Source of the DNA: Methylomicrobium agile
GTDB taxonomy: Bacteria > Pseudomonadota > Gammaproteobacteria > Methylococcales > Methylomonadaceae
Length of the DNA stretch: 64,000 nucleotides
Reading direction: 5' to 3'
NCBI RefSeq assembly: GCF_000733855.1
Contig: NZ_JPOJ01000001.1
Location: forward strand, 3,675,001-3,739,000
Part shown: positions 1-64,000 of the stretch, in pieces
Position numbering within the stretch: position 1 is the stretch's first letter
Layout: each line of letters starts with the position of its first letter
The notes under the pieces: model-generated
Databases searched by the model: none
What the model saw: only the letters and a program-made list of their open reading frames with translations
What the model was told of the DNA's origin: nothing
Made by a program: the position numbers and the translations under genes

Positions 1-1
1 T

Positions 2-1696
2 ATCGAGGACATGCTGCCGATTTGCGAAAAACTTGATCAGGTGGGCTATTGGTCGATCGAGTCCTGGGGCGGGGCGACTTTCGACGCCTGCATCCGGTAT
101 CTCGGCGAAGACCCGTGGGAAAGATTGCGCCTGTTGAAGGCCGCGATGCCGAAAACCCGCCAGCAAATGCTGTTGCGCGGGCAGAATTTGCTCGGTTACC
201 GGCATTTCGCCGATGACGTGGTCGACAAGTTCATCGAACGCAGCGCGGTCAACGGGATCGACGTGTTCCGGATTTTCGACGCCATGAACGACATGCGCAA
301 TATCGAACACGCGGTCAGGGCGGTACTCAGAACCGACGCACACGCCCAGGGTACCATCTCTTACACGACCAGTCCCGTGCATACCCTGGATTCGTGGGTC
401 GATCTCGGCAAGCAGATCGAAGACATGGGCGCCCACTCGATCTGCATCAAGGATATGGCCGGCCTCTTGAAACCTTACGAGGCGTTCGAACTGGTTTCAC
501 GCCTGAAAAAGAGCACTTCGCTGCCGGTCCACCTGCATTGCCATGCGACGACCGGTTTGAGCGTCCCGAGCCTGATCAAGGCGGCCGAAGCTGGCGTCGA
601 TATGGTCGATACGGCCATTTCTCCGCTCAGCATGACCTACAGCCACAGCCCGACCGAAACGATTGTGGCGAGCCTCGAAGGGACCGATCGGGAAACCGGT
701 TTGGAGTTGGCCAGGCTCGAAGAAATCGCCGAGTACTTTCGGGATATCCGCAAAAAATACGTGCAGTTTGAAGGCAGTTTGAAAGGCGTCGATAGCCGCA
801 TTCTGATTGCCCAAGTACCGGGCGGCATGCTGACCAACATGGAAAGCCAGTTGAAAGAGCAGGGCGCCGCCGATAAATTCGATGAAGTGATGCACGAAAT
901 TCCGCGCGTGCGCGAAGACCTGGGCTTCATTCCGCTGGTCACCCCGACTTCGCAGATTGTCGGTACCCAGGCGGTACTCAACGTCATCAGCGGCGAACGC
1001 TATAAAACGATTACCAAGGAAACGGCCGGCCTTCTGAAAGGCGAATACGGAGAGACTCCGGCGCCGGTCAACAAACAACTACAGGAACGCGTGCTCGAGG
1101 GCGGGGCGCCGATCACCTGCCGGCCGGCCGATCTGATAGCCCCGGAAATGGGCAAGCTGGTCGCCGACTTAAAGGAAAAGGCCGGGAAAGAAGGCGTCAA
1201 GCTGGCCCAGAATGTCGAAGAGGACGTGTTGATCAATGCGATGTTCAACCAAGTCGGCTGGAAGTTTTTGGTCAACCGCGGCAATCCTTCCGCATTTGAA
1301 GCTCCGCCGACCGGTGAAACGGGCGGAGTGTCCGTAAAAGCCCAGGGGCAGGCCGCGCAGGCGATCGAGTCTTATGTAGTCAATGTCGATGGCCGAAACT
1401 TTAATGTGGTCGTGGGGCCGAGTGGTGCAGGCCTGACGATCGAGCCTGCCGCCCAGCCGATCGTGGTTCCGCAGCCGGGCACCGGCGGCGTGGTCATCGA
1501 AGCGCCGATGGCCGGCAACATCCTGAAGATTCTGGTCGGGCCAGGCAGTGTGGTAGCAGCCGGCGAGGTGGTCGTGATCATGGAAGCGATGAAGATGGAG
1601 ACCGAAGTGCGCTCCAAATTCGCGGGCGTCGTCAGTGCCGTCCATGTCAAGGAAGGCGGAGGCGTAGCAGGCGGCGATGCCCTGATTACTTTATAA
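2..1696 (+). CDS. oadA: Oxaloacetate decarboxylase alpha subunit (5' partial)
   Basis: Carboxyltransferase and biotin carrier subunit of the membrane Na+-pumping oxaloacetate decarboxylase, which turns oxaloacetate into pyruvate and CO2. The frame is open from base 2 (I-E-D before the first Met at 11), and in this family that Met lies about 30 residues into the protein, so the true start is left of the window. An HMGL/PYC-type TIM barrel comes first ([33 protein letters not shown]). A linker follows, then a C-terminal biotinyl domain with EAMKMET; the biotin-accepting Lys is residue 528 counted from the Met at 11. The beta subunit follows 84 bp downstream. No gamma subunit is visible; it usually precedes alpha. 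A pyruvate carboxylase B subunit has the same domains, but the beta-subunit neighbour supports the decarboxylase call. Confidence 0.93.
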
Positions 1697-1780
1697 GCGT
1701 ATTGGCTACCGCACAAGGGGAGTATTTTGCCGCGGGCAAACGGACAGTTGCTGTAACATCATTTCATTTCACGATCATCC

Positions 1781-2908
1781 ATGGAAAACGTAATTTCACT
1801 TTGGCAGAGCACCGGCCTTTACAACATGAGCAGCGGCCAGGCTTTCATGATACTGGTCGGCTTCGTGCTGTTGTATCTGGCGATCAAAAAAGGATTCGAA
1901 CCTTTGCTGCTCTTGCCGATCGGCTTCGGCGCGGTGCTTAGCAATATTCCGGTTGCCGGTATTTCGGAGGAGGGAGGGCTGCTTTACTATCTCTACTTCG
2001 GCATCAAGACCGGCATCTTTCCCTTGTTGATTTTCATGGGCGTCGGTGCGATGACCGATTTCGGGCCGATGATCGCGAATCCGAAAACCCTGCTGCTCGG
2101 CGCCGCTGCGCAGCTAGGCATCTTCGCGTCCTTGCTGGGCGCGTTGGCGCTGAACATCGTGCCGGGGCTCGAGTTTTCGCTTCGGGATGCGGCCGCGATC
2201 GGGATCATCGGCGGCGCCGACGGACCCACCGCGATCTATGTTGCCTCCCGGCTCGCGCCTGACTTGCTCGGGGCGATCGCGGTCGCCGCCTATTCCTACA
2301 TGGCGCTGGTGCCGCTGATTCAGCCACCGATCATGCGCGCGCTGACGACCGAGGAAGAACGTAAGATCGAGATGCAGCAATTGCGCGCCGTCAGTAAGAC
2401 CGAAAAAATCGTGTTTCCGCTGATGTTGTTGACGCTTTGTATTCTGGTGCTGCCTTCTGCGGCGCCGCTGGTCGGCATGTTCGCGTTGGGCAATCTGATG
2501 AATGCATGTGGCGTGGTCGAACGCTTGAGCCAGACCGCGCAGAATGAGCTGATCAATATCGTCACGATCTTTTTGGGCCTGTCGGTCGGATCGAAGCTCA
2601 GCGCGGAAGCCTTCCTGCAATACAAAACGCTCGGCATTCTGGCGCTGGGTGCGGCCGCGTTCGCGATCGGTACGGCCGGCGGCGTGATGATGGCGAAAAT
2701 CATGAACCGGTTCAGCAGCACCCAGATCAATCCGTTGATCGGGGCAGCCGGAGTTTCCGCCGTACCGATGGCCGCCCGCGTTGCGAATAAATTGGGTCTG
2801 GAAAGCAATCCCCATAATTTCCTGCTGATGCACGCGATGGGGCCGAATGTGGCTGGCGTGATCGGTTCGGCGGTAGCGGCGGGCGTATTGTTGAGCCTGG
2901 TCAAATAG
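1781..2908 (+). CDS. oadB: Na+-transporting oxaloacetate decarboxylase beta subunit
   Basis: Integral membrane subunit that decarboxylates carboxybiotin and couples this to Na+ export. The 375-residue product has the usual family length and is almost entirely hydrophobic, with many transmembrane segments. The family signature GGADGPT is present at residues 144-150; its Asp (147) corresponds to the Asp required for Na+ and proton handling in characterised OadB. Further conserved stretches are [11 protein letters not shown] near residue 86 and [14 protein letters not shown] near the C-terminus. The start is the ATG after ACGATCATCC; no strong Shine-Dalgarno sequence is visible. It probably shares a transcript with the alpha subunit just upstream. 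Confidence 0.93.
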
Positions 2909-3009
2909 TTCTGGATATGTTTCTGTTTTGTTAGGATTTGGTGGCTCATAACTTTCCCCTCTCGTTCCCCCACCGAGCGCTTAGATTACCCTAAAGGGCA
3001 CAAACCGCT

Positions 3010-3040
3010 GTAGGGTACGCTGTTTACCATTGGAGGGTAA
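3010..3040. repeat. Partial GTAGGG-type palindromic repeat
   Basis: Bases 3010-3022 read GTAGGGTACGCTG, identical to the first 13 bases of the longer palindrome at 34342-34420. They are followed by a small hairpin TTTACC/GGTAAA (3023-3028 with 3035-3040). It is probably a degenerate copy of the same REP-like family. Confidence 0.5.
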
Positions 3041-3065
3041 AAAGGTATGCACTCGGCAACGGCTT

Positions 3066-3264
3066 CCTGCGTTGCCCCATCTCCTACATCCCTGCAGTCG
3101 TCGGCAATTGCTCTGTCCTTAGACCACCTTTTAGTGGTGGCATTGCTCCCGATCGCCTGTTCCCGACACGATCTACCTCCCCCATCCCTGGGGTCGTACC
3201 TGCTGCATGAAGGGATGGCGTGAATGCAGAGATTGCACGACTGCAGGAGGTAGGACAACGCAGG
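3066..3264. repeat. Long imperfect inverted repeat in a 418-bp gene-free stretch
   Basis: The region 2909-3326 carries no convincing gene. Inside it, CCTGCGTTG (3066-3074) pairs exactly with CAACGCAGG (3256-3264), and CTGCAGTCGT (3092-3101) pairs exactly with ACGACTGCAG (3237-3246). Sequence between these blocks is partly complementary too, so the element could fold into one hairpin of about 200 bp. It may be a non-autonomous palindromic repeat or a structured RNA; the sequence alone does not say which. Confidence 0.55.
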
Positions 3265-3326
3265 GAGCGGTTGTCGAGGAGTAAATCTCTGCCCATGCAA
3301 TCGAGCGTACTTCACCGCTAAAAATA

Positions 3327-3659
3327 GTGATGGAGCTTTATCAGTGGGAAGTCGATTATTCCTTGGCGGATAGTTTATTGCTAGGGGTGGCTATGAGGTG
3401 TGAGCAATTGGATGGTGTTAAGCTCGACAGTGGCCAACAGGCGTATCTGTACAAGAGAGATGTCGAGGTGATTTTGTCATTGATGGAATTGGAAGAGGTT
3501 GATGAGGTGATCATCCATGATGATGTGTCCCAATCTCTGAGAAAATGGTGGTGGCGCCTCGGAAAATTGCGGCACAAAACCTATCCGGCCGATCTTTTAC
3601 CCGGTCACTTGAGGGCTGTTTATCGGGAATACGCAAAAATCGATATCAAGCCGCTTTAA
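3327..3659 (+). CDS. Hypothetical protein, 110 residues
   Basis: A small, acidic, probably cytosolic protein with no signal peptide or membrane segment. The middle is rich in Glu/Asp/Val (roughly residues 45-66), followed by a basic aromatic patch SLRKWWWRLGK. No family was recognised. It starts at GTG 3327 or ATG 3330; neither has a clear ribosome binding site. Base composition is more A+T-rich than the flanking housekeeping genes. It lies alone between the palindromic element at 3066-3264 and a pair of terminator-like hairpins, convergent with the lipoprotein gene downstream. The plausible amino acid content and the adjacent hairpins favour a real gene, but this is not certain. Confidence 0.5.
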   Translation: MMELYQWEVDYSLADSLLLGVAMRCEQLDGVKLDSGQQAYLYKRDVEVILSLMELEEVDEVIIHDDVSQSLRKWWWRLGKLRHKTYPADLLPGHLRAVYREYAKIDIKPL

Positions 3660-3664
3660 AGCCG

Positions 3665-3750
3665 CTCCGGCTTTTCCTGGTGGGGAGAAGCCGGAGAGGT
3701 CTTATGGAGAGGAATACCGGAAGGTTTGCATAAACCCACCTCCCGGTATT
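3665..3750. terminator. Two hairpins between convergent genes
   Basis: CTCCGGCTT (3665-3673) pairs with AAGCCGGAG (3688-3696). AATACCGG (3713-3720) pairs with CCGGTATT (3743-3750), and its loop contains a smaller GGTTT/AAACC stem. They lie between converging stop codons at 3659 and 3766, where a bidirectional terminator is expected. Neither has a good T-tract, so the call rests on position and stem quality. Confidence 0.55.
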
Positions 3751-3765
3751 GGAAAACGCCTGGTA

Positions 3766-4959
3766 TTAGTGGAGAACCTTCAGTTCGACGCGGCGGTTGT
3801 TCGCGCGGCCTTCTTCGGTATCGTTGGTATCGATAGGGTGAGTCAGGCCGTAACCGACCGGCGTCAATACTGCGTTGCTGCCGACATGTTGGCTCAGGTA
3901 ATTGGCCACTGCTGCCGCACGCCGTTCGGAAAGTTTCTGGTTGTACCCGGCCGAGGCGGTATTGCTGGTATGGCCTTGTACTTCAATCGTCACCCCCGGA
4001 TTATTGTTGATGACCTGGGCCGCTCTGTCCAGTTCTTCGTGGTACTCAGGCTTGATATTGCTCTTGTCATTGTCGAACTTGACGTCCACGATCCAGCAGC
4101 CGAATTGATTGATATGAGCACCTTTCAGCGTATTGGGGCACTGGTCGTTGCAATCGTTGACGCCGTCGCCGTCGCTGTCGAGCGATTCACAGCCGGGAGC
4201 CGCCACGGGGGGCGCCGGTTTCAGGAAAACATTTTTGACGAATTCCGCCATGCCGTCCGGCGTTGCGATGTTTTCCGCATCGGTGCGAAAACCGCAGCCG
4301 GCGATATCGGACAAGCTGTTCAGCAATAATTTGCCGTTCTCTTCGTGTTTGTTGCCGACCCAGACCGAGTAAACGCAAAGCCGGTCGCCGTATTGCTGTT
4401 TCAGGGCCTGTACGGCTGGAACCGGGCTGGCCTGGAGTTCGTATCCGTCGCTGAGGATCAGCAAAGCGATACGGCCCGAGGTTCCGGAGAGATCGGAAGC
4501 TGCGGCTTCGGCCGCAGCGTTCATGGGGGAGCCGCCGCTTGCGCAAGTCAGGGTATCGATTCCTGCATTGAAGGTGGATTTGGAATAAGCGGTCAGCGGC
4601 AGATTATAGAGCGTGCTGCCCCATCCGCTGCAAGGACCGAAACCGAAGCTGCGGATGCCGGAGGTCAATTTCAGGTCGGGAATGGTCTGGTTTATTCGGG
4701 AAAGAATGGTTTTTTCAACCGAAAGTTTTGCGGGCGCATGGCCGGACGTGAAGCCGGAGCCGAGATAATCTTCGCTCATCGAAGAGGAAGAATCATTAAT
4801 CACGTAAAAATTGTCGGTTTTTTGTTGATACTGCCCGGAGGTCAGTAATTCATTCAGATCCCTGGCCGAAAAAGGCTCGGTCGTACTTACGGGAGTCGAA
4901 GCGCAACCGGAAAGGAATAATGCCCCCAGCGACGCGGCGGCAATGAGTGATTTATTCAT
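3766..4959 (-). CDS. OmpA-family lipoprotein with a vWA-like domain
   Basis: Probable outer-membrane lipoprotein of 397 residues that could tie peptidoglycan to another ligand. The start at 4959 is set by AAGGAG just upstream and by the lipoprotein signal MNKSLIAAASLGALFLSGC, with Cys19 as the lipidation site. A von Willebrand factor A-like domain follows; it contains a DxSxS metal-site motif (DSSSSM) and a later SGGSPMNAA loop. A thrombospondin type-3-like calcium repeat comes next (DSDGDGVNDCNDQCPN). The C-terminal third is an OmpA peptidoglycan-binding domain ending in GRANNRRVELKVLH. The vWA assignment rests on the metal motif and the strand/helix pattern and is less sure than the OmpA part. 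It appears monocistronic. Confidence 0.82.
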   Translation of the reverse strand: MNKSLIAAASLGALFLSGCASTPVSTTEPFSARDLNELLTSGQYQQKTDNFYVINDSSSSMSEDYLGSGFTSGHAPAKLSVEKTILSRINQTIPDLKLTSGIRSFGFGPCSGWGSTLYNLPLTAYSKSTFNAGIDTLTCASGGSPMNAAAEAAASDLSGTSGRIALLILSDGYELQASPVPAVQALKQQYGDRLCVYSVWVGNKHEENGKLLLNSLSDIAGCGFRTDAENIATPDGMAEFVKNVFLKPAPPVAAPGCESLDSDGDGVNDCNDQCPNTLKGAHINQFGCWIVDVKFDNDKSNIKPEYHEELDRAAQVINNNPGVTIEVQGHTSNTASAGYNQKLSERRAAAVANYLSQHVGSNAVLTPVGYGLTHPIDTNDTEEGRANNRRVELKVLH

Positions 4960-5203
4960 TGAAAGTCTCCTTGTTACAAAACGATGAGATAAGTTATTGC
5001 GCAGTATCAGCAACAGTCCCGGATTCTAACATTGTCGATATGTTTTGAGTAGTTTATTTTGAGGCGAGTTGAACTTTTAAGATATTCTTCATACAAACTC
5101 GCCCTCTACTTTATGCCTGACGATTTTTATTTTTTTGCATCGATGAACACAATTTCGGCATGGCAAACGGCGCCTCGCCGCGTTGCCGGCCAGCCTCAAT
5201 ACT

Positions 5204-5764
5204 CTAGTAGTCAGTTATTATAAAACAAAGTTATAGAAACTATTTTTAATGTATGGCATGAATATAAGGTTTCGCTTTGGGGTAAATCATGCCCGCCATC
5301 AAATATAAAGTAAACTTGATTGAGGATGAAAAACTTTATTTGCAAACCATGGTTAGCAAAGGCAAGAGTGCCGCGCGTAGCCAAACGCGGGTGCGGATCC
5401 TGTTGAAAGCCGCGGAAGGAATGCCAGGTAAATACATCATTGCCGCATTGGATGTCTCACCGTCGATGGTCGCCGAAACTCGTCAGCGGTGCGTGGAAGA
5501 AGGTTCGGAAGCGGCGTTGAAAGATCGTTCCTGTCCCGGCCACGCCCCCAAGCTAACCGACAAACAGGCCGCGCATCTCATTGCTATTGCGTGCAGTGCG
5601 GCGCCACCCGGGCATAATCATTGGAGGTTGCGTCTGTTGGCGGACAAAGTGGTGGAATTAGCCTATGCGCCGTCATGCAGCTACGAAACTATCCGTCAGC
5701 TTTTAAAAAAACACGCTAAAACCTTGGCAAAAACCGGAATGGTGCATTCCGGAAGTCAGTGCTG
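5204..5764 (+). mobile_element. IS630-family insertion sequence remnant
   Basis: A truncated IS630-type element. The left boundary is a guess, near the TA in CTCTAGTAGTCAG; the right boundary at about 5764 is where transposase-like sequence ends and recombinase sequence on the other strand begins. The upstream 275 bp (5014-5288) are A+T-rich with no gene. No right inverted repeat or target duplication can be identified, as expected for a deleted element. Confidence 0.6.
5289..5764 (+). pseudogene. IS630-family transposase, N-terminal fragment with frameshift
   Basis: The N-terminal half matches the helix-turn-helix region of IS630-type transposases (VSPSMVAETRQRCVEEG, then LTDKQAAHLIAIACSAAPPG and YETIRQLLKKH). 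The reading frame then breaks at a run of seven A (5705-5711). Moving to the +1 frame restores the family sequence LKPWQKPEWCIPEVSAD, so one base has been gained or a shift is needed. Soon after, at about 5764, the transposase homology stops altogether. The DDE catalytic domain is missing, so the product cannot be an active transposase. The uninterrupted reading frame ends at 5765 with an out-of-frame tail. Confidence 0.8.
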
Positions 5765-5765
5765 A

Positions 5766-6536
5766 TGGACCATCCAGAATGCAGCGTAATTTGTTGTACC
5801 TGCTGAACCGTTAAACCATGTTCGAGCAGCTGACTGGTTGCTTCATGCCGAAGATCATGGAATCGAAGATCTTCAATCTGTAAGAACCGGCAAGCCCGCG
5901 AGAAGTACTCTCCGATTGTGTTGCTGTTGTACGGGAAGATGTATTTTTTGCTCGTCTGAGGTTGCCGCATGATGATCTTGTACGCGCTCAACGGCAGCTT
6001 AGCCTTTTTCACTAAATCGCGCTTTTTCGGGTCCTTTAAATTTCTGACCCAAATTGTTCTATGCGCACGGTTTACGTCCGCCCACTCCAGTCTGGTAATT
6101 TCCGATTCCCGCCGCGCCGAATAGACGCAAACCACATCAATTCTGCCATGCGTCCGTCCAGTATGTTCGTGTCTTTGAAATAACGGGTGAGCTGCCATAA
6201 CTCCTGTCAAATCGTTAGCGGTCATAGGGTGGACGTCGACCTTCGATAAGTCGCAACCCAGCTCCTGTGTAGGTCTGCGCATTTCGTCCGCCCGGACGGC
6301 GGAAGGTCCGCCAAATATTGATTGATTACGTCTGCCAGCGGCAGGCGGCCCTTTTTCGCGTAGACCTCTGCTTCCTACAGTTCGATTTCGCGCCTTGCCC
6401 CCCAGTCCTTAGCGATCCGTTGCCGGTCGAACGTCTTGCTCTCACGATACACGACAATTCCGCTTTTTTTGACTACAATCTCAGCTTTAAATTTAACCGT
6501 TCCGTCTGCTTTGGTGATTTTTCGTATATGCGCCAT
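5766..6536 (-). pseudogene. Tyrosine recombinase/integrase, degraded and 3'-truncated
   Basis: Remains of a phage-type site-specific integrase. The N-terminal arm starts at ATG 6536 (MAHIRKITKADGTVKFKAE) and runs in one frame to a stop near 6375. The catalytic domain resumes in another register from about 6180 (VVCVYSARRESEITRLEWADVN, with the first catalytic Arg) through LRFHDLRHEATSQLLEHG (HxLR box). It ends at about 5770 at QITLHSGW, just before the expected Tyr nucleophile, where the IS630 fragment begins. Most of the core-binding domain between the two parts is lost. No attachment site or linked phage genes were found. Confidence 0.82.
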
Positions 6537-6665
6537 ATTCAGTCCGCCTAATGCGACCGCCCGACGAAACAGGCGGACAATAAACGGACCTAATTTATAC
6601 CAAAATACACCAAACAAAACTAATCATTACAATGCCATACAAATACAATCGAAAGGAGCAAGCCG

Positions 6666-7850
6666 ATGTATGACAGGATTGATATGATCGCCGGACAAAA
6701 TTGCCCGTTGCCCGTGCCGGCGCTGCATGTCACCGTTATGACGGGCCGCAAAATCTCCGGCCCCGATCTCGATATGAGCGCCTTTCTGTTAAATGCGCAG
6801 GGCCAAGTGTCCCAGGACGAGGATTTTGTTTTTTACAACCAGCCCCTTCGCGCCGATCAGGGCGTCGAGCTTGAGCCCGAGCAGAACCGTTTGACGCTGC
6901 ATCTGGACCGCACCCAGCCATCCGTGCAAAAAATCGCGTTGACGATGACGATTACCGACGGGCAGGTGAAAGGCCGGAGTTTTGCAGAAGTTCAGCATGT
7001 GACCGTGCTGGTCAAGGATTTCCTGACCGGATTCGAGATTGCCGGCTTTGAGCTCGATACGGCCAAAAACCAGGAAACCGCATTGATTTTGGTCGAGTTT
7101 TACCGGCATCAGGACAACTGGAAGCTGCGCGCGGTCGGCCAGGGCTTTGTCGGAGGTTTACAGCCTTTGGCCGAATTTTACGGGGTCGATGTGAGCGAGG
7201 GCGAATCGGGTCCTGCGCCCTTGCCGGAGCCGTCGCCCCAGAAGCTCAATTTAAGCAAGATCACCCTCGACAAACGCGGCCAGTCGATCTCGCTGGAAAA
7301 AAACCGGAACGGCCTCGGTGAGATTATCGTCAATTTGAACTGGAATTCGACCCCGACCAAATCGCCGGGCCTGTTCGGCAGAAAGGCGGAAGGCATCGAT
7401 CTCGATCTGGCCTGTCTTTGGGAATTTCAGGACGGCGTCCGAGGTGCCGTGCAGGCTTTAGGCGGGCACTTCGGCAATTTGCAGCAGTTTCCGTTCATCG
7501 AACTGGATCAGGATGACCGGAGCGGCCGTTCGATCGGTGGCGAAACGATGCGTATCAATGGAAATTACTGGCATGAATTCAGCCGGGTGCTGATTTTTGC
7601 ATTCATTTACGAGGGCGTGCCGAACTGGTCGCATGTCGATGCGGTGATCACGATCAAGTCCCATCATCAGCCGGACATTGAAGTGCGCCTCGATAGCCAC
7701 CGTAACGATCAGTTCATGTGCGCGATTGCGATGCTGGAAAATGTGAACGGCCAGTTGCGCATCACCAAACTGGTCGATTACTTTTCCGGCCACCAGCAGA
7801 TGGATTATGCTTACGGCTGGGGTTTAAATTATGTGGCGGGCAGTAAATAG
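6666..7850 (+). CDS. TerA-like protein with two TerD-type domains
   Basis: A 394-residue cytoplasmic protein of the tellurite/stress-response TerD superfamily. Residues about 1-180 form one TerD-type half (MSAFLLNAQGQVSQDEDFVFYN is the usual acidic, calcium-binding style region). A Pro-rich linker follows (PLPEPSPQK near 205), and a second half runs from about 215, including GIDLDLACLWEFQDG and IELDQDDRSG. This tandem layout is that of TerA. AAAGGAG lies seven bases before the ATG. The TerB-like gene follows 212 bp later in the same direction. No terC, terD, terE or terZ is present, so this is not a full ter operon. The role is unknown; stress or metal sensing is an inference from the family. 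Confidence 0.78.
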   Translation: MYDRIDMIAGQNCPLPVPALHVTVMTGRKISGPDLDMSAFLLNAQGQVSQDEDFVFYNQPLRADQGVELEPEQNRLTLHLDRTQPSVQKIALTMTITDGQVKGRSFAEVQHVTVLVKDFLTGFEIAGFELDTAKNQETALILVEFYRHQDNWKLRAVGQGFVGGLQPLAEFYGVDVSEGESGPAPLPEPSPQKLNLSKITLDKRGQSISLEKNRNGLGEIIVNLNWNSTPTKSPGLFGRKAEGIDLDLACLWEFQDGVRGAVQALGGHFGNLQQFPFIELDQDDRSGRSIGGETMRINGNYWHEFSRVLIFAFIYEGVPNWSHVDAVITIKSHHQPDIEVRLDSHRNDQFMCAIAMLENVNGQLRITKLVDYFSGHQQMDYAYGWGLNYVAGSK

Positions 7851-8062
7851 GGAGGTTGTTTTCTGCAGACGGAATCGTATCGGCGGGCAGGCGCTGTAAA
7901 AAAACTTCCTGCAGACAAAAAAATCGGGCGTGTTTGATTTGCCGTTATTTTAGCTGTGCCGGTGTCTTTTGGAGTATAAACAGGATATTATTTGTCAAAT
8001 GAGCATTAATCGAAAGCCGTTTTATTTTATTCAAAAACCCTAATATAAGAAGGAGTTAATCC

Positions 8063-8518
8063 GTGAGTTTCGAAAGTTTCTTGAGTCAACTGAAAAACAA
8101 AGCCAGTGAATTAAAAACGGAAGCGTTGAAATTCAAGAACAAGGATTTTCTGAACGCTGCGATGGCCGCTTCCGCATTGATTGCGATGGCCGACGGCAGC
8201 ATTACCGGTGAAGAAAAGCAAAAAATGATCAAGTTCATCGAAAGCAACGATGCCCTGTCGGTATTTACGACCAGCGATGTGATCAAGGCGTTTCAGGATT
8301 TCGTCGGCCAGCTCGAATTCGATAAGGACATCGGCGAAGCCAAGGCTTTCCAGGCCCTGGGCAAGCTCAAGTCGAATAACGAGGCGGCCCGTCTGTTGAT
8401 GCGGATGATTATCGCAATCGCTTCGTCCGACGGTAATTTCGATCTGTCCGAGAAAAAAGTGGCGGTCAGGATCGCGAATGAACTCGGCGTGAGTCCGGCG
8501 GAGTTTGAACTAGTTTAA
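8063..8518 (+). CDS. TerB-family protein
   Basis: A small (151 residues) all-helical cytosolic protein like TerB. Two repeated acidic motifs that bind metal in the family are visible: MADGSITGEEKQ and SSDGNFDLSEKK. The start codon is GTG, fixed by AAGGAG (8050-8055) eight bases upstream. It follows the TerA-like gene but has its own 212-bp leader (7851-8062), which is A+T-rich and could hold a promoter; no consensus hexamers were convincing. In characterised systems TerB works with TerC and the TerD proteins at the membrane. TerC is absent here, so the partner is unknown. Confidence 0.8.
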   Translation: MSFESFLSQLKNKASELKTEALKFKNKDFLNAAMAASALIAMADGSITGEEKQKMIKFIESNDALSVFTTSDVIKAFQDFVGQLEFDKDIGEAKAFQALGKLKSNNEAARLLMRMIIAIASSDGNFDLSEKKVAVRIANELGVSPAEFELV

Positions 8519-8842
8519 ATATTACACTATGATGAAAATCAACGAGTATCTCTTCGATTAGATTGAGTCATTTGGCGTACTTCCTACAATAATAATCAAC
8601 GTCACTTGTACGCGGACGTCCGATAATCCTTATTTCAGCCGGCCGCGAAGTAAAAGGATTTGCAATCCCGGCCATCGTGTTAGGGAGGGGCGGGGTATCG
8701 GTTGGAATCGACGGTTTCTCCGACTTGGAAATTCCACCAGGGATGGTACTTGCCGGTATTCATCGGGCATCAGGATGCCCGTTGATGCAGGTTAACCCAT
8801 GATTATTGCCCAAGTCGAATATTGGGCGCAGGAGACGTTACC
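8519..8842. other. Gene-free leader before ftsH
   Basis: A 324-bp stretch without a credible reading frame. The only clear structure is a perfect hairpin CGGGCATC-AG-GATGCCCG (8764-8781), 62 bp before the ftsH start. It could be a leader hairpin or weak attenuator. No sigma-32-like promoter was found, although ftsH is often heat-regulated. Confidence 0.4.
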
Positions 8843-10750
<1,908 letters not shown>

Positions 10751-10800
10751 GGCCGGTCAAAGGGCGGCACTGAAGCGCAGTACCGGAAATTTCCCAGTGA

Positions 10801-10830
10801 AGGGCGGCTTCGGCCGCCCTGTTTGTTTTA
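10801..10830 (+). terminator. Rho-independent terminator of ftsH
   Basis: AGGGCGGC (10801-10808), loop TTCG, GCCGCCCT (10813-10820), then GTTTGTTTTA. An eight-pair G+C stem with a UUCG tetraloop and a T-rich tail, 50 bp after the ftsH stop. Confidence 0.9.
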
Positions 10831-10853
10831 TAGCCTGATTGAAAAGTTTGACG

Positions 10854-11975
10854 ATGTCATCCATCCGTAATGATGAAGACCTGCGGTGGCTCGCCGTACA
10901 GATCAAGCAATGGGGCCTGGAACTGGGCTTCCAGCAAGTCGGCATTGCCGACACCGACCTGGAGCAGGCCGAGCGGCATCTGCAGGCCTGGCTGGACGAT
11001 GATTTTCACGGCGAAATGGACTACATGCACCGGCATGGGCTTAAGCGCAGCCGTCCTGCTCTTTTACAGCCGGGCACCGTGCGAATTATTTCGGTACGGA
11101 TGGATTATCTTCCCGAGCCGTCGGACGCAATGCACAAAGCCCTGGCCGGCCCCGTCGAAGCGTATATTTCGAGATATGCGCTTGGTCGTGATTATCATAA
11201 ACTGATCCGCAGCCGTCTGCAGAAGCTGGCCGATAAAATTCAGGTGGAAACCGGTCCGTTCGGCTACCGGGCGTTCGTCGACAGCGCTCCGGTGCTCGAA
11301 AAGGCGTTGGCGGAAAAAGCCGGACTCGGCTGGATAGGCAAGCATTCCAATTTGATCAACCGTAAAGCGGGTTCCTGGTTTTTTCTGGGGGAAATCTATA
11401 CCGATCTGCCGTTGCCGATCGATCCGCCGGCCGCAATGCATTGCGGATCGTGCGCCGCTTGTTTGGACATCTGCCCGACCCGGGCGATCGTGGCGCCTTT
11501 CCGGGTCGATGCGCGCCGGTGCGTTTCTTATCTGACGATCGAACTGCACGGTTCAATTCCGGAAACCCTGCGGCCATTGATCGGCAATCGGATTTACGGC
11601 TGCGACGATTGCCAATTGATCTGCCCCTGGAACCGTTTCGCCAAATTGACCGCCGAAAACGACTTCAGGCCGAGACATCGGCTGAATGCGCGGCACTTGC
11701 TCGATGTGTTCGCTTGGGACGAACAGACCTTTTTGACCCGGACCGAAGGTTCCGCGATCAGGCGGATCGGTTACGAGCGCTGGCTCAGGAATATCGCAGT
11801 TGCCCTCGGGAATGTCCCTCACGCTCCGAAAGCGGTCGAGGCTTTAAAAGCTAGGCTGGGGCATTCGTCCGAGCTGGTCAAAGAGCATGTGCGATGGGCA
11901 TTGGACAGACAATCAGCAAAGCGGGAAGAACTGGCCTGCTCGTCCGCCTTCGTAAAAGGCGCGACAAGCGATTAA
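10854..11975 (+). CDS. queG: Epoxyqueuosine reductase
   Basis: Cobalamin- and iron-sulfur-dependent enzyme for the last step of queuosine synthesis, reducing epoxyqueuosine in tRNA. The 373-residue product has the family's N-terminal region (GFQQVGIADTDL) and a central conserved block GWIGKHSNLINRKAGSWFFLG. Two 4Fe-4S ferredoxin-type motifs follow: CGSCAACLDICPTRAI and CDDCQLICPWNRF. The C-terminus has a HEAT-like helical region. ATG 10854 is chosen; a TTG at 10839 would add five residues. It starts 24 bp after the ftsH terminator, so it needs its own promoter, perhaps within or just after the hairpin. Confidence 0.95.
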   Translation: MSSIRNDEDLRWLAVQIKQWGLELGFQQVGIADTDLEQAERHLQAWLDDDFHGEMDYMHRHGLKRSRPALLQPGTVRIISVRMDYLPEPSDAMHKALAGPVEAYISRYALGRDYHKLIRSRLQKLADKIQVETGPFGYRAFVDSAPVLEKALAEKAGLGWIGKHSNLINRKAGSWFFLGEIYTDLPLPIDPPAAMHCGSCAACLDICPTRAIVAPFRVDARRCVSYLTIELHGSIPETLRPLIGNRIYGCDDCQLICPWNRFAKLTAENDFRPRHRLNARHLLDVFAWDEQTFLTRTEGSAIRRIGYERWLRNIAVALGNVPHAPKAVEALKARLGHSSELVKEHVRWALDRQSAKREELACSSAFVKGATSD

Positions 11976-12001
11976 AATCGTTGTCGAGTTTAGTTTTCGT
12001 G

Positions 12002-12568
12002 CTAATTGACCGTATGTTCCTGGCAAATCTTTTCGCTGTCTTTCTGGCTGAGTTTTTCCTGGGTCAGCCCGCAGAAGAAACCGTCGCTTTGGCGAGTGAA
12101 ATATTTACAGGTTTTGCATAGACCGAATGTCTGAAATTTGTGCGCCTTTTGCAGAGCCACTAACGTATCCGAGAAGACTTTTTCCGTGTCAGTGGTATCT
12201 TCATTCAGAAATGTCGAGGCCTGTCGGAAAAATTCGGTGGACCGGGCTTCGGACAATACCGCTTCGCCTTCCTCCAGAAGGCTGAGATGCACCATGCGAC
12301 GGTCATTACTGTCGGTCTTTTTTTTGATATAGCCTTTTTTTTCCAGAAGCTGCAGCGTTTGCGAAACGGTGCCGCGGGTCATGCCCAGGTAGTTGGTCAG
12401 CGCAGCAGGCGAGTCGCTGAAGCGGTTGCAGCGCGATAGATAATCCAGAACCTGAAAATGGACCGGCTGCAGCCCGAGTTCGGTGCATTTCTTCCGTTCT
12501 TCGGACCGAATCAATGCTGACATACGCTCAATGACTTCAAATATGGCTATTTTTTCCATTACGTTCAT
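12002..12568 (-). CDS. MarR-family regulator with a C-terminal four-cysteine tail
   Basis: A 188-residue winged-helix regulator. The MarR fold covers residues about 10-140, with recognition-helix region LGMTRGTVSQTLQLLEKKG and wing DSNDRRMVHLS. The tail carries C151-x2-C154-x11-C166-x15-C182 followed by H185, a layout suited to binding zinc or an iron-sulfur centre; the ligand is not known. The start could be ATG 12568 or the in-frame ATG 12559; neither has a strong ribosome site. It is divergent from the DUF2024 gene, and a perfect inverted repeat in the shared region overlaps its probable promoter, which suggests autoregulation. Confidence 0.85.
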   Translation of the reverse strand: MNVMEKIAIFEVIERMSALIRSEERKKCTELGLQPVHFQVLDYLSRCNRFSDSPAALTNYLGMTRGTVSQTLQLLEKKGYIKKKTDSNDRRMVHLSLLEEGEAVLSEARSTEFFRQASTFLNEDTTDTEKVFSDTLVALQKAHKFQTFGLCKTCKYFTRQSDGFFCGLTQEKLSQKDSEKICQEHTVN

Positions 12569-12599
12569 ATGTACTCAAAAATTCTTGACATTGAACGGT

Positions 12600-12634
12600 A
12601 TTATACCATACTCTATCAACATATCGAATCGATA
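12600..12634 (-). promoter_or_regulatory. Probable marR-type promoter and operator
   Basis: On the minus strand a perfect -10 TATAAT (12605-12600) sits 17 bp from a weak -35 TTCGAT (12628-12623). The -35 lies inside an inverted repeat TATCGA-A-TCGATA (12622-12634), a typical size and position for a MarR operator. Plus-strand TTGACA (12585-12590) with CATACT 16 bp later may drive the divergent gene. Confidence 0.55.
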
Positions 12635-12792
12635 CTATATGAAAGTTACTTTATTTTAAGGGATTTTCGTAAGTTGCAAGAGCGATTCGGTTTCTTGTAA
12701 AGTCGTGCAAATTCTTCAAATTCGGATAATATCCCTCAGTAAAGCATTTTATGCGCCGGTGGCTCGCTCCACCGGTTTTTTATGGAATCACT

Positions 12793-13059
12793 ATGCCCGT
12801 TTCTCACGTATTCGACACTTATGCAAAAAAGGCCAAAGGCGGCATCATGCATTTCGATGTGGTCATCGACGAACAGGATCCGCAAAAAGCGCTGGAATGT
12901 GCCAGAAAATGGCTCGAAAGCGTCGGTCATTCCGACGCAGTAGTTACCCAGGAGACATGCTATTTCTGCCATAGCGCCGAAGCGCCCGCCGAATTGCGCA
13001 AGCAAATCGACGAGCAGGGCTATGCGATATACAAACTGGAAGGCTGCCCGAAAGATTAG
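12793..13059 (+). CDS. DUF2024 family protein
   Basis: An 88-residue protein of the uncharacterised DUF2024 family. The signature start is present: MPVSHVFDTYAKKAKGGIMHFDVVIDE, here read in two parts around residues 1-27. A CYFCHSAEA motif lies in the middle, with a further Cys in the C-terminal LEGCPKD. ATG 12793 is chosen because the homology begins exactly there; the longer frame from 12751 has no family match. It is divergent from the Cys-tailed MarR gene, and their shared operator suggests it may be the regulated target. The function is unknown; the cysteines could bind metal. Confidence 0.82.
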   Translation: MPVSHVFDTYAKKAKGGIMHFDVVIDEQDPQKALECARKWLESVGHSDAVVTQETCYFCHSAEAPAELRKQIDEQGYAIYKLEGCPKD

Positions 13060-13073
13060 TCAACAAAGATTAG

Positions 13074-13961
13074 TTAACGCGGCTTTAAAGGAATTTTATC
13101 TTTAAGCTTCAGAAAACGCCGGTAGCGGCACTCGGATATTGTACCCTTTTCGACCGCCGTGCGTATCGCGCAACCTTTATCCTGTTCGTGTCGACAATCG
13201 TTAAAGCGGCAATTGCCGATATACGGGCGGAATTCCTTGTAGCCGTATGCCAGTTCGTCCGCCGTCAAATCGGCCAATCCAAAGATCGCGACACCAGGAC
13301 TGTCTATCAGATTGCCGCCTTCCTTGAGATGATAAAGGGTAGCGGCGGTAGTCGTATGCCGGCCGAGTTTGGCCGACGCGGAAATCGCATTGATCTTGAT
13401 TTCCTTGTCGGGAATGAATACGCGGGTCAGAGAAGACTTGCCGACCCCGGACTGCCCGGTAAAGATGCTGACTTGCCCCTGTAGCGCTTGTTTCAGTCCT
13501 TCCAGCCCCATGCCGGTTTTCGCGCTGACTTTGTAGATGGGATACCCGAGCCCGACATAAACCGCAAGCTCTCGATCCGCTTCCTCCGTCCCCGGCAAAT
13601 CGGCTTTGTTCAGAACCAGCGCTACCTTGAAATTGCTGTTTTCGCAGATTGCCAGGTATTGATCGATCAGCAGGCAGTCGTAGCGCGGCTCCATCGCGAA
13701 AATCACGACGACCCTATCGATGTTGGCCGCCACCGGCCGGGTTTTACCGTTACGGGCCGGGCGCATCAACAGGGAATGCCGGGGCAGAATTTCCTCGATC
13801 CGGCCCTGGCCGGGGGCGGCTTCCGACCATAACACCTTGTCGCCCACGGCGATGGTATCCAGTTTTCTGAGCGGCTGGCAGAGAATGATTCGGCCGTTAT
13901 TTTCAACCGCGATACCTTGGCCGAGATGCGCGATTGCCAGCCCTTCCTTCACCTCAGCCAC
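13074..13961 (-). CDS. rsgA: Small ribosomal subunit biogenesis GTPase RsgA
   Basis: Circularly permuted GTPase that helps mature the 30S subunit. An N-terminal OB-fold is followed by GTPase motifs in the permuted order: NKADLPG (G4), then GQSGVGKSSL (G1), then DSPGV (G3). A C-terminal zinc knuckle has the form CRFNDCRHEQDKGC. The 295-residue length is usual. The start is GTG 13961, which overlaps the stop of the upstream M48 protease by one base, so the two are probably co-translated. It converges on the DUF2024 gene with only 14 bp between stops and no clear terminator. Confidence 0.95.
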   Translation of the reverse strand: MAEVKEGLAIAHLGQGIAVENNGRIILCQPLRKLDTIAVGDKVLWSEAAPGQGRIEEILPRHSLLMRPARNGKTRPVAANIDRVVVIFAMEPRYDCLLIDQYLAICENSNFKVALVLNKADLPGTEEADRELAVYVGLGYPIYKVSAKTGMGLEGLKQALQGQVSIFTGQSGVGKSSLTRVFIPDKEIKINAISASAKLGRHTTTAATLYHLKEGGNLIDSPGVAIFGLADLTADELAYGYKEFRPYIGNCRFNDCRHEQDKGCAIRTAVEKGTISECRYRRFLKLKDKIPLKPR

Positions 13962-15217
13962 TATCGAGCCGCCATTTTCGCCTCCAGATGCGCTATCCGG
14001 ATTGCAGCCGGCGGATGGCTGTAGTGAAAGGCCGAATAGAGCGGGTCGGGCGTCAGCGTACTGGCGTTTTCTTCATAGAGTTTGACCAGGCCGCTGATCA
14101 TTTTAGTGGCCTGGGCATGGTCGGCGGCAAAGCTGTCCGCTTCGAATTCGAACTTGCGCTGGAAAAACGCGCTGATCGGCTGCATGAAAAACGTGAACAC
14201 AGGTGAAACCAGCATGAACAGCAGCAGTGCGGCCGCATTCGATTTCTGCTGTACGCCGAGACCCGTATAAAACCAGGACTGATCGATCAGCCAGCCGAGA
14301 ATGCCGAGGCTGATCAGGCTCATTAGCGCAGTCGCGGCCAGCATCTTGATCACATGCTTGCATTTAAAGTGCCCCAGTTCATGGGCCAGCACCGCCTCGA
14401 GCTCTTCGTCGTCCAGCGATTTGATCAGCGTATCGAAAAACACGATCCGTTTGTTGTTGCCCAGCCCGGTGAAATAGGCGTTGCCGTGGCCGGAGCGTTT
14501 GGAGCCGTCCATCACGAAAATGCCCTGACTGCTGAAACCGCAGCGGTCCAGCAGTTTCTGGATCCGGGCTTTCAGCGCGCCTTCTTCCATCGGCGTGAAT
14601 TTGTTGAATAACGGCGCGATTACCGTCGGGAACAGCCAGCTCATCAGCAGGGAGAAGCCCATCATGATCGCCCAGGCCAGAAGCCACCAATAAGCGCCGA
14701 CATTTTCCATCACCCACAAAATCAGCGCCAGCAACGGCAGACCGATGATGGCGCCCAGCACCAGTTGCAGCGCATGATCCTTTAAGAACTGTTTGAGCGT
14801 GCTTTTGTTGAAACCGAATTGTTCTTCGATCACAAACGTCTGATAGAGGCTGGTAGGCAATTCCAGCAATGACATGGCCAGAAAAATCGTTGCGCTGGCC
14901 ACGACACCGGCAAGGATCGGCGATTCGATAACCGATGACCAGAACGTAAACGCGAGATTTATGCCGCCGCCCAGGGTCAGCAGCAATAGCACCACCAGTC
15001 CCAGAATGCTGTCGACCTCGCCGAGTTTTCCTTTTGCAAGGGTATAGTCCGCCGCTTTTTGATGCGCAGCCAAGGGCACCGACTTGGCGAATGCAGGGGG
15101 GACTTCGGCGCGATGGGCCATCACATACGCGGCCTGGCGCCGGGACAGCCAAAATTGCAAGGAATAAGAAATCGCCAGTGCGACGATAAAAATAACGGTA
15201 AAGGTATTCATGGTCAT
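13961..15217 (-). CDS. M48 family metallopeptidase (CAAX protease 1-like)
   Basis: Membrane zinc protease of 418 residues related to Ste24/HtpX. Several hydrophobic helices surround the catalytic HELGH zinc motif in LAHELGHFKCKH, and a downstream FEFEADSFA supplies the third zinc ligand (ExxxD motif). The N-terminal CAAX-protease-1 region (residues about 30-200) is present, which separates it from the shorter HtpX. In bacteria this type is thought to act in membrane protein quality control; its substrate here is unknown. The start may be ATG 15217 or ATG 15211. It is translationally linked to rsgA downstream. Confidence 0.9.
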   Translation of the reverse strand: MTMNTFTVIFIVALAISYSLQFWLSRRQAAYVMAHRAEVPPAFAKSVPLAAHQKAADYTLAKGKLGEVDSILGLVVLLLLTLGGGINLAFTFWSSVIESPILAGVVASATIFLAMSLLELPTSLYQTFVIEEQFGFNKSTLKQFLKDHALQLVLGAIIGLPLLALILWVMENVGAYWWLLAWAIMMGFSLLMSWLFPTVIAPLFNKFTPMEEGALKARIQKLLDRCGFSSQGIFVMDGSKRSGHGNAYFTGLGNNKRIVFFDTLIKSLDDEELEAVLAHELGHFKCKHVIKMLAATALMSLISLGILGWLIDQSWFYTGLGVQQKSNAAALLLFMLVSPVFTFFMQPISAFFQRKFEFEADSFAADHAQATKMISGLVKLYEENASTLTPDPLYSAFHYSHPPAAIRIAHLEAKMAAR

Positions 15218-15311
15218 CTGATTATAATCGGATTATTTTAAGAAATAGCCATACAGATTCGCCAATGCTACACTAATCGGAACTTTATGAACATAATGGG
15301 AGAGGTATTAA

Positions 15312-15878
15312 ATGGCATTGGACTCGGATCGTCTTGTCTGGATAGACTTGGAGATGACGGGATTAAATCCCGATCAGGACGTGATCATCGAGATTGCGAC
15401 GATCGTGACCGACAAGGATTTGACGATCTTGGCGCACGGCCCTGTGATCGCGGTGCATCAGCCCGACTCGATACTGGTCGAGATGGACGAATGGAATCAG
15501 CAGCACCACAGCCAGTCGGGCCTGATCGACCGGGTCAAGGCTTCCGAAATCGATACCGTCGAAGCCGAGCGGCAGACGCTTGAGTTTTTAAGGCAATGGC
15601 TTCCGGACAGAACCTCGCCGATGTGCGGCAACACGATAGGGCAGGACCGGCGCTTCCTGTTCCGCTACATGCCGCAGTTGGAAGCCTTCTTTCATTACCG
15701 CAGCATCGATGTATCGACTTTGAAAGAATTGGCGGCGCGCTGGGCACCGGAGATCAAGGACGGCTTCACCAAAGTTTCGGCCCATCGGGCTCTGGACGAC
15801 GTCAAGGAGTCCATCGATGAACTTCAATACTACCGGGAGCATTTCATCGCTTCCCGCTTCACAGGCAAGCGCGGTTAA
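15312..15878 (+). CDS. orn: Oligoribonuclease
   Basis: Exonuclease that degrades two- to five-nucleotide RNA and pGpG to mononucleotides. DEDDh-family residues are visible: the D-x-E pair in [11 protein letters not shown], the middle Asp in [10 protein letters not shown], and [10 protein letters not shown] near the C-terminus. The 188-residue length is normal. ATG 15312 follows GGGAGAGG with good spacing. It is divergent from the M48 protease gene, and upstream of a decayed short coding remnant and serS. Confidence 0.96.
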
Positions 15879-15888
15879 CCACGCGAGA

Positions 15889-16036
15889 TGAATCATTCGA
15901 TCGTGATCGCGCTCGGCGGCGCGTTTGGTTCGGTAGCTTGAAGGCGACGCCCGTATCGGCAAGGCGGTCGAAACCCTGCAATCCCGGCTGCATTTCGGTC
16001 ATATCGTCGGCTGGCCGACTCATGCACATTTGACCT
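15889..16036 (+). pseudogene. Possible decayed coding remnant between orn and serS
   Basis: From ATG 15889 the frame reads MNHSIVIALGGAFGSVA then stops. Shifting by one base gives EGDARIGKAVETLQSRL and continues to a stop near 16036. The I-A-L-G-G opening followed by an amphipathic helix resembles the start of FolK-type pterin pyrophosphokinases, but the match is short and the remainder is missing. It may be chance. Confidence 0.25.
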
Positions 16037-16062
16037 AGATTTTTTTATTGAGAGACTGATAA

Positions 16063-17346
<1,284 letters not shown>

Positions 17347-17353
17347 CCTGAAT

Positions 17354-18628
17354 TTATCGTACTGCGACCTTACCCGTGCCCGTACCGTCCGCCGTGACGG
17401 GCTCCGGGGCGGCATGGGCATAGTCGATACAGCGGTTCTGCTGCTTTACTTCACTCTCGAAATTGGCGATTTCCGCGATGTCACGGGGATGCGTCCGCCG
17501 GTAACGCATCCGGGCCGAGCGGATAGCTTCCAGGTGCCGTTCGATACCATTCTGCGTCAGTAGGACCCCTAAATCACGGGGTAGCGTTCGGTCCGGAACC
17601 TCCAAATCGAACAGCCGGTCCAGCACCAGATTGCCGATAGCCGGCTTGTAATGGGAGGATTCGATATAGCCGGCCATTTCTGTGCCACCCGAATCGGGCA
17701 GGTTTTCGGTGGAGATACTGTGATAGCCGCTGAAATCCCATAACGGAAAAGGCTTTTGACGCGCACGGACGGCTTCTTCCTCGTCGATCCGGACGAGTTG
17801 GCGTTTCCAGTCTTCCCAGGCGTCCCAAAGCCCGAGCGCGGCCAGCACTTCCCACTGCCGGGCATGAGAAGGCGAGATGAACAGATACAGTTTCACATGA
17901 CGTCGATGCGCCAACGCGATCAGCGCGCGTATCTCCTCAAGAGGAGGCGTATGCTGGACGTTGCCGGTTTCCGAAGGCTCCGCCTCGAACCGGAATCGGC
18001 ACTTCGGTCCCGGCAGATAGACGCCGCCCCACATATAGCCTTTTTCCGAATTGATCAGCGCCTGTTTGGAATATTTTTGCCGGGCCTCGGTAATCGCTTC
18101 ATCGGGTGCCGGCGGGAAACGGCCTTGTTGGAACAGGGTTTTTCGGCTTGCCGCCAAAGTATCGAAGGAAAACAGTAATTTCCATTTTCTGTCTTCGGTA
18201 AAGTTGTCCGGGGTGAAATCGGGAGTAAAGGTCAGGTAAGCATTGGAAGCAAAAAAATCCAGGCCGATCACGGCCATCCGCAAAGGATTGTGTTCGGCGA
18301 CGAATTTAAAGAGCGAAGCGGTCTCTGCGTTGGGCTGGGCGGGCATCGCGAGATTGACGGTTTTCAGGCCGTCGAATGCCGGATGCTTCGGGTCGAGTCC
18401 GACATGCGCACGGGATGTGCCGAGAATCAGGGCGTCCATCGGATGATGCAGGTACCCCACCATTTTGAAAATCCTGATATTTTCGGCGACGAGAGGTTTT
18501 GCTTCGTTGATATTCGGAAAACGAGGGCTTCCGAAAATCGCATAAGGATCGGCAAACCCATTAAAAGCGGCCGTCAAGATTAGCGCCAAGGCCGTCGAAG
18601 CCAGTAAATGAGTCAAATAACGGTGCAT
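17354..18628 (-). CDS. SGNH-like protein paired with MBOAT acyltransferase
   Basis: A 424-residue protein with an N-terminal signal anchor (residues about 7-25) and a periplasmic body. The motif LILGTSRAHVGLDP resembles the nucleophile block of AlgJ/AlgX- and DltD-like SGNH proteins, and DFSGYHSI may supply the Asp/His pair. It starts 5 bp after the MBOAT gene. Such pairs move an acetyl or acyl group across the membrane onto a polysaccharide or other envelope polymer: MBOAT transfers it across and the SGNH partner attaches it. The acceptor here is unknown, and no exopolysaccharide synthesis genes are nearby. Specific names such as algJ are not justified. Confidence 0.68.
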   Translation of the reverse strand: MHRYLTHLLASTALALILTAAFNGFADPYAIFGSPRFPNINEAKPLVAENIRIFKMVGYLHHPMDALILGTSRAHVGLDPKHPAFDGLKTVNLAMPAQPNAETASLFKFVAEHNPLRMAVIGLDFFASNAYLTFTPDFTPDNFTEDRKWKLLFSFDTLAASRKTLFQQGRFPPAPDEAITEARQKYSKQALINSEKGYMWGGVYLPGPKCRFRFEAEPSETGNVQHTPPLEEIRALIALAHRRHVKLYLFISPSHARQWEVLAALGLWDAWEDWKRQLVRIDEEEAVRARQKPFPLWDFSGYHSISTENLPDSGGTEMAGYIESSHYKPAIGNLVLDRLFDLEVPDRTLPRDLGVLLTQNGIERHLEAIRSARMRYRRTHPRDIAEIANFESEVKQQNRCIDYAHAAPEPVTADGTGTGKVAVR

Positions 18629-18633
18629 GAACG

Positions 18634-20187
18634 TTAAAACCGGAAGTAAAGAAATTCGCTGATTTGGGTAAAATTGAGCAGCGTATAAGCGAATGTCAGC
18701 CCCAATAGCCAGGCCTTAAGTGTTGCGGGGCTCCACTGGCAGAGCCGCTGCAGCCATCCTTGCCCATTGGCGGACACTTCGGTCAAGGCCGGCCGGTAGC
18801 GGGCGAAAATTTGCTGTAAATTTGGGAAATAGAAAGCGATTAGCAGCGAGGAGAGCAAAATCTTGAAGGCCTTTCCGGAGTCCAATTCGGTCATCGGCAG
18901 GGTGCCGATGAAGCGTACGCCCAGCGGTTTCAGCCATGCGGCGATCCCGGAGTTGGCCAATTTCCTCGAAAAGGCGCAGCCGTTCATTCCGGCCATGCCG
19001 CGCAGAATGTCGAGCGCGTCGTTCAAAGTTTCCGCCCGGAAAAACACCCAGCCTGCGACTACCGCGAAAAAAGTCAGCAATCCGGCCAGAAACTGCGCCA
19101 GTCTGCCGCCGTTTCCCCAGCCCATGCGTTGTTTGAGCCCGATCCAGGCGTGGTTGATGATCAGGTAACCGCCGTGCAGCCCTCCCCAGATCACGAACGG
19201 CCAGCCGGCGCCGTGCCAGAGCCCGCCGAGCAGCATCGTAGCCAGCAGATTCGCATGCCGGCGCAGGTTGCCCTTGCGGTTGCCGCCCAGCGGAATGTAC
19301 AGGTAGTCGCGCAGGAAGCGCGACAAGGTCATGTGCCAGCGCCGCCAGAACTCGATGATACTTTTCGCCTTGTAGGGCGAATCGAAATTGACCGGCAGGC
19401 GGATATTGAACATCATCGACAGGCCGATCGCCATGTCCGAATAGGCCGAAAAATCGAAGTAAAGCTGGAATGTGTACGACAGCGCGGCAATCCAGGATTC
19501 GACCAGCATCGGCTCGCCTCCCTGATGCACCGCGTCGAATATCGGCGTCGCATATCCGGCCAGGGAGTCGGCCAGCAGGATTTTCTTCGCCAGGCCCAGG
19601 ATGAAGATGCTGAGCCCGACTGCCACATGATCCGCGTTGATCCGGCAGCTGGCGCGTTCGCCGAATTGCGGCATCATTTCCTTGTGATGCAGGACCGGGC
19701 CGGCGATCAAATGCGGAAAATAGGTCACGAACAGCGTGTAATGTACGAAATCGTATTCCCTGGCCTTGCCCTGGTAGCTGTCGACCAGAAAAGCGATTTG
19801 GGTAAAAGTAAAAAACGAGATCCCTAACGGCAGCAGAATTGGCGCATTTTCCAGGCCGGCGCCGGTCAGCCGGTTCAGGTTGTCGATAAAGAAGTTGAAA
19901 TACTTGAAATAACCGAGCAGTGACAGATTGAACGCAATCGCCAGAATCAACAGGCATTTCGGGCGGAGAACGGTTTGCTTGGCCATCGCGTAGCCGGCGC
20001 CGTAGTTGACCGCGATCGAACCCAGCAGCAGGCCGGTAAAGCGGAAATCCCACCAGCCGTAGAAAAAAATGGAAGCCAGGGCGAGCCAGGCCGCAGCGAG
20101 TCTGGGGCTGCGGCGCCCCAGGCCGAAATAGCCGAAAAATACGATCGGAAGATAGGCGAAAATGAAACTATACGAATTAAACAGCAT
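18634..20187 (-). CDS. MBOAT family O-acyltransferase (AlgI-like)
   Basis: Polytopic membrane protein of 517 residues, with about ten hydrophobic helices. Family landmarks include YFPHLIAGPVLHH, the NFDSPYKAKSIIEFWRRWH block and the active-site stretch GGLWHGAGWPFVIWGGLHG with the invariant His. This is the PatA/AlgI/DltB type that takes an acyl group from a cytoplasmic donor for O-acylation of an extracytoplasmic polymer. The SGNH-like partner starts 5 bp downstream. A small membrane protein and an Hsp70-like protein lie upstream in the same direction, with a 64-bp gap between the membrane protein gene and this one. Confidence 0.92.
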   Translation of the reverse strand: MLFNSYSFIFAYLPIVFFGYFGLGRRSPRLAAAWLALASIFFYGWWDFRFTGLLLGSIAVNYGAGYAMAKQTVLRPKCLLILAIAFNLSLLGYFKYFNFFIDNLNRLTGAGLENAPILLPLGISFFTFTQIAFLVDSYQGKAREYDFVHYTLFVTYFPHLIAGPVLHHKEMMPQFGERASCRINADHVAVGLSIFILGLAKKILLADSLAGYATPIFDAVHQGGEPMLVESWIAALSYTFQLYFDFSAYSDMAIGLSMMFNIRLPVNFDSPYKAKSIIEFWRRWHMTLSRFLRDYLYIPLGGNRKGNLRRHANLLATMLLGGLWHGAGWPFVIWGGLHGGYLIINHAWIGLKQRMGWGNGGRLAQFLAGLLTFFAVVAGWVFFRAETLNDALDILRGMAGMNGCAFSRKLANSGIAAWLKPLGVRFIGTLPMTELDSGKAFKILLSSLLIAFYFPNLQQIFARYRPALTEVSANGQGWLQRLCQWSPATLKAWLLGLTFAYTLLNFTQISEFLYFRF

Positions 20188-20251
20188 GTATGGGGAAGCG
20201 CCGGGTCAGCCCTTTCGGGGTTGTTTGTACGGGAATGAAAAATCGCGGTGA

Positions 20252-20605
20252 TTATTGGCGCCCCAGCGATTTTTTGATGTGCCGCATCGTGACATACCCC
20301 GTCAATGCCCCCCACAGCAGCATATAAATGCTCAGCAAGATCACCTCCGGCGTGAAACTATTCACATTCCGATAGTAGTCGAAAATGTCGTCGCCGAGCA
20401 GCAGCGCCAGAATGATGAAAATAGAGCTTTTAAAACGGATCACATGCTCGTAGAACACGCCGATGCCGAGTATCAGGAAGCCGGTAAAAAAACGGAGCGC
20501 GATGTGCCCCAGCATTTCGAGTGTCATCATCTCTAGCCGGAATGCGGCGTCCAGAAAATAAAGTGCAATGAGACCCAGGGATAAAATAAGGCCGATCAGT
20601 TTCAT
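20252..20605 (-). CDS. Small membrane protein of unknown function
   Basis: A 117-residue protein with three or four predicted membrane helices (about 3-20, 32-50, 58-72 and 86-105) and a basic C-terminus RHIKKSLGRQ. No family was recognised. It begins 15 bp after the Hsp70-like gene, so the two are almost certainly co-transcribed, and the MBOAT gene follows 64 bp later. Position suggests a link with envelope modification or with the chaperone, but no function can be assigned. Confidence 0.72.
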   Translation of the reverse strand: MKLIGLILSLGLIALYFLDAAFRLEMMTLEMLGHIALRFFTGFLILGIGVFYEHVIRFKSSIFIILALLLGDDIFDYYRNVNSFTPEVILLSIYMLLWGALTGYVTMRHIKKSLGRQ

Positions 20606-20620
20606 CTTGATGCGTGTTTT

Positions 20621-23377
20621 CTAATTTTTGTTGATCAATTTTAAGCCCGGCGGCAATGTTTCGCCGAAAATCTGTTGTTCTTCTTTTTCATCGAGTTCTT
20701 TGTAACTTTCGACTAACTCGATCCAGGAAGATGGCGCCTTGGCGAGCCGGAGCTTCTCGACGACTTGGCGGTGCGTTTCTTCATCGACATCGCGGGCGCG
20801 GTCGCCACTCATCCGGGCGATCAGCGTCGCCGCGAAACCGGCCTGCGGAATTTTTTTCCAGTCGGCCTGGGCTATTTGCCGGAGCCAAAGTGCCGCGGTT
20901 TCGGGCGGGATGACATTGTGGCTGCTGCCGTGAAACGGCATCCGGCTACCGATACGGCCTACCGCCCACCAGGTCTGGTTCGATTCGCCGGGCTTTTGCA
21001 GGCGATTCAGCAGCCATTCGCCGAGCTGGATTTTTTTCTCGACCGGAAGGCGTTCGAGCACGGCCGCGAGCCGTACCATGTCGTCGAAACTGCGCACCTT
21101 CAACTGCTTGGCGACGCCGGGTTGGCGCGCGGAGGCCGGATTGATGTATTTGGCGATGTCGGCAAAAAGCTGTTCCTGCGCGGATTCGGTCAGACCGCCG
21201 GCGATCCGCCGCCACAGTGTCCACCATTCGGCCCAGTTCTGGATTTCGTTGACGAATTGTAGGTTATGCGGATACAGCTTCCAGAGCTGCTCGACGCGCC
21301 AGTCGTCCAGCGCGAAGCCGAAGCCGGGGCGCAGGCAGAACCCGGTCAGACTGAACCAGACCCGCTCATGGTGTTCCGAGCGTCTGCGGTATTTGGCGCC
21401 TTCGAGCAGTTCCGCGAACAGGGCCCTGAGCAGCGGCGTCCGCCAGGCGTCGCGCGCTTCGCCGAGAGTTTTTTCCAGGTCGGTGCGCAGGCTTTTGACC
21501 GCTTTCGGATCGACCGCTTTCGATTTCGAGCCGAACACGGCCCGGATTTGTTCGGCCGCTTTGTCGAACTGCGGCGGCAATGAAGCATCGGCGGGCAGTG
21601 CCGTTTGGCCGCGGGAGCGAATCTGGAATTCGACATTCCAGCGCCGGCTGTTGTCGTCCACGGATACGCATTCGATTTTCAGGGTGCCGATTTCGGTCTG
21701 CGTGACCGATAACTGAACGATTTCCTCGCTGCCCGTTTGGCTATCTTCGCTTTCGAAGGCGGCTGCCAGCGGCGGCAGCGAATGGAATTGTTCGGTGATG
21801 TCGGCGATGTCGCCCGGCTTATAAGGCGTATCCCCGGACATCGAGCATAGATGGAAGCGCACCGGCACGCCGAGACGCAATGCGAAACGGCGGTCTTTCA
21901 GGATCACCTCTTCGCCTTCCTCGCTGCCTTTCGGCAGGATGCAGACGCCTTGCTGCGCACCGGAGTCGGTATCGATCAGTAGGAAATAGCTGCGCGCCGC
22001 GCCGCCGCCAATTTTAAGTTTTTTCTCGCGTCGGGCCAGTGCGTAACTGACCGCCCCGAAGGCGACCGCGAGTTCCGGGTGGCGGTTTTCGAGCACGGTC
22101 AATTTGCCGTCGTTCCAGGACCGGCAGAGCGCCTCGATCCGTCGGCTCAGGGCCCGGCTGCGGAACACGCCGCCGTTGACCAGCAAGCCATCCGGCGCGC
22201 GGCCTCGGCCTTGTGTGGCTTCGCGCGCGGCGCTCTCGTGTAGTTTCAAAAACGCCGCGATATGCTTGCTGACCGCCGGTTCCGCCGCATAGGGGAGACC
22301 GAATTCGACGACGCCGCTACGTTTCCGGTCCGGCAAATCGTCGCAGCCCGATAATGGAAAAAAACCGTCCAGTGCAATCGCGCGGACTTCTTCGCGGCTC
22401 AAAGCGGCAACCCGGGAGCCGCCGATCAGCTTCGAGCCGCCGCCGAGCAGCGTAACGTTGACCTGCTCGGGCGCATCGTCGGCCAACAGGCGTTCCTTCG
22501 CAATCCGGCATTGTTCGAGTAATTGCGACAATTCGGCCGCGGACAGGCGCTGTTCGCCGCCGAGCAGCCGGCTTTCGGCCAGATGCGCGAGCGCCAGATC
22601 GATGTTGTCGCCGCCGAGCATCAGGTGGTCGCCGACCCCGATCCGGGTCAGTTTCGGCTCCGGGCACTCGTGCTCGACCTTGATCAGAGTCAGATCGGTG
22701 GTGCCGCCGCCCACATCGCAAATCAGCAGCAAATGCACATCGGCGAGTCGTTCGCCGATGTTTCCGGCATTCCGCCGGAGCCAGTCGTAGCAGACCGCCT
22801 GCGGTTCTTCGAGCAGCCGGACCTTGGGCAAACCGGCCCGCCGCGCGGCTTCGAGCGTGAGCGAGCGCGCCGCTTCGTCGAACGAGGCGGGCACCGTGAT
22901 TACGATGTCCTGATCCGCAAGCGGCGCCTCCTTGAAATGGTGGCCCCAAACTTTGCGGACATGCGCGAGATAGCTCGCGCTCGCGTCGATCGGAGAGACT
23001 TTGCCGACGTCATCGCTGCCGCCCCAGGGCAGAATCCCGGCGCCGTGATCGACCGAAGGATGCGACAGCCAGCTTTTCGCGCTGGCGACCAGGCGTCCTT
23101 TGGTTTTTGCGCCGAGTACGCGCGCGGCTTCACCGATTACCGCGTTGTCCGCCTCGGCGGCAAACACGATATCCGTTGGCGACAGTTCGCCTTCGGCGGG
23201 ATGATAACGGACCGACGGCAGCAGGGTCCTGGCCGCGACCTGGCCCGGTGCGGTCAACTGTTCGATCTCGAAGATCCGAAGGTTGGCGGAAGCTTCGCCG
23301 ATTTTCGCATAGGCGACCACCGTATGAGTGGTGCCGAGATCGATGCCGACGAGGTACTGGGGAGAAGACTTTTGCAC
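20621..23377 (-). CDS. Large Hsp70-family protein with C-terminal extension
   Basis: A 918-residue Hsp70-like ATPase, about 280 residues longer than DnaK. The N-terminal nucleotide-binding domain has phosphate-1 loop GIDLGTTHTVVAY, phosphate-2 CDVGGGTTDLTLIK and the adenosine loop region LLVNGGVFRS. A substrate-like beta domain is weakly visible after residue 480 (GVCILPKGSEEGEEV). The long helical C-terminus after about 620, rich in Trp, Arg and Leu, resembles the DUF3731 extension found on a bacterial Hsp70 subgroup. No J-protein or nucleotide exchange factor gene is adjacent. A small membrane protein follows 15 bp downstream. This is a specialised paralogue; the true DnaK is at 54592-56523. 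Confidence 0.88.
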   Translation of the reverse strand: MQKSSPQYLVGIDLGTTHTVVAYAKIGEASANLRIFEIEQLTAPGQVAARTLLPSVRYHPAEGELSPTDIVFAAEADNAVIGEAARVLGAKTKGRLVASAKSWLSHPSVDHGAGILPWGGSDDVGKVSPIDASASYLAHVRKVWGHHFKEAPLADQDIVITVPASFDEAARSLTLEAARRAGLPKVRLLEEPQAVCYDWLRRNAGNIGERLADVHLLLICDVGGGTTDLTLIKVEHECPEPKLTRIGVGDHLMLGGDNIDLALAHLAESRLLGGEQRLSAAELSQLLEQCRIAKERLLADDAPEQVNVTLLGGGSKLIGGSRVAALSREEVRAIALDGFFPLSGCDDLPDRKRSGVVEFGLPYAAEPAVSKHIAAFLKLHESAAREATQGRGRAPDGLLVNGGVFRSRALSRRIEALCRSWNDGKLTVLENRHPELAVAFGAVSYALARREKKLKIGGGAARSYFLLIDTDSGAQQGVCILPKGSEEGEEVILKDRRFALRLGVPVRFHLCSMSGDTPYKPGDIADITEQFHSLPPLAAAFESEDSQTGSEEIVQLSVTQTEIGTLKIECVSVDDNSRRWNVEFQIRSRGQTALPADASLPPQFDKAAEQIRAVFGSKSKAVDPKAVKSLRTDLEKTLGEARDAWRTPLLRALFAELLEGAKYRRRSEHHERVWFSLTGFCLRPGFGFALDDWRVEQLWKLYPHNLQFVNEIQNWAEWWTLWRRIAGGLTESAQEQLFADIAKYINPASARQPGVAKQLKVRSFDDMVRLAAVLERLPVEKKIQLGEWLLNRLQKPGESNQTWWAVGRIGSRMPFHGSSHNVIPPETAALWLRQIAQADWKKIPQAGFAATLIARMSGDRARDVDEETHRQVVEKLRLAKAPSSWIELVESYKELDEKEEQQIFGETLPPGLKLINKN

Positions 23378-23759
23378 GTTGATTTTGTTATTTGTAATGC
23401 CAGAGTGGAGCGGGGCCGCCCATCGCGCGTCATTGCCCGACTTGTTCCCGCCTTATCCAAACAGGGCGGGAACTGCAATAAACGAAAAGACGTTCATACG
23501 GTGGTTCCCGCATAAAACCATCTATTCTAACCGATCTAACCGATTATTTCCGCGCTGATCAGGCCTTATCCGCGATAGGCCATTGGGTCTGGAAATCGCT
23601 CCGGCAAAAAGTCTGGCCGAGACGGAACGAGCGCGACCATCGGGGTTTCGGCAACGGTTTGAATCGCCTGGGAGGTTGTTCTTTTGCCAAAACTTCAAAA
23701 ACTTTTTTTGTTGACGTACTGCCGATTATCAGTTTAAATATGCGTCTTTTTGCAGGCAA
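23378..23759. other. Gene-free region between Hsp70-like gene and tRNA-Phe
   Basis: 382 bp without a gene. It contains a nine-pair hairpin (GTTCCCGCC 23444-23452 with GGCGGGAAC 23465-23473), an exact tandem repeat CTAACCGAT x2 (23527-23544) and the tRNA promoter described separately. Confidence 0.5.
23711..23740 (+). promoter_or_regulatory. Probable promoter of the tRNA-Phe genes
   Basis: TTGACG (23711-23716) lies 17 bp before TTAAAT (23734-23739), followed by the G+C-containing TGCGTC. This is a good sigma-70 match 20 bp before the first tRNA. Confidence 0.6.
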
Positions 23760-23835
23760 GCCCAGGTAGCTCAGTCGGTAGAGCAAAGGACTGAAAATCC
23801 TTGTGTCGACAGTTCGATTCTGTCCCTGGGCACCA
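23760..23835 (+). tRNA. tRNA-Phe (GAA), copy 1
   Basis: A 76-nt cloverleaf. The acceptor stem pairs GCCCAGG with CCTGGGC, the discriminator is A, and CCA is encoded. The anticodon GAA is at 23793-23795 in loop CTGAAAA. The T-arm contains GTTCGATTC. Confidence 0.97.
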
Positions 23836-23884
23836 TTGCAGCAATTCAGATCGATTTATCCCCACAGGCTGGACATCAGCCATT

Positions 23885-23960
23885 GCCCAGGTAGCTCAGT
23901 CGGTAGAGCAAAGGACTGAAAATCCTTGTGTCGACAGTTCGATTCTGTCCCTGGGCACCA
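23885..23960 (+). tRNA. tRNA-Phe (GAA), copy 2
   Basis: Identical over all 76 bases to the copy at 23760, with anticodon GAA at 23918-23920 and encoded CCA. The copies are 49 bp apart, point the same way and probably share one transcript. Confidence 0.97.
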
Positions 23961-24156
23961 TTTTTTCCTGCCAATGTGCTTTTGGGCCTTGTTGCCAGGG
24001 CCTTTTACTTTATATAATGAAGCCAGACTTTGCGATAGGTTGGCAAGTCGAATTTCTGATTTTCCATTTTCGTGGGTTTTTGGTATTCGCTTTCTACTTG
24101 GCTGCAGCGGAAATTTGCGGTCACGCCATCAGCCTTCGCCTTTTGTGCCTTCGCGC

Positions 24157-24369
24157 ATGAATTCCTTTCACTCAGATAGCTCTCCAGCGATGATGACGGA
24201 ACAATCAACATCCAGCCCGGCTCAAGCTGAGCAACCGGAACGGGACGGCTCCCCGCAGTCCATTCCTTCCACACCGTTATCCCCCGATCAAGAAATCGGC
24301 GGCTTTAAAGGGCCCGAGCCGACCCGCTATGGCGACTGGGAAAAAAACGGGCGCTGCATCGATTTTTAA
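24157..24369 (+). CDS. DUF1674/SDHAF4-like succinate dehydrogenase assembly factor
   Basis: A short protein (70 residues from ATG 24157, or 59 from ATG 24190). The N-terminal two thirds are low-complexity, rich in Ser, Pro and Gln. The C-terminal 25 residues carry the family signature EIGGFKGPEPTRYGDWE then KNGRCIDF, the conserved end of SDHAF4 (Sdh8), which in mitochondria binds flavinylated SdhA before complex assembly. The position 26 bp before sdhC supports the same role here. The frame extends upstream to 23926, but that part overlaps the tRNA and is not coding. No clear ribosome site decides between the two starts. Confidence 0.82.
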   Translation: MNSFHSDSSPAMMTEQSTSSPAQAEQPERDGSPQSIPSTPLSPDQEIGGFKGPEPTRYGDWEKNGRCIDF

Positions 24370-24395
24370 TCTTTCTTCACTCCGGGATCGAAGCC

Positions 24396-24788
24396 ATGAA
24401 CGCGCCACATCCAAGACCTCTTTCGCCCCATCTGCAAGTCTACAGGCTGCCGTTGACCGCTGTGCTTTCAATTACTCACCGGATTACCGGTGTCTTGCTG
24501 TCGGCCGGCCTCTTGTTTGTCGTCTGCCTGTTGTCGGCGCTGGCCGCTGGGCCCGAAGCTTACGCTTCGGTGCAGGCAGTCGCCGGTTCGGGGTGGATGC
24601 GTTTTCTGGGCTGGGCATTTATCTATGCCCTGTTTTTCCATTTGTGCCATGGCGTCAGACATTTGATTTGGGATGCGGGCCAGGGTTTCGAGGCCGGCAC
24701 TTTGAACCGCTACGCCTGGATCGAACTGGCGGCTTCGGTGCTGTTGACGCTGGCGGTTTTTGTCCTTTCGAATAGGGATGGCTTATGA
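24396..24788 (+). CDS. sdhC: Succinate dehydrogenase cytochrome b556 subunit
   Basis: Membrane anchor of complex II with three helices in 130 residues. The N-terminal SITHRITGV holds the Ser and Arg expected at the ubiquinone site, and FHLCHGVRHLIWDAG contains the heme b ligand region. It starts 26 bp after the SDHAF4-like gene and overlaps sdhD by 4 bp (ATGA), showing translational coupling. Confidence 0.95.
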   Translation: MNAPHPRPLSPHLQVYRLPLTAVLSITHRITGVLLSAGLLFVVCLLSALAAGPEAYASVQAVAGSGWMRFLGWAFIYALFFHLCHGVRHLIWDAGQGFEAGTLNRYAWIELAASVLLTLAVFVLSNRDGL

Positions 24789-25165
24789 ATTACCGAACGC
24801 CTTTAGCGAAAGCGCGGGGATTGGGAGCGGCTAAATCCGGGACCACGCGCTGGTGGATGGAGCGGGTCACTGCCGCGGCGCTGATTCCGTTGTCTTATTG
24901 GCTGGTCAAATTGATCGACTTGAGTGCGACTGCTCCCTATGCGGAAACCCGGTACTGGCTCGCCGTGCCGGTAAATACGGTTGGCGTGATCGCCTTCGTG
25001 GCGGCGGCGTTTTACCATGCGGCGCTTGGCTTGCGTGTCGTGATCGAAGACTACGTCGACCGCGAAGGTTCCAAGATCGTGTTGATCTGGCTGGTCAATC
25101 TGGGGGCCGCCCTGCTTTCGTTGATTGCTTTGCTGGCCGTATTTCGCACGCTACAGACAGGATGA
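24785..25165 (+). CDS. sdhD: Succinate dehydrogenase hydrophobic membrane anchor
   Basis: Second membrane anchor of complex II, 126 residues with three helices. WWMERVTAAALIPLSYWLV begins the first helix region, and FYHAALGLRVVIEDYV carries the His near heme and the Asp-Tyr pair that lines the quinone pocket in the family. It overlaps sdhC by 4 bp and ends 3 bp before sdhA. Confidence 0.94.
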   Translation: MNYRTPLAKARGLGAAKSGTTRWWMERVTAAALIPLSYWLVKLIDLSATAPYAETRYWLAVPVNTVGVIAFVAAAFYHAALGLRVVIEDYVDREGSKIVLIWLVNLGAALLSLIALLAVFRTLQTG

Positions 25166-25168
25166 TCC

Positions 25169-26953
25169 ATGACGGTTTCATACAAGATTATCGAACATGC
25201 CTATGACATACTGGTCGTCGGCGCGGGCGGTGCGGGCCTTCGGGCTACGCTCGGGATGGCCGAAAGAAACCTGAAAACGGCCTGCATTACCAAGGTTTTT
25301 CCCACTCGCAGCCATACCGTCGCGGCGCAAGGCGGCATCAGCGCGGCGCTCGGCAACATGGGGGAAGACGACTGGCGCTTCCACATGTACGATACGATCA
25401 AAGGTTCCGACTGGCTCGGCGACCAGGATGCGATCGAATACATGTGCCGGGAAGCGATTCCCGCGGTGATCGAACTGGAACATTACGGGGTGCCGTTTTC
25501 CAGGACGCCGGAAGGCAAGATCTACCAGCGCGCGTTCGGCGGTATGACCACCGGTTACGGCAAGGGACGCGCCCAACGCACCTGCGCGGCGGCGGACAAG
25601 ACCGGCCATGCGATCCTGCACACCTTGTACCAGCAGTCGCTGAAGCACAACGCCGAATTCTTCGTCGAATTTATCGTGCTCGACCTGATCATGGAAGACG
25701 GCGCCTGTCGCGGGGTGCTGGCCTGGTCTCTGGATGACGGCTCGCTGCATCTGTTCAAGGCGCATATGACCGTACTCGCGACCGGCGGCTACGGGCGCAG
25801 CTATTTCTCCTGTACTTCGGCGCATACGGTGACCGGCGACGGCAACGCGATGGTGCTGCGCGCGGGCCTGCCGCTGCAGGACATGGAATTCGTGCAGTTT
25901 CATCCGACCGGCATCTACGGCTCGGGCTGCCTGATCACCGAAGGCGTGCGCGGGGAGGGCGGCTATCTGACCAATTCCGAGGGCGAGCGCTTCATGGAGC
26001 GCTATGCACCGTCCGCGCGCGACCTGGCTTCTCGCGACATCGTCAGCCGGGCGATGACGATCGAGATCAACGAGGGCCGCGGCATCGGCAGGCTGAAAGA
26101 TCACATCTATCTGCACATCGAACATCTGGATCCGGCGATCATTCACGAACGTCTGCCCGGCATCGCCGAAACCTCGCGCATTTTCGCCGGCGTCGACGTG
26201 ACCAAGGAACCGATTCCGGTCCTGCCGACCGTGCACTACAACATGGGCGGCATTCCGACCAACTACAATACCGAAGTCGTGACGCTGAAGGACGGCAATC
26301 CCGATCATGTGGTGCCGGGCCTGATGGCGATCGGCGAGGCGGCCTGCGTCTCGGTGCACGGCGCAAACCGGCTCGGTTCGAACTCGCTGCTCGACATCAT
26401 CGTGTTCGGGCGCGCCGCCGCAATCCGCTGCGCCCAGTTGATCAAACCGGGCGATGCGCATAAGCCGCTGCGCAAGGAGGCGGCCGACCAGGCGATTGCC
26501 CGTTTCGACAAAATTCGCCATGCGCAGGGCGGTCGGCCGACCGCCGAGATTCGGCTGGACATGCAGACAACGATGCAGGCGAAGGCGGCCGTGTTCCGGA
26601 CCCAATCGACCCTTGACGAAGGAATCAAGGCGATGGCCGAGATTCGCGCCTCGTTTGCGGATGTTTCCCTGAACGACCGTTCGCTGATCTGGAACACCGA
26701 CTTGGTCGAAACGCTGGAGCTCGATAACCTGCTGAGCCAGGCGCTGGTCACGATTAGCGCGGCCGGCAACCGGAAGGAAAGCCGGGGAGGGCATGCGCGC
26801 GAAGATTATCCGAACCGCGACGATGCGAATTGGCTCAAACATACGCTGACCTGGCTGCCGGACAATCAGGTCAAAATCGACTACCGGCCGGTGCATCTCT
26901 ATACCCTGACCGACGAAGTCGATGCTTTCCCACCGAAAGAGAGGATCTATTGA
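25169..26953 (+). CDS. sdhA: Succinate dehydrogenase flavoprotein subunit
   Basis: Catalytic subunit of complex II, oxidising succinate to fumarate at the inner membrane. It has the FAD dinucleotide fold [11 protein letters not shown] and the covalent-flavin His in SHTVAAQGG. Substrate-site motifs include [22 protein letters not shown] and the [13 protein letters not shown] stretch. The 594-residue length is standard. ATG 25169 comes directly after sdhD. The stop TGA overlaps the sdhB start codon (ATG at 26953). Confidence 0.97.
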
Positions 26954-27738
26954 TGGCCGAATTTACTCTGCCGAAAAACTCGCGCGTGCTGAAGGGAAAA
27001 ACGCATCATGCGCCCGCTGGCGTCAAAAACATCCGCCGCTTCGAGATCTACCGGTGGGACCCGGAAACCGGCGAGAATCCGCGCATCGACGTTTATGAAC
27101 TGGACGCGGAACACTGCGGTGCGATGGTGCTCGATGCGATCATCAAGATCAAGAACGAAATCGACAGCACCCTGACGTTCCGCCGCTCCTGCCGGGAAGG
27201 GGTTTGCGGTTCCTGCGCGATGAACATCGACGGCAAAAATACCCTGGCCTGCACCAAATCGCTCGATTCGCTGCCCGACACGGTAAGGATATTTCCGTTG
27301 CCGCATGCCCAGGTGGTGAAAGACCTGGTGCCCGACCTGAACCATTTATTCGCCCAATACGCCTCGATCAAACCCTGGATCGAAACCCAGACGCCGCCGC
27401 CCGCCGACAGAGAACGCCTGCAAAGCCGCGATGACCGCGCCAAACTGGACGGGTTGTACGATTGCATTCTGTGCTTCTGTTGCTCGGCGAGCTGCCCGAG
27501 CTATTGGTGGAACAGCGAGCGTTACCTGGGGCCGGCGGTGCTCCTGCAGGCCTATCGCTGGCTTAATGACAGCCGCGACGAAAATACCGGCGAACGTCTC
27601 GACGAACTTGAGGATCCGTTCAAGCTGTACCGCTGCCATACGATCATGAACTGCACCGATACCTGCCCGAAAAGTCTGAATCCGGCCAAAGCCATCGCGG
27701 AAATCAAGAAGCTCCTGCTGCAACGGCAGGAAGGTTGA
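26953..27738 (+). CDS. sdhB: Succinate dehydrogenase iron-sulfur subunit
   Basis: Carries electrons from SdhA to quinone through three iron-sulfur centres. The 2Fe-2S motif is [15 protein letters not shown] with a later Cys in TLACTK. The 4Fe-4S and 3Fe-4S motifs are [16 protein letters not shown] and [17 protein letters not shown]. The start at 26953 overlaps the sdhA stop; an earlier in-frame ATG at 26830 lies inside sdhA and gives no homology. The product has 261 residues. Confidence 0.96.
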
Positions 27739-27983
27739 TGCGTTCGTTCGAAAAGCTGAAATGGCGATGCCGCCGAGGCGTCGTGGAGCTGGATATTTTG
27801 CTGCTGCACTATCTGGAAACGCATTATCTTCCGGCGGATCAGGATGAACGAAACCGGTTCGCCGGCTTGTTGGAGTGGGAAGACGACGAGTTGCTGGCGG
27901 TGCTGGTCGGCGGGAAAAAGCCCGTGGTTTCGGGTTTCGCCGCATTGATCGGCAAGATTCGGAACGTCACGGCTCTCTCATAG
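27738..27983 (+). CDS. sdhE: FAD assembly factor SdhE
   Basis: An 81-residue helical protein that promotes covalent attachment of FAD to SdhA (SDHAF2/YgfY family). The hallmark RGxxE motif is present as RRGVVELD near residue 13, followed by HYLETHYLPADQDE and FAGLLEWEDDELL. The ATG overlaps the sdhB stop (TGATG), so it belongs to the operon. With the SDHAF4-like gene at the front, this operon encodes two SDH maturation proteins. Confidence 0.93.
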   Translation: MRSFEKLKWRCRRGVVELDILLLHYLETHYLPADQDERNRFAGLLEWEDDELLAVLVGGKKPVVSGFAALIGKIRNVTALS

Positions 27984-28019
27984 TCCCCAGGGCTCTGCGC
28001 CGGTGAGTCCGGAACCTGT

Positions 28020-28277
28020 CTAGAGCATTTTCGTTTCGGGTTTACGTTCATAAGCCATGCCGCTAAGTTAAGGGAAACTCGTCATTCCGGCAAGGATTGC
28101 CGGACGACTTGTAAAGATGCAGGCGTTAGAGCAACGCATGGAACGGTTGCCGAATCCAGAAGCCAAGGATGGCGGGTTCTCATACATCCCTGTCATCTGG
28201 ATCTCGGCAATCCCTGCCGAGATGACGGCTTGACTTAACGGTATTGTGCCCCTACACGCGAGATGAAAATGCTCTAG
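28020..28277. mobile_element. MITE-like palindromic element (258 bp)
   Basis: Perfect 13-bp terminal inverted repeats CTAGAGCATTTTC (28020-28032) and GAAAATGCTCTAG (28265-28277) enclose about 230 bp with no reading frame. The repeats extend imperfectly inwards. A second nested pair is built on GTCAT..CGGCA.GGATTGCCG (28081 onwards) and its near-complement ending GAGATGAC at about 28225. The outer TA within CTAG could be the TA duplication typical of IS630/Tc1-type elements. The rest of 27984-28381 holds no gene. Confidence 0.7.
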
Positions 28278-28381
28278 CTAATCGATATGCAGAATGCTCG
28301 TCTTGTTGCAGAGCCGTAGCCCGGATCAGCTATGAAGCGCCGCCTGCTTCAAGTCGCGAGTGGGCGGCGCTCCAGTATGCC

Positions 28382-29188
28382 TTATCGGGATCGGGATGCC
28401 AGTCCGGCGACAATCCGCAGCGGCGCGCCGCTGCCTTTGGCTATTTTCATCGGCAGGGCCACCACATAAATGCCTTCGGCCGGGAGTTTCTCCAGATTGG
28501 CCAGGTTTTCGAAGCCGGGTTTGCTATGGCCCAACAAAATCCGATGCGTCTTGAAGTCTTTCGACTGGCCGTAATCGAGGCTCGGCGTGTCCAGTCCCGC
28601 CGCCTTGATATTTCTGTTCTCGACCAGCCACGCAGCCGCCGCCGGGCCGATGCCGGGAAAATGCAGTTCGGGTATCGCTTCGGGACCGGTTTTCGGGGTG
28701 CCGAAATAGCCGGCCCGGTCCGGGTAAAACGCTCCGTAGCCGGTCCTGAACAGGACAATCGTATTGTCCGGAATCGCGCCATGCTCCTTTTCCCAGTTCT
28801 GGATGTCCTCGATTCGGATCTGATAATCCCGGTCCGCCAGCGCCTTAGCTGAAACATCGATCATCACCGCGTCGCCAATCAGGCTTTTCAGCGGAATCCC
28901 GTCCACTGCCTGCCCGTTTTCCGCGAAATGGACCGGCGCATCCAGATGCGTGCCGCCATGTTCCGGCGTACAGAGGCTGTAGGAAGAGTAGTAATAGCCG
29001 AGCGGTGTTTTGCCGTCCGCATCGGTCACGTGCTCGAATCCTTTGGCATTATTCGGCCAGTACAAAGTGTTTTTATCGTAGCTATGGCTCAAATCGATCC
29101 ATTCGAGCGAGCCGGACAATATGGCCGGGTCATGATGCCGTGCGCAGGCGGTAAGGCCTGCCAGAAATAAAAAGATCAGTTTTTTCAT
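28382..29188 (-). CDS. Cyclase-family lipoprotein (kynurenine formamidase-like fold)
   Basis: A 268-residue predicted lipoprotein with signal MKKLIFLFLAGLTAC (lipidated Cys15). The body belongs to the metal-dependent cyclase/formamidase family. The metal motif is HGGTHLDAPVHF near residue 77, and a second conserved region is NRNIKAAGLDTPSLDYG. Family members hydrolyse N-formyl or related amide/lactam bonds; an envelope-bound version has no obvious substrate here. It is divergent from the DUF4398 lipoprotein gene and has no close partner gene. Confidence 0.85.
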   Translation of the reverse strand: MKKLIFLFLAGLTACARHHDPAILSGSLEWIDLSHSYDKNTLYWPNNAKGFEHVTDADGKTPLGYYYSSYSLCTPEHGGTHLDAPVHFAENGQAVDGIPLKSLIGDAVMIDVSAKALADRDYQIRIEDIQNWEKEHGAIPDNTIVLFRTGYGAFYPDRAGYFGTPKTGPEAIPELHFPGIGPAAAAWLVENRNIKAAGLDTPSLDYGQSKDFKTHRILLGHSKPGFENLANLEKLPAEGIYVVALPMKIAKGSGAPLRIVAGLASRSR

Positions 29189-29370
29189 GGACGAAGAATG
29201 AGTAGTGTATATATTTTAAATTCTATACCTTTATACCATATAAAAAGCGGGCCGAACTCTGAACTGGAAATTATTGACGGAATCGTATTAATAAGTCAGC
29301 GGGGTTGTGTATCTGACTCATTCCTAACCGTTTCGTTAAAACAATGCTGTTCGAATTTAAGGTGCGCAAT

Positions 29371-29757
29371 ATGTTTAAAGTGAATATGTTTTTGAGATTG
29401 GGAGTTCTAGCCGCGCCGGCAAGTTTGACGATGGCGCTGACCGGCTGCAGTTCGGCGCCGCCTCGGGATACGCTGGCGAAGGCCGAGTTCGCGATACAGG
29501 ACGCCGGCCGAAGCGGCGCCGAACAATTCGAGCCCGAACTTTTGACCAGTGCTCGCGCAAAACTCAATCGGGCCAACAAGGCCGTCGACGACGATGAAAA
29601 CGACGACGCGCGCAGGTTGGCTCAGGAAGCCGTTGCCGAAGCGACATTAGCCAACGCCAAAGCCGCCGCGGCGAAACAGGCCAAAGAGGTGGATGACATG
29701 AAGAAGGCGATCGAGGCACTGAAAGAGGAATCTTCCCGACAAATCCAAGGACAGTAA
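29371..29757 (+). CDS. DUF4398-type lipoprotein
   Basis: A 128-residue predicted lipoprotein. After a signal ending MALTGC, the mature part is a charged helical hairpin (AEFAIQDAGRSGAEQFEP, then an Ala/Lys-rich coiled coil to the C-terminus), the pattern of DUF4398. ATG 29371 has AAGGTG upstream; ATG 29344 would place extra residues before the signal. The next gene begins 22 bp later and has a similar N-terminal half plus an OmpA domain, so the two probably act together at the outer membrane. Confidence 0.8.
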   Translation: MFKVNMFLRLGVLAAPASLTMALTGCSSAPPRDTLAKAEFAIQDAGRSGAEQFEPELLTSARAKLNRANKAVDDDENDDARRLAQEAVAEATLANAKAAAAKQAKEVDDMKKAIEALKEESSRQIQGQ

Positions 29758-29779
29758 ACGAACCATTCGGAGGTGTACC

Positions 29780-30562
29780 GTGGCAGCACAAATTTTGTTT
29801 CAACCGGGTAAATGGTTGAGTATGGGGCTTGTCTTATCCAGCGGATTGATTACGGCTTGTGCGTCGAATCCTCCTATGGCTCTGGAAAGAGCGCGAGCGG
29901 ACTATCAGCAAACGATGCACGACCCTGCCGTTCGGTCCTATGCTTCCGCCGACTTGTTCGCGGCGCAAAATCTGTTGCAGCAGGCGGAAAATACCTGGGA
30001 AGAGGACGAAGATTTTGATGAGACGTCGCACCTTTCCTATCTGACGACTCTCAAGCTGGCGCTGGCGCGGGCAAATGCCGAGCGAAGTGCCTCGGACAGA
30101 GACTTCAAAAACTTCAGCGCCCAGAAAGACCAGATACGCCTGGAAGCCCGCGATGCCGAAATTCAGAAACTGAAAGCCAGAAAGGTGCCGGAAGGCATTC
30201 TGGTGACGCTGGGGGACGTTTTGTTCGATACGGCCCGCGCCGATCTCAAACCCGGCAGTCTGCAGAAACTATATCCGCTCGTCGACTATTTAAGGCAGCA
30301 TGCCGATACCATGGTAAAGATCGAAGGCTATACCGACAGCCGAGGTTCGGAGGCTTACAACGAAGAGCTTTCCTCTAGACGAGCGGAAGCGGTCAGGGAC
30401 TTTCTGGCAGGTAACGGGATCTCGGCGCAACGCATGACGGTGCAAGGCATGGGGGAGAACTTTCCGATCGCTTCGAACTCGACTTCGGCAGGAAGGCAGC
30501 AAAACCGCCGCGTTGACGTCACCATCACCGATGCCTCGAAAGCGGGCGCGTCGATGCAGTAG
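29780..30562 (+). CDS. OmpA-family lipoprotein with N-terminal DUF4398-like helices
   Basis: A 260-residue envelope protein. The start is GTG 29780, with GGAGGTG about five bases upstream. The signal peptide ends GLITAC (lipidated Cys near 27). Residues about 30-125 are helical and acidic, similar to the preceding DUF4398 lipoprotein. The C-terminal domain is OmpA-like: VTLGDVLFDTARADLKPGS, EGYTDSRGSEAYNEELS, SSRRAEAVRDFL and a final QQNRRVDVTI. It should bind peptidoglycan. Its pairing with the upstream lipoprotein suggests duplication and specialisation. Confidence 0.88.
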   Translation: MAAQILFQPGKWLSMGLVLSSGLITACASNPPMALERARADYQQTMHDPAVRSYASADLFAAQNLLQQAENTWEEDEDFDETSHLSYLTTLKLALARANAERSASDRDFKNFSAQKDQIRLEARDAEIQKLKARKVPEGILVTLGDVLFDTARADLKPGSLQKLYPLVDYLRQHADTMVKIEGYTDSRGSEAYNEELSSRRAEAVRDFLAGNGISAQRMTVQGMGENFPIASNSTSAGRQQNRRVDVTITDASKAGASMQ

Positions 30563-30629
30563 GCCGAGAAGGCGCATTTGTTCCGCGATGTGCCAGGGGC
30601 GGCCGACGGGGGCGCGAAACGAACCCGCT

Positions 30630-31205
30630 TCAGCGGGATTCCATGTCCAGCGGCCGCCGGGACCAGAGATCGGCATTCCTGATGAATATTGTCGTCATCG
30701 AGATGTAGCCCGATGCCAAAGCCAGGATCAGGCTGGTCAATGCGACCGGAGCCGCAATGGTCGATAGACTCTCCCATCCCAATCCCGCGATCACCGCGCC
30801 GGCGGCGATCAGTTGAAACAAAGTCTTCAGTTTGCTCAGGCGTTCGGTCCGGATCATTACGCCCAGACAGGGCGCCATGCTGCGGAATCCCTGCACCGCA
30901 AATTCGCGCGCGAGCAGCAGCAACACCATCCACAGCGGAATCCAGGCCGGATAGCGGCAGGCCAGGAATACCAGCAGCACGTTGGACATAATCTTGTCCG
31001 CCAAGGGATCGAGAAACGCACCGACGTTGCTGACGCAATTGAGGCGCCTTGCCGCCCAGCCATCTACCAGATCGGTCAGACCGGCCGCCAGAAACAGGGC
31101 AAAAGCCCATCGGTAGTCGGCCGAATCCGTCTCTGCAAGGAGTCCCATCACGGGCAGCAGCATAACAATGCGCGAAAGCGTCAGTAGATTGGGAAGCCAA
31201 GTCAT
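30630..31205 (-). CDS. pgsA: CDP-alcohol phosphatidyltransferase (PgsA-like)
   Basis: A 191-residue integral membrane enzyme of the CDP-alcohol phosphatidyltransferase family. The catalytic motif DG(x2)AR(x8)G(x3)D(x3)D is complete in DLVDGWAARRLNC and GAFLDPLADK. Length and N-terminus (WLPNLLTLSRIVMLLPV) fit phosphatidylglycerophosphate synthase, which makes the precursor of phosphatidylglycerol. A related paralogue with another head group cannot be excluded. GGAG lies about ten bases before ATG 31205. It converges on the OmpA lipoprotein gene. Confidence 0.78.
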   Translation of the reverse strand: MTWLPNLLTLSRIVMLLPVMGLLAETDSADYRWAFALFLAAGLTDLVDGWAARRLNCVSNVGAFLDPLADKIMSNVLLVFLACRYPAWIPLWMVLLLLAREFAVQGFRSMAPCLGVMIRTERLSKLKTLFQLIAAGAVIAGLGWESLSTIAAPVALTSLILALASGYISMTTIFIRNADLWSRRPLDMESR

Positions 31206-31566
31206 GAGTCAATCTCCAAAGAAGCGTTGACGATCGCGGTCTGGATGCATCCCGCAAATCGCAGGGCGAAGTTGCCGATCCGAAAGAATCCATAAATTAC
31301 CATCATTGCGCCGGCCCGAGCAAACAATGGTATTTTCGAAGCGGAGCGGGCTGCCGTTGATGCGGAGGAAGAATTTTTTAAGCGGCCATCTTTGGAATGG
31401 CGGAAGAAAGGGTATATTATCAGGCCGTTGCCCGCGTTTCCCGACCGATTCAGTAGGGATAAAGGCTTGTTTATTTTAAATGATGCAGCGCAGGCGGCAT
31501 TTCAACGCGAGAGTCGAAGGTATCGGCTAGCCATAGCCGAATTGTTCTTATGTGTGGAGGTTAATA
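31206..31566. other. Gene-free divergent region
   Basis: 361 bp between divergent genes. No convincing promoter hexamers, repeat or short gene was found; it must hold the start signals for both neighbours. Confidence 0.35.
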
Positions 31567-32208
31567 ATGAAAATAACAAAACGGCACGGACAAAAAACAG
31601 GAAGTTCCTGGAGTAGAGGACAAAGTTTAGTGTTGCGCTCGGCAAAGCGGGTGGTGCGGCTGGCGCATCTGCTGATGTTTGCCTTAATCTTGCAGCAGCC
31701 CGTTTATGCCCATCGGGGCGATGCAAACGATGCGGATCCGTGCAGAATCAAAGTCAGCAACGAGTGGATTCATTTCGCGGCCTATACGCCGACTTTCAGC
31801 GAAAACAAGAGCTACTGCAGATCGATACCGAAGGTCGGCATGACCAATCTGGTTTTCGATTACGAAGGCAAGCAGTTGCGCCATGTCAGCATCGAATTCG
31901 AAGTCACCAAGGAGCCGGAAGGCACGCGGATTTTCTATCGGCCGCCAAGCGCCAGCAAAACCGGTACGGTGGAAGGTGCGGTCGATTTCAACCAGTTCGG
32001 CGCCGGCAATTATCTGGTTCACGTGACCATCGACAACGATAACGAAAAAGTCGATACGCATATTCCGTTCTCGGTCGGCATCGAGGGCGACGAATCGTTC
32101 GTCAAGGTCAAAAAGTTCCTGTTTACGGTTGCGGTCTGCATCGTGATCGGCTATCTGTGCTTCAGGTATGCGCGGAGCGGAAAAAGCGGCCAGCCTAACT
32201 CGGCTTGA
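31567..32208 (+). CDS. Exported protein of unknown function with C-terminal membrane anchor
   Basis: A 213-residue protein with a basic N-terminus, a hydrophobic signal (residues about 35-48) cleaved near VYAH, a periplasmic domain and a C-terminal helix (KKFLFTVAVCIVIGYLCF) before a short basic tail. The mature start AHRGDANDADPC and a second Cys in KSYCRSIPK could form a disulfide or bind metal. The beta-rich middle (LVFDYEGKQLRHVSIEFEV) looks like an immunoglobulin- or cupredoxin-type sandwich, but no family was recognised. GGAGG precedes ATG 31567 by six bases. It stands alone and ends in a strong hairpin terminator. Confidence 0.75.
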   Translation: MKITKRHGQKTGSSWSRGQSLVLRSAKRVVRLAHLLMFALILQQPVYAHRGDANDADPCRIKVSNEWIHFAAYTPTFSENKSYCRSIPKVGMTNLVFDYEGKQLRHVSIEFEVTKEPEGTRIFYRPPSASKTGTVEGAVDFNQFGAGNYLVHVTIDNDNEKVDTHIPFSVGIEGDESFVKVKKFLFTVAVCIVIGYLCFRYARSGKSGQPNSA

Positions 32209-32231
32209 AACGGCGAATTCCTGACCTTTGA

Positions 32232-32256
32232 AAAAGGCCGCAGAAGCGGCCTTTTT
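32232..32256. terminator. Bidirectional terminator
   Basis: AAAAGGCCGC (32232-32241), loop AGAA, GCGGCCTTTT (32246-32255), with an A-run on one side and a T-run on the other. It lies between the convergent exported-protein gene and moeA and can serve both strands. Confidence 0.92.
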
Positions 32257-32259
32257 TAC

Positions 32260-33519
32260 TTAGAACAAGCCGGCGAACGGTTTCACCCAGACCGTCTCTC
32301 CGGCTTTTACGTTGCCCCTGTCGTGTTCCAGAATGATCAAAGCGTTCGCGAGGCTCATCGAACTCAAGATGCCAGAACCCTGATTGCCGGTGCTTCGAAC
32401 TGTCCATTCGCCGTTTCGATCCGGGCCGATGATCCCTCGGGGGACTTCGGTGCGTCCCGGCTTCTTGCGCAGGTCGTCCAGCGTTCGGGCCCGGAAAACC
32501 GGCACGATCGGCTTGTTATCGATTCCGAGCATTTTTTCGAGCGCGGGCAGAACAAGGAGATAAAAAGTCACCATGACCGCGACCGGGTTGCCGGGCAACC
32601 CGAAGAATACCCCATTGCCGATCCGGCCGAAGGCAAGAGGGCGGCCGGGTTTGACCGCGACCTTCCAGAAGCCGATCCGTCCCGAAGCTTGCAGCGCGGT
32701 TTTGGTGTAATCGGCTTCCCCCGAAGAAACGCCGCCGGTCGAAACGATCACATCGGTGAACTCGGCGGCCTGATCGAAAGCGTTCAGCAGTGCGTCGGGC
32801 CGGTCTTCGACGATGCCGAGATTGATCACTTCGATATCGGGCCGATCGAGCGCCGCCCACAGGCTGTAGCGGTTGCTGTCGTAGAGGCCGCCCGCCTTGG
32901 GCGTCGTTCCGATACTGAAAATTTCGTCCCCGGTCGAGGCGATCGCGATCCGGAGTTTGCGGACCACATTGATTTCGGGAATGCCGAGTGAAGCGAGCAG
33001 GCCAATGTCGGGCGGGGTCAGCCATTTGCCCGGATAGAGGATCGTCTGGCCTTGACGGATGTCTTCGCCGGCCCGGCGCACGTTCTGGCCCGGCTTATGG
33101 CGTCCGTCGATCAGCACGGTATTGCCGCGCCGTTCCGCATGTTCCTGCATGACCACCGTATCGAGCCCTTCCGGCATCGGGGCGCCCGTCATGATGCGCA
33201 GGCATTGGCCGGGATTGAGCTTGCCCTGAAATGGTTCGCCGGCGTAAGCCTTGCCGGCAATCTCCAAAATGCGCGTGCCTTCCGCCGGCAAATCGGCCCC
33301 GTTCAGCGCATAACCGTCGACCGCCGAGTTGGTATGCCCCGGTACATTGAAATCGGCCGTGATGGCTTCGGCCAGGGTACGGCCGCGCGCATTTTCGATA
33401 TTCACCCGTTCGTAGCCGCCAAGCGGCGGCGATGCGGCCAGAATGCGGGCCAGCGCATCGTTCAGCGGAATCAGTCCGGGTTCGTGGATGTCGCCGCAGG
33501 CGGGTTGGATTTTGATCAT
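32260..33519 (-). CDS. moeA: Molybdopterin molybdotransferase MoeA
   Basis: Inserts molybdenum into molybdopterin-AMP to form molybdenum cofactor. The 419-residue product shows DFNVPGHTNSAVDGYAL, the MoCF-domain stretch STGGVSSGEADYTK and GLPGNPVAVMVTF. The start is ATG 33519, which overlaps the soxA stop by four bases (ATGA); upstream in-frame Met codons lie inside soxA and add no homology. It is the last gene of the thiD-thiE-soxXYZA transcript. No molybdoenzyme gene lies in the window. Confidence 0.95.
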   Translation of the reverse strand: MIKIQPACGDIHEPGLIPLNDALARILAASPPLGGYERVNIENARGRTLAEAITADFNVPGHTNSAVDGYALNGADLPAEGTRILEIAGKAYAGEPFQGKLNPGQCLRIMTGAPMPEGLDTVVMQEHAERRGNTVLIDGRHKPGQNVRRAGEDIRQGQTILYPGKWLTPPDIGLLASLGIPEINVVRKLRIAIASTGDEIFSIGTTPKAGGLYDSNRYSLWAALDRPDIEVINLGIVEDRPDALLNAFDQAAEFTDVIVSTGGVSSGEADYTKTALQASGRIGFWKVAVKPGRPLAFGRIGNGVFFGLPGNPVAVMVTFYLLVLPALEKMLGIDNKPIVPVFRARTLDDLRKKPGRTEVPRGIIGPDRNGEWTVRSTGNQGSGILSSMSLANALIILEHDRGNVKAGETVWVKPFAGLF

Positions 33520-34436
33520 TTGCGTGTACTGGGTCCGGAGATCGGAACGCCGTTGCTCATGTAGCTCAGGAAATATTCGAGATTGCGCAGGACGGCGCTT
33601 TGCGCGGGCGGTGCTTCGGCTCTGATTTGCGTCAGGCATTCGCGAAAACGCCGGTGCAGGGTGCCCATTTCGCTCCATTTCAACCGGTAAGCCGGCCAGT
33701 TGGCGGTATGGCCGAGCGATGCGCCGAGGATTTCGGAACGGAGGCGCTTGCCGGCGTTTTGCACATGGCAGGTCGCGCAGGCGAAATTCAGTTGGCCGTG
33801 GCGTTCGTAATAAAAGTCCTTGCCTTGTTGATAAGCTGCTAGGGCACGCAGGTCGGCTTCAGGAATCACCGTTTTGATCGCTTTCCCGTGCGAGGTGTAG
33901 GCCATGTAGGCGAGCAGTTGGGTGATCTCGCCTGTTTCGGCGTCCAGCGGTTTTTCGCGGTTTCTTTCCCGGCAGTCGTTCAGCGCTTGGGCGAGCGTGA
34001 CGACTTCGCCTTTGTCTTTATCCCATTGCGGATAGCGATGCGCGATACCGATGCCTTTATTCGGAAAACAGTCGGCATAGCGGCCGCCGGTTTGCGGAAA
34101 AGGCATATTGAACAGCTTTTCGCCTTGTTCGATCGCCTCTTCATAAGGCGGAAATTCTTCGATCGCCTGCCAGGATTCGCGCGCGACCGGGTCGATCGCA
34201 TAGACGCCGTTGGCGTAATCGCTCAGGTGCAACTGCGGGAAGAGCCGGCGGTAATGTTCCCTGAATTGCTGCCGGTCTTGCTGCGGTGCGGCATGCAGGG
34301 GGAAAGCGACAAGCAGGAGGCCAGAGAGCAAAACGCTTTTCGTAGGGTACGCTGTGCGTACCTTTCTGAAATTTTGACACTTACGAAAGATTTGAAAAAG
34401 GTACGCACAGCGTACCCTACCTTCATTTGAGGACAT
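33516..34436 (-). CDS. soxA: Sulfur oxidation c-type cytochrome SoxA (start disrupted by a repeat)
   Basis: Subunit of SoxAX, which conjugates sulfur compounds to the SoxY Cys in the periplasm. The mature part has the SoxA pattern: NKGIGIAHRYPQWD after a degenerate first heme site (YADCF), one heme motif CATCH, and a late ligand Cys in FRECLTQIRAEA. The ancestral start was very probably ATG 34426, overlapping the soxZ stop, giving MKSVLLSGLLLVAFPLHA as signal. A palindromic repeat (34342-34420) plus a 3-bp duplication adds 83 bp there and breaks that frame. The present frame is open only from ATG 34436 or 34454 inside soxZ, putting about 30 repeat-encoded residues before the signal. Function may be impaired. 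Confidence 0.85.
   Translation of the reverse strand: MSSNEGRVRCAYLFQIFRKCQNFRKVRTAYPTKSVLLSGLLLVAFPLHAAPQQDRQQFREHYRRLFPQLHLSDYANGVYAIDPVARESWQAIEEFPPYEEAIEQGEKLFNMPFPQTGGRYADCFPNKGIGIAHRYPQWDKDKGEVVTLAQALNDCRERNREKPLDAETGEITQLLAYMAYTSHGKAIKTVIPEADLRALAAYQQGKDFYYERHGQLNFACATCHVQNAGKRLRSEILGASLGHTANWPAYRLKWSEMGTLHRRFRECLTQIRAEAPPAQSAVLRNLEYFLSYMSNGVPISGPSTRK
34342..34420. repeat. REP-like palindrome inserted at the soxA start
   Basis: A 79-bp element with perfect 24-bp inverted arms, beginning GTAGGGTACGCTGTGCGTAC and ending in its exact complement, around a 31-bp A+T-rich loop. It is flanked by GAA on both sides on the soxA strand (34424-34422 and 34341-34339). Taking out 80 bp plus one GAA restores an in-frame soxA start. 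Confidence 0.9.
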
Positions 34437-34734
34437 GCTCTTCGCTGTCTTCATTGCCGAGATTGTCGATCCATTCGATCTTGATTTTGTCGCCGGGCTC
34501 GCCGCCTTTCAGCATGAACGCGAAATACGGGTCTTTCGAAATGCTCATGCCCACCTGGCAGTTCATGACCGTCTTGTCGTTGTGGCTCAACCTCAGTTCC
34601 CGGATGAAATGGGCCGGAATCGGTTGGTTCGTCTTCGGATCCTTGCTGCGGCCGGTTTCCATCGGGTGCGTGATCAGGGTCCGGATCTGAGTCTTGGCTT
34701 CGAGGCGTTTGGCGCGAATTTTGATGCTAGACAT
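34423..34734 (-). CDS. soxZ: Sulfur carrier complex subunit SoxZ
   Basis: A 103-residue partner of SoxY forming the periplasmic carrier for sulfur intermediates. Sequence fits the family throughout: MSSIKIRAKRLEAKTQIRTL, PAHFIRELRLSHNDK and ISKDPYFAFMLKGGEPGD. It has no signal peptide of its own, as usual; it is exported with SoxY. It starts 3 bp after soxY, and its stop overlaps the original soxA start. Confidence 0.94.
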   Translation of the reverse strand: MSSIKIRAKRLEAKTQIRTLITHPMETGRSKDPKTNQPIPAHFIRELRLSHNDKTVMNCQVGMSISKDPYFAFMLKGGEPGDKIKIEWIDNLGNEDSEEHVLK

Positions 34735-34737
34735 TTT

Positions 34738-35205
34738 TCAACCTCCGCAACCGCCGATCGTGACTTTGACCAGTTGTCTGGCGCTGTACAGGCCGCCAGA
34801 GGTTTCCGCGACCGCGATCACTTCGGAGGTCTCGGCCATTTTCAGGCGTGCCGAAACGACGGGATCGAGATCGGGCGATAGCTCGAAGCACGCGGCCAGC
34901 GGTACCGGATTTTTCGCCACGAAGATCGAGACGGTGCTGACGCCGGGCAGGGAACTGCTGACCGTGATCGGCACGATCGCGCCGTTTTCGGCGATCAGCG
35001 GAATCTTGATTTCGATGTCTTTGCTTTCGGTGATTTTTTGGTCCTTGAATGATCGTTTCAGCGATTCTTCGAGCGGGCCTTGTTTGAAGTTTTCGGCCCG
35101 CCATTCGGCGAATACCTTGAGCGGCGCAAACAGGCCCAAGGTCGAAGCCAGCGAATAGGCGCTGAAAGCCAGCGATTTTCCAAGGAAAGAGCGGCGGGTG
35201 GTCAT
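34738..35205 (-). CDS. soxY: Sulfur carrier protein SoxY
   Basis: Carries sulfur intermediates on a C-terminal Cys during thiosulfate or sulfide oxidation. The 155-residue product starts with a twin-arginine signal (MTTRRSFLGKSLAFSAYSL), explaining export of the folded SoxYZ pair. It ends in the swinging-arm motif KVTIGGCGG. The start at 35205 overlaps the soxX stop by four bases (ATGA). Confidence 0.95.
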   Translation of the reverse strand: MTTRRSFLGKSLAFSAYSLASTLGLFAPLKVFAEWRAENFKQGPLEESLKRSFKDQKITESKDIEIKIPLIAENGAIVPITVSSSLPGVSTVSIFVAKNPVPLAACFELSPDLDPVVSARLKMAETSEVIAVAETSGGLYSARQLVKVTIGGCGG

Positions 35206-35546
35206 GGCAGACTCCATAAATAGTCGACGATCCGGTCGATTTCGTCGGGAGTGAGAATCCTGTTTCTGCCGAACGGCGGCATACTGGTTTCGGGGTTGAA
35301 GCGGGTCGCGTTGAAGATCTGTTCTCGCAGCGGCGCTTTATCCTTGAAACGCGTTTTCAAAGCCGCCAGCGGTGGGCCGATATCGCCGGGCGATTCGCCG
35401 CCGTCGATCGCGTGGCAGGCTAGGCAGTTGCCTTTGTTGCGGTCGAAGGCCAACTGCTTGCCGTCCTTCAAACGATCTTCCGGCTTGTGAGCGGTAGGGG
35501 CGCAGGCGGCCAGTAGTCCGAACAAAACCAGTAACGGGAATTTCAT
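35202..35546 (-). CDS. soxX: Sulfur oxidation c-type cytochrome SoxX
   Basis: Monoheme cytochrome partner of SoxA, 114 residues. An N-terminal signal ends LLAAC, which could be lipidated. The heme site CLACH follows, with GDIGPPLAALKTRF and a Met ligand in TSMPPFGRNRILT. The start ATG 35546 overlaps the thiE stop by four bases and its own stop overlaps soxY, so the whole operon is translationally coupled. Confidence 0.92.
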   Translation of the reverse strand: MKFPLLVLFGLLAACAPTAHKPEDRLKDGKQLAFDRNKGNCLACHAIDGGESPGDIGPPLAALKTRFKDKAPLREQIFNATRFNPETSMPPFGRNRILTPDEIDRIVDYLWSLP

Positions 35547-36163
35547 TGGCTATCGAACAGGCGTTGATAGGCGTGGGCCGAAAGCTCCGGATCGCGGTCG
35601 AAAATACCGCCGATCACGGCCAGCAAATCGGCTCCGGCCGCGAGCAGCGCCGCGCCGTTTTCGGGCAGAATGCCGCCGATCGCGACGATCGGAATCGACA
35701 GCGCCTGCTTGGCCTGCCGAAGCGTATCCGGATGCGCGGGAGAAGCCAAAGGCTTCGTGCCGGAAGGGAAAAAACGTCCGAAAGCCGCATAAGTTGCGCC
35801 GTGCGCCTGGGCTTCCAGCGCCCGTTCGAGCGAGTCGTAGCAGGAAATGCCGATGATCGCATCGGTGCCGAGCCGCTCCCGGGCCTCGCGGATATGGCCG
35901 TCATTCTTGCCGAGATGCACGCCGTCGGCGCCGGCTTCCAGCGTCAGTCCGATGTTGTCGTTGATCAGCAGCGGGACTCGATGCCGGTGGCAGACCTTGA
36001 CCAGTTCGCGGGCCAAAGTCAGCGCATCGTGGGGATGTTTGTCGCGGTATTGTACGACGACCGCGCCGCCGCGAATCGCGGCCTCGACTTCGGCGATGAC
36101 CGTGGCCGGCGATTTGCCGTCGGTTTGGGTGATTGCGTACAGCCCGCGTGGAGGGAATCTCAT
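35543..36163 (-). CDS. thiE: Thiamine-phosphate synthase
   Basis: Joins HMP pyrophosphate and thiazole phosphate to make thiamine phosphate. The 206-residue product has VVVQYRDKHP, LLINDNIGLTLEAGADGVHLG and the phosphate-binding AIGGILPENGAALLAAG. ATG 36163 is chosen; it overlaps the thiD stop. Upstream in-frame sequence belongs to thiD. It sits directly before soxX with overlapping codons. Confidence 0.95.
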   Translation of the reverse strand: MRFPPRGLYAITQTDGKSPATVIAEVEAAIRGGAVVVQYRDKHPHDALTLARELVKVCHRHRVPLLINDNIGLTLEAGADGVHLGKNDGHIREARERLGTDAIIGISCYDSLERALEAQAHGATYAAFGRFFPSGTKPLASPAHPDTLRQAKQALSIPIVAIGGILPENGAALLAAGADLLAVIGGIFDRDPELSAHAYQRLFDSQ

Positions 36164-36951
36164 ACGCCCGCCTCCATCCAGAACAGGCGGTCCGGATTGT
36201 GCTGGCCCTTGCCGGGCGGATAGCCGTGCCGCAGCGCATTCCAGGTATATTCCTGCGCTTCGTAAGCGGCCTGTGCCGGAGTCAGCCCCTGGGCCAGAAG
36301 CCCCGCGATGCAGGCCGCCATCGTGCAGCCGGAGCCGTGATAGCTTTCGGGCAGCCGGTCCCAATGGAAGGTTTCGATACGGCGTCCGTCGTGATAGAGT
36401 CGGTTGCTGACCGTCGGCGTCGTTTCGTGCGCGCCGGTAACCAGTACATAGCGGCAGCCTTTTTCCAGCAAAGCCGGCCCGCATTCGTCCAGATCCACGA
36501 GCCCTGCCAGCTGGCGCGCTTCCTGACTGTTGGGCGTCAGCACGGTCGTACGTGGCAGCAGGAGATCGACGATCGCATCGATCAATTTCCGATCCGACAT
36601 TTCCGCGCCGCCGCCGGCCGCGAGCACCGGATCGAGCACGACCGGAATGTGCGGATGCTGTTGCAGGATCGCATGGATCGCTTCGGCGGTTTTATGATGG
36701 CCGATCAGGCCGATTTTGAAGACCTTGACGTCCAGATCCGCCAACACGGTTTCGGCCTGGTTAATGATGTCTTCGGGGTTCTGCGGCAACAGCTTCTTGA
36801 CGTTTCGAGTATCCTGCTCGGTCAGCGCGGTAATCACGCTCGCGGCATGGCAATGCTGGCTGACCAGCGTTTCGATATCGGCCTGCACGCCGGCCCCGCC
36901 GCTCGGGTCATGGCCGGAAAAGCAGAGTACGATAGGACGGGTGATCGACAT
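36160..36951 (-). CDS. thiD: Hydroxymethylpyrimidine/phosphomethylpyrimidine kinase
   Basis: Phosphorylates HMP and HMP phosphate for thiamine synthesis. The 263-residue product shows SGHDPSGGAGVQADIE, VVLDPVLAAGGGAEMSD and the anion hole ESYHGSGCTMAACIAG. ATG 36951 is the likely start, though a TTG at 36966 is possible. It heads the run thiD-thiE-soxXYZA-moeA. No TPP riboswitch signature was found in the leader up to 37100. Confidence 0.95.
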   Translation of the reverse strand: MSITRPIVLCFSGHDPSGGAGVQADIETLVSQHCHAASVITALTEQDTRNVKKLLPQNPEDIINQAETVLADLDVKVFKIGLIGHHKTAEAIHAILQQHPHIPVVLDPVLAAGGGAEMSDRKLIDAIVDLLLPRTTVLTPNSQEARQLAGLVDLDECGPALLEKGCRYVLVTGAHETTPTVSNRLYHDGRRIETFHWDRLPESYHGSGCTMAACIAGLLAQGLTPAQAAYEAQEYTWNALRHGYPPGKGQHNPDRLFWMEAGV

Positions 36952-37216
36952 AGCGAAAGGCAACAATTCAACTCAATTGCTTATTTTAACCCGAAAAGCC
37001 GATGGGAGGCAGTCGAGCGTACCATATACCCTACATAGCCCGGGCTGACAAGGGGTATCACGATAAGCGTTCGGCGGGTAGAACGAAAAGGGGAAGTGAT
37101 GATCGACCAAATCCTTAATTCTATAACATGCGTTGCGACGTCAGTGGAGATGAACGTTCGATTGGGGTATTATCTAAAGCTTCAATTCCAAACATTAAGG
37201 TCCTTCGAGATTTATT

Positions 37217-39070
37217 ATGCCCCAATACCGTTCCCATACCAGCACTTCCGGTCGCAACATGTCGGGTGCACGCGCCTTGTGGCGCGCCACCGGCATGAAA
37301 GACGAAGACTTTTCCAAACCGATCATCGCTATTGCCAATTCCTTTACTCAATTCGTGCCCGGTCATGTGCATCTGAAAGATATGGGCCAGCTGGTCGCGA
37401 GAGAAATCGAAAAAGCCGGAGGCGTGGCCAAGGAATTCAATACCATAGCGGTGGACGATGGTATCGCCATGGGTCATGAGGGGATGCTTTACAGCTTGCC
37501 TAGCCGCGACCTGATCGCCGACAGTGTGGAGTACATGGTCAACGCGCACTGTGCCGACGCCTTGGTCTGCATTTCCAATTGCGACAAAATCACCCCGGGC
37601 ATGATGATGGCCGCGTTGCGCCTGAACATTCCTGTGGTGTTCGTGTCCGGCGGCCCCATGGAAGCGGGCAAGGTTAACTGGAGAGGCGAAATTCGCGCGC
37701 TGGATCTGGTGGATGCGATGGTGGAAGCGGCCGACGATCGCGTCAGCGACGAGGAAGTGGCTGCGGTGGAACGGTCCGCGTGTCCAACCTGCGGCTCCTG
37801 CTCAGGCATGTTTACGGCCAACTCCATGAATTGTCTGACCGAAGCGCTGGGACTCAGTTTGCCCGGCAACGGATCGCTGGTGGCCACGCACGCCGACCGC
37901 GAGCAGTTGTTCCTGCGCGCCGGCCGCCTGATCGTCGAACTGGCCAAGCGTTATTATGAGCAAGACGATGCCAGTGTGCTGCCGCGCTCGATCGCGACAT
38001 TCGAAGCGTTTCAAAATGCCATGAGTCTGGATGTGGCCATGGGCGGTTCCACCAATACCGTGCTGCACTTGCTGGCGGCGGCGCACGAGGCTGGAGTCGA
38101 TTTTACCATGTCGGACATCGATACGATTTCGCGGCGCGTGCCCTGCCTGTGCAAGGTCGCACCGGCTACACAGAAATATCATATGGAAGACGTTCACCGC
38201 GCCGGCGGCGTGATGGGCATTTTGGGGGAACTCGATCACGCCGGCGTCATCAATCGCGAAGTGCCGACCGTGCATAGCGTCACCCTGGGTACCGCGCTGG
38301 AACAATGGGACATTCAGCGTACCCGGGACGAAGCGGTCAAGACGTTTTTTCGCGCCGCACCCGGCGGAATACCCACTACGGTCGCCTTTTCGCAGTCCCG
38401 GCGCTATCCGGAATTGGACGACGACCGCGTCAACGGCTGTATCCGCGACAAAGCGCACGCTTATTCCCAGGACGGCGGCCTGGCGGTATTGCACGGCAAT
38501 ATTGCGCTGGATGGTTGCATCGTCAAGACGGCCGGGGTAGACGATAGCATCCTCAAGTTTACCGGCCGTGCCCGTGTCTTCGAAAGCCAGGATGCTGCGG
38601 TTACCGGCATTCTTGGCGATCAAATCCAGCCGGGCGACGTGGTTGTGATCCGGTACGAAGGCCCGAAAGGCGGCCCCGGCATGCAGGAAATGCTGTATCC
38701 GACCAGTTATCTGAAGTCCAAGGGCTTGGGCAAAACCTGCGCACTGCTCACCGATGGCCGTTTTTCCGGCGGCACGTCCGGCCTGAGTATCGGCCACGCC
38801 TCGCCCGAGGCGGCCGAGGGCGGCGCCATCGGTTTGGTGGAAGAAGGCGATACGATAGAAATCGATATTCCCAATCGCCGTATCCATCTGGCCGTGTCTG
38901 TCGAAGAGCTTGAGCGCCGCCGCGCGGCGATGATCGCCAAAGGCCCAAGGGCTTGGAAACCCGTCGGCCGCCAGCGCAACGTGTCGGCAGCGCTCAGAGC
39001 CTATGCCGCCATGGCTACATCTGCCGCCAGAGGGGCGGTGAGAGACGTGTCTCTGGTCGAGCGAAATTAA
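37217..39070 (+). CDS. ilvD: Dihydroxy-acid dehydratase
   Basis: Third step of branched-chain amino acid synthesis, dehydrating dihydroxy-acids to keto acids. The 617-residue protein matches the standard enzyme. Iron-sulfur ligands are visible at C122 (NCDKITPG) and C195 ([15 protein letters not shown]). The C-terminus holds [20 protein letters not shown]. The ribosome site is weak (GAG about nine bases upstream). It is divergent from thiD, and followed by two hairpins before the convergent fadE. Confidence 0.96.
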
Positions 39071-39101
39071 CGAACTGCCCGCAGTACGCGGATGATGTCT
39101 A

Positions 39102-39184
39102 CTGGAGCCGATTTCCTTTGGCTCCAGCAAATTTCCGAACTTGAATGATTTGTAAACCTTCCGCTCTCTGTCCGGCGAGAGCGG
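39102..39184 (+). terminator. Hairpins downstream of ilvD
   Basis: CTGGAGCC (39102-39109) pairs with GGCTCCAG (39120-39127). CCGCTCTC (39161-39168) pairs with GAGAGCGG (39177-39184). A third, GGGCGC-TAAT-GCGCCC (39211-39226), is next to the fadE stop. None has a clean T-tract, so termination strength is unknown. Confidence 0.5.
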
Positions 39185-39235
39185 GGATTACCGAATAGAT
39201 ACACCCTGCAGGGCGCTAATGCGCCCACAAAAATT

Positions 39236-41665
39236 TTACGCTTTCTCGATCCCAGTCAATTCTTCCGGGCTGAAATCGTCCACCGTGATCGCCGCGAGCC
39301 GGGCTTTGTTGGCGGCGTCGATCAGGCCGGCTTCCAGTTCGGTGAGGAGGCCTTTTGCCAGGGCTTCGGCGGCGGCATGCGAGGGATCGCCTTTGCTTAG
39401 CAGCTTTTTCTTTTGCGCCTGGCGGATCTTCGCTTCGACCGGTGCGGCGGCGAGTATGGCCTTGAATGCGACCTCGATCCGGCCGGTCGGGTCGTCCGGC
39501 TGGTTGTTGATGTAAATGCCGTGGGTCAGGCGGTCGCGCGCGGGCGATTCGCTTAGAAGAACCGACGCAGTTTGGTGAATCAGCCGCTCGCCGGGCGGCA
39601 GGCAGGGTTTGCCGAGCGGGAAGACGAACAGGCGCAGCAGCCAGACGGCAGGGCGCATCGGCAGCTTCCACAAGATTTCCGTCAGGGCTTGCTGTGTTTG
39701 ATACAGGCTCTGTTGGCAGGCCCAGTCCAGCAAGGGCAGGTCGTCTTCGCTGCCGCCTTCGTTCTGGTAGTGCTTCAGTGCGCAGGAGCACAGATACAGG
39801 CTGCCGAGCGCGTCGGCGAAGCGGCCGGACAGCCGTTCCCGTCGCTTCAGGGCGCCGCCCAGCGTCAACAAAGCAAAGTCTGCCAGTAGCGCGAAACCGG
39901 CGCTGAAACGGGCGATTTTCCGATAATAGCGCTTGGTGTGCCTGTCGCCGGGCATCGAAGCCAGGCGGCCACCACTCAGTCCGAACCAGAAGCTGGCAGC
40001 CAGGTTGCGCATGAAAAAACCGATGTGTTCGAACAGTATCCGGTCGAATTGTTCGGCGGCGGCTTCGGCATCGCTCCGGTTCAAAACGGCCATTTCCTTT
40101 TGAATGTAAGGATGGCAGCGGATCGCGCCCTGGCCGAAAATCATCATCGTGCGGGTCAGGATGTTCGCGCCTTCGACGGTGATGCCGACCGGAATCACCT
40201 CGTACAGACGGCCGAGATAGTTCCGCGGCCCCAGGCAGATGCCGGAGCCGCCCTGGATGTCCATCCCGTCGTTGATCACCTTGCGCATCCGCTCGGTCAG
40301 TTCGTATTTCAGAATCGCGGAGATCACCGACGGCTTTTCGCCCTGGTCGAGCGCGGCGCAGGTGACCTTGCGCGCGGCGTCCATCAGGTAGGTCTGGCCT
40401 GCCAGGTGCGCGAGCGGCTCTTCGACGCCTTCGAATTCGCCGATCGGCACGTTGAACTGTTTGCGGATGCGCGCATACGCGCCGGTATTGCGGCTGGTGA
40501 ATTTGGCGCCGCCGACGCTGAGCGCGGGCAATGAGATCGCGCGTCCGGTCGCGAGGCACTGCATCAGCATTTTCCAGCCGTTGCCGATCTGATCGATCCC
40601 GCCGATCACCCAGTCCATCGGAATGAATACGTCCTTGCCCCCGTTCGGGCCGTTCTGGAAGGCGGAGTCGAGCGGAAAATGCCGGCGGCCGATCGATATG
40701 CCCGGCGTATGGGTCGGAATCAGTGCGAGGGTGATGCCGATATTTTCCCTGCCGCCTATTAAATGGTCAGGGTCGTAGAGTTTGAACGCCAAACCCAAAA
40801 CGGTCGCGACAGGGCCAAGCGTGATGTAGCGTTTTTCCCAGTTCAACCGGATACCGAGGGTTTTTCGGCCTTTGAAGTCCTGGTAACAGACGATGCCGGT
40901 ATCGGGCATCGCGCCCGCGTCGCTTCCGGCGTGCGGACCGGTCAGCGCGAAGGCCGGAATTTCCTCGCCGTTCGCAAGACGCGGCAGATAATGGTTTTTT
41001 TGCTCCTCGGTGCCGTAGACCAGCAGCAGCTTCGCAGGCCCGAGCGAGTTGGGTACCATTACGGTCACCGCGGCGGTCGAGCTGCGGCTCGAAAGCTTCA
41101 TCACCACTTCCGAATGCGCCATTTCGGAAAATTCGAGGCCGCCGTAGCGCTTCGGGATGATCATCCCGCAAAATTTTTCGCGTTTGATGTAGTCCCAGAC
41201 TTCCTGGGGCAAGTCCATCCGGTTGCGGGTGATGTCCCAGTCGTTCAGCATCGCGCACAGGGTTTCGACCGGCCCGTCGATGAAAGCCTGTTCCTCGGCG
41301 GACAGGCGGGTGGGGGGCAGGTCCTGCAGCATTTTCCAGTTCGGCTTGCCCGAGAACAGTTCCGCGTCCCACCAGACCGTGCCGGCTTCGAGCGCTTCCC
41401 GCTCAGTCTGCGACATCGGCGGCAAGGCCGCTTTCATCAGTTTGAACATCGGCCGGCTGATCCATTTCATGCGCAGGGTATTGATGTTCAGCGGCATGAA
41501 GATGAGCAGATACAAAGCCCATAAGCCCTGGCTGAAAGGCGTTACGCCATAGGCCAATAGGTAGGCCATCAGCCACAGGCCTATCACCCAGGTGGCCATC
41601 AATAAGGAAGTGCGCCGGTAGCAGACTGCCAATACCAGGGCGATTAAAGCAATGAACCAGAGCAT
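39236..41665 (-). CDS. fadE: Acyl-CoA dehydrogenase FadE
   Basis: First step of fatty acid beta-oxidation. The 809-residue product is the long FadE type. Two or three membrane helices occupy residues 1-75, followed by the acyl-CoA dehydrogenase fold (IPKRYGGLEFSEMAHSEVV, ALTGPHAGSDAGAMPDTG, MDIQGGSGICLGPRNYLGR) and a C-terminal extension of about 250 residues. The start at 41665 follows AGGAGA; the frame upstream to 41758 has no homology. It lies 232 bp downstream of the HAD/ECH gene; a perfect 12-bp hairpin (41760-41785) stands between them. Confidence 0.93.
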   Translation of the reverse strand: MLWFIALIALVLAVCYRRTSLLMATWVIGLWLMAYLLAYGVTPFSQGLWALYLLIFMPLNINTLRMKWISRPMFKLMKAALPPMSQTEREALEAGTVWWDAELFSGKPNWKMLQDLPPTRLSAEEQAFIDGPVETLCAMLNDWDITRNRMDLPQEVWDYIKREKFCGMIIPKRYGGLEFSEMAHSEVVMKLSSRSSTAAVTVMVPNSLGPAKLLLVYGTEEQKNHYLPRLANGEEIPAFALTGPHAGSDAGAMPDTGIVCYQDFKGRKTLGIRLNWEKRYITLGPVATVLGLAFKLYDPDHLIGGRENIGITLALIPTHTPGISIGRRHFPLDSAFQNGPNGGKDVFIPMDWVIGGIDQIGNGWKMLMQCLATGRAISLPALSVGGAKFTSRNTGAYARIRKQFNVPIGEFEGVEEPLAHLAGQTYLMDAARKVTCAALDQGEKPSVISAILKYELTERMRKVINDGMDIQGGSGICLGPRNYLGRLYEVIPVGITVEGANILTRTMMIFGQGAIRCHPYIQKEMAVLNRSDAEAAAEQFDRILFEHIGFFMRNLAASFWFGLSGGRLASMPGDRHTKRYYRKIARFSAGFALLADFALLTLGGALKRRERLSGRFADALGSLYLCSCALKHYQNEGGSEDDLPLLDWACQQSLYQTQQALTEILWKLPMRPAVWLLRLFVFPLGKPCLPPGERLIHQTASVLLSESPARDRLTHGIYINNQPDDPTGRIEVAFKAILAAAPVEAKIRQAQKKKLLSKGDPSHAAAEALAKGLLTELEAGLIDAANKARLAAITVDDFSPEELTGIEKA

Positions 41666-41759
41666 GACGATTTCTCCTGTTGCTGTCGGAAGCGCCGCGT
41701 TTACAGACACTTCATTTTTATAGTTCTTATACCCAAGCCCAGCCAAACTGCACTGCATC

Positions 41760-41785
41760 GGAGTTCAAAGCTTGCTTTGAACTCC
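41760..41785. repeat. Perfect hairpin between the two beta-oxidation genes
   Basis: GGAGTTCAAAGC (41760-41771), two bases, then GCTTTGAACTCC (41774-41785). There is no T-tract, so it may be a processing site or palindromic repeat rather than a terminator. Confidence 0.6.
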
Positions 41786-41897
41786 TGCCGGTCCATGTAT
41801 GGGTATTAGGCTGTCCAATGGGGGTATCACGACGAGCCTTCTGCGTGGGGACAATTAGGCTCCATTTCAGAAAATTATTTTTAGCCGCATCCTAAAG

Positions 41898-44216
41898 TCA
41901 ATTTCTCAGCGGCTTGCCGGTTTTCAGCATATGGTCGAGCCTGGCCAGCGTGCCCGGCTGCTTGACCAGTTCGACGAACGCTTCGCATTCTAACGCGAGA
42001 ATGTCGTCTTCGGTCAACGGCTGGGTGATATCGGCGTCGCCGCCGCTGAGCACCCTGGCCAGTTGGCTGAGCACCACGAGGTCGTAATCGGTGGTCTTGC
42101 CGAGCGCATGATAGGCTTTGACGCCCATGTTCAGCATCACGCGGGCTGTCTTGCCGGGCAACGAAAATACGACCGGCTGCGGCGGGACATAGTTTTCGGC
42201 CAGCGCCAGCGCCTTTGCCTTCGCATCGGCCAGCAGGCGCAATTTGTTCATTGTGATGCCGTCGTTCTTGCCCAGGTAGAGCAGTTCTTTCGCATCGGCC
42301 GCCGATTTCGAGACGGTCGCCAGGCTGACCGTTTGGAACGCCTTTACCAGTGGCGGAATCGGGCCGCCCGGTTTTTTCGGAAAGGCGATCCAGCGCCTGA
42401 GGTATTCCTTGCAACCGCCCCAGCCCGGAATCAGGCCGACGCCGACTTCGACGAGGCCCATGTAAAGTTCCGCATGAGCCTGGATCGCGTCGCAGTGCAG
42501 CAGGATTTCGCAGCCGCCGCCCAAGGCCAGGCCGCTTGGCGCGCCGACGACCGGGAACGGGGCATATTTCAGCACCTGGTAAGTCTGTTGGCCGGTGCTA
42601 ATCAAACCGGCGACGCTGTCCCAGTCCTGGTTGTGGATCGCCTGCATCAGCAGGCCGAGATTGGCGCCGGCCGAGAAATTTTCGCCTTCGTTGTGAATCA
42701 CCAGCGCCCTGAAGCCGTTTTGCACTTTGTCGACGCTTTGGCGGATCAGTTCCATGATCTCCATGTCGAGCGTATTCATTTTGCTGTGGAATTCCAGGCA
42801 GGCGACGCCGTCGCCCGCATCCCAGAGACTGGCCGAGCGGTTTTGCAACACCGGGACACCGCGCAGTTTGACGTCGGACAGTAATTCGATACCGGGAGCC
42901 CGTGTCACCGGACGATAAGCGCCGTCGAAACCTTCCGCCTGCAATTTGCCGGCTTCGGCCTTGTAGAGCGGCTGCTTGTTCGCCAACAGCGGCGGTACGG
43001 GCCGGTTTTCGGATTGCAATTTATCGACAAACCAGGCGACCCCGATCCGAGCGAGCAGTTCGAACGGGCCGGATTTCCAGTTGTAGCCGTCGCGCATTGC
43101 CGCATCGATGGCGGCAATATCGTCGCTGATTTCGGGCGCGAGGCTCGCCGCGTAACCGAGCGTTTTCGACATCACCCGCCAAGCGAAAACCGCAGCCGGG
43201 TCCGAATTCGACAGCAGCGCCTGAAAACCGGTTTTTTGCGCTTCCTGCAAGGCGTTCGTATCGGGTTTTACCGAAGGGGCGTAATGGCCGGTTTTAAGGT
43301 CGACCGATTCCTTGATCTTGCCGCCGCCCTGTTTATTCAACCGGTAGAAGCCGCCTTTGCCTTTGCGGCCGGTATAGCCGTCGGCGATCATCTTCTGCAC
43401 GACTTGCGGCAGTTCGCCGAGTTCATGAAACGGATCGCCCGGCGGCAGGGCCTGTTTCATGCTGGTCAGAATATGCGGAATCAGGTCGAGGCCGACCAGG
43501 TCGAGCAGGCCGAAAACCCCGGTTTTCGGAATTCCGAAAGGCATCGAAATCACCGCATCGGCCTGCTCGACGGTCAGATCGAGCGCGATCGCTTCATGCA
43601 GGCCGCAAAGGGTCCAGTAGATGCCGATCCGGTTGCCGATGAAGCCTGGCGTATCGTGACAGACTACGCAATTTTTGCCGAGCTCGATGTCGGCAAACCG
43701 TTTAACCGCTTCGAGCAGATCCGGCCGTGTTTCTGGGCTCGACACCAGCTCAAGCAGGCGCATGTAGCGCGGCGGATTGAAAAAATGCGTGATCAGGAAG
43801 CGTTGCCGGAAGCTTTCGGGCAGGTCCTTGACCAGCAGACGCAAGGGCAGGGTGGAAGTGTTCGAGGAAATTACGCAATCATTTCGGCACACCGTGTCCA
43901 GTTTTTGGTACAGCGATTTTTTGATGCGGGGGTCTTCGATGACCGCTTCGATTACCCAGTCGACCTCCGCCAATTTCGGCAGGTCGTCCTCGATATTGCC
44001 GGGCGTGATCAGCTTCGCGTTGTCTTTATGCATGAACGGCGCCGGGTCGGCCTTCAGCAGTTTTTCGATCGCGGTTTTTGCGATGACCGAACGGTCCGAA
44101 GCATTCTCCGGCACGATGTCCAGCAGCATCACTTTGCAGCCGGCGTTACTGAGATGGGCGGCGATGCTGGCGCCCATCACGCCCGCGCCGACCACGGCGG
44201 CATGTTGAATGTTCAT
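41898..44216 (-). CDS. 3-hydroxyacyl-CoA dehydrogenase/enoyl-CoA hydratase (FadN-like order)
   Basis: Bifunctional beta-oxidation enzyme of 772 residues. The N-terminal NAD-binding domain begins AAVVGAGVMGASIAAHLS, with dehydrogenase region LITHFFNPPRYMRLLEL and CHDTPGFIGNRIGIY. The C-terminal third is the hydratase fold (ENFSAGANLGLL, SGLALGGGCEILLHCD). Dehydrogenase before hydratase is the reverse of E. coli FadB and resembles Bacillus FadN. ATG 44216 overlaps the thiolase stop by four bases. Confidence 0.92.
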   Translation of the reverse strand: MNIQHAAVVGAGVMGASIAAHLSNAGCKVMLLDIVPENASDRSVIAKTAIEKLLKADPAPFMHKDNAKLITPGNIEDDLPKLAEVDWVIEAVIEDPRIKKSLYQKLDTVCRNDCVISSNTSTLPLRLLVKDLPESFRQRFLITHFFNPPRYMRLLELVSSPETRPDLLEAVKRFADIELGKNCVVCHDTPGFIGNRIGIYWTLCGLHEAIALDLTVEQADAVISMPFGIPKTGVFGLLDLVGLDLIPHILTSMKQALPPGDPFHELGELPQVVQKMIADGYTGRKGKGGFYRLNKQGGGKIKESVDLKTGHYAPSVKPDTNALQEAQKTGFQALLSNSDPAAVFAWRVMSKTLGYAASLAPEISDDIAAIDAAMRDGYNWKSGPFELLARIGVAWFVDKLQSENRPVPPLLANKQPLYKAEAGKLQAEGFDGAYRPVTRAPGIELLSDVKLRGVPVLQNRSASLWDAGDGVACLEFHSKMNTLDMEIMELIRQSVDKVQNGFRALVIHNEGENFSAGANLGLLMQAIHNQDWDSVAGLISTGQQTYQVLKYAPFPVVGAPSGLALGGGCEILLHCDAIQAHAELYMGLVEVGVGLIPGWGGCKEYLRRWIAFPKKPGGPIPPLVKAFQTVSLATVSKSAADAKELLYLGKNDGITMNKLRLLADAKAKALALAENYVPPQPVVFSLPGKTARVMLNMGVKAYHALGKTTDYDLVVLSQLARVLSGGDADITQPLTEDDILALECEAFVELVKQPGTLARLDHMLKTGKPLRN

Positions 44217-45352
44217 CGGATCGCCTCCAGTATCGTGGCAATGCCCTGGCCGCCGCCGATGCACTGGGTGGCCAGCGCGTAACGTTTGCCTTCGCGGACC
44301 AGGAGGCTGGCCGCCTTGCCGGTAATCCGGGCGCCGCTCGCGCCGAGCGGATGGCCCAGCGCGATCGCGCCGCCGTCGAGATTGAGCTTATGAATCGGGA
44401 TCGGCATCGCTTTCAAAACGGCGAGAAATTGCGCGGAAAAAGCTTCGTTCAGTTCGACGATATCGATGTCGTCGAGATCGAGCCCTGCACGTTTCAAGGC
44501 TTTCTCGGTCGCGGAAACCGGGCCCATGCCCATGATTTCGGGCGCGCAGCCCGATACCGCGATCGACTTGATCCGGGCGAGCTTGGGCAGGTTGTGGGCA
44601 TCGGCATACGCTTCGCTGCATACCAGCACCGCGGCCGCGCCGTCGGTCAACGGCGACGAAGTGCCGGCGGTGACGGTGCCGCCGGTCTGAAACGCGGGCG
44701 GCAATTGGGCCAAACCGGCCGCGTTCGAGTCGGGACGCAGGCAGCCGTCTTGGTCCACCGGCCCCAGCGGTGTCCGGATCGGAACGATTTCGTCGAGGAA
44801 ATGGTTTTTTAGCTGCGCGTTGTAAGTTCTTTCCTGGCTCAGCAGTGCGAAAGACTCCTGTTCTTCGCGCGAGAGGTTATATTGCCTGGCCAGATTTTCG
44901 GCCGTGTCGCCCATGCTGATATAGACTTCCGGATAATTCCGGTAGAGCGCCGGATTGGGCATGTAGTTGAAGCCGCCCATCGGAACACGCGACATCGACT
45001 CGACGCCGGCGCAGATGAACGCGTCGCCCGCGTTCCATTGAATCGCGCCGGCCGCGATATGGATCGACTGCATCGACGAGCCGCAGAACCGGTTGACCGT
45101 GGTGCCGGCGACGGTGACCGGCAGCTCGGCGATCTGCCCGACGATCCGGGCGACGTTCATGCCCTGTTCGCCTTCCGGAAAGGCGCAGCCGAGAATCAGA
45201 TCTTCGATGTCGGCGGGATCGACGCCGGTTTTGTCGATCAATCCTTTTATGACCTGGGCCGCAAGGTCGTCGGGGCGGACTTTGCTCAGCACGCCCTTGT
45301 TGGCCGGGGTAAACGGTGACCGACAATAGCCGGAGATAACCACGTTTTTCAT
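44213..45352 (-). CDS. Acetyl-CoA C-acyltransferase (thiolase)
   Basis: Final thiolytic step of beta-oxidation, 379 residues. The nucleophile is Cys90 in VNRFCGSSMQS, and the other active-site motifs are GHPLGASGAR (His) and TQCIGGGQG (Cys). CAGGAGT lies about eight bases before ATG 45352. It is coupled to the HAD/ECH gene by an ATGA overlap, so the two form a FadBA-like pair. The degradative role is inferred from this neighbour. Confidence 0.94.
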   Translation of the reverse strand: MKNVVISGYCRSPFTPANKGVLSKVRPDDLAAQVIKGLIDKTGVDPADIEDLILGCAFPEGEQGMNVARIVGQIAELPVTVAGTTVNRFCGSSMQSIHIAAGAIQWNAGDAFICAGVESMSRVPMGGFNYMPNPALYRNYPEVYISMGDTAENLARQYNLSREEQESFALLSQERTYNAQLKNHFLDEIVPIRTPLGPVDQDGCLRPDSNAAGLAQLPPAFQTGGTVTAGTSSPLTDGAAAVLVCSEAYADAHNLPKLARIKSIAVSGCAPEIMGMGPVSATEKALKRAGLDLDDIDIVELNEAFSAQFLAVLKAMPIPIHKLNLDGGAIALGHPLGASGARITGKAASLLVREGKRYALATQCIGGGQGIATILEAIR

Positions 45353-45517
45353 AAATTCGACTCCTGTTTATATGCAGTAGGATTGATTTTTTACCGGGTG
45401 ACGGTCACGGTAGCGGAATGGGTAGGGTGTAAAATGGGTTGATCGCTCCCGGCCGGATGAGACGGCATTGCTTCGGTGGCCGCTGCTCGGTTCACCGCAG
45501 GGTTCTAAAGACGATTT

Positions 45518-47833
45518 TTACTCAATCCGACTGAATTCGGCGGCTTTTGTTTCACTCGCGCAATGAATAATAAAGTCATCGTTGATTTTCCACATGCCGT
45601 CGATGTTTTCCATGATGATGCCGTGCCGGTTCGATTTCAGTATCTTTAACTGCCTGTCCGGGGCTTTGATTTTCTGCATGATTTCCGAAGCGCTTTTGAC
45701 TGAAACCACAGGGTCATGGTCGCCATGAACGATCAAGACCGGAATTTCGATCTTGGGTAAAAATTCGTCCATATGCTGAATCAGAAGCCGTAATTCATAA
45801 AGGCAACGGACCGGCACGTTCCGGTAATTGACGCGCGGATGTTCCGAGACATTCTCCAGGAATGGCTTGACTCCTTCGTAGGAAGATACCCAGTCTACAA
45901 ACTTGTTCGTACCGTGCAGGAAAGGGATCAGCATGAAAGTCGGATTGATGAATTTCAACGGGACCGCCGCGACGCTGACGCCGAGGATATCCGGGCGATT
46001 TTCGGAGGCCAACTTCAATGCCAGGGCGCCGCCGGTGGAAAACCCGGTCACCACGATCTTCCGACAGTGCAGTTTCAGGATTTCGAAGCCGTTGACGACC
46101 GAAGTATACCAGTCTTCCCAGCTTTGGTCCCGCAGCGCGTAAGGCGAAGAACCGTGCCCTTTCAAACGGACGCCCATCACCGTATAGCCCTGGTGCATCA
46201 GGTGGACGCCATAGCCTTTCATCTCCGCCGGACTGGCGAGCAGGCCGTGAATCAGCAGCACGCCGATGCCGTTTTCTTCGACCGGCTGGAGCAGAAAAGG
46301 CGAGGGGTCTTCGGTGGCGGTTTCGTGGTCGTTGATGTCTTCGTAGACTGGTTTGGTGTATTTGTGAAGCTCCCACTTCAGATCCATCTGTTCGTCTTCG
46401 AACCGCCAGCCGGCGAGTTCTTCGGGGTCGAGCCGGTCGCATTCGGCCAGTGCCTCGATCATCGTCTTGCTGACTGCGGCGATCGGTTCGGCCTCGTTGT
46501 TGTAAACCGCGATCAGGTTTTCCAGACGGATCAGGTCGAAATCATGCTCTTCGAGCAATTTGGGCAGGAAACGGTAATACTCGCCTTCTTCGACGATCAA
46601 ATCGGATAATTTGGCGATATTGATGAAATGCTCGAAACTCTGATTGGTGCCGATGTTCAGGTTTCGGTAATAGTTCGGATTCAGCAGGCTTCGATGCAGA
46701 TGGATGGCCGTGTTGGTCTGGAGCTTCTTCACGCCGATGTACAGCGCGTTGTAAAAGCGTTGGCGCTCGATCAGCAGCAGGCTGTTTTCGATGCAATGCA
46801 TGATCAGGGTCGAAGCCAGATGGCTCAGGTTGATCGTGACGTTGGCATAGATTTCTTCCATATAGCGGTTGCGCGTCATATTGGAAGAGGACTTCAGCAG
46901 AGAGCCGAGCAGCTTGTGCTTCCAGTTTTTGGGCGCCAGCGGCATCGTGAAAATATCGTCCAGGGACGTCAACTCGGCCGCCACCAGGTCTTGCAGCGCT
47001 TTGGTGCTCCAGCTCCAGTCTTGCTGCGGATTGACCGGCATGCCCATCCGGATGTCCATGTCGGTGTTTCTGAAAATGATATTGCCTTCGACCAGCAGTT
47101 CCTCGGTCTGGCGCATGGACAAGCCGCCGGAAAACAGCTCGACGCTGGTCAGCAGTAAGTTTTCGGACGTCCTGATCGGGTAAAACGTGATATTGGAAGG
47201 AATGATCAGCGTGGGTTTGAGCGCGGAAGTCAGCAACTGGTCCAGGCTGTCGAGTTCGAGCTGCTCCTTCCAACGCACCAGTTGCGCATGATTCTTTTCC
47301 TGATAGGCGGTCCGAATCATTTCCTTGAAGATCTCGAGGCCCTGCGCCAATACCGCGGCGCCGGTATGATGCTTGCGCCGTTCGCCCGTGAGCCGGGAAT
47401 AGACGCTGTAATGGCCTTTCACGTCCATCACCCGGTGGTCCTTGACCATGCCCCCTTCCGGAAAGATGATCACCTTGCGGCCGCGCAGAATCTGCGCGGC
47501 GAGCAATTGAAACAGGCGCGGATGATTGTGCGGAAAGCATCCGACATTGCTCAAATAGCGGGACAGTACATTGTCTTCCCTGAAAAATTCGCCGGAAGCG
47601 ATCGCGCAGCAGTAAGCTCCCGTCTTTTCGTAAATCAAAAATTGCGGGATGAAGGTTTCGAAGCGCGAAAAATGGTTGAACAGAAAAATGTCGCCCTTCT
47701 CGACCTGGTCCGCAGTATGCAGCTTCATTTTGACGCTGAGCAATTTACGTACTTGATTGAAAATCTTGACCGATCGGGAATAAAGCCCAATATCGATGTC
47801 GTGCCAGTTTTCGGGATAGGACGGTTTGCTCAT
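45518..47833 (-). CDS. Fusion: PlsC-like acyltransferase plus alpha/beta-hydrolase
   Basis: A 771-residue two-part protein. The N-terminal part (to about 480) is a glycerolipid acyltransferase: NHFSRFE at 53-59 aligns with the NHx4D motif, but the Asp is replaced by Glu59; FPEGG at 124-128 is motif III. The C-terminal part (about 510-760) is an alpha/beta-hydrolase with LLIHGLLASPAEMKG, nucleophile Ser599 in GFSTGGA, an Asp in VHGDHDPVV and a His in SNRHGI. The hydrolase resembles monoglyceride lipase or esterase types. No signal peptide is present. It lies between mlaA and beta-oxidation genes, suggesting phospholipid or acylglycerol remodelling; substrates are unknown. Confidence 0.85.
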   Translation of the reverse strand: MSKPSYPENWHDIDIGLYSRSVKIFNQVRKLLSVKMKLHTADQVEKGDIFLFNHFSRFETFIPQFLIYEKTGAYCCAIASGEFFREDNVLSRYLSNVGCFPHNHPRLFQLLAAQILRGRKVIIFPEGGMVKDHRVMDVKGHYSVYSRLTGERRKHHTGAAVLAQGLEIFKEMIRTAYQEKNHAQLVRWKEQLELDSLDQLLTSALKPTLIIPSNITFYPIRTSENLLLTSVELFSGGLSMRQTEELLVEGNIIFRNTDMDIRMGMPVNPQQDWSWSTKALQDLVAAELTSLDDIFTMPLAPKNWKHKLLGSLLKSSSNMTRNRYMEEIYANVTINLSHLASTLIMHCIENSLLLIERQRFYNALYIGVKKLQTNTAIHLHRSLLNPNYYRNLNIGTNQSFEHFINIAKLSDLIVEEGEYYRFLPKLLEEHDFDLIRLENLIAVYNNEAEPIAAVSKTMIEALAECDRLDPEELAGWRFEDEQMDLKWELHKYTKPVYEDINDHETATEDPSPFLLQPVEENGIGVLLIHGLLASPAEMKGYGVHLMHQGYTVMGVRLKGHGSSPYALRDQSWEDWYTSVVNGFEILKLHCRKIVVTGFSTGGALALKLASENRPDILGVSVAAVPLKFINPTFMLIPFLHGTNKFVDWVSSYEGVKPFLENVSEHPRVNYRNVPVRCLYELRLLIQHMDEFLPKIEIPVLIVHGDHDPVVSVKSASEIMQKIKAPDRQLKILKSNRHGIIMENIDGMWKINDDFIIHCASETKAAEFSRIE

Positions 47834-47867
47834 GGAATGAATCCTTGTTCATTTATACCGGGTTCAT

Positions 47868-48800
47868 TTATTCCGACGGCATCAGTTCGAGTAGCCGCCG
47901 TGAATGATTGACGACCGGCGCGGGGCCCGATTGATCGTTCGTACGTCCGAGGTTGTTGGTGCCTTGCGTCACCGGAGGCAAGCCCGAGTCGGCCGCCGAG
48001 GATGGCGCAGCGTAGGTCTGATCCGTTTTGCCGCTGCCCGTTATCGCTTCCTCTAGATCGATATCGTCAGCATTTTGTTCCGGCGGATTGCCGTCATAGA
48101 CAAGATATTCGCGGTTTTGCTGATAGGCGTTTTTAATGAAATCGTAGCGGTCGACCGCCGCTTCATCGACGATCTTCTCGGAAGTGAGCAGATCGGCGCG
48201 CGCATCGGTGACCTCGACCGCCTTGGCCCCGGTGATTGCCGCGCCGACCGCCGCGCTGCTTCCGAAGGAGATATAAGTCAAAGGGTTCAGCAGGGCGTCG
48301 CCGAGCAGGCCGACCGCATCCCGCGGCGAGCTCGGGCCCAACAGAGGCAATACCAGATAATTGCCTGAAGGCATGCCCCAAAAGCCCAGGGTCTGTCCGA
48401 AATCCTCGTTGTGCTTGGGCAGATTGATTTTCGACGCGACATCGAACAGTCCGCCGACTCCGGCGGTCGTGTTGATCAGAAAACGGCTCAGATCCATGCC
48501 GCCCTGCAGCATTTTGAGCTGGAAGAAGTCGTTCAGGGTGATGCCGATATCGTTGATATTGCCGAAAAAGTTGGTCACGCTCTGATTGACGGGGTCCGGC
48601 ACATATTCCTGGTATCCTTTTGCGACGGGCTTGATGACGGCCTTGTCCAGATCGTCGTTAAAACCGTGAACGTTGCGGTTCCAGCCTTCCCATTCGTCCT
48701 TTGCCGGCTGGGTCGGATCGGATGCGCAGCCGCTCAGCCCGCCGCCGACCACCAGATTGGCGAGCAGGGCGGAGTTCAGTATCAATTTGTTTTGCAACAT
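47868..48800 (-). CDS. mlaA: MlaA (VacJ) family lipoprotein
   Basis: Outer-membrane lipoprotein that removes misplaced phospholipid from the outer leaflet in the Mla pathway. The start is ATG 48800; the signal ends GGGLSGC. The family core follows: WEGWNRNVHGFNDDLDKAV, FFGNINDIGITLND, RFLINTTAGVGGLFDVAS and FGQTLGFWGMPSGNYLVLPL. A long Asp/Gln/Ser-rich tail after about 225 makes the protein longer (310 residues) than the E. coli form. The fusion gene starts 34 bp downstream. No mlaBCDEF genes are adjacent. Confidence 0.93.
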   Translation of the reverse strand: MLQNKLILNSALLANLVVGGGLSGCASDPTQPAKDEWEGWNRNVHGFNDDLDKAVIKPVAKGYQEYVPDPVNQSVTNFFGNINDIGITLNDFFQLKMLQGGMDLSRFLINTTAGVGGLFDVASKINLPKHNEDFGQTLGFWGMPSGNYLVLPLLGPSSPRDAVGLLGDALLNPLTYISFGSSAAVGAAITGAKAVEVTDARADLLTSEKIVDEAAVDRYDFIKNAYQQNREYLVYDGNPPEQNADDIDLEEAITGSGKTDQTYAAPSSAADSGLPPVTQGTNNLGRTNDQSGPAPVVNHSRRLLELMPSE

Positions 48801-48936
48801 AAATCTAACGTTAATATGGATTGATCGATAACGGCATTTTACTCCAGTCTGGATTTTAATCGGCAATAAATACACGAATTGTGCTTTTTCGATGCTAAAA
48901 TTTTTTCGATCCCCGGATTACCCTTGTCGGAGCATT

Positions 48937-51618
48937 ATGGGCCCTCATTATCTCAGCCGTTTTTTCTCTCCCCGCTCGGTCGCGATCATCGGCGCCTCCG
49001 AGCGTCCCGACAGTGTCGGGCATCGCCTGCTGCTGAACGTGCTGGAGGGAGGATTCAAAGGCGGCATTTATCCGGTCAACCCGAAGCATGAAACGTTGCT
49101 CGGCTGCAAGGTCTATCCCGACCTCAATGCGATTCCCGAGGAGATAGAGCTGGCCGTGATCGCTACCCCGGCCGCTACCGTGCCCGGCCTCGTCCATCAA
49201 TGCGGAGACAAAGGCATCGGCAGCGTGATCATCATCAGCGCCGGTTTCGGCGAACTCGGCGCGGAAGGCAAACGGCTGCAGGGCGAGATTCTGGACATTG
49301 CGCGCCGTTTCGGGATCCGGATCATCGGCCCGAACTGTCTCGGCGTGGTCCGGCCGGGCAGCCGCCTGAATGCGACCTTCGGCGACGGCCCCGTCAAGGA
49401 CGGCAATCTGGCGCTGTTGTCGCAATCGGGCGCGGTCTGCACCGCGATTCTGGACTGGGCGCAGCAGAACGACATCGGCTTTTCGACAGTGGTGTCGATG
49501 GGCGGTGCGGCCGATATCGACTTCGGCGAGGTCCTGGACTATCTGGCGCTGGATACCCGGACGACCGGCATTTTGATGTACGTCGAAGGCATTCGCGACG
49601 CGCGCCGCTTTTTGAGCGGCCTGAAAGTCGCGGCGCGGCTGAAGCCGGTCATCCTGATCAAGTCCGGCCGCCACGAAGCCGGCTCGAAGGCCGCGATGTC
49701 CCACACCGGAGCGATGGTCGGCGGCGACGATGTCTTCGATGCGGCGATCGAGCGTGCCGGGGTGGTCCGGGTGTATAGCATCGCGGAACTGTTTTCGGCG
49801 GCGCGGATCCTGGTCAACAATTATCAGGTCGGGCTGGCGCGCCTCGCGATCGTCACCAATGCCGGAGGACCCGGCGTGATGAGCACCGACCGGGCCGGCG
49901 ACGTCGGGGTCAAAATGGCCGAGCTGAGTCCGGCCGGAATCGAGGCGTTGAACGGGGTGCTGCCTGCGCACTGGTCGCACGGCAATCCGATCGACATTCT
50001 CGGCGACGCGACGCCCGAACACTTCCGGGGTGTGCTGGAAATCTGCCTGCAAGAGCCGAATGTCGACGGCGTACTGGTGATTTTGACACCGCAGGCGATG
50101 ACGAACCCGACCCGGACCGCGCAATGCGTGATCGAGGCGGCAAAGAATTCCACTAAGCCGGTGCTCGCGTCCTGGACCGGCGGCTCCAAGGTCGAGGAGG
50201 GCAGGGCTTTGTTCGAGAACTCCCGCGTGGCGCATTTCGACACGCCGGAAGTCGCGGTCGATGCTTTTTCGTTTCTGGCCAAATACCACGACCACCAGAT
50301 CCTGCTCAAACAGATTCCTTCGCTCGCGGAAGAACTCCCCGTACCCGATGTCGAAGGCGCGCGGCTGATCATCGAGCGCGTGTTGGCCGAAGGGCGCCAG
50401 ACGATGACGACCCAGGAATCGAAAGCGATCCTGGCGGCGTTCCGGATTCCGGTGACGCAAACGATCAAAGTCGCGAATGTAAAAGATGCGATGATCGCGG
50501 CCGAAACGATGGGGTTTCCGGTTGTTCTGAAAGTGAACATGGCCGAATTCAGCCATAAATCCGACATCGGCGGCGTCAGGCTGAATATCCGCAGCGTGCA
50601 GGTGCTGGCCAGCGTTTTTGCCGAAATGGAATCTGCGATTCGTAAGAAGCATCCGGACATCAACGAAATCATAATGACCGTCGAGCCGATGTACGGCTCT
50701 TCCAGCGGGCGTGAATTGATGGTCGGAGCGATCCGCGATCCGGTGTTCGGTCCGGCGATCAGTTTCGGGCTTGGCGGAACGATGGTCGAAATTCTGCGGG
50801 ACAAGTCGGTTGCGTTGCCGCCGCTGAACGCCTACATGGCGGGGCAAATGATCGCAAAGACGAAAGCGGCGAAGTATCTGGGCGCATTCCGGCAATTGCC
50901 GCCGATCCATGGCAAAGCCTTGATCGATGCGATGCTGAACATTTCGACGATGGTCAGCGAGTTGCCGGAAATTCTCGAATTGGACATCAATCCGCTGATT
51001 GCGGATGAACACGGCGTGATGGCGGTCGATGCGCGAATCAAGGTGCAGTTATCGCATGAGCTGATACCGTATTCGCATATGGCGATCCATCCTTATCCGC
51101 ACGAGTTGACCGAGCATTACCAGCTCGCCAGCGGCGTCAATATCATGATCCGGCCGATCAGGCCGGAAGACGGCGATCTGGAAAAGGATTTCGTGCACCG
51201 GCTGTCCGAACGCAGTAAATATTTCCGTTTCATGCAGGCGTTGCAGGAGCTGACGCCGGAGATGATCGTGCGCTTTACCCAGATCGACTACGATCGCGAA
51301 ATGGCGTTTATCGCGGTTTCCGAACAGGAAAACCCGCCGAAGGAGCTCGGTGTCGGGCGCTATATCATAAACCCGGACGGGCGCTCGGCCGAGTTCGCGC
51401 TGGTCGTTTCCGACGACAGCCAGTGTAAAGGCATCGGTACCCGCTTGATGAAAATGCTGATGCGTACCGCCAAATTCAAGGGCATCGCCTATCTCGAAGG
51501 GGAAGTCTTGACCGTGAACAAGCCGATGCTGTCGTTCGTCAGCAAACTCGGCTTCGGCATCGAAGAAATTCCCTCCGAACCTGAAGTCGTGCGTGTGATC
51601 AAGGATCTGCGGCAGTAG
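48937..51618 (+). CDS. Acyl-CoA synthetase (NDP-forming)-like protein with GNAT domain (Pat type)
   Basis: An 893-residue protein of the Pat/PatZ lysine acetyltransferase type. A CoA-binding domain begins SVAIIGASERPDSVGHRLL. A succinyl-CoA-ligase-like part follows, with ISAGFGELG, GPNCLGVVRPGS and SHTGAMVGGDD. An ATP-grasp region is near residue 500-700 (GFPVVLKVNMAEFSHKSDIG), and a GNAT domain covers about the last 160 residues (IRPIRPEDGDLEKDFVHRLS, DDSQCKGIGTRLMKMLM). Family members acetylate Lys on acetyl-CoA synthetase and other enzymes. The start at 48937 is chosen because GGAG lies upstream and homology begins there; ATG 48892 has no site. A strong terminator follows. Confidence 0.92.
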   Translation: MGPHYLSRFFSPRSVAIIGASERPDSVGHRLLLNVLEGGFKGGIYPVNPKHETLLGCKVYPDLNAIPEEIELAVIATPAATVPGLVHQCGDKGIGSVIIISAGFGELGAEGKRLQGEILDIARRFGIRIIGPNCLGVVRPGSRLNATFGDGPVKDGNLALLSQSGAVCTAILDWAQQNDIGFSTVVSMGGAADIDFGEVLDYLALDTRTTGILMYVEGIRDARRFLSGLKVAARLKPVILIKSGRHEAGSKAAMSHTGAMVGGDDVFDAAIERAGVVRVYSIAELFSAARILVNNYQVGLARLAIVTNAGGPGVMSTDRAGDVGVKMAELSPAGIEALNGVLPAHWSHGNPIDILGDATPEHFRGVLEICLQEPNVDGVLVILTPQAMTNPTRTAQCVIEAAKNSTKPVLASWTGGSKVEEGRALFENSRVAHFDTPEVAVDAFSFLAKYHDHQILLKQIPSLAEELPVPDVEGARLIIERVLAEGRQTMTTQESKAILAAFRIPVTQTIKVANVKDAMIAAETMGFPVVLKVNMAEFSHKSDIGGVRLNIRSVQVLASVFAEMESAIRKKHPDINEIIMTVEPMYGSSSGRELMVGAIRDPVFGPAISFGLGGTMVEILRDKSVALPPLNAYMAGQMIAKTKAAKYLGAFRQLPPIHGKALIDAMLNISTMVSELPEILELDINPLIADEHGVMAVDARIKVQLSHELIPYSHMAIHPYPHELTEHYQLASGVNIMIRPIRPEDGDLEKDFVHRLSERSKYFRFMQALQELTPEMIVRFTQIDYDREMAFIAVSEQENPPKELGVGRYIINPDGRSAEFALVVSDDSQCKGIGTRLMKMLMRTAKFKGIAYLEGEVLTVNKPMLSFVSKLGFGIEEIPSEPEVVRVIKDLRQ

Positions 51619-51693
51619 GGAAAAGGTGAGGCAGGGCGCCGCTTTTCTGCCCTTCCGAAGCGAATGCCCCGGGAGATTGGCGGGTTTCCCGGT

Positions 51694-51750
51694 CCAGCAC
51701 GGAGGCAGTGGGGCCGCCTCCGTATCCGTTGCTGGCTTTTTTTATTTTAA
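51694..51750 (+). terminator. Rho-independent terminator of the Pat-type gene
   Basis: A two-part stem: CCAGCA (51694-51699) with TGCTGG (51730-51735), and CGGAGGC (51700-51706) with GCCTCCG (51716-51722), followed by CTTTTTTTATTTT. The tail overlaps the stop codon of the convergent bacteriohemerythrin gene. Confidence 0.9.
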
Positions 51751-52137
51751 AACAACCGCATAACCTTTGTCGAAAGTCGGAATGTGGTGATCCAGCCAGC
51801 CTTTGACCATCTGGCCGACATCTTCGGTTACTTCCGCCTGTCCGGCATGGAATTTTTTCTGCAGATCGGCGCAGATATTCACCAGCGCATCGTGTTCGGC
51901 CTTATGCGCGCCGAAACCGGCAAACCCGGCCGCGGCCATTTCTTTTTCTTCATGCGCGAAATGTTCGACCACGTATGCAATCAGGTCGTCGAGCTGAGAA
52001 CCCACCGCCGACCGTTCGGCGCCTCCCGTTGCCAGATCGTACAGTTTGTTCAGTTTGCCGAACAGGACTTGATGCTCTTGGTCCGCAAAGCCGACATGGG
52101 TTCCGAATTGTTCTGCTGTCCAGGTGATGAGTGCCAT
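51742..52137 (-). CDS. Bacteriohemerythrin
   Basis: A 131-residue four-helix non-heme di-iron O2-binding protein. Ligands match the family: H22, H59, E63, H78, H82, H118 and D123 (in GFADQEHQ, EHFAHEEKEM, HKAEHD and DHHIPTFDKGY). It probably stores, carries or senses O2 in the cytoplasm; in methanotrophs such proteins have been linked with supplying O2 to membrane methane oxidation, but nothing in this window shows that. GAGGAGA lies a few bases before ATG 52137. Confidence 0.95.
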   Translation of the reverse strand: MALITWTAEQFGTHVGFADQEHQVLFGKLNKLYDLATGGAERSAVGSQLDDLIAYVVEHFAHEEKEMAAAGFAGFGAHKAEHDALVNICADLQKKFHAGQAEVTEDVGQMVKGWLDHHIPTFDKGYAVVLK

Positions 52138-52479
52138 GATTTTTCTCCTCTGAGGATTGTTATTATAAACCGCACAAATATTATGGTTTTTTTGGCGGTA
52201 AAAAACAACATTTTTTTTAAGGAAAATAATTCATCGAAGGCCCATTGTTGGCGCAACATCTGGAACGTGATATCGGAGACCGATGGAACTGCCTTTCGTT
52301 CGGAACGTCCGGGCTTTTTCCTGCGAGGCCGGGACGGCTTTACAAAGATAGCAAGCGAGGATACCGGACGAGGGCAATCGTCACTCGCCGCACCGCAAGA
52401 CAATCAGGGAATATATTTCGGAGAAAAAGAAGCGAGGCCCGATTGCCGAGCCTTGCCGAAACAGAGGTTTTTTTTGAAT
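52138..52479. other. Gene-free region
   Basis: 342 bp between the bacteriohemerythrin start and the dapB stop. The part next to 52137 is A+T-rich and should hold the hemerythrin promoter. No repeat, RNA or short gene was recognised. Confidence 0.35.
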
Positions 52480-54437
<1,958 letters not shown>

Positions 54438-54504
54438 GTGTTGTTATGAGTGGCTTTAAACAAAATTGCAGGAACAGCCGAGCGTCTGTTCCTGCAAGGA
54501 AAAT

Positions 54505-54585
54505 GTAGGGCAGGCGAACAGTCGCACCGTTTGCCCACCGTTTTGCGGATGAAACCGGTGGGCGGAAAAGCGCCGCCCACCCTAC
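54505..54585. repeat. GTAGGG...CCCTAC palindromic repeat between dnaK and dnaJ
   Basis: An 81-bp element beginning GTAGGGCAGGCG and ending CGCCCACCCTAC, with an inner hairpin GCCCACCG/CCGGTGGGC. It shares its termini and size with the palindrome at 34342 but not the inner sequence. In the dnaK-dnaJ gap it could stabilise or uncouple the two parts of the messenger RNA. Confidence 0.7.
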
Positions 54586-54591
54586 AAAGTT

Positions 54592-56523
54592 TTAGCCTTT
54601 CTTGTCGTCCTTGACTTCTTCAAACTCCGCATCCACGACGCCGTCATCGGCCGCATGGCCCGAAGCGGAATGCGCGCCGGCCTCGGCGCCGCCTTCGGAA
54701 GCCGATTTTTGCGCATAAACGCGCTCGGCCAGTTTACCCGACAGTTCGGTCAATGCATTCGTTTTGCTTTCGATTTCGGACTTGCTGTCGCCCTTGCAGG
54801 CCTGTTTCAGTTCCTCGACCGCTTTTTCGATGGCTTCTTTTTCGTCGCTGCCGACCTGGTCGCCCAGTTCCTTGACCGATTTTTCGGTGGCATGGATCAG
54901 ACTGTCCGCATGGTTGCGCGTGCCGACCAGTTCGGCCAGTTTGCGGTCTTCTTCCGCATGCGCTTCCGCATCCTTGATCATCCGCTCGACTTCCGAGTCG
55001 GACAAACCGCTGGACGCCTTGATCACGATCGATTGCTTCTTGCCGGTGGCCTTGTCCTTGGCCGACACGTTCAGAATACCGTTCGCATCGATGTCGAAAG
55101 ACACTTCGATTTGCGGAATACCGCGCGGCGCAGGCGGAATGTCGGTCAGGTCGAAACGGCCCAGCGATTTATTCGCGGAAGCGACTTCGCGCTCGCCCTG
55201 CAGCACGTGCACGGTCACCGCGGTCTGGTTGTCGTCCGCGGTCGAAAACACTTGCGACGCGTTGGTCGGGATCGTGGTGTTTTTCTCGATCAGCTTGGTC
55301 ATTACACCGCCGAGCGTTTCGATCCCCAAAGACAACGGAATCACGTCGAGCAGCAACACGTCCTTGACTTCGCCGCCGAGTACGCCGGCCTGGATCGCCG
55401 CACCGAGCGCGACCGCTTCGTCGGGGTTCACGTCTTTGCGCGGTTCCTTGCCGAAGATCGATTTGACCATTTCCTGGACCTTTGGCATCCGGGTCTGGCC
55501 GCCGACCAGAATCACGTCATGGATTTCGGATGCCTTCAGGCCCGCGTCTTTCAGCGCGATTTCGCAAGGGCCTTTGGTCTTCAGGATCAAGTCTTCGACC
55601 AGCGATTCGAGTTTGGCGCGGGTCAGTTTTACGTTCAAATGCTTCGGACCCGTGGCATCGGCCGTAATGTAAGGCAGGTTCACGTCGGTTTGCTGAGCCG
55701 AAGACAATTCGATCTTCGCTTTTTCGGCCGCTTCTTTCAGACGTTGCAGCGCCAGCGGGTCGTTGTGCAGATCGACGCCGCTTTCCTTTTTGAATTCGGT
55801 CGCCAGATATTCGATGATCCTTGCGTCGAAGTCTTCCCCGCCGAGGAAGGTGTCGCCGTTGGTCGACAACACTTCGAACTGATGCTCGCCTTCGATTTCG
55901 GCGATTTCGATGATCGAAATGTCGAACGTGCCGCCGCCGAGGTCATACACCGCAATTTTGGTGTCGCCTTTCGGCTTGTCCATCCCGAACGCCAGCGCCG
56001 AAGCGGTCGGCTCGTTGATGATCCGCTTGACTTCGAGACCCGCGATACGGCCCGCGTCTTTGGTCGCCTGGCGTTGCGAGTCGTTGAAATAAGCCGGCAC
56101 GGTAATGACCGCTTCCTTCACTTCCTCGCCCAGATACGCTTCGGCGTCTTTTTTCAGCTTCATCAAGACACGCGCGGAAATTTCCGGCGCCGCCATTTTC
56201 TTGCCGTGCACCTCGACCCAGGCGTCGCCGTTTTCGGCTTCGACGATTTTATAAGGCACCATGTGGATGTCTTTTTGTACGACATCGTCCTTGAAGCGGC
56301 GGCCGATCAGACGCTTGATCGCGAACAGAGTATTTTTCGGATTGGTGACCGCCTGACGTTTGGCGGACTGGCCGACCAGCACTTCGTCGTCATTGGTGAA
56401 GGCGATGATCGACGGCGTGGTGCGCGCCCCTTCGCTGTTTTCGATCACTTTCGCGACGCCGTTTTCGAGCACCGCCACGCAAGAGTTGGTCGTGCCTAAA
56501 TCTATTCCGATAATTTTAGCCAT
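54592..56523 (-). CDS. dnaK: Chaperone protein DnaK
   Basis: Main Hsp70 chaperone, 643 residues. It starts [19 protein letters not shown], with phosphate motif [13 protein letters not shown] and adenosine motif [14 protein letters not shown]. The substrate domain holds the [17 protein letters not shown] linker. The C-terminus ends in an acidic [13 protein letters not shown] tail. A sigma-32-like promoter lies directly before it. grpE is 71 bp upstream and dnaJ 154 bp downstream. Confidence 0.99.
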
Positions 56524-56571
56524 TGAATGCTCCAGACTTGAATTTGTTTAGATGGTTAACGTTGATTTGCA

Positions 56572-56599
56572 ATATGGGGCCTGTTTATGCGAGTTCAAG
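56572..56599 (-). promoter_or_regulatory. Sigma-32-like heat-shock promoter before dnaK
   Basis: On the minus strand CTTGAAC (56599-56593), 13 bp, then CCCCATAT (56579-56572). This is nearly the sigma-32 consensus. The -35 overlaps the grpE stop codon, so dnaK-dnaJ-dapB can be heat-induced separately from hrcA-grpE. Confidence 0.85.
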
Positions 56600-57230
56600 C
56601 CTGTTCATCGATAATCGGGGTATCCTGCGACGGTTTTTGCGGCGCTTTCGCGACCACCACCATCGCCGGACGGAGCAAACGGCCATTCAGCGTATAGCCT
56701 TTCTGGAAGACGTTGACGACCGTATTCGGCTCGACGCCTTCGATTTCCTGCATCATCATCGCCTGATGCTGTTCGGCATTGAAAGGCTGTCCGAGCGGAT
56801 CGACGGTTTCGATGTTGAATTTATTGAATACCGCTTCGAGTTGCTTCAAGGTCAGTTCGGTGCCTTCGCGGAATTTCTGCACTTCCGGGCTGTCGCCGGT
56901 AGCGGCCTGCAGGCCGAGTACCAGGCTATCCATGACCGGCAACAAGGCTTTTGCGAAATTCTCGAGCGCGTATTTGTGCGCGCTTTCGATGTCCCGCTGG
57001 GTTCTTTTGCGGAGATTTTCCATTTCGGCGACCGTTCTGACCGCCTTGTCCCGGCTTTCCTGAGCTTTCCGTTCGGCATCGTCCAGTTTGGCCTGCAACT
57101 GTTCTACCGTCGGCTCTTGCTCGGCCAGTTCGGTTGCCGGCGTTTCGGCTTCCGCCGCAGCCTGATTTTCCAGGTCGGACTGGGCATCGGTTTTTACTTG
57201 GGTTTCCAAGTTTTCCTGTTCGTTACTCAT
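56595..57230 (-). CDS. grpE: Nucleotide exchange factor GrpE
   Basis: Homodimeric exchange factor releasing ADP from DnaK, 211 residues. An acidic, Glu/Gln-rich N-terminus and a long coiled coil ([20 protein letters not shown]) precede the conserved [20 protein letters not shown] region. The beta domain is near [17 protein letters not shown] and [20 protein letters not shown]. It follows hrcA by 62 bp. Confidence 0.97.
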
Positions 57231-57292
57231 TCAAAAAATCCTGCAAAAAATGGTTACATGCCCGATTGGGACACCCGAAATTATCATAGGGG

Positions 57293-58351
57293 CTATGATG
57301 GGGATGCGGATTTCGGATTCAAGGCTGCGCTCAATAATTTTGCAGTAATGTCCACATACGGGATGATTTTTTCGTAGGCCATTCGGGTCGGTCCGATCAC
57401 GCCGAGCACGCCGACCACTTCGTCGCTGACCGAATAGGAGGAGGTCACCAGGCTGCAATGGTCGAAGGCCTCGTAGCCGGATTCTTCGCCGATGAAAATC
57501 TGTACGCCGTCGGCTTTCATGCACTGATCGAGCAAATGGATCACGCTCTGTTTCTGGCTGAACGCTTCGAACAGGCTGCGCAGCCGGTCGCGGTCCGACA
57601 ATTCGGAAAATCCCATCAGATTGGTTTCGCCGCTCAGCACGAAATCTTCTTTCTTTTCGTCCGGTTCGAAAGCCATCTGCGCCATCTTGATCGTATCGAG
57701 CATCAACTGGTTCATCTGTTCGCGGTCATCCTGCAATTCTTTCAATACGGCATCGCGTACCGCCGCCAGGCTGCGTCCGGAATACACCGAATTCAGATAG
57801 TTGGCTGCCTGCTGCAATTCGGCCGGACTGAACAGGCGGGAAGTATGAATGATCTTGTTATGCACTTCCTGTTCGTTGGTTACGAAGATGACCAGTACCC
57901 GCGAATGAGATAACGGCAGGAATTCGATATGGCGCAGATACAGCATTTCCCGCTTCGGCAGAGTAACCACGCCGGCCATCTGCGACAGTTCGGAAAGCAG
58001 GCGCGAAGCCGCCTCGAGCGTCTGTCCCCTATCCTCGATCCGGGACAGACTCCCCTGAAGACGGGTGATTTCCTGGAGCGCCAACGGCTTGACCGTCAGT
58101 AGGCTGTCGACGAAAAGCCGGTATCCACTGACCGTCGGCACCCGGCCGGCGGAAGTATGCGGCGAATGGATCAACCCCATGTCCTCGAGGTCGGCCATGA
58201 CGTTGCGAATGGTGGCCGGGCTCAGCTTCAAGTCTGAATCTTTTGCCAGCACGCGCGAGCCGACCGGCTGCCCATCACTGATATAACGCTCGATCAACGC
58301 TTTCAGCGATTGCAGGGAACGTTCGTTTAGTTGCGGATGACTCACACTCAC
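57293..58351 (-). CDS. hrcA: Heat-inducible transcription repressor HrcA
   Basis: Repressor that binds CIRCE operators, 352 residues. An N-terminal winged helix (residues about 1-75: LNERSLQSLKALIERYISDG, SPATIRNVMADLEDMG, HSPHTSAGRVPT) is followed by the GAF-like and inserted dimerisation domains. A CIRCE element lies 19 bp before its start, so it controls its own operon. Confidence 0.97.
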   Translation of the reverse strand: MSVSHPQLNERSLQSLKALIERYISDGQPVGSRVLAKDSDLKLSPATIRNVMADLEDMGLIHSPHTSAGRVPTVSGYRLFVDSLLTVKPLALQEITRLQGSLSRIEDRGQTLEAASRLLSELSQMAGVVTLPKREMLYLRHIEFLPLSHSRVLVIFVTNEQEVHNKIIHTSRLFSPAELQQAANYLNSVYSGRSLAAVRDAVLKELQDDREQMNQLMLDTIKMAQMAFEPDEKKEDFVLSGETNLMGFSELSDRDRLRSLFEAFSQKQSVIHLLDQCMKADGVQIFIGEESGYEAFDHCSLVTSSYSVSDEVVGVLGVIGPTRMAYEKIIPYVDITAKLLSAALNPKSASPS

Positions 58352-58369
58352 CTCTAACAGAAATCGTTA

Positions 58370-58396
58370 TTAGCACTCTCTGAATACGAGTGCCAA
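58370..58396 (-). promoter_or_regulatory. CIRCE operator of hrcA
   Basis: TTAGCACTC (58370-58378), nine-base spacer, GAGTGCCAA (58388-58396). It differs from the consensus inverted repeat by one base in the second arm. Confidence 0.93.
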
Positions 58397-58402
58397 CTGA
58401 AC

Positions 58403-58431
58403 AAATTAGCAATAACAGGACCAGTTGTCAA
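58403..58431 (-). promoter_or_regulatory. Sigma-70-like promoter of hrcA
   Basis: On the minus strand a perfect -35 TTGACA (58431-58426), 17 bp, then TAATTT (58408-58403). Transcription would start within or beside the CIRCE operator, which fits repression by HrcA. Confidence 0.8.
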
Positions 58432-58642
58432 CCGGACGGCTCGATTAAGCCAGGCTAATCACACTATATATAGTGCGGGATATAGTGCGGGTGCTAATTG
58501 ATTCACATCTACGCAGACTTGATCCCAGCTAAGCCCCCGCGCTCATTAAATCCAAGGAATAGGGATCATACACGCTTACCCTGTAAGCGATTTACGACAG
58601 CCTGAATCGATATCTGATAAATATTAACCAATAATGAGAAAT

Positions 58643-59275
58643 CCCCCGGCTCTGCCGGGGAGACAGCGAAAGTTTGACATTCAGCGGAGTCCATCAGGAA
58701 ACTCAGCATCGTGAACCGCCAAGTACACGATAGAGGAGAACCTGATGGACGAGAATGAAAGCTTAAGTCACTCCCGCTGGGAGTGCAAATATCATGTGGT
58801 ATTTATCCCGAAATGCCGGCGACGCACTTTGTATAAAGCATTGCGTCAGCATTTGGGAGAGGTCTTTCGAAGGCTGGCGAGCCAGAAAGAAAGCCGGATA
58901 CTGGAAGGGCATTTGATGCCAGATCATGTCCATATGTTGATTGCGATACCGCCGAAGTATGCGGTGTCGCAAGTGATCGGTTTCGTCAAAGGGAAGAGCG
59001 CCATCCATTTGGCGCGGGTTTATGGAGAGAAGAAACGAAATTTTGTGGGGCAACACTTTTGGGCGCGGGGTTACTTTGTTTCGACGGTGGGTCGAGATGA
59101 AACGATGATCCGAGAATACATACGGCACCAGGAACAAGAAGACCAGCGAATTGAACAATTGAATCTTTGGAACTGAACGCCACCTTGAGGTGGCTATTAA
59201 ATTAGGGGCCGCGTTAGCGACCCCTTATACCGCTTTGAGCGGTTCACAACATAAAGCCCCCGGCTTTGCCGGGGG
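58643..59275 (+). mobile_element. IS200-type insertion sequence, apparently intact
   Basis: One short transposase gene lies between subterminal hairpins: CCCCCGGC-TCT-GCCGGGG (58643-58660) on the left and CCCCCGGC-TTT-GCCGGGGG (59257-59275) on the right, as in IS200/IS605 elements. Exact ends are probably a few bases outside these. A 10-bp direct repeat TATCTGATAA lies further out on both sides (58611-58620 and 59287-59296). There is no tnpB. Confidence 0.85.
58745..59176 (+). CDS. tnpA: IS200-family Y1 transposase TnpA
   Basis: Single-strand transposase of 143 residues. The HUH motif is H61-V-H63 in LMPDHVHMLIAI. The probable catalytic Tyr is Y125 in MIREYIRHQE. The N-terminus WECKYHVVFIPKCRRR is typical of the family. 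GAGGAGAA lies about five bases before ATG 58745. All catalytic residues are present, so the element may be active. It is inserted between divergent hrcA and nadK. Confidence 0.94.
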   Translation: MDENESLSHSRWECKYHVVFIPKCRRRTLYKALRQHLGEVFRRLASQKESRILEGHLMPDHVHMLIAIPPKYAVSQVIGFVKGKSAIHLARVYGEKKRNFVGQHFWARGYFVSTVGRDETMIREYIRHQEQEDQRIEQLNLWN

Positions 59276-59471
59276 ATATTTACTATTATCTGATAATAGA
59301 TTCTTATTTTTTTGACGCTTGTATTCGAGATGACTTTCGTAAATGTTCAATTAGGGGAGAACCCGCCGAGCGTATCGCTCCTTGCGACTACGAAAACGCC
59401 TGTCGGCAATAACACGAATGCAAAAGCAATTTTTTTGTATAATCGCCAGATTTACCGGCTCCTATCGACCC

Positions 59472-60356
59472 ATGCGGACTTCTTTCAACACCATCGGCAT
59501 CATCGGCAAACCCAGCGATCCCAGCATTGCCGATACATTGTCGCTGCTTTACGATCATCTGCTCGGCAGCGGTTATCGAGTGATCCTAGCGACTGACAGC
59601 GCCGTTTGTATTGATAGTATCGACAGCAGGCCGATCAAGGCGGAACCGCCTGAGACGCTGGGTCAGCATTGCGACCTGGTAATCGCGGTTGGCGGCGACG
59701 GCACGTTTCTGGCCGCTGCCCGCGCGATCGCGCATTTCGACATTCCGTTGATCGGGATCAATCTTGGCCGTTTGGGCTTTCTGGTCGATATTTCGCCGGA
59801 CGAATTGCCCGGCCGCCTGCATGCGATCCTCGAAGGCCGTTATAAGGCCGAAGAGCGCTATTTTCTGCGCGCGAAGATCGTCCGCGAAGGCGAGGTCATT
59901 CACGAACAGACCGCGCTGAACGAAGTTGCGGTACACCGCTGGGTCACGCCGAGCATGATCGAGATCGTCACCCGGATCGACGGCGTCTTCCTAAATTCCC
60001 AGCGCTCCGATGGCTTGATCGTGTCGACCCCGACCGGTTCGACCGCTTACGCGCTGTCCGCCGGCGGGCCGATCCTGTCGCCGTCGCTGAACGCTTTGGT
60101 CCTGGTGCCGCTGAATCCGCACACGATGTCGAACCGGCCGATCGTGATCGACGACAGCGCCGAGATCGAGCTGAGCTTTTGCCAGAACAAGCAAATCAAT
60201 GCCTTGGTTACCTGCGATCAGCTGCAGATTCCTGACGTATTGATCAGCGACAAGATCCTGATTAAGAAAGACCCGAAACCGATTAGAATTTTGCACCCGG
60301 AAGATCACGATTTTTTCCATATCCTCCGCGAAAAACTGAACTGGAGCAATGGGTGA
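59472..60356 (+). CDS. nadK: NAD kinase
   Basis: Phosphorylates NAD to NADP. The 294-residue product has the GGDGT motif in AVGGDGTFLAAAR, then GINLGRLGFL, LNEVAVHRW and the STPTGSTAYALSAGGP block. ATG 59472 is chosen because the family start (RTSFNTIGIIGKP) follows it; upstream in-frame Met codons give no match. A good -10 TATAAT is at 59438-59443, but its -35 is poor. recN begins 7 bp after the stop. Confidence 0.96.
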   Translation: MRTSFNTIGIIGKPSDPSIADTLSLLYDHLLGSGYRVILATDSAVCIDSIDSRPIKAEPPETLGQHCDLVIAVGGDGTFLAAARAIAHFDIPLIGINLGRLGFLVDISPDELPGRLHAILEGRYKAEERYFLRAKIVREGEVIHEQTALNEVAVHRWVTPSMIEIVTRIDGVFLNSQRSDGLIVSTPTGSTAYALSAGGPILSPSLNALVLVPLNPHTMSNRPIVIDDSAEIELSFCQNKQINALVTCDQLQIPDVLISDKILIKKDPKPIRILHPEDHDFFHILREKLNWSNG

Positions 60357-60363
60357 GGGCGCA

Positions 60364-62043
60364 ATGCTGTTGAATTTGAATATTCTCGATCTGGCCGTAG
60401 TCAAGTCGCTCGACCTCGATCTCGAAAAAGGCATGTCGGTTTTAACCGGCGAAACCGGGGCCGGCAAATCGATTCTGTTGACCGCGCTCGGGCTCGCGCT
60501 CGGCGACCGCGCCGATTCGGGCTATGTACGACCGGAGGCGAAACGCGCGGAAATCAATCTCGAATTCGATCTTGACGATGCGCCGTTCGCACGCGACTGG
60601 CTGGCCGAGAACGAACTCGACGACGACGACAGGTGCCTGATCCGGCGGGTCGTAAGCGATGACGGCCGTTCAAAGGCGTATATCAACAACCGCCCGGTCA
60701 CCCTGCAATCGCTGCAGGAGCTCAGCGAAAAACTGGTCGAAATCCACGGCCAGCACGCGCATCTGACGTTGCTCGGCGCGGACGAACAGCGCCGCCTGCT
60801 CGATGCGTTCGCGAAAAACCAGCCGCTGCTCGACCGGCTAAACGCCTGTTACCGGCAATGGCATCAGGCGCACCGGGAGCTATCCGCACTGAGAAAAGCC
60901 AGCCTGGACCACAGTGAGCGCGAGGAATTGCTGCGCTATCAGCTTGATGAACTGGCCCAGCTCGACCTCGCGCATTTCGATTACCAGGCCTTGTCCGACG
61001 AGCACAGCAAGTTGGCCAACCTGGGCCACATTCTAAGCAGCGGCCAGCAGCAGCTCGACGTGCTGTACGAAAACGACCAGGTGTCGGTGCTGCGGATGCT
61101 TGGCCACTGCGTGAGCGAATTAACTCATCTGGCCCGTTTCGCGCCGGAACTGAACGGCGTGTGTTCCCTGCTTGCGGAGGCGCAGATCCAGGTCGAAGAA
61201 GCCGCGCTCGACCTGCGCCGCTTTCTCGAATTGCAGGAAGCCGACCCGAAACGCCTGGAAGAACTCGAAAGCCGGATCGGAATGATCCAGAGCCTGAGCC
61301 GGAAACACCATGCCGCTCCGGAGGATTTGCCGGAGCTCGCGCAAAAGCTGGCGCATGAGCTCGACAACCTGACGCACAGCGAAGAAAGGCTCGGCGAACT
61401 CGAAGCGGACGTCGCCAAATATCTCGAACAATACCGCCAACTGGCGGTCGAATTGACTGAAAAGCGGCGTGAAAGCGCCACCAGGCTCGGGCAGCAGATT
61501 TCGGCGATGATCAAGGAGCTCGGCATGCCGCAGGGCGAGTTTCGGGTCGAATTGAGCGAGCCCGACAGCCGCGAGCCGAAACCGAACGGGCTCGACAGGA
61601 TCGAGTTTCTGGTTAGCGCAAATCCGGGCATGCCGCCGAAACCCCTGGCGAAGGTCGCCTCCGGCGGGGAGCTTGCGCGGATCAGTCTGGCGATTCAGGT
61701 CACGACCTCAAGCGACAGGACCACGCCGACGATGATCTTCGACGAAGTCGATTCGGGCATCGGCGGCGGCATTGCGGAAATCGTCGGCCAGAAGCTCAGA
61801 AGCTTGAGCCGCGACCGCCAAGTGATGTGTGTGACCCATCTCCCGCAAGTGGCCGCGCAGGCGCATCATCATCTGTTCGTCGCGAAGAACCAGCAGACCG
61901 ACATCACGTCGTCGACCGTGCGCGTGCTCGACGGCGAAGCACGCATTCTGGAGGTCGCCCGAATGCTGGGCGGCGTCAATCTCACCGAAAACACTCTGGC
62001 ACATGCCAGGGAAATGCTAACTTTAGGGAACTCACAACCATGA
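60364..62043 (+). CDS. recN: DNA repair protein RecN
   Basis: SMC-like ATPase for double-strand break repair, 559 residues. Walker A is GETGAGKSI near residue 30. Two coiled-coil stretches flank the middle. The C-terminal ABC signature is KVASGGELARIS and Walker B TPTMIFDEVDSGIGG. ATG 60364 is chosen, preceded by GTGAGGG; an in-frame ATG at 60349 lies inside nadK. No LexA box was found. Its stop overlaps the next start. Confidence 0.95.
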   Translation: MLLNLNILDLAVVKSLDLDLEKGMSVLTGETGAGKSILLTALGLALGDRADSGYVRPEAKRAEINLEFDLDDAPFARDWLAENELDDDDRCLIRRVVSDDGRSKAYINNRPVTLQSLQELSEKLVEIHGQHAHLTLLGADEQRRLLDAFAKNQPLLDRLNACYRQWHQAHRELSALRKASLDHSEREELLRYQLDELAQLDLAHFDYQALSDEHSKLANLGHILSSGQQQLDVLYENDQVSVLRMLGHCVSELTHLARFAPELNGVCSLLAEAQIQVEEAALDLRRFLELQEADPKRLEELESRIGMIQSLSRKHHAAPEDLPELAQKLAHELDNLTHSEERLGELEADVAKYLEQYRQLAVELTEKRRESATRLGQQISAMIKELGMPQGEFRVELSEPDSREPKPNGLDRIEFLVSANPGMPPKPLAKVASGGELARISLAIQVTTSSDRTTPTMIFDEVDSGIGGGIAEIVGQKLRSLSRDRQVMCVTHLPQVAAQAHHHLFVAKNQQTDITSSTVRVLDGEARILEVARMLGGVNLTENTLAHAREMLTLGNSQP

Positions 62044-63056
62044 TTCGATTTCCAGCCGAATGGGAACCTCAATCCGCCGTTTTGATTGCATGGCCGCATG
62101 AAACCGGCGATTTCATCCATCTCGACGAGGTGGAATCTTCATACCGTTTCATCGCGGAAACGATCAGCCAGTATCAAAAGCTGTTCATCGTCTGCCGCGA
62201 CGAGGTTCACGAAAACCGGATACGCGGGCTGATCGGCATAAATCATAATATCGTTTTCATCCATGCGCAGGTCAACGACATCTGGGTCCGCGACACGGTC
62301 TTTCTGACCGTCGAAGACGACGGCATGCCGGTGCTGGTGAACCTGCGCTTCAACGGCTGGGGCGGAAAGTATGCGTATGAACACGACGATGCGCTGAACC
62401 GCAATTTGCTGGCCGCCGCCTTATTCCATGGCGTAAAAACCCGCGACGTCGATTTCATTCTCGAAGGCGGCAGTGTCGAAAGCGACGGTAAGGATACGGT
62501 CATGACCACCCGCCAGTGCCTGCTGAATCCAAACCGCAACAAGGGGTTGACCAAACACGAGATCGAGCGCGAACTCGGCCTGATTTTCGGCGCTTCGCGC
62601 GTGATCTGGATCGACCAGCCGAATTTGCCAGGCGACGACACCGACGCGCATATCGATACGCTGGCACGGTTCTGCAATGCGCATACGATTGCTTATACCT
62701 CCGCCGACGACGAGACCAATCCGCTCTACGAGAGCCTGAAGCGCATGGAGAGCCAGCTTCAATCCCTGAGCACCTGGGGAAACAAGCCCTATCATCTGGT
62801 TCCGCTGCCGTTGCCGAAAGCGATCTTCGACGAAGAAGGCCGCCAGTTGCCGGCCAATTATTCGAACTTCCTGATCATCAACGAGGCGATCATGGTGCCG
62901 ATTTACGACGACCCGACGGATGCGGTTGCGCTGGAACGGCTGGCCGGCTGTTTTCCGGACCGCAAGATCATTCCGACTCCCTGCCGGCCGCTGGTGCATC
63001 AATACGGCAGTCTGCACTGCATGACGATGCAATTCCCGGCCGCGGTGTTCAAATAA
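62040..63056 (+). CDS. aguA: Agmatine deiminase
   Basis: Peptidyl-arginine-deiminase-fold enzyme that turns agmatine into N-carbamoylputrescine for polyamine synthesis. The 338-residue product shows EWEPQSAVLIAWPHE, DIWVRDTVFL, DFILEGGSVESDG, DDTDAHIDTLARF and the catalytic Cys327 in GSLHCMTMQFP. ATG 62040 overlaps the recN stop by four bases (ATGA). Other PAD-like enzymes share the motifs, so the substrate is probable rather than proven. Confidence 0.87.
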   Translation: MIRFPAEWEPQSAVLIAWPHETGDFIHLDEVESSYRFIAETISQYQKLFIVCRDEVHENRIRGLIGINHNIVFIHAQVNDIWVRDTVFLTVEDDGMPVLVNLRFNGWGGKYAYEHDDALNRNLLAAALFHGVKTRDVDFILEGGSVESDGKDTVMTTRQCLLNPNRNKGLTKHEIERELGLIFGASRVIWIDQPNLPGDDTDAHIDTLARFCNAHTIAYTSADDETNPLYESLKRMESQLQSLSTWGNKPYHLVPLPLPKAIFDEEGRQLPANYSNFLIINEAIMVPIYDDPTDAVALERLAGCFPDRKIIPTPCRPLVHQYGSLHCMTMQFPAAVFK

Positions 63057-63075
63057 GCGGTCTTTCGAGTCCGGG

Positions 63076-63107
63076 CGGCAGGCGGACCGGCCTGCCGTCT
63101 GTTTTTT
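63076..63107 (+). terminator. Rho-independent terminator of nadK-recN-aguA
   Basis: CGGCAGG (63076-63082), loop CGGACCGG, CCTGCCG (63091-63097), then TCTGTTTTTT. It lies 20 bp after the aguA stop. Confidence 0.92.
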
Positions 63108-63128
63108 ATAGGCAGATATCCGATGAAG

Positions 63129-63219
63129 GTAGGATGGATGGAGGCGTCAGCCGAAACCCATCGACCGAGGTACGGTATGGCTATGTGTGATGGGTTTCGC
63201 TTCGCTCTACCCACCCTAT
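63129..63219. repeat. GTAGG...CCCTAT palindromic repeat
   Basis: Begins GTAGGATGGATGG and ends CTACCCACCCTATC. It contains perfect 11-bp arms CGAAACCCATC (63152-63162) and GATGGGTTTCG (63189-63199), with partly complementary outer parts. It is related in form to the palindromes at 34342 and 54505. Confidence 0.7.
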
Positions 63220-63263
63220 CATCATAAACCTGGTCAAGCTTTATTTTATGTAGGGAGATTCCG

Positions 63264-63581
63264 ATGAAGTCGCTAGCTTCTGCGTTGGTCCTGATTGCCG
63301 TTCTCGGCCTTTTGACCTATACCAATCCGAAAATGGACGAGTATGATCGATTCATCAGTCAACGGATTATCGAAAGGACCCGGAAGGCTCAAGATCCGCT
63401 CGAAGGCATGATCGGTTCGGTTTTGGGCAGTTTCGCGGCCAAAATGCTGGGCCGGCAGACATTGCGGAAGGATTATCTTTTTTTCAGCACTTACGATACC
63501 GCGCTTGGCGAGAAGCATATCCGTTCGGTCGGCATCCTGAATCGTTTTTTTCTGATAGAAGACCCGGTTTTCCATGAGTAG
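63264..63581 (+). CDS. DUF4359 family protein
   Basis: A 105-residue protein with an N-terminal membrane anchor or signal (residues about 3-19) and a short, mainly helical body. The conserved TNPKMDEYDRFISQRI after the anchor and the late KDYLFFSTYDT fit DUF4359. Function is unknown. GGGAGA lies about five bases before ATG 63264. It is preceded by a palindromic repeat and is probably transcribed alone. Confidence 0.8.
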   Translation: MKSLASALVLIAVLGLLTYTNPKMDEYDRFISQRIIERTRKAQDPLEGMIGSVLGSFAAKMLGRQTLRKDYLFFSTYDTALGEKHIRSVGILNRFFLIEDPVFHE

Positions 63582-63717
63582 TCGCCTCAAATTTCCGGAA
63601 ATGAACCAACTTTCGGCGCGGTGAGTCGTAAACTTGTGCATGATGTAACCAGTTTTCTCTTTGAATTAGGTTTCTGTTGCCCGAATGGGGGGCAGTTTTT
63701 CCATCAGGAAGCGGCCA

Positions 63718-64000
63718 TGAACAAACATTTGCAGTCAGTCAGAGAATTTCGGGAACACTTCGGTTTTTCGAGAGAAGAAGGACGTCTTTCCGACATGACC
63801 ATCGTATTGCGCCAGGCTTGGCTGATGGAAGGTGGTAAGCAGGTTTTTCTGGCGATCAAGCAGGGCGACATGACGGTCATTCTGGCCAGGTTGACCGGCC
63901 TCGCTTATCTGGCTTTAAATGCGGTCGCGATGCAGGGCGCCGAAGTGAACCTGCAGCCGGTAAGCTGGCAGCACGACGGCTCGGTTCTCTCGCTGATGCG
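63718..64000 (+). CDS. Start of a protein resembling all-alpha NTP pyrophosphohydrolases (3' partial)
   Basis: The frame is open from ATG 63718 to the window end (94 codons), with AGGAAG upstream. It begins MNKHLQSVREFREHFGFS and continues as helices with LAIKQGDMTVILARLTGL and LALNAVAMQGAEVNLQPV. The pattern recalls MazG/HisE-like all-alpha NTP pyrophosphohydrolases, which open with a VxxFHxxFG helix, but the acidic metal motif is not evident in the visible part. The family call is tentative. Confidence 0.6.

Follow-up and report, generated by a model that had tools for sequence, protein, structure and literature searches.

REPIN/RAYT systems consist of inverted, GTAG-tagged REP pairs that are present in high copy number, together with a RAYT that has such REPs on either side (Bertels and Rainey 2011, PMC3116915). 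The element described here, at the start of soxA in Methylomicrobium agile, shares with the REPINs of that study the inverted GTAG REPs, the hairpin, the copy number and a cognate RAYT in the same genome, but whereas those REPINs are described as extragenic, the soxA copy falls within a coding frame. Intragenic dimers of GTAG REPs are treated in a section of a further study (PMC3733652), according to which they encode 20-30 residues with an excess at the N-terminus, and as far as that section goes the soxA REPIN resembles them in lying within an ORF, in its N-terminal position and in its scale of 20-30 residues. The main text of that study names no methanotroph, and no inverted core is among the cases given in its section on intragenic dimers. 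Since in-frame REP dimers have already been described, the soxA REPIN is a well-supported further example of a known phenomenon. Two other systems bear comparison. The Rickettsia palindromic elements (RPE) are, going by their description, similar in that a palindrome lies in frame and the gene keeps working, and for RPE-1 at an N-terminus PMC3733652 mentions expression in vivo; the host of the soxA REPIN, in contrast, is unrelated to Rickettsia. The template-switch cases in yeast (PMC8604942) are similar in that the spacer is inverted, the arms change in step, the event lies in a gene and several residues change at once, but they concern short yeast inverted repeats and up to five residues, whereas the present case is a bacterial REPIN.

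Results

The element and its gene. The window, i.e. the whole stretch of 64,000 nucleotides of the M. agile genome that was analysed, carries on its minus strand an operon in the order soxX, soxY, soxZ, soxA, and all four genes exceed the NCBIfam cut-offs (Table 1). The inverted repeat occupies exactly 34342-34420, between the soxZ stop codon (34423-34425) and the SoxA signal sequence. The preliminary description saw in it a palindromic repeat that had inserted where soxA begins, which agrees with our results, and a perfect palindrome of 79 bp, which does not: the arms are 34 nt long with 31 of the 34 positions paired (91% complementary), only the outer 24 are perfect, and the loop is 11 nt. 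The RNA fold of the element has an energy of -48.6 kcal/mol compared with -16.6 for shuffles (z -11.8). Both arms carry the REP unit GTAG + GGTACGC-TGT-GCGTACC, i.e. the tag followed by a short palindrome that is expected of a REPIN, and the two REPs are inverted around a spacer of the variable kind and fold as a single hairpin. The one departure is the extragenic location, which is typical of the family though optional for a given copy; the soxA copy sits in the SoxA frame. The repeat at the soxA start is thus a REPIN, a non-autonomous hairpin element. A known structured RNA was considered separately and rejected, as the only Rfam matches were to miRNA and snoRNA models, far under the cut-offs.

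Table 1. Features of the soxZ-soxA region and operon, in window coordinates
Feature	Position	Strand	Remarks
REPIN	34342..34420	.	two inverted REPs around a 37-nt spacer
REP arm GTAGGGTACGCTGTGCGTACC	34342..34362	+	5' GTAG tag, then 7-bp stem and 3-nt loop
REP arm GTAGGGTACGCTGTGCGTACC, inverted partner	34400..34420	-	REP pattern match
REPIN core, inverted in RS1	34366..34396	.	core scores 1 direct, 27 inverted
soxA, best reading 306 aa from ATG 34436	33516..34436	-	TIGR04484, 239.5 bits (cut-off 110)
soxZ, 103 aa	34423..34734	-	TIGR04490, 123 bits (cut-off 76)
soxY	34738..35217	-	TIGR04488, 165 bits
soxX	35202..35546	-	TIGR04485, 92.9 bits
Signal h- and c-region SVLLSGLLLVAFPLHA	34290..34337	-	hydropathy only
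ATG, likeliest SoxA start	34434..34436	-	-11 to soxZ stop; common to RS1, L072 and L038
ATG of longest ORF	34452..34454	-	ACA in RS1, so not a conserved start
ATG of ATGA overlap	34424..34426	-	out of frame; in RS1 reaches a stop inside the element
TTG	34329..34331	-	sole in-frame ATG/GTG/TTG between REPIN and mature protein; would give MLSGLLLVAFPLHA

The REP family and its RAYT. With at most one mismatch, the 21-nt REP pattern occurs 135 times in forward and 134 times in reverse orientation in the 4.53 Mb Methylomicrobium genome, while the reversed pattern, used as control, has none in either direction. The REPIN copy number is accordingly about 130 in the genome, which is high, as expected of REPINs. 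Inverted pairs make up 87 of the 107 elements sampled, mostly 52-90 bp long with variable spacers, and nearly all paired elements in this sample start with GTAG and end with CTAC. The genome also encodes a RAYT: an ORF at 1204-1875 of L134 matches NF047646 (REP_Tyr_transpos) with 186 bits against a cut-off of 80, and on both sides it has REPs of this same pattern (L134 1155-1175, 1795-1815 and 1881-1901), as is expected of a cognate RAYT. The longest form of this ORF (1204-1901) extends into the upstream REPIN at 1795-1901; the true start is probably M37, directly past the REPIN, as the transposase model matches from residue 40 onwards. Elsewhere in the window there is a degenerate REP of the same family at 3010-3050, which adjoins other repeat-like sequence, and an IS200-type Y1 transposase on the plus strand at 58775-59131, with an equal-scoring second copy about 140 kb away.

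RAYTs are HUH (Y1) type transposases and, to our knowledge, IS200/IS605-like enzymes make no target duplication. The GAA on each side of the soxA element, from which an insertion of 83 bp had initially been deduced, is present; the removal of 83 bp is an assumption, since repeats of 2-4 bp at four offsets around 85 sibling elements showed no clear excess over shuffles. GAA is therefore no evidence of target duplication, and the missing excess fits the HUH (Y1) nature of RAYTs. A MITE with target-site duplication was rejected on the same grounds, i.e. flank repeats not clearly above shuffle level across the 85 elements. A clean empty site was sought across 1.6 Mb of Methylomicrobium sp. RS1, with none found, and most comparable sites were filled in both species; one near-empty case (3905212) retains a REP remnant. 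As the bare 79 bp are not divisible by three, the net insertion would have to be 81 or 84 bp.

The same insertion in a sister species. In RS1 the REPIN lies at the identical base and has equal length, between AAATGAAG and GAAAAGCG. The soxA gene of RS1 is open from the same place and its protein is 88% identical. The RS1 assembly is independent, and a read or assembly error is thereby ruled out. The REPIN probably entered soxA before the two species split.

Frame and start codon of soxA. soxZ ends in AAATGA, and the ATG of this overlap (34426) is out of frame with SoxA. In frame with SoxA there are just two ATGs, 34454 and 34436, both within soxZ. The preliminary description was accurate on the out-of-frame ATG, as also in its statement that SoxA must start inside soxZ with some 27-30 repeat-encoded residues before the signal. 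It further proposed that soxA originally began at ATG 34426 and that an insertion of 80-83 bp broke the frame, so that the long N-terminus would represent tolerated damage. Deleting 83 bp does indeed yield a reading with an ideal signal from ATG 34426 (MKSVLLSGLLLVAFPLHA), ATGA is used at other junctions of the operon, and ATGA starts are seen in other SoxA clades. To compare the junction with that of relatives, the frame was mapped on a SoxA tree from their soxZ-soxA junctions; the relevant clade has 19 rows, is supported (95/86), and comprises Methylomicrobium, Methylobacter, Methylovulum and Methyloglobulus. The SoxA frame relative to soxZ is +1 in the window, and all clade genes whose frame extends back into soxZ are likewise +1, while in the rows with a different frame soxA is set apart by a spacer and has its own start past the soxZ stop. 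Starting inside soxZ is therefore normal in this clade, and the comparison speaks against a frameshift. None of the 19 rows has an ATGA start of soxA, which was found in other SoxA clades only. The window (34436), RS1, Methylovulum L072 and G002/L038 all have an in-frame ATG that precedes the soxZ stop by 11 nt. The GAA flank is not a feature of the family, which weakens the case for 83 bp, soxA is intact and constrained in both species, and RS1 combines this repeat with a long N-terminus that is conserved, a situation that the frameshift account itself had named as incompatible with it. Altogether, a damaged reading frame seems to us unlikely.

Since ATG 34454 is lost in RS1 (ACA), 34436 is the conserved start, and the simplest reading of the sequence is that soxA most likely starts there. 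Some observations count against this assignment. Methylobacter lacks an ATG at -11, ATG 34436 is partly constrained by the soxZ codons CAT GTC, and the predicted Shine-Dalgarno pairing of ATG 34436 (-1.0 kcal/mol) is weaker than that of ATG 34426 (-2.1). The pairing is predicted to be weak at all candidate starts, and likewise at the homologous start of L072 (-0.9); initiation at ATG 34436 thus rests on an assumed coupling to soxZ translation. In the nearest sister (G028/L032) the junction is about 180 nt long and does not overlap soxZ, so that the tree does not fix the frame just before the insertion. Ribosomal frameshifting from ATG 34426 was also considered and rejected, because this frame has a stop inside the element in RS1. 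In its longest form, a thiE-like ORF at 35543-36484 of the window runs into a stop in RS1, so that this gene probably begins further downstream.

The probable signal extension and selection on soxA. Read from ATG 34436, SoxA has the layout MSSNEG, REPIN peptide, TKSVLLSGLLLVAFPLHA and mature SoxA, and the REPIN encodes residues 6-32 (G6-T32), i.e. 27 residues, in the +1 frame. The signal was assessed by hydropathy and charge only; the n-region has 8 K/R and 1 D/E in the window and 7 and 3, respectively, in RS1. The sequence aligns with solved SoxA structures to its C-terminus. For the SoxA core, comparison of the two species gives dN/dS 0.28 at dS 0.18, close to the operon partners soxZ (0.24) and soxX (0.33), and there are no stops and no indels over 306 codons in either of them. 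SoxA is under purifying selection, and in both species the constrained host gene is open through the element, as expected of an in-frame coding insert; an open frame of this length could nevertheless be due to chance.

These values bear on the possibility that the insertion silenced soxA and that the gene is a decaying pseudogene, for which the strong hairpin right after the soxA start and the lack of a good Shine-Dalgarno sequence could be cited. The uninterrupted frame, a core constraint similar to that of the operon partners and the full match to the SoxA model all oppose it, and we regard silencing as extremely improbable.

A different case is that of a noncoding REPIN, in which SoxA would start at TTG 34331 and the hairpin would be an untranslated intercistronic element tuning soxA expression. 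This TTG is conserved in RS1, and other genes here seem to start right after a REPIN, as for instance a TTG-start gene (L028) that we take, from its N-terminus, to be homoserine-dehydrogenase-like. The literature cautions that many N-terminal REPs may be noncoding (PMC3733652). However, the TTG start would leave MLSGLLLVAFPLHA, a 14-residue signal without a positive, or indeed any charged, n-region. Shine-Dalgarno pairing of this TTG is predicted at -0.1 kcal/mol, and the codon itself is for the most part base-paired. The frame through the REPIN is moreover open in both species despite the inversion of the core (see below), which argues against an untranslated element, and a start at the TTG is in our opinion doubtful.

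Inversion of the core. Compared with RS1, the whole element has 59 of 79 positions identical when aligned directly and 75 of 79 when reverse-complemented, while its flanks are not inverted. The arms have changed in a paired manner, from GTAGgG/CCCTAC in the window to GTAGaG/CTCTAC in RS1. Only the SoxA frame (RVRC...) is stop-free in the elements of both species, and the gene stayed open because this one frame lacks a stop in either orientation. Where polymerase template switching acts on inverted repeats, it characteristically inverts the spacer and homogenises the arms, as described for yeast coding genes (PMC8604942); the inverted core and matched arm change agree with that prediction, which suggests such a mechanism. 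A second REPIN shared by the two species, at 1570403 of the M. agile genome (L168; C22 in RS1), also has an inverted core (scores -7.5 direct and 2.5 inverted); given this second case, in-place inversion of REPIN cores may recur. Among the other shared cores, eight align better in the direct orientation and three are too diverged to call. At 6157 (L142; C62 in RS1) the two species have the same flanks and different REPINs, 56 vs 75 bp with unrelated cores, as if one REPIN had replaced the other. It is conceivable, if very unlikely, that the soxA REPIN is an invertible coding cassette, in which stop-free flips would switch the peptide before the export signal and perhaps alter how fast SoxA is exported or translated.

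Other REPINs overlapping genes. Of the 43 elements in the 1.6 Mb of RS1, six overlap with coding-like ORFs. Five of these are isolated 21-nt matches, which leaves the soxA copy as the sole paired REPIN in the group. Several ORFs in the M. agile genome can be extended through a REPIN, some of them with plausible starts after it. An RND efflux adaptor gene (L153 3749-5086, about 792218-793555 in its own genome) resembles soxA: it has a 75-bp REPIN in frame before a signal-like h-region, at a position relative to this region like that in soxA, and an ATGA-overlap start 48 codons upstream, with the same layout and no stops in RS1. Its dN/dS is 0.64 before the REPIN, 0.91 within it and 0.21 after it, i.e. 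the N-terminus is weakly constrained.

Discussion

A REPIN of the family served by the RAYT lies in the start of soxA. Taken together, we consider it likely that it is read in frame from ATG 34436, adds 27 residues to the signal n-region, and had its core inverted at a later time. The REPIN would have inserted into the first soxA codons before the species split. Translation of SoxA would begin at ATG 34436, i.e. 10 nt ahead of the ATGA, and would follow the +1 frame normal for the clade, with initiation probably depending on ribosomes that complete soxZ. In-frame read-through would give the n-region of the Sec signal 27 further residues with a positive net charge, leaving the h-region, the cleavage site and the mature cytochrome unchanged, and the extension should go with signal removal. 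After the split, the hairpin core was inverted and the paired arm change fixed, as polymerase template switching in an inverted repeat would do.

The soxA REPIN indicates that a conserved gene can accommodate a mobile hairpin among its first codons, presumably because the extra charged residues of the signal n-region leave with the signal. It also carries a warning for annotation, as the correct start codon can sit inside the upstream gene. The pair of species provides a clear natural record of core inversion with paired arm change in a bacterial intragenic REPIN, so that template switching can be tested as a source of abrupt change in several residues at once.
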